Shown here in pieces: positions 1 through 8,708 of a DNA stretch of 8,708 nt. The stretch is from Betaproteobacteria bacterium (lineage in GTDB: Bacteria > Pseudomonadota > Gammaproteobacteria > Burkholderiales > Burkholderiaceae_E), in contig VGHV01000085.1 of the NCBI GenBank assembly GCA_016868095.1, positions 1-8,708 of the forward strand. Reading direction: 5' to 3'. Each line of letters begins with the position of its first letter. The first letter of the stretch is position 1. Position numbers and translations under genes: made by a program. Under the pieces are notes generated by a model. It saw nothing but the letters and a program-made list of their open reading frames with translations, was not told the origin of the DNA and made no database searches.

Positions 1-230
1 TCAGCCCCGTCTTTTTTTTTCTAGCCGAAGCCCCTAAGCACACACCAAGACAAGAAGCGAGCAAACGGACTCGGCGGCTTTTGTTTGAGCCTAACGCAAG
101 GTATCGTTCACAGCACTTTTCTTATTTGCTCAAAGACATCCTAAACATGCAGATTCAATGCACAGGTCCACATTGCCGCGCCACATAGCGGCGTTTGGCA
201 CCCTGTAAGGCTCGCCATTTCAATCATTTT
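1..230. other. Non-coding stretch, no gene seen
   Basis: No reading frame in this stretch has a start, ribosome binding site and protein-like composition. A run of nine T residues near positions 12-20, preceded by GCCCCG, could be the tail of a terminator whose left arm lies outside the window. That cannot be tested here. Nothing else is recognisable. Confidence 0.4.
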
Positions 231-232
231 TG

Positions 233-279
233 TATTTGCGCAAATATTTTTTTGCCGGATCTTCTTTAAAAAAATATTT
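233..279. repeat. AT-rich palindrome overlapping a 12-bp inverted repeat
   Basis: A perfect 14-bp palindrome (TATTTGCGCAAATA) occupies 233-246. It overlaps a perfect 12-bp inverted repeat: AAATATTTTTTT at 242-253 and AAAAAAATATTT at 268-279, separated by 14 bases. The arms contain only A and T, so as RNA this is a weak hairpin. As DNA it could be an operator or a bent or melting region upstream of the coiled-coil gene. The function is inferred; only the symmetry is seen. Confidence 0.5.
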
Positions 280-310
280 AGCCGTAAACTCGAGTCTGCG
301 CAACGCCCCT

Positions 311-351
311 TCTCTAATCTCGTGTTTTAGAGATAGTTGGCCTTGGGCCAA
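311..351 (+). promoter_or_regulatory. Two tandem hairpins in the leader of the coiled-coil gene
   Basis: TCTCTAA (311-317) pairs with TTAGAGA (327-333) around a 9-base loop. Immediately after, TTGGCC (337-342) pairs with GGCCAA (346-351) around TTG. They end 35 bases before the Shine-Dalgarno at 387-392, so in a transcript reading into the gene they would lie in the 5' leader. No T-tract follows, so an intrinsic terminator is unlikely. Either could instead be a protein binding site on DNA. No convincing -35/-10 pair could be fixed for this gene. Confidence 0.35.
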
Positions 352-398
352 ATCCCGAATAACCCGCAGCACATTGAAGCTGCTCCAAGGAGAAGTTG

Positions 399-1127
399 AT
401 GAGTCAGATCGAAGATAATCGCGCAAACATCCGCGCCAATCGCAAGAAACTTTTTGAACTAGAATCCACTGTTATGTGGAATAAGGCGCAGGCTTATCGC
501 GAGCGCTCAATGATCGAGGAAAATCGAGCCTTGATCATGAAGAACTACTCGGCGGCCTTCATGGGCAACCGCCAGATGGCCAATCAGAATACCGATGACA
601 TTTTCAGAAACCGTAAGGCTATTCTTCAATCGATGAAGGTAGAGGGTGCGGTCCAGGAGAACTTTCGTGACTCCATGCTGAATCAGGCCCATATTGACTT
701 TCTCGATCATCGCTCAACACTCAATGCCCGCGTTATTGCAGTGAGCGAAAAGATGAGCGAAATCAACAAGATGTTGATCGAAGTCAATCACATGATCATG
801 GAAGGCAATGCCGAGATCGTCGAATTTAACGCCGGCAATATCGAGACGAACCGTAGATGGCTCGACGGCGATCTGCATCCCGAGCAGGCGACCCCAGAAA
901 CGAATGCACAACGCATTGCCTCAAATGAGTCAAGAATTGCTGAGATTCAGCAGCGCGCCACGGCCAACCGCGCAAAGATCGACGCCGTGATGGCGACCGT
1001 CGAAGGCAATCGGGCGGCGATTCTAAAGAACGCAGACGCAATCTATGAACGTCGCCAAAGCATTCTTGAAAACCATAAGAAGATCGCTGCAAATCAAGAG
1101 CGAATCACCAAGCTGATCGCTGGGTAA
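399..1127 (+). CDS. Asparagine-ladder coiled-coil protein, unknown function
   Basis: A 242-residue protein, nearly all alpha-helical, with no signal peptide, membrane segment or catalytic motif; I do not recognise a named family. The start is ATG 399, because AAGGAG at 387-392 lies 6 bases upstream; a TTG directly before it (396) is less likely. Asn recurs every seven residues: 7, 14, 28, 42, 49; then 57, 64, 71; then 88, 95, 109, 123, 130, 137, 144, 151; then 169, 176, 190, 204, 211, 225, 232. Ile, Val or Leu usually sits four residues after each Asn, giving an I-x-x-N heptad with the aliphatic residue at core position a and Asn at d. Eight of these Asn are followed by Arg. The register shifts at 49-57, 71-88 and 151-169, the last containing Pro161 and Pro166, a likely hinge. 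Asn at d is known from trimeric coiled coils of autotransporter adhesins, but no anchor or secretion signal is present here. A cytoplasmic rod or filament is the simplest inference. Confidence 0.85.
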   Translation: MSQIEDNRANIRANRKKLFELESTVMWNKAQAYRERSMIEENRALIMKNYSAAFMGNRQMANQNTDDIFRNRKAILQSMKVEGAVQENFRDSMLNQAHIDFLDHRSTLNARVIAVSEKMSEINKMLIEVNHMIMEGNAEIVEFNAGNIETNRRWLDGDLHPEQATPETNAQRIASNESRIAEIQQRATANRAKIDAVMATVEGNRAAILKNADAIYERRQSILENHKKIAANQERITKLIAG

Positions 1128-1183
1128 TTCATCTTGACTCGCTAATTGCATGAGGACCTAACAGGCTTCAGCTCAGGGTCTAG

Positions 1184-1200
1184 GGGGCCCAGCGGGCCCC
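1184..1200. terminator. GC-rich hairpin between convergent genes
   Basis: GGGGCCC (1184-1190) and GGGCCCC (1194-1200) form a perfect 7-bp stem around AGC. The hairpin lies between the stop of the coiled-coil gene and the stop of the minus-strand yghU-type gene. The position suits a bidirectional terminator. Neither side has a U-tract, so a Rho-assisted or weak terminator is more likely than a strong intrinsic one. Confidence 0.45.
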
Positions 1201-1203
1201 TGC

Positions 1204-2097
1204 TCAATCGAGGCGCTTGCCTTTAAAGTCAGCCTCGCTGTGCCGCTCGGGTACTTGCGTGTCCGAGTCGCCGGTCAGCTTGTTGACAAGCCTACCTCGT
1301 TGAACCGCGGGTCGAGCGCCAATGTCTCGTGCCCAGCGCAGCAAATGCGTATAGCTTTCAACGTCAAGAAACTCCGCAGCACCGTAAAGCCTGCCGAGGA
1401 CTAGTTGCCCGTACCATGGCCAAATCGCTATGTCCGCGATGCTGTATGAATCACCCACGATAAATGCTTGGTCGGCCAACAATCGATCTAAGACATCCAT
1501 CTGACGTTTCACCTCCATGGTGAACCGATCGATCGGGTATTCCATCTTGCTTGGCGCATAAGCGTAGAAGTGGCCAAAGCCACCGCCGAGGTACGGGGCA
1601 CTTCCCATTTGCCAAAACAACCAGGAAAGGCAATCACTGCGCGCTGGATGCTCAGTAGGCAGGAATACCGAAAACTTTTCTGCAAGGTAGAACAAAATGG
1701 CGGCCGACTCAAACACAGTAACGGGTTTGTCGCCGCTTCGATCAACAAGGGCAGGAATTTTAGAGTTGGGATTGATCTCAACAAAACCTGTACTGAATTG
1801 CTCACCTTCCCCAATCCGAATCGACCAGGCGTCGTACTCGGCGCCGCTATAGCCAAGCGCAAGTAGCTCTTCGAGCATCACAGTGACCTTAACACCGTTG
1901 GGCGTTCCCAAGGAGTAAAGCTGCAAAGGATGTACTCCGACTGGTAAATCGGCTTCGTGAGTCGGTCCGGCAATAGGCCTATTGATGTTGGCAAAACGGC
2001 CGCCGTTGGCCTTATTCCAAGTCCAGACTTTCGGCGGCTGGTAGTCAGCGTTGGTTGTTGACGAATCTTTCGCGTCAAGTTCTGATCTATTTGTCAT
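1204..2097 (-). CDS. yghU: YghU-type glutathione S-transferase / disulfide reductase
   Basis: A 297-residue cytosolic protein closely resembling Escherichia coli YghU (288 residues as I recall it), a nu-class glutathione transferase with disulfide-bond reductase activity. The N-terminal extension carries VWTWNKANGG (24-33) and NINRPIAGPTHE (37-48), characteristic of this subfamily. The thioredoxin-like domain (about 57-142) has LYSLGTPNGVKV, NPNSKIPAL with the cis-Pro at 115, and FESAAIL with Glu130-Ser131, which normally contact glutathione. The helical domain (about 150-270) has GGGFGHFYAYAP (171-182) and the SIADIAIWPW fold box (219-228). The sequence is intact. The N-terminus is roughly ten residues longer than the E. 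coli protein, and the only GGAG lies 11 bases before the ATG, so the start could be slightly downstream. It is monocistronic and convergent with the coiled-coil gene. Its likely role is thiol or peroxide detoxification; the substrate is not determinable. Confidence 0.93.
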   Translation of the reverse strand: MTNRSELDAKDSSTTNADYQPPKVWTWNKANGGRFANINRPIAGPTHEADLPVGVHPLQLYSLGTPNGVKVTVMLEELLALGYSGAEYDAWSIRIGEGEQFSTGFVEINPNSKIPALVDRSGDKPVTVFESAAILFYLAEKFSVFLPTEHPARSDCLSWLFWQMGSAPYLGGGFGHFYAYAPSKMEYPIDRFTMEVKRQMDVLDRLLADQAFIVGDSYSIADIAIWPWYGQLVLGRLYGAAEFLDVESYTHLLRWARDIGARPAVQRGRLVNKLTGDSDTQVPERHSEADFKGKRLD

Positions 2098-2154
2098 AGC
2101 CGTTTTGGCTCCAGTTCATTGATCTAAAAAGTGTCTAAAGCAACGCTGAGGCCT

Positions 2155-2188
2155 TTAATCAGCCTTCGGCACCATGGCGCATCCTCCT
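2155..2188 (-). promoter_or_regulatory. Perfect Shine-Dalgarno with six-codon mini-ORF
   Basis: On the minus strand, AGGAGG (2188-2183) is followed after exactly 7 bases by ATG (2175-2173). The frame ATG GTG CCG AAG GCT GAT TAA encodes MVPKAD and ends about 57 bases before the yghU-type start. It could be a leader peptide acting on downstream translation, or the 5' remnant of a lost gene. The site itself is a clear signal. Its use is inferred. Confidence 0.3.
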
Positions 2189-2297
2189 AAAGTCAAGGTA
2201 CTTGAAGACTGGCAATTAGTCTATAGCGCCGATTCCAGCCCATGGTTAACGAGCGCCTTGAGCCAATGGCACGAGCCCGTGGCGCTGAGTCCGATCC

Positions 2298-2331
2298 TTG
2301 ACTCCCTGTAATCAGGCCGCTCACGTATAAT
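2298..2331 (+). promoter_or_regulatory. Probable promoter of the tRNA-Ser gene
   Basis: A perfect -10 hexamer TATAAT sits at 2326-2331, eleven bases before the mature tRNA 5' end. A GC-rich stretch (CGGGCCC) follows it, like the discriminator of stringently controlled stable-RNA promoters. The best -35-like hexamer, TTGACT at 2298-2303, is 22 bases away, longer than the usual 16-19, and no better hexamer lies at standard spacing. The -10 call is firm; the -35 call is not. Confidence 0.55.
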
Positions 2332-2341
2332 CGGGCCCATC

Positions 2342-2433
2342 GGAGAGGTGGATGAGTGGTTTAAATCGCACGCCTGGAAAGCGTGTGTACGTTTCAAAGC
2401 GTACCGCGGGTTCGAATCCCGCTCTCTCCGCCA
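2342..2433 (+). tRNA. tRNA-Ser (anticodon GGA)
   Basis: A complete class II tRNA gene. The acceptor strand GGAGAGG pairs with TCTCTCC (one G-U at the base), followed by the G discriminator expected for serine tRNAs and an encoded CCA (2431-2433). The anticodon stem CACGC/GCGTG encloses CTGGAAA, so the anticodon is GGA, reading UCC and UCU. A long variable arm (GTACG/CGTAC with loop TTTCAAAG) and the T arm GCGGG-TTCGAAT-CCCGC are intact. tRNA-Ser genes are common integration targets, and an integrase remnant lies 4.6 kb downstream, but no second copy of the tRNA 3' end is visible in the window. Confidence 0.98.
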
Positions 2434-2457
2434 GTTAAACTTAATAAAGTATTGATT

Positions 2458-2472
2458 TAAAAGAATCTTTTA
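2458..2472 (+). terminator. Short A/T hairpin after the tRNA, weak
   Basis: TAAAAG and CTTTTA flank AAT in a 15-base symmetric block 25 bases after the tRNA CCA. It contains little G or C and has no T-run after it. It is at best a weak terminator or processing signal for the tRNA transcript. Confidence 0.2.
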
Positions 2473-2675
2473 CCTGGAATGGCGAATAGGTATACCGTTT
2501 GGTCTACCACTCGATGCCTCAAGTAATCTAAAGTTGGTTACTCAATCGACCCTCTCAATTGGTTAAAACCTGGCCTAGCCGGGCGAGACCTCTCATGTAA
2601 TGACCATAAAACTGCACTAGTCCCTTTTTTTGGACTCGACTCAGGCCTCCCCCTTTGAAAAAGCTGCCTGGTCTG

Positions 2676-2780
2676 ACCCCCACCGCACCCCCACCCCCAC
2701 AAAAAGGCCGGCTTTCTACCGACTGATATGGGCCAATAATCCACTCAAACGACCCTGACAATCGCTAGGGGGCACCCCCA
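2676..2780 (-). repeat. Cluster of TGGGGGT motifs
   Basis: The heptamer TGGGGGT (minus strand; ACCCCCA on plus) occurs at 2676-2682, 2687-2693, 2693-2699 and 2774-2780. A fifth copy lies at 8207-8213, just after the integrase stop. About one copy would be expected by chance in the window on both strands. The last copy here and the distant one share the 13-mer GGGGGCACCCCCA. Short G-rich direct repeats are typical of integrase arm-binding sites, which is the inferred meaning; the low sequence complexity is a caveat. Confidence 0.4.
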
Positions 2781-2866
2781 TGAAGATGGGAAAACTCCGC
2801 CACGTGGCGGAGTTTCTGGGGAAGAGGCCCCCCAGGAAAAAGAAGTGGGTTCCCATCGGCGGGTAG
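2780..2866 (+). CDS. Possible 28-residue basic small protein
   Basis: A frame from ATG 2780 to TAG 2864 encodes a 28-residue basic peptide. It starts MKMGKLRHVAEFLG (1-14), continues KRPPRKKKWVPIGG, and carries nine Lys/Arg. The composition is protein-like, but no good ribosome binding site precedes it (only GGGGG about 8 bases upstream) and an in-frame stop lies at 2756. The 24-bp palindrome falls exactly in its KLRHVAEF codons. It may be a real small protein, the fragment of a lost gene, or chance. I do not recognise a family. Confidence 0.25.
   Translation: MKMGKLRHVAEFLGKRPPRKKKWVPIGG
2785..2857. repeat. Nested inverted repeats around a 24-bp perfect palindrome
   Basis: The half-site AAACTCCGCCAC (2792-2803) is followed directly by its exact reverse complement (2804-2815). 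Right after it CTGGGG (2816-2821) pairs with CCCCAG (2830-2835). Both are enclosed by an outer 8-bp pair, GATGGGAA (2785-2792) with TTCCCATC (2850-2857), so the block can fold as a three-way junction. ATGGG at 2786-2790 can instead pair with CCCAT at 2777-2781, giving a mutually exclusive alternative fold. It could be a structured RNA, a recombinase or regulator binding site, or a coincidence within a coding frame. Confidence 0.45.
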
Positions 2867-3057
2867 GTGTGTTTCAAGCCAATTGAGTTCTAACAGGCAT
2901 TTGCCGCCGAGCTAATTCAAGAGGATTGCCGATAAGCTGTCATCCTGGTAGGATACCGATGTTGAGCCTGTCTGGGGTTTTCTAAGACTTTGCTCCAAGT
3001 GAATCTCTCTTGCGTTCTGCGACCGACAAGATCAAACACTTAGGAAAGACAAACTCC

Positions 3058-3087
3058 TTGACCCCATGCTAAATATGCTCGTAGGAT
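3058..3087 (+). promoter_or_regulatory. Candidate sigma-70 promoter for the small membrane protein
   Basis: TTGACC (3058-3063, five of six consensus bases) and TAGGAT (3082-3087, four of six) are 18 bases apart. Transcription would begin near 3094 and give a leader of about 50 bases to the TTG at 3145. Confidence 0.4.
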
Positions 3088-3144
3088 GTGTAACCGTGGT
3101 AGCCTGCTGTTTATTAGGCTTAAGCGTCCAGTAAGGAGTTAGCG

Positions 3145-3357
3145 TTGCTTACTTGGCTTGTGATTGGTTCTCTGTTAATTCTCAGTGGCTATGCGGTTTT
3201 GCTCGGTGTCAGTGAAATTCCTAAGGAGGCTCGGCAGACACAGGCACCTGAGTACCTAGAGGGCTTACAGAAGCAGCTCGATAACACTAAATATGCAGGT
3301 CTGATCGTCTTTCTATGCACTTTGGGCTACATCTTGGTGTTGCTTGTGTTGCTTTGA
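3145..3357 (+). CDS. Small two-helix membrane protein, unknown
   Basis: A 70-residue protein that I do not recognise. Two hydrophobic segments (about 2-22 and 50-70) flank a charged loop (23-49) containing SEIPKEARQTQ and an amphipathic LEGLQKQLDN stretch. This gives a helical hairpin in the inner membrane with both ends on the same side. The start is TTG 3145: TAAGGAG at 3132-3138 is an excellent ribosome binding site 6 bases upstream, and no ATG exists early in the frame. A candidate promoter lies at 3058-3087 and an inverted repeat follows the stop, so it is probably its own transcription unit. The next gene is a binding protein on the same strand, but no functional link can be shown. Confidence 0.7.
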   Translation: MLTWLVIGSLLILSGYAVLLGVSEIPKEARQTQAPEYLEGLQKQLDNTKYAGLIVFLCTLGYILVLLVLL

Positions 3358-3360
3358 ATT

Positions 3361-3384
3361 GATAAAGCAAGCGCTTTCTTTATC
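3361..3384. terminator. Inverted repeat after the small membrane gene
   Basis: GATAAAG (3361-3367) pairs with CTTTATC (3378-3384) around a 10-base loop that contains a further AGCGCT palindrome. It starts 4 bases after the TGA of the membrane protein. No T-run follows, so it may be a weak terminator or an operator for the binding-protein gene. Confidence 0.35.
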
Positions 3385-3468
3385 CTCGAGATTCTCGTGG
3401 CAACCCGGCTCAGTCAAATTAACAGACTCACCTTACGTAGCCCAGTATGGCTGGACAGCAAGAATTGC

Positions 3469-4506
3469 ATGAAACGGTCAAAAATTTTGAGTCCTAAAGA
3501 AGCAGTGTGCCCAGCTCTTCGCAGGCGATGGCTTTTAGCCTGCGGTGCGCAGCTCGGCACCCTGTCTCTGACAGCGCCCATTGCCGGCTCGCTCAAGGCG
3601 CAGGCTTTCTGGCCCGACCGTCCAGTGAAACTCGTAGTGCCGGTAGGAGCAGGTGGGGCCGCAGACACCCTGTCGCGCAATCTCTCAAGCGGATTTTCGC
3701 AGTTGACCAATGGGCAGCCCTTGCTCGTTGAGAATCGGCCCGGTGCCGGTGGAACGATCGCTGCAGCTGCAGTAGCTAGGGAGAAGCCCGATGGCTACAC
3801 GCTCTTTCTCGCCGACGTTGGACCGAATGCGGTGTCGCACACCTTAGCCAAACTACCCTATAACCCGCACACCGCTTTCACACCAATCGTTCACGTGGCG
3901 AACCTACCCGCGGTTGTGTTAATACGTGCCGATTTGCCCTACAGGAACCTGAGCGAATTCCTCGAGGCTGCTCGCAAGCAACCGGGTAAATTCAACTTTG
4001 CCTCGGCGGGGCTCGGTAACTGGACGCATCTTTACATGGCCTATCTCAACAGTCTTGCGGGGATCGAGCAAGTCAATGTGATCTACAAATCCGGGGCAGA
4101 GATGGTGCTGGCCTTGCTCCGCGGCGATGCCGATACAGCAGTGATTACCGTATCCACTTCGCTTGGGCATGTGCGCGAGGGCAAAATCCGTCCTCTTGCT
4201 GGCATTGCAGCGCGACCGATGCGACAGTTACCGGAGGTGCCACCCGTGGCGCAGACCCTTCCCGGCTTTGATGTGAGCGTCTGGCATGGCATCGTCGGCC
4301 CCGCGGGAATGGAACCTACACTGGTGCTCCGGGTCAACGAGGTCTTCAACCGTGTACTGCAGGTACCGGCAGTGCGTACTGCAATTACCGAGTCTCAGGC
4401 AGCGGACATCATCGGAGGCACGCCGCAACAGTTTGACGGGTTCCTCAAAGAAGAACTCAGGCGCTGGCCCGAGGTTGTGAAACGCGCAGGGATTACGCCG
4501 CAGTGA
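3469..4506 (+). CDS. Bug/TctC-family periplasmic substrate-binding protein
   Basis: A 345-residue precursor of the tripartite tricarboxylate transporter receptor (Bug) family, which binds small organic acids or amides in the periplasm. The N-terminus has RRRWLL (18-23), a Tat-like twin-arginine motif, then a hydrophobic stretch and an AQA cleavage site before Phe47. Family landmarks are VKLVVPVGAGGAADTLSR (53-70), ENRPGAGG (88-95), KPDGYTL (106-112), KLPYNP (128-133), FASAGLGN (177-184) and the VWHGIVGPAG block (271-280). The frame is open from GTG 3397, but ATG 3469 places the signal peptide at the N-terminus; neither start has a strong ribosome binding site. No TctA/TctB membrane subunits are adjacent, so it is an orphan receptor, as is common in Burkholderiales. 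The gene converges on the SelA-like gene. The ligand cannot be deduced. Confidence 0.92.
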   Translation: MKRSKILSPKEAVCPALRRRWLLACGAQLGTLSLTAPIAGSLKAQAFWPDRPVKLVVPVGAGGAADTLSRNLSSGFSQLTNGQPLLVENRPGAGGTIAAAAVAREKPDGYTLFLADVGPNAVSHTLAKLPYNPHTAFTPIVHVANLPAVVLIRADLPYRNLSEFLEAARKQPGKFNFASAGLGNWTHLYMAYLNSLAGIEQVNVIYKSGAEMVLALLRGDADTAVITVSTSLGHVREGKIRPLAGIAARPMRQLPEVPPVAQTLPGFDVSVWHGIVGPAGMEPTLVLRVNEVFNRVLQVPAVRTAITESQAADIIGGTPQQFDGFLKEELRRWPEVVKRAGITPQ

Positions 4507-4609
4507 ACACCAATTTCCAATTTCGACGCACCAGATTAGGGATCGAGCTTCCTTCAGCTAGAGTCAACTAGGAAATTCACCCCAGCAAGGTGAAACACGG
4601 GGCGTTAAT

Positions 4610-5815
4610 CTAAGACTCAAACTCTCGGAGTGCATTCAGGAGGCACTGCACAGCATAATCGTCATCGTCAGAGCGAAGTGCTGTTGGTATGAATAGCAGC
4701 AGACCTTCGCCAATACGAGACTCCCCCAAATGCAGTGGCACGGGTAGCTCCTGTAAGGCGAGACTGAGGCGAAACACATTTGTGTTTGAAGGCTTTATCG
4801 CGAGGCAAGGTACTCCAGCACCAGGTAGACAATCTAAAAGTTCCACCGATAACCCTGGCTGCACCATAAGTTTTTCTTTGATAATGTCAAGGCGCCGTCT
4901 CCACTCATGGTGTTGGATCACTTCGTCGGCATTAAGATAGCGCTCAAGGGCACAAATAAGACCTGCAATCTCTTCCTTACCAACCTTGAAACCACGCCCA
5001 ATACCATGGGTCGGTAGACCCTTAAGGGATTTACGATTGATGAAACCTGCTGGTATCCAGGTGGCAGGATGAACATCCATGTCCAGCATCTGCAAAAGGG
5101 CTGATCCGATAAGAGCGCTGCGTCCCGCCAAGATTCCAGTGGATTGCGGTCCCCCGATTGCCTTACCCCCACTGAAGATGACAAGATCTGCGCCAGTGGC
5201 GATTAGGCTCTGAAGATTGCTTCGAGGGGGTAGCTGAGCTGCGGCATCAACGATCACGAAGCGTCCATGCCTATGCAGCGTTTCAATGACCTGTGGCAAA
5301 TCGCTAAGCGTCTTCGCGGTAGCTGTAAACACCATTCCTACTACCTGACCATTAATGTGTGATTCAATTTCCCAAGATTCAAGGCTTCGAACGCCTGCAC
5401 CCGTGCCGTAATCGTTATGCCCGATGTCAACTATTTTTGCACCAGCTAGGCGCACGGCATGATCGTAGGTATTGCGATGGGTACGGGCCATAAGCATGTG
5501 ATTCGGCATGCCCTCCGCTTGAGGTAGCTGCGCCATCGCTGCTGCCTCCCACCCCGCCAAACAAGCCGCACAGGCCAGAGTCATCGCAGCACTAGCCCCA
5601 CTTGTAACCAGGGCAGCCTCAGCTCCCATAAGCTCAGCAACTCGCCTTCCCGCAGCTGATTGGAGTTCTGCCATATCGACTGAAAAGCGAGCCGCTTCGC
5701 ACATAGCTTCAAGCACTTCATTCGCCATCAGGGATCCTCCCAAACGAGTCAGGGTTCCCGCCGCATTGAGCCGGCGGCGAACTCCTAGTCGATATAGGAA
5801 ATTAATGTCGCTCAT
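4610..5815 (-). CDS. SelA-like PLP-dependent enzyme
   Basis: A 401-residue fold-type I PLP enzyme of the SelA/DgaE-like group (selenocysteine synthase-related, including D-glucosaminate-6-phosphate ammonia-lyase). Visible motifs are NAAGTLTRLGGS (17-28), TSGASAAMTLA (71-81, PLP phosphate region), VDAAAQLPP (189-197, Asp190 expected to contact the PLP nitrogen), SGGKAIGGPQSTG (215-227, Lys218 the expected Schiff-base lysine) and THGIGRGFKVGKEEI (269-283). It is shorter than true SelA (about 460 residues), so a lyase or racemase on a small amino or sugar substrate is more likely than selenocysteine synthesis. The start at 5815 fits the family N-terminus (LYRLGVRRRLNAAG), although no Shine-Dalgarno is visible. 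It converges with the Bug receptor gene. The exact reaction is unknown. Confidence 0.88.
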   Translation of the reverse strand: MSDINFLYRLGVRRRLNAAGTLTRLGGSLMANEVLEAMCEAARFSVDMAELQSAAGRRVAELMGAEAALVTSGASAAMTLACAACLAGWEAAAMAQLPQAEGMPNHMLMARTHRNTYDHAVRLAGAKIVDIGHNDYGTGAGVRSLESWEIESHINGQVVGMVFTATAKTLSDLPQVIETLHRHGRFVIVDAAAQLPPRSNLQSLIATGADLVIFSGGKAIGGPQSTGILAGRSALIGSALLQMLDMDVHPATWIPAGFINRKSLKGLPTHGIGRGFKVGKEEIAGLICALERYLNADEVIQHHEWRRRLDIIKEKLMVQPGLSVELLDCLPGAGVPCLAIKPSNTNVFRLSLALQELPVPLHLGESRIGEGLLLFIPTALRSDDDDYAVQCLLNALREFES

Positions 5816-6340
5816 GCGAAAAGCATGCGGATGCGGGGCACATCATGAACAAGCGATAGCACTTTGGGCTTTGAGCGACTCTTGCCGAAAGGTCGGCTAC
5901 GCGCCCCAAACACACATATCTTAGCGATAGCACAAGAACAAGAGGCGGTATGACATCGCTGAGCTTGGAATGTGGTGAGCGCTAAGATCACAATTGAATT
6001 GGGTTCTGTATCTATTTGTAGATGTTTCAGGCTGAATGATACCGCGGCCTGATTCGTGATGCAGCCATTGCTGTCATTAGCACCGTCTCTGAACACCGGC
6101 AATTAGCAATGCTATGAGAACGAGGCTAGCGGAAACTTGCGGAGTAAGCGTTGTAAGTCGAAAGTAACCATCAAATTGCCAGATGTTGAAGATATTAAAA
6201 TGGTGACAACAATTCAGGAATTTTGATGTCAACTACTGAGATCATCTGTACACATCATCTTAATTATTACGAACACCAAAACCTCACTCATCAGCCTCCT
6301 CTTTCACTAAAAATCGTTGACTAACTGGGCCTCTTCGAAA
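5816..6340. other. Gene-poor region with an 11-bp direct repeat
   Basis: No convincing gene is present in about 525 bases. A minus-strand frame (6102-5812, TTG start) overlaps the SelA-like start as ATGA, but it has no ribosome binding site and an unprotein-like composition. AGCGATAGCAC occurs twice, at 5852-5862 and 5923-5933, 71 bases apart, upstream of the SelA-like gene, and might be a regulator site. The stretch from about 6100 to 6340 is AT-richer and looks like decayed intergenic DNA. Confidence 0.4.
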
Positions 6341-7020
6341 TCATGGAACACCGACTTGGTCGACATCCTGTGTCGTGATAGCTACGTTTAAGTAATTGAC
6401 TTTGCCCACGAAGACTTCTACAACGGTTAAAACTCCATCGGTGGGGTTAAAGTCGGTGGTTGCATAGCTTCGTTTTTCTTGCACTCCGATTGATAATAGT
6501 TGTTTAACAGTAACAATAACGTTATGGTAAGTGGTAGTTCCGACTTCCACTTTTGATATTTGTAACTGATTTGTTTCCGGGTCGTAATGGTCGACTTCCC
6601 TATGATAAATTCTTGCAGATTACCTTAAGTCTGAAGCAAAGACTACCGCCCTGTAGACATTTAGCATGCCCGCGCCTCAAGTGCTGGTCGTGCAGTAACA
6701 CTCGAGTTGCTCCTTATTATCGACAGGTACTTTGCAGCTCCGTACATCCGATTGCGCGCCACTTAAAGGAAAGGGGTGAGCTGTTCGTTGCAAGATGCGT
6801 TTTGGCTCGGCGGGCGTGAGGCCTGGGTTCGCTGACCGAATGAGTGCTACGGTCGCCGCCACAAGCGGAGCCGCAAAACTTGTACCTACAAAATAGTTCT
6901 CACTGTCAGAGTATGTGTTGGCTCCCTGGGTTGTCTTACCTGCGTTGGTGGTTGTTTCAAGAGGGTAGAGACAAGGTCCGTTCAGATTGACGCAGTTGCC
7001 AGCAGGTGCCCCAACACTGT
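6341..7020 (-). pseudogene. Truncated subtilisin-like serine protease with two internal stops
   Basis: Read on the minus strand, one continuous frame carries the C-terminal part of an S8 (subtilase) catalytic domain: SVGAPAGNCVN, GPCLYPLETTTN, then YFVGTSFAAPLVAATVALI with the nucleophile Ser codon at 6880-6878. ANPGLTPAEPKRILQRTA follows, then QLECYCTTST. There TGA (6679-6677) replaces the Cys expected in the family motif CTTSTCGAGM; the frame continues GAGMLNVYRAV. A TAA (6622-6620) follows, then two 36-residue repeats to TGA 6343-6341. The Asp and His parts of the triad and the signal peptide are missing. Family-like sequence stops near 7015-7020, where integrase sequence on the opposite strand begins, and an in-frame stop lies at 7111-7109. 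Such proteases are normally secreted. This copy is clearly dead. Confidence 0.85.
6350..6592 (-). repeat. Two 36-residue protein repeats in the protease remnant
   Basis: Repeat 1 (6592-6485) begins DHYDPETNQLQISKVEVG and repeat 2 (6457-6350) begins TDFNPTDGVLTVVEVFVG. They align over 36 residues without gaps, sharing the pattern (Y/F)(D/N)P..xxLxxxxVxVGxxxYxNVxxT, and are separated by nine residues. The pattern suggests small beta-strand modules at the C-terminus of a secreted protein. They are diverged (no obvious DNA-level identity), so the duplication is old. Confidence 0.6.
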
Positions 7021-7021
7021 A

Positions 7022-7120
7022 CGCCGCACCATAGGTGACGTCAGGGCATGGACGATTGATGGCGCTCGTGCCGAAGCGAACCGTCTTCGGGTCACACTCG
7101 ATAGTGGTTTAGATCCGAGG
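7022..7120 (+). pseudogene. In-frame upstream part of the integrase, start lost
   Basis: The integrase frame continues upstream of GTG 7121 without a stop and still reads like integrase: RRTIGDVRAWTIDGARAEAN, then RLRVTLDSGLDPRV. This is the DUF4102-type arm-binding segment ending in the usual G-x-D-P-R. There is no ATG, GTG or TTG in frame between 7022 and 7121. Upstream of about 7022 the sequence instead encodes the subtilase on the other strand. The first 60-75 residues expected for this family are therefore missing. Confidence 0.75.
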
Positions 7121-8158
7121 GTGCTTGATAAGCAGCGTGAAGAGAAAGCAAAGCTTCAAATAGCCAAGGAACTGGCAAGAGCCGTCACCGTCGGCGACGC
7201 TTGGAAGGTCTACATTGCCGAGCGCACTAAGACTTGGAGACCTAGAACACTGGCAGACCACGTACGGATGATTGAACCCGGTGGCAGAAAGGCGAGTCGC
7301 GGAACGCGAGGAAGAGGTATTACTGTACCCGGACCTATCTATCCACTCTTGCAAGTGCGCCTTGTTGACCTAACACCCGAGGTCGTTGAACGTTGGGCAA
7401 AGACGCAAGGAGAAGAGCGATCCACCTTTGGACGTCTGGCATGGCGTTGCCTCAAAGCATTTTTGAATTGGTGTTCAACGGAGCCGGACTATAAGCATCT
7501 GGTGAATGCACAAGCGGCATCAACGAGAAAGACTCGGGAGAGTTTTGGTAAGCCCGTTGCCAGAAAGGATGCGCTGGAACGTAATCAACTTGCTGCTTGG
7601 TTTAAAGCGGTACGAGCGATTGAAAACCCTGTGGTCTCAGCCGTCCTCCAATTCATGCTGCTCTCGGGAGCTAGAGAAAATGAAGTATTAAGTCTGCGCT
7701 GGAGCGATGTGAACTTTCACTGGCGAAAGATTGTGATCAAAGACAAAGTAGAAACCAGCCGAGAGATTCCGCTCACCAACTACATAGCATCCCTGCTTGA
7801 GCCATTGCCTCGTGTGAATGAGTGGGTCTTTTCCAGCAAGACCTCGGCCTCAGGCGCTCTATCTATTCCCAGCAAAGCACTTGACGCGGTCTGCAACGAA
7901 GCTGGTATTGAACACCTAACAGTCCACGGCTTGAGACGATCATTTGGAAGCCTTGCCGAGTGGCTTGATATTCCTACGGGTATTGTCAGCCAGATCATGG
8001 GTCACAAACCCTCAGCGACCGCTGAGAAGCATTACCGCATCCGGCCTATCGATCTTCTCAGGCAACACCACCAGCGTTATGAAGACTGGATCTTGGAGCA
8101 AGCGCAACTGATCCCAGTCAGTGAAGCTAATCACGGTCTGAAGATTGTTAATGCCTAA
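7121..8158 (+). CDS. Tyrosine recombinase/integrase, N-terminally truncated
   Basis: A phage/island-type tyrosine integrase, 345 residues from the first available start (GTG 7121), which has no convincing ribosome binding site. The core-binding domain is about 22-120 (GDAWKVYIAERTKTWRPRTL). The catalytic domain, about 150-325, keeps the expected residues: Arg185 in LLSGARENEVLSL, Lys207 or Lys209 in the beta hairpin, His269 and Arg272 in VHGLRRSFGS, His295 in IMGHK and nucleophile Tyr305 in AEKHYR. The catalytic half thus looks intact, whereas the arm-binding N-terminus is cut off by a junction near 7015-7025. Such enzymes normally insert elements at tRNA genes; a tRNA-Ser lies 4.6 kb upstream. 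It is unlikely to be functional unless started at GTG. Confidence 0.88.
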   Translation: MLDKQREEKAKLQIAKELARAVTVGDAWKVYIAERTKTWRPRTLADHVRMIEPGGRKASRGTRGRGITVPGPIYPLLQVRLVDLTPEVVERWAKTQGEERSTFGRLAWRCLKAFLNWCSTEPDYKHLVNAQAASTRKTRESFGKPVARKDALERNQLAAWFKAVRAIENPVVSAVLQFMLLSGARENEVLSLRWSDVNFHWRKIVIKDKVETSREIPLTNYIASLLEPLPRVNEWVFSSKTSASGALSIPSKALDAVCNEAGIEHLTVHGLRRSFGSLAEWLDIPTGIVSQIMGHKPSATAEKHYRIRPIDLLRQHHQRYEDWILEQAQLIPVSEANHGLKIVNA

Positions 8159-8397
8159 CCCCCAGCCCTGCTCAAATCCCCGCTATGCCGACCCCTCCCC
8201 GGGGGCACCCCCAATTCTCGGTTGGTACCATCCCGCACCCCGCAGCACTTTGATTTACTCAAACGATCTTAGACTTTTCGCGTCGGCTAAAACATCACAG
8301 CGCTTTTAGGATGGTTTGGCGATCAGTTTGTAGCCTTCCTTGCAGCGCGAAACCATTACGAGCAATGCTCGTGTAGATTCTCGCTCATGCGAAGCAG

Positions 8398-8457
8398 AAA
8401 TCCCTTTGAAATTGGGCCGCCCAAACTTTTCAGTCAACCCATAGTTTGCAGGGATTT
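8398..8457 (+). promoter_or_regulatory. Nested inverted repeats upstream of the dioxygenase gene
   Basis: AAATCCCT (8398-8405) is the exact reverse complement of AGGGATTT (8450-8457). Between them TTGGGC-C-GCCCAA (8412-8424) forms a second dyad followed by ACTTTTC, which could act as a weak terminator for the integrase. Together they may be a terminator plus operator. Only the symmetry is seen. Confidence 0.3.
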
Positions 8458-8458
8458 G

Positions 8459-8488
8459 TTGCCGGAGCACAGAGCCAATCGCTATTTA
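8459..8488 (+). promoter_or_regulatory. Weak candidate promoter of the dioxygenase gene
   Basis: TTGCCG (8459-8464) and TATTTA (8483-8488) are 18 bases apart, just after the inverted repeat. Both hexamers are poor consensus matches, so the gene may need an activator or use another site. Confidence 0.22.
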
Positions 8489-8535
8489 TTTTATTCCGCA
8501 AAGTCCGCCTGTAAATCCTTTGTATAAGGAGTCAT

Positions 8536-8708
8536 ATGATGTCGTCTCAATCTCTTCAGCGGCAAGTTACTAGCCGACACTCTCTTATCGGCGCGGAAGT
8601 TCGTGGTGTCAATTTACGATTACCGTTAGATGCGCAAACCCTAGGCTGGCTGCATTCGCTTTGGATGAAGCATCTTGTGTTGATTTTTCCAGATCAGGCT
8701 ATCAGTGA
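8536..8708 (+). CDS. TauD/TfdA-family dioxygenase, 5' part only
   Basis: The frame is open to the window end (57 complete codons). AAGGAG (8526-8531) lies 4 bases before ATG 8536 and 7 bases before a second ATG (8539); the latter has the better spacing. Residues LIGAEVRGVNLRLPLD (17-32) and LWMKHLVLIFPDQAIS (42-57) are the characteristic N-terminal strand-helix-strand of Fe(II)/2-oxoglutarate-dependent TauD/TfdA enzymes. These oxidise substrates such as taurine or aryloxyacids in the cytoplasm. The HxD metal ligands lie beyond the window, so activity and substrate cannot be judged. Confidence 0.85.
   Translation, partial: MMSSQSLQRQVTSRHSLIGAEVRGVNLRLPLDAQTLGWLHSLWMKHLVLIFPDQAIS

Follow-up and report, generated by a model that had tools for sequence, protein, structure and literature searches.

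Buried asparagine is normally used sparingly in the cores of helical proteins, where it sets the register, and asparagine networks have been engineered for specificity in protein design. One gene of the window considered here, by which we mean the whole analysed stretch of 8,708 nucleotides, encodes a 242-residue protein in which asparagine recurs at seven-residue spacing along the chain. This raises the question of which fold such a protein adopts, and whether its putative polar core is assembled within one chain or from three chains, as proposed in an earlier, sequence-only reading of the same DNA.

The asparagine ladder

The protein contains 26 asparagines, 23 of which fall into four seven-residue registers: rungs 7, 14, 28, 42 and 49; rungs 57, 64 and 71; rungs 88, 95, 109, 123, 130, 137, 144 and 151; and rungs 169, 176, 190, 204, 211, 225 and 232. 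The 23-asparagine ladder described in the sequence-only reading is therefore exact, and it is also far from random: 12, 11 and 10 pairs of asparagines lie 7, 14 and 21 residues apart, compared with means of 2.6, 2.5 and 2.5 after shuffling of the sequence, and none of 20,000 shuffles matches the observed count at any of these spacings. A spacing of 28 residues is less extreme (six pairs, a count reached by 416 of the 20,000 shuffles). Three residues ahead of the asparagine, 19 of the 23 rungs carry Ile, Val, Met, Phe or Ala; the exceptions are Ser before rungs 95, 109 and 123, all in predicted helix 2, and Pro before rung 169. The sequence thus displays the N@d core motif, that is, a hydrophobic residue at heptad position a and asparagine at d in successive heptads. 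The ladder is interrupted by a one-residue skip between rungs 49 and 57 in helix 1 and by register jumps of +17 (71 to 88) and +18 (151 to 169). Asparagine is missing at positions 21 and 35 of helix 1 and likewise at 183 and 197 of helix 3, exactly 162 residues further on; helix 3 also lacks it at 218.

A protein search retrieved 146 relatives at E ≤ 1e-3, a profile search at least 234 among 7996 candidates sharing most words with the query, and a profile search started from divergent members 554. The best 120 relatives were listed per search; these lists overlap and comprise 255 listed proteins in all. A scan of species genomes, which required the pattern GNRQ..N.NT or [DE]..[ED]HR...N, yielded 79 loci, mostly with proteobacterial titles. 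One alignment (A1) contained the window protein and 40 of the best 120 of the 146 relatives. Another (A2) contained 119 hand-chosen rows including the window protein, with fragments, tandem forms and many near-copies left out. In A2, all 23 asparagines are kept in 76 of the 119 rows (window protein included), many of them at 45–58% identity, and 22 of the 23 in 22 further rows. Two rows at 40–42% identity retain the complete ladder, and 16 rows at 22–36% identity keep 6–19 asparagines, gaps being counted as losses. Since these last rows keep part of the ladder, its full form defines a subfamily and not the whole superfamily, and some family members evidently do not depend on it. Mean conservation over the three helices amounts to 3.50 bits at position d, 3.02 bits at a and 1.86–2.48 bits at the other heptad positions. 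The window protein is homologous to the family over its full length and keeps the asparagines at d. The profile searches and these rows bear out the expectation that a homologous family with asparagine conserved at d exists, and the seven-residue spacing is kept among the homologues.

Predicted fold and helix arrangement

From the 119-row alignment, AlphaFold2 predicts a single chain folded into three equal helices (mean pLDDT 97.2, pTM 0.82). Predicted helix 1 (residues 3–77, positions 405–629 on the plus strand, as for all segments given here) carries rungs 7, 14, 28, 42, 49, 57, 64 and 71 and leads through turn 1 (residues 78–82, positions 630–644) into predicted helix 2 (residues 83–158, positions 645–872), which bears eight asparagine rungs and an extra hydrophobic stripe at positions c and g. 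Turn 2 (residues 159–165, positions 873–893), within which DSSP assigns a 3-residue helical turn at 161–163, is followed by predicted helix 3 (residues 166–241, positions 894–1121) with seven asparagine rungs and the conserved pair Arg218/Arg219. The two large register jumps of the ladder, 71 to 88 and 151 to 169, correspond to the two predicted turns. Independently of AlphaFold, 51 of 69 internal insertion counts in 314 aligned rows fall at residues 76–84 or 155–168: insertions after residue 81 occur in 10 of the 314 rows, and 41 counts, to which a row can contribute at more than one place, fall after residues 155–161. The other 18 counts lie inside predicted helix 3, at 173, 189, 194 and 213. 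Most of the divergent rows, moreover, lack 3 or 7 residues from position 84 on and five at 174–178, close to the turns. A continuous trimeric rod over 232 residues, as envisaged in the sequence-only reading, is thus not what emerges: in the AlphaFold2 model a single chain turns twice to form three helices, and the long register jumps coincide with the predicted turns, where insertions concentrate.

Mean-field DCA was applied to 314 rows (about 97 effective) kept out of 318 aligned, retrieved proteins longer than 310 residues and rows with less than 75% coverage being left out. Between helix 2 and the part of helix 1 preceding the skip (helix 1a), the best antiparallel diagonal is i+j=165 (rank 1 of 87); after the skip (helix 1b), the antiparallel diagonal i+j=166 ranks 2 of 72, behind 171, and both 165 and 166 are in d–d′ phase. 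For helices 1 and 3, the best parallel diagonal is j−i=162 (rank 1 of 72), although the share of strong couplings is highest in windows near j−i 193–199 and not at 162, and the diagonal expected after the skip, 161, ranks 20 of 72. Among the antiparallel diagonals of helices 2 and 3, 310 comes first and 331 second of 73, with parallel ones equally high; strong couplings make up the largest share in the antiparallel windows 319–327, and the offset implied by the other two helix pairs is 327. Several individual layer pairs show no coupling. An antiparallel arrangement of helices 1 and 2 is supported by these statistics and a parallel arrangement of helices 1 and 3 would follow from them less firmly. 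Co-occurrence of asparagine losses does not separate the registers: losses fall in a small number of divergent lineages and are correlated in many unrelated pairs, and the test was dropped because it is confounded by phylogeny.

The DCA register would place the residues in the layers 7/158/169, 14/151/176, 21/144/183, 28/137/190, 35/130/197, 42/123/204, 49/116/211, 57/109/218, 64/102/225 and 71/95/232, four of which would consist entirely of asparagine, four would contain two asparagines and two would contain one. An alternative register one heptad away, obtained from the turn centres alone, would have six all-asparagine layers. The hydrophobic moment, calculated for the ladder subfamily without the d positions, points 20, 38, −18 and 62 degrees away from d in helices 1a, 1b, 2 and 3, respectively. 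Because it lies within 18–62 degrees of d in all four segments, the asparagines probably face inward on each helix, as anticipated, and the opposite outcome, a ladder on the protein surface, was not found.

Conservation is concentrated at one level of this predicted bundle. In 126 rows with less than 40% identity (about 13 effective), 21 of the 30 most conserved positions lie within 20 levels, compared with 12.2 by chance and with 0 of 5,000 draws as high. The level joins residues 54–65, 102–109 and about 218–226, a mapping that depends on the DCA offsets. It includes the most conserved segment of the alignments, residues 56–65 (GNRQMANQNT; positions 564–593, plus strand), whose prominence is partly biased by the genome-scan pattern, and within it G56, N57 and R58 are invariant in the 119 rows. 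As two of its motifs served as alternative search patterns in the genome scan, the clustering is partly a matter of ascertainment; the helix 3 residues Arg219, Ile222 and position 226 (Arg in 91%) were not selected by the search patterns.

Foldseek returned no known-fold match at E ≤ 0.001, and its middling matches are of a kind that helical bundles commonly show. The top two rows from the PDB are both chains of the designed three-helix bundle 4tql (E 0.03–0.04), which resembles the window protein in being a single chain of three helices with 229–235 residues. The superposition is poor (TM 0.38–0.40, rmsd near 11), so that supercoil or register probably differs, and 4tql is artificial whereas the core of the window protein is natural and rich in asparagine. 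Spectrin repeats have helices of roughly 30 residues and share a continuous helix between units. In contrast to these three-helix repeats (1s35), the predicted helices of the window protein are, at 75 residues, far longer, the units of tandem family members are predicted to pack over a disordered linker, and no Pfam spectrin-repeat match to the window protein was obtained at E ≤ 1.

Likeness to trimeric adhesin stalks

A resemblance to the N@d stalks of adhesins, suspected from the heptad pattern, is borne out by sequence comparison. Among PDB chains, the family profile matches the UspA1 stalk 2qih best (E 5.5e-5); next come a coronavirus S2 chain, EibD 2xzr (E 0.003) and a design construct. 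With the window sequence alone, none of these is among the PDB matches at E ≤ 1. In that single-sequence search, Rheb chains (E 0.02–0.7) and one S-layer protein (E 0.97) were retrieved and taken as chance matches. N@d stalks of this kind hold chloride (PMC6839023, PMC4786415), and residues 527–665 of UspA1 (2QIH) comprise eight chloride-coordinating N@d layers (PMC6839023). UspA1 and EibD, whose chains give weak matches to the family profile, share with the family Ile or Val at a and asparagine at d, the latter expected in the core. The stalks, in contrast, are parallel homotrimers of a surface protein, whereas in the window protein all three helices are predicted to come from one chain, with helix 2 reversed, all 23 rungs lie in that chain and no anchor domain was found: Pfam and NCBIfam give no match to a YadA-type C-terminal membrane-anchor domain, and the three predicted helices fill the 242 residues. 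The design construct, 'AAA' (6nx2), has a like isoleucine/asparagine heptad pattern in the aligned stretch; unlike the single-chain window protein it is artificial and made of separate chains of 98 residues each, three in the entry. The likeness between family and stalks appears to be one of heptad grammar, and shared ancestry is not indicated as far as tested. It therefore seems likely that the window protein realises, within one chain, the N@d polar core known from trimeric adhesin stalks.

Oligomeric state and tandem forms

At c and g, predicted helix 2 has further hydrophobic residues that are conserved, among them 101, 108, 112, 115, 119, 126, 133, 140 and 143, and its mean hydropathy is 1.97 at c and 0.61 at g. 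Two matches to the family profile are present in 15 of the 255 listed proteins, six of which (P0121–P0124, P0126 and P0127) contain two near-complete units. For P0121, a structure prediction from a 15-row alignment gives two three-helix units with a mean pLDDT of 90.8 and a pTM of 0.85 over 511 residues. Since this pTM is reached despite a pLDDT below 50 in the linker (residues 242–251), the two bundles are suggested to pack against each other, and by extension from the tandem model the single-unit protein of the window is likely to dimerise. The coupling profile of helix 2 with helix 2′ shows no peak at the helix centre and one strong pair, 102–140. A homotrimer is disfavoured by the predicted models.

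A proposed strut and its alternatives

The explanation we favour, to which we assign a probability of about 0.5, is that the protein is a single-chain antiparallel three-helix bundle in which core-facing asparagines lock the register, yielding a stiff, soluble strut that is likely paired side by side. Its polar layers, each drawing asparagine from two or three helices, would fix alignment and topology in the manner of buried asparagine in coiled coils, and they may hold water or an anion, as the N@d layers in the stalks of trimeric adhesins do. Helix 2 would offer its hydrophobic c/g stripe as the dimer face, and the most conserved level (54–65, 102–109, 218–226) would serve as a docking or ligand site. 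The protein might then be a scaffold module, probably membrane-tethered in those relatives that have a myristoylation-like start, and its cellular job is likely to be structural. This explanation is weakest with regard to the dimer, the anions and the role in the cell. A more far-reaching version strikes us as doubtful: it posits an 11-nm antiparallel three-helix strut with a one-chain N@d anion core of about eight asparagine-lined layers, a file of anions or water and a helix 2 dimer, common to aquatic bacteria and single-celled eukaryotes, and lipid-tethered, tandem-doubled and EF-hand-fused in the latter, which would constitute a new class of cytoskeletal or membrane-edge struts.

The conserved level lends itself to a different emphasis, in which the bundle is a frame for a polar ligand-binding site made of Gly56-Asn57-Arg58-Gln59, His104-Arg105, Asn109 and Arg218/Arg219. 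The invariance of G56, N57 and R58, the clustering of conserved positions in divergent rows and the participation of helix 3 residues that fall outside the search patterns all speak for such a site, yet the clustering is in part produced by the genome-scan motifs and the mapping of levels hinges on DCA offsets; we consider ligand binding as the main function rather unlikely. Still somewhat less credence is given to a BAR-like dimer that binds or shapes membranes through a side-by-side pair of chains. BAR, F-BAR and I-BAR domains also have three long helices and a total length similar to that of the window protein, and they produce middling structural matches, but matches of such strength are common for helical bundles, there is no sequence-family match (no BAR-family Pfam match either for the window protein at E ≤ 1 or for 19 family members including it at E ≤ 0.01), and the window protein does not have the MGxxxS start. 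The ligand site and the BAR-like dimer are both serious competitors of the favoured reading.

A parallel homotrimeric N@d coiled coil, which would form a soluble rod or filament with a polar core and with anions in inter-chain asparagine triads, would account well for the I-x-x-N heptad grammar, which fits known N@d trimer stalks, for the profile matches to 2qih and 2xzr and for the parallel with the chloride-holding layers of UspA1. It is nevertheless improbable, given the three equal predicted helices with their two turns, the insertions and the +17 and +18 register jumps at those turns, the antiparallel best couplings of helices 1 and 2, the prediction of tandem copies as two three-helix units and the failure of the single window sequence to find the stalks. 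Most improbable of all is an ordinary asparagine-rich coiled coil or low-complexity product whose asparagines have no specific polar-core role. While the sub-threshold Pfam and NCBIfam matches to coiled-coil families would suit it, hundreds of clusters are retrieved, invariant non-repetitive segments are present, and the position-specific conservation across the family already contradicts low complexity.

Should the favoured strut reading be true, it would describe a natural family in which a single chain conserves asparagine at almost all d positions of its three helices. Such a family would let one examine in nature how topology is specified by polar cores, and could serve as a template in protein design. 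It would also give a name to a large group of proteins, chiefly from planktonic bacteria, that has lacked annotation. If ions occupy the core, anion-holding coiled coils would extend from surface adhesins to a soluble protein with no evident export signal.

Family distribution and eukaryote-labelled relatives

None of the libraries searched names the family, which is large and unannotated. Pfam and NCBIfam gave matches to the window protein below cut-offs only, to coiled-coil or unknown families; PHROGs gave a single weak match, of unknown function there (E 0.023); PADLOC and the phage collection gave no match, and no literature on the family was found in open-licence PMC papers. The family belongs mainly to aquatic Proteobacteria, mostly planktonic bacteria. 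Many locus titles are marine by name (SAR116, Pelagibacterales, Porticoccaceae, OM182, Luminiphilus) and some are from lakes; a few titles among the 79 scan loci look mis-binned. Records titled Altiarchaeales, Flavobacteriaceae and Thermoflexus (among L057, L059, L060 and L065) hold family members as well. Mis-binning or contamination is likely for L065, since its protein is nearly identical to that of the lake betaproteobacterium L067. The closest named genome contigs belong to a Burkholderiaceae bacterium (L007, 95% identity). A copy with 96% identity is encoded on one IMG/VR contig, and since it lies beside the same glutathione-transferase-like neighbour as in the window, this contig probably represents bacterial DNA. 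In the genome of the window itself there are, in addition, another copy with 80% identity and a fragment. Distribution is patchy: family members occur in two of 61 genomes in the search of relatives (the own genome and one of the same genus) and in two of 274 genomes in the class search (the own genome and a further one with a weak match, E 1.6e-6, within a 587-residue frame). In Octadecabacter arcticus, the family gene is plasmid-borne and flanked on both sides by IS6 transposase genes (L084, 8001–8714), an arrangement that suggests mobility.

Source labels eukprot, mmetsp or merc, which we take to denote eukaryote collections, are attached to 13 of the 255 listed proteins, and 19 of the 255 have the MGxxxS start, which we regard as myristoylation-like. 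P0029 is fused to EF-hands and P0129 to a Dpy-30 motif; both come from metagenome sources and are not eukaryote-labelled. In a tree of 69 rows, a row was labelled 'eukaryote-like' on account of its source, its start or its similarity to rows of that kind. All 15 rows so labelled fall within a single 18-row clade (98/97), whose remaining three rows are unlabelled, and this clade groups (98/98) with seven rows labelled betaproteobacterial, including the window protein; one of these seven is titled Pseudomonadales. The divergent lake betaproteobacterial rows L067 and L074 lie elsewhere in the tree on long branches. Because the rows closest to the window's clade in the tree carry eukaryote labels, the tree suggests gene transfer between bacterial and eukaryote-labelled rows, which may have occurred in either direction.

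Gene calling recovered the family gene at 83 of 84 loci; among the neighbours of these 83 no general operon partner was found and no process is indicated. The neighbour that recurs most often on the same strand is a MORN-repeat gene, which lies immediately downstream in nine of the 83 loci (L056, L058, L060, L061, L062, L064, L066, L069 and L072; gaps of 32–127 bp), where the family gene is a divergent ladder paralogue. Pfam confirms MORN in all four downstream genes tested, and the four MORN loci present in the tree form one group (100/89) apart from the window's subfamily. A glutathione-transferase-like gene adjoins the family gene, on the opposite strand, in the window, L004 and L007.

The gene and its surroundings

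The gene occupies positions 399–1127 of the plus strand, stop codon included, counting from the ATG at 399; the open reading frame listing starts one codon upstream, at TTG 396. Read by eye, the protein (MSQIEDNRAN...) has no apparent signal peptide or membrane helix. A ribosome-binding-site-like AAGGAG (387–392, plus strand) ends 6 nt before the ATG, and the upstream alignment shows it identical in L007, with GGAG retained in L004. Further upstream, a perfect, AT-rich inverted repeat (242–279) has 12-nt arms at 242–253 and 268–279 (AAATATTTTTTT / AAAAAAATATTT), and it is not common to the upstream regions of the four relatives aligned. On the plus strand of 150–1250, a promoter scan detected nothing resembling a sigma-70 site.

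The neighbours across 1204–5815 are ordinary genes: a YghU-like, glutathione-dependent oxidoreductase of the glutathione-transferase-like type (1204–2097, minus strand); a tRNA gene (2342–2430, plus strand), the sole Rfam match within the window at gathering thresholds; a TctC-type receptor (3397–4506, plus strand); and a DgaE/SelA-like PLP enzyme (4610–5815, minus strand) that scores below NCBIfam family cut-offs. Further along, a remnant resembling a subtilase C-terminus was read by eye at 6677–7120 on the minus strand, consisting of a GTSFAAP-like motif followed by a 61-residue frame. It adjoins a tyrosine recombinase gene (7121–8158) recognised by its Phage_integrase match, and the position of the recombinase beside the remnant points to a possible insertion.
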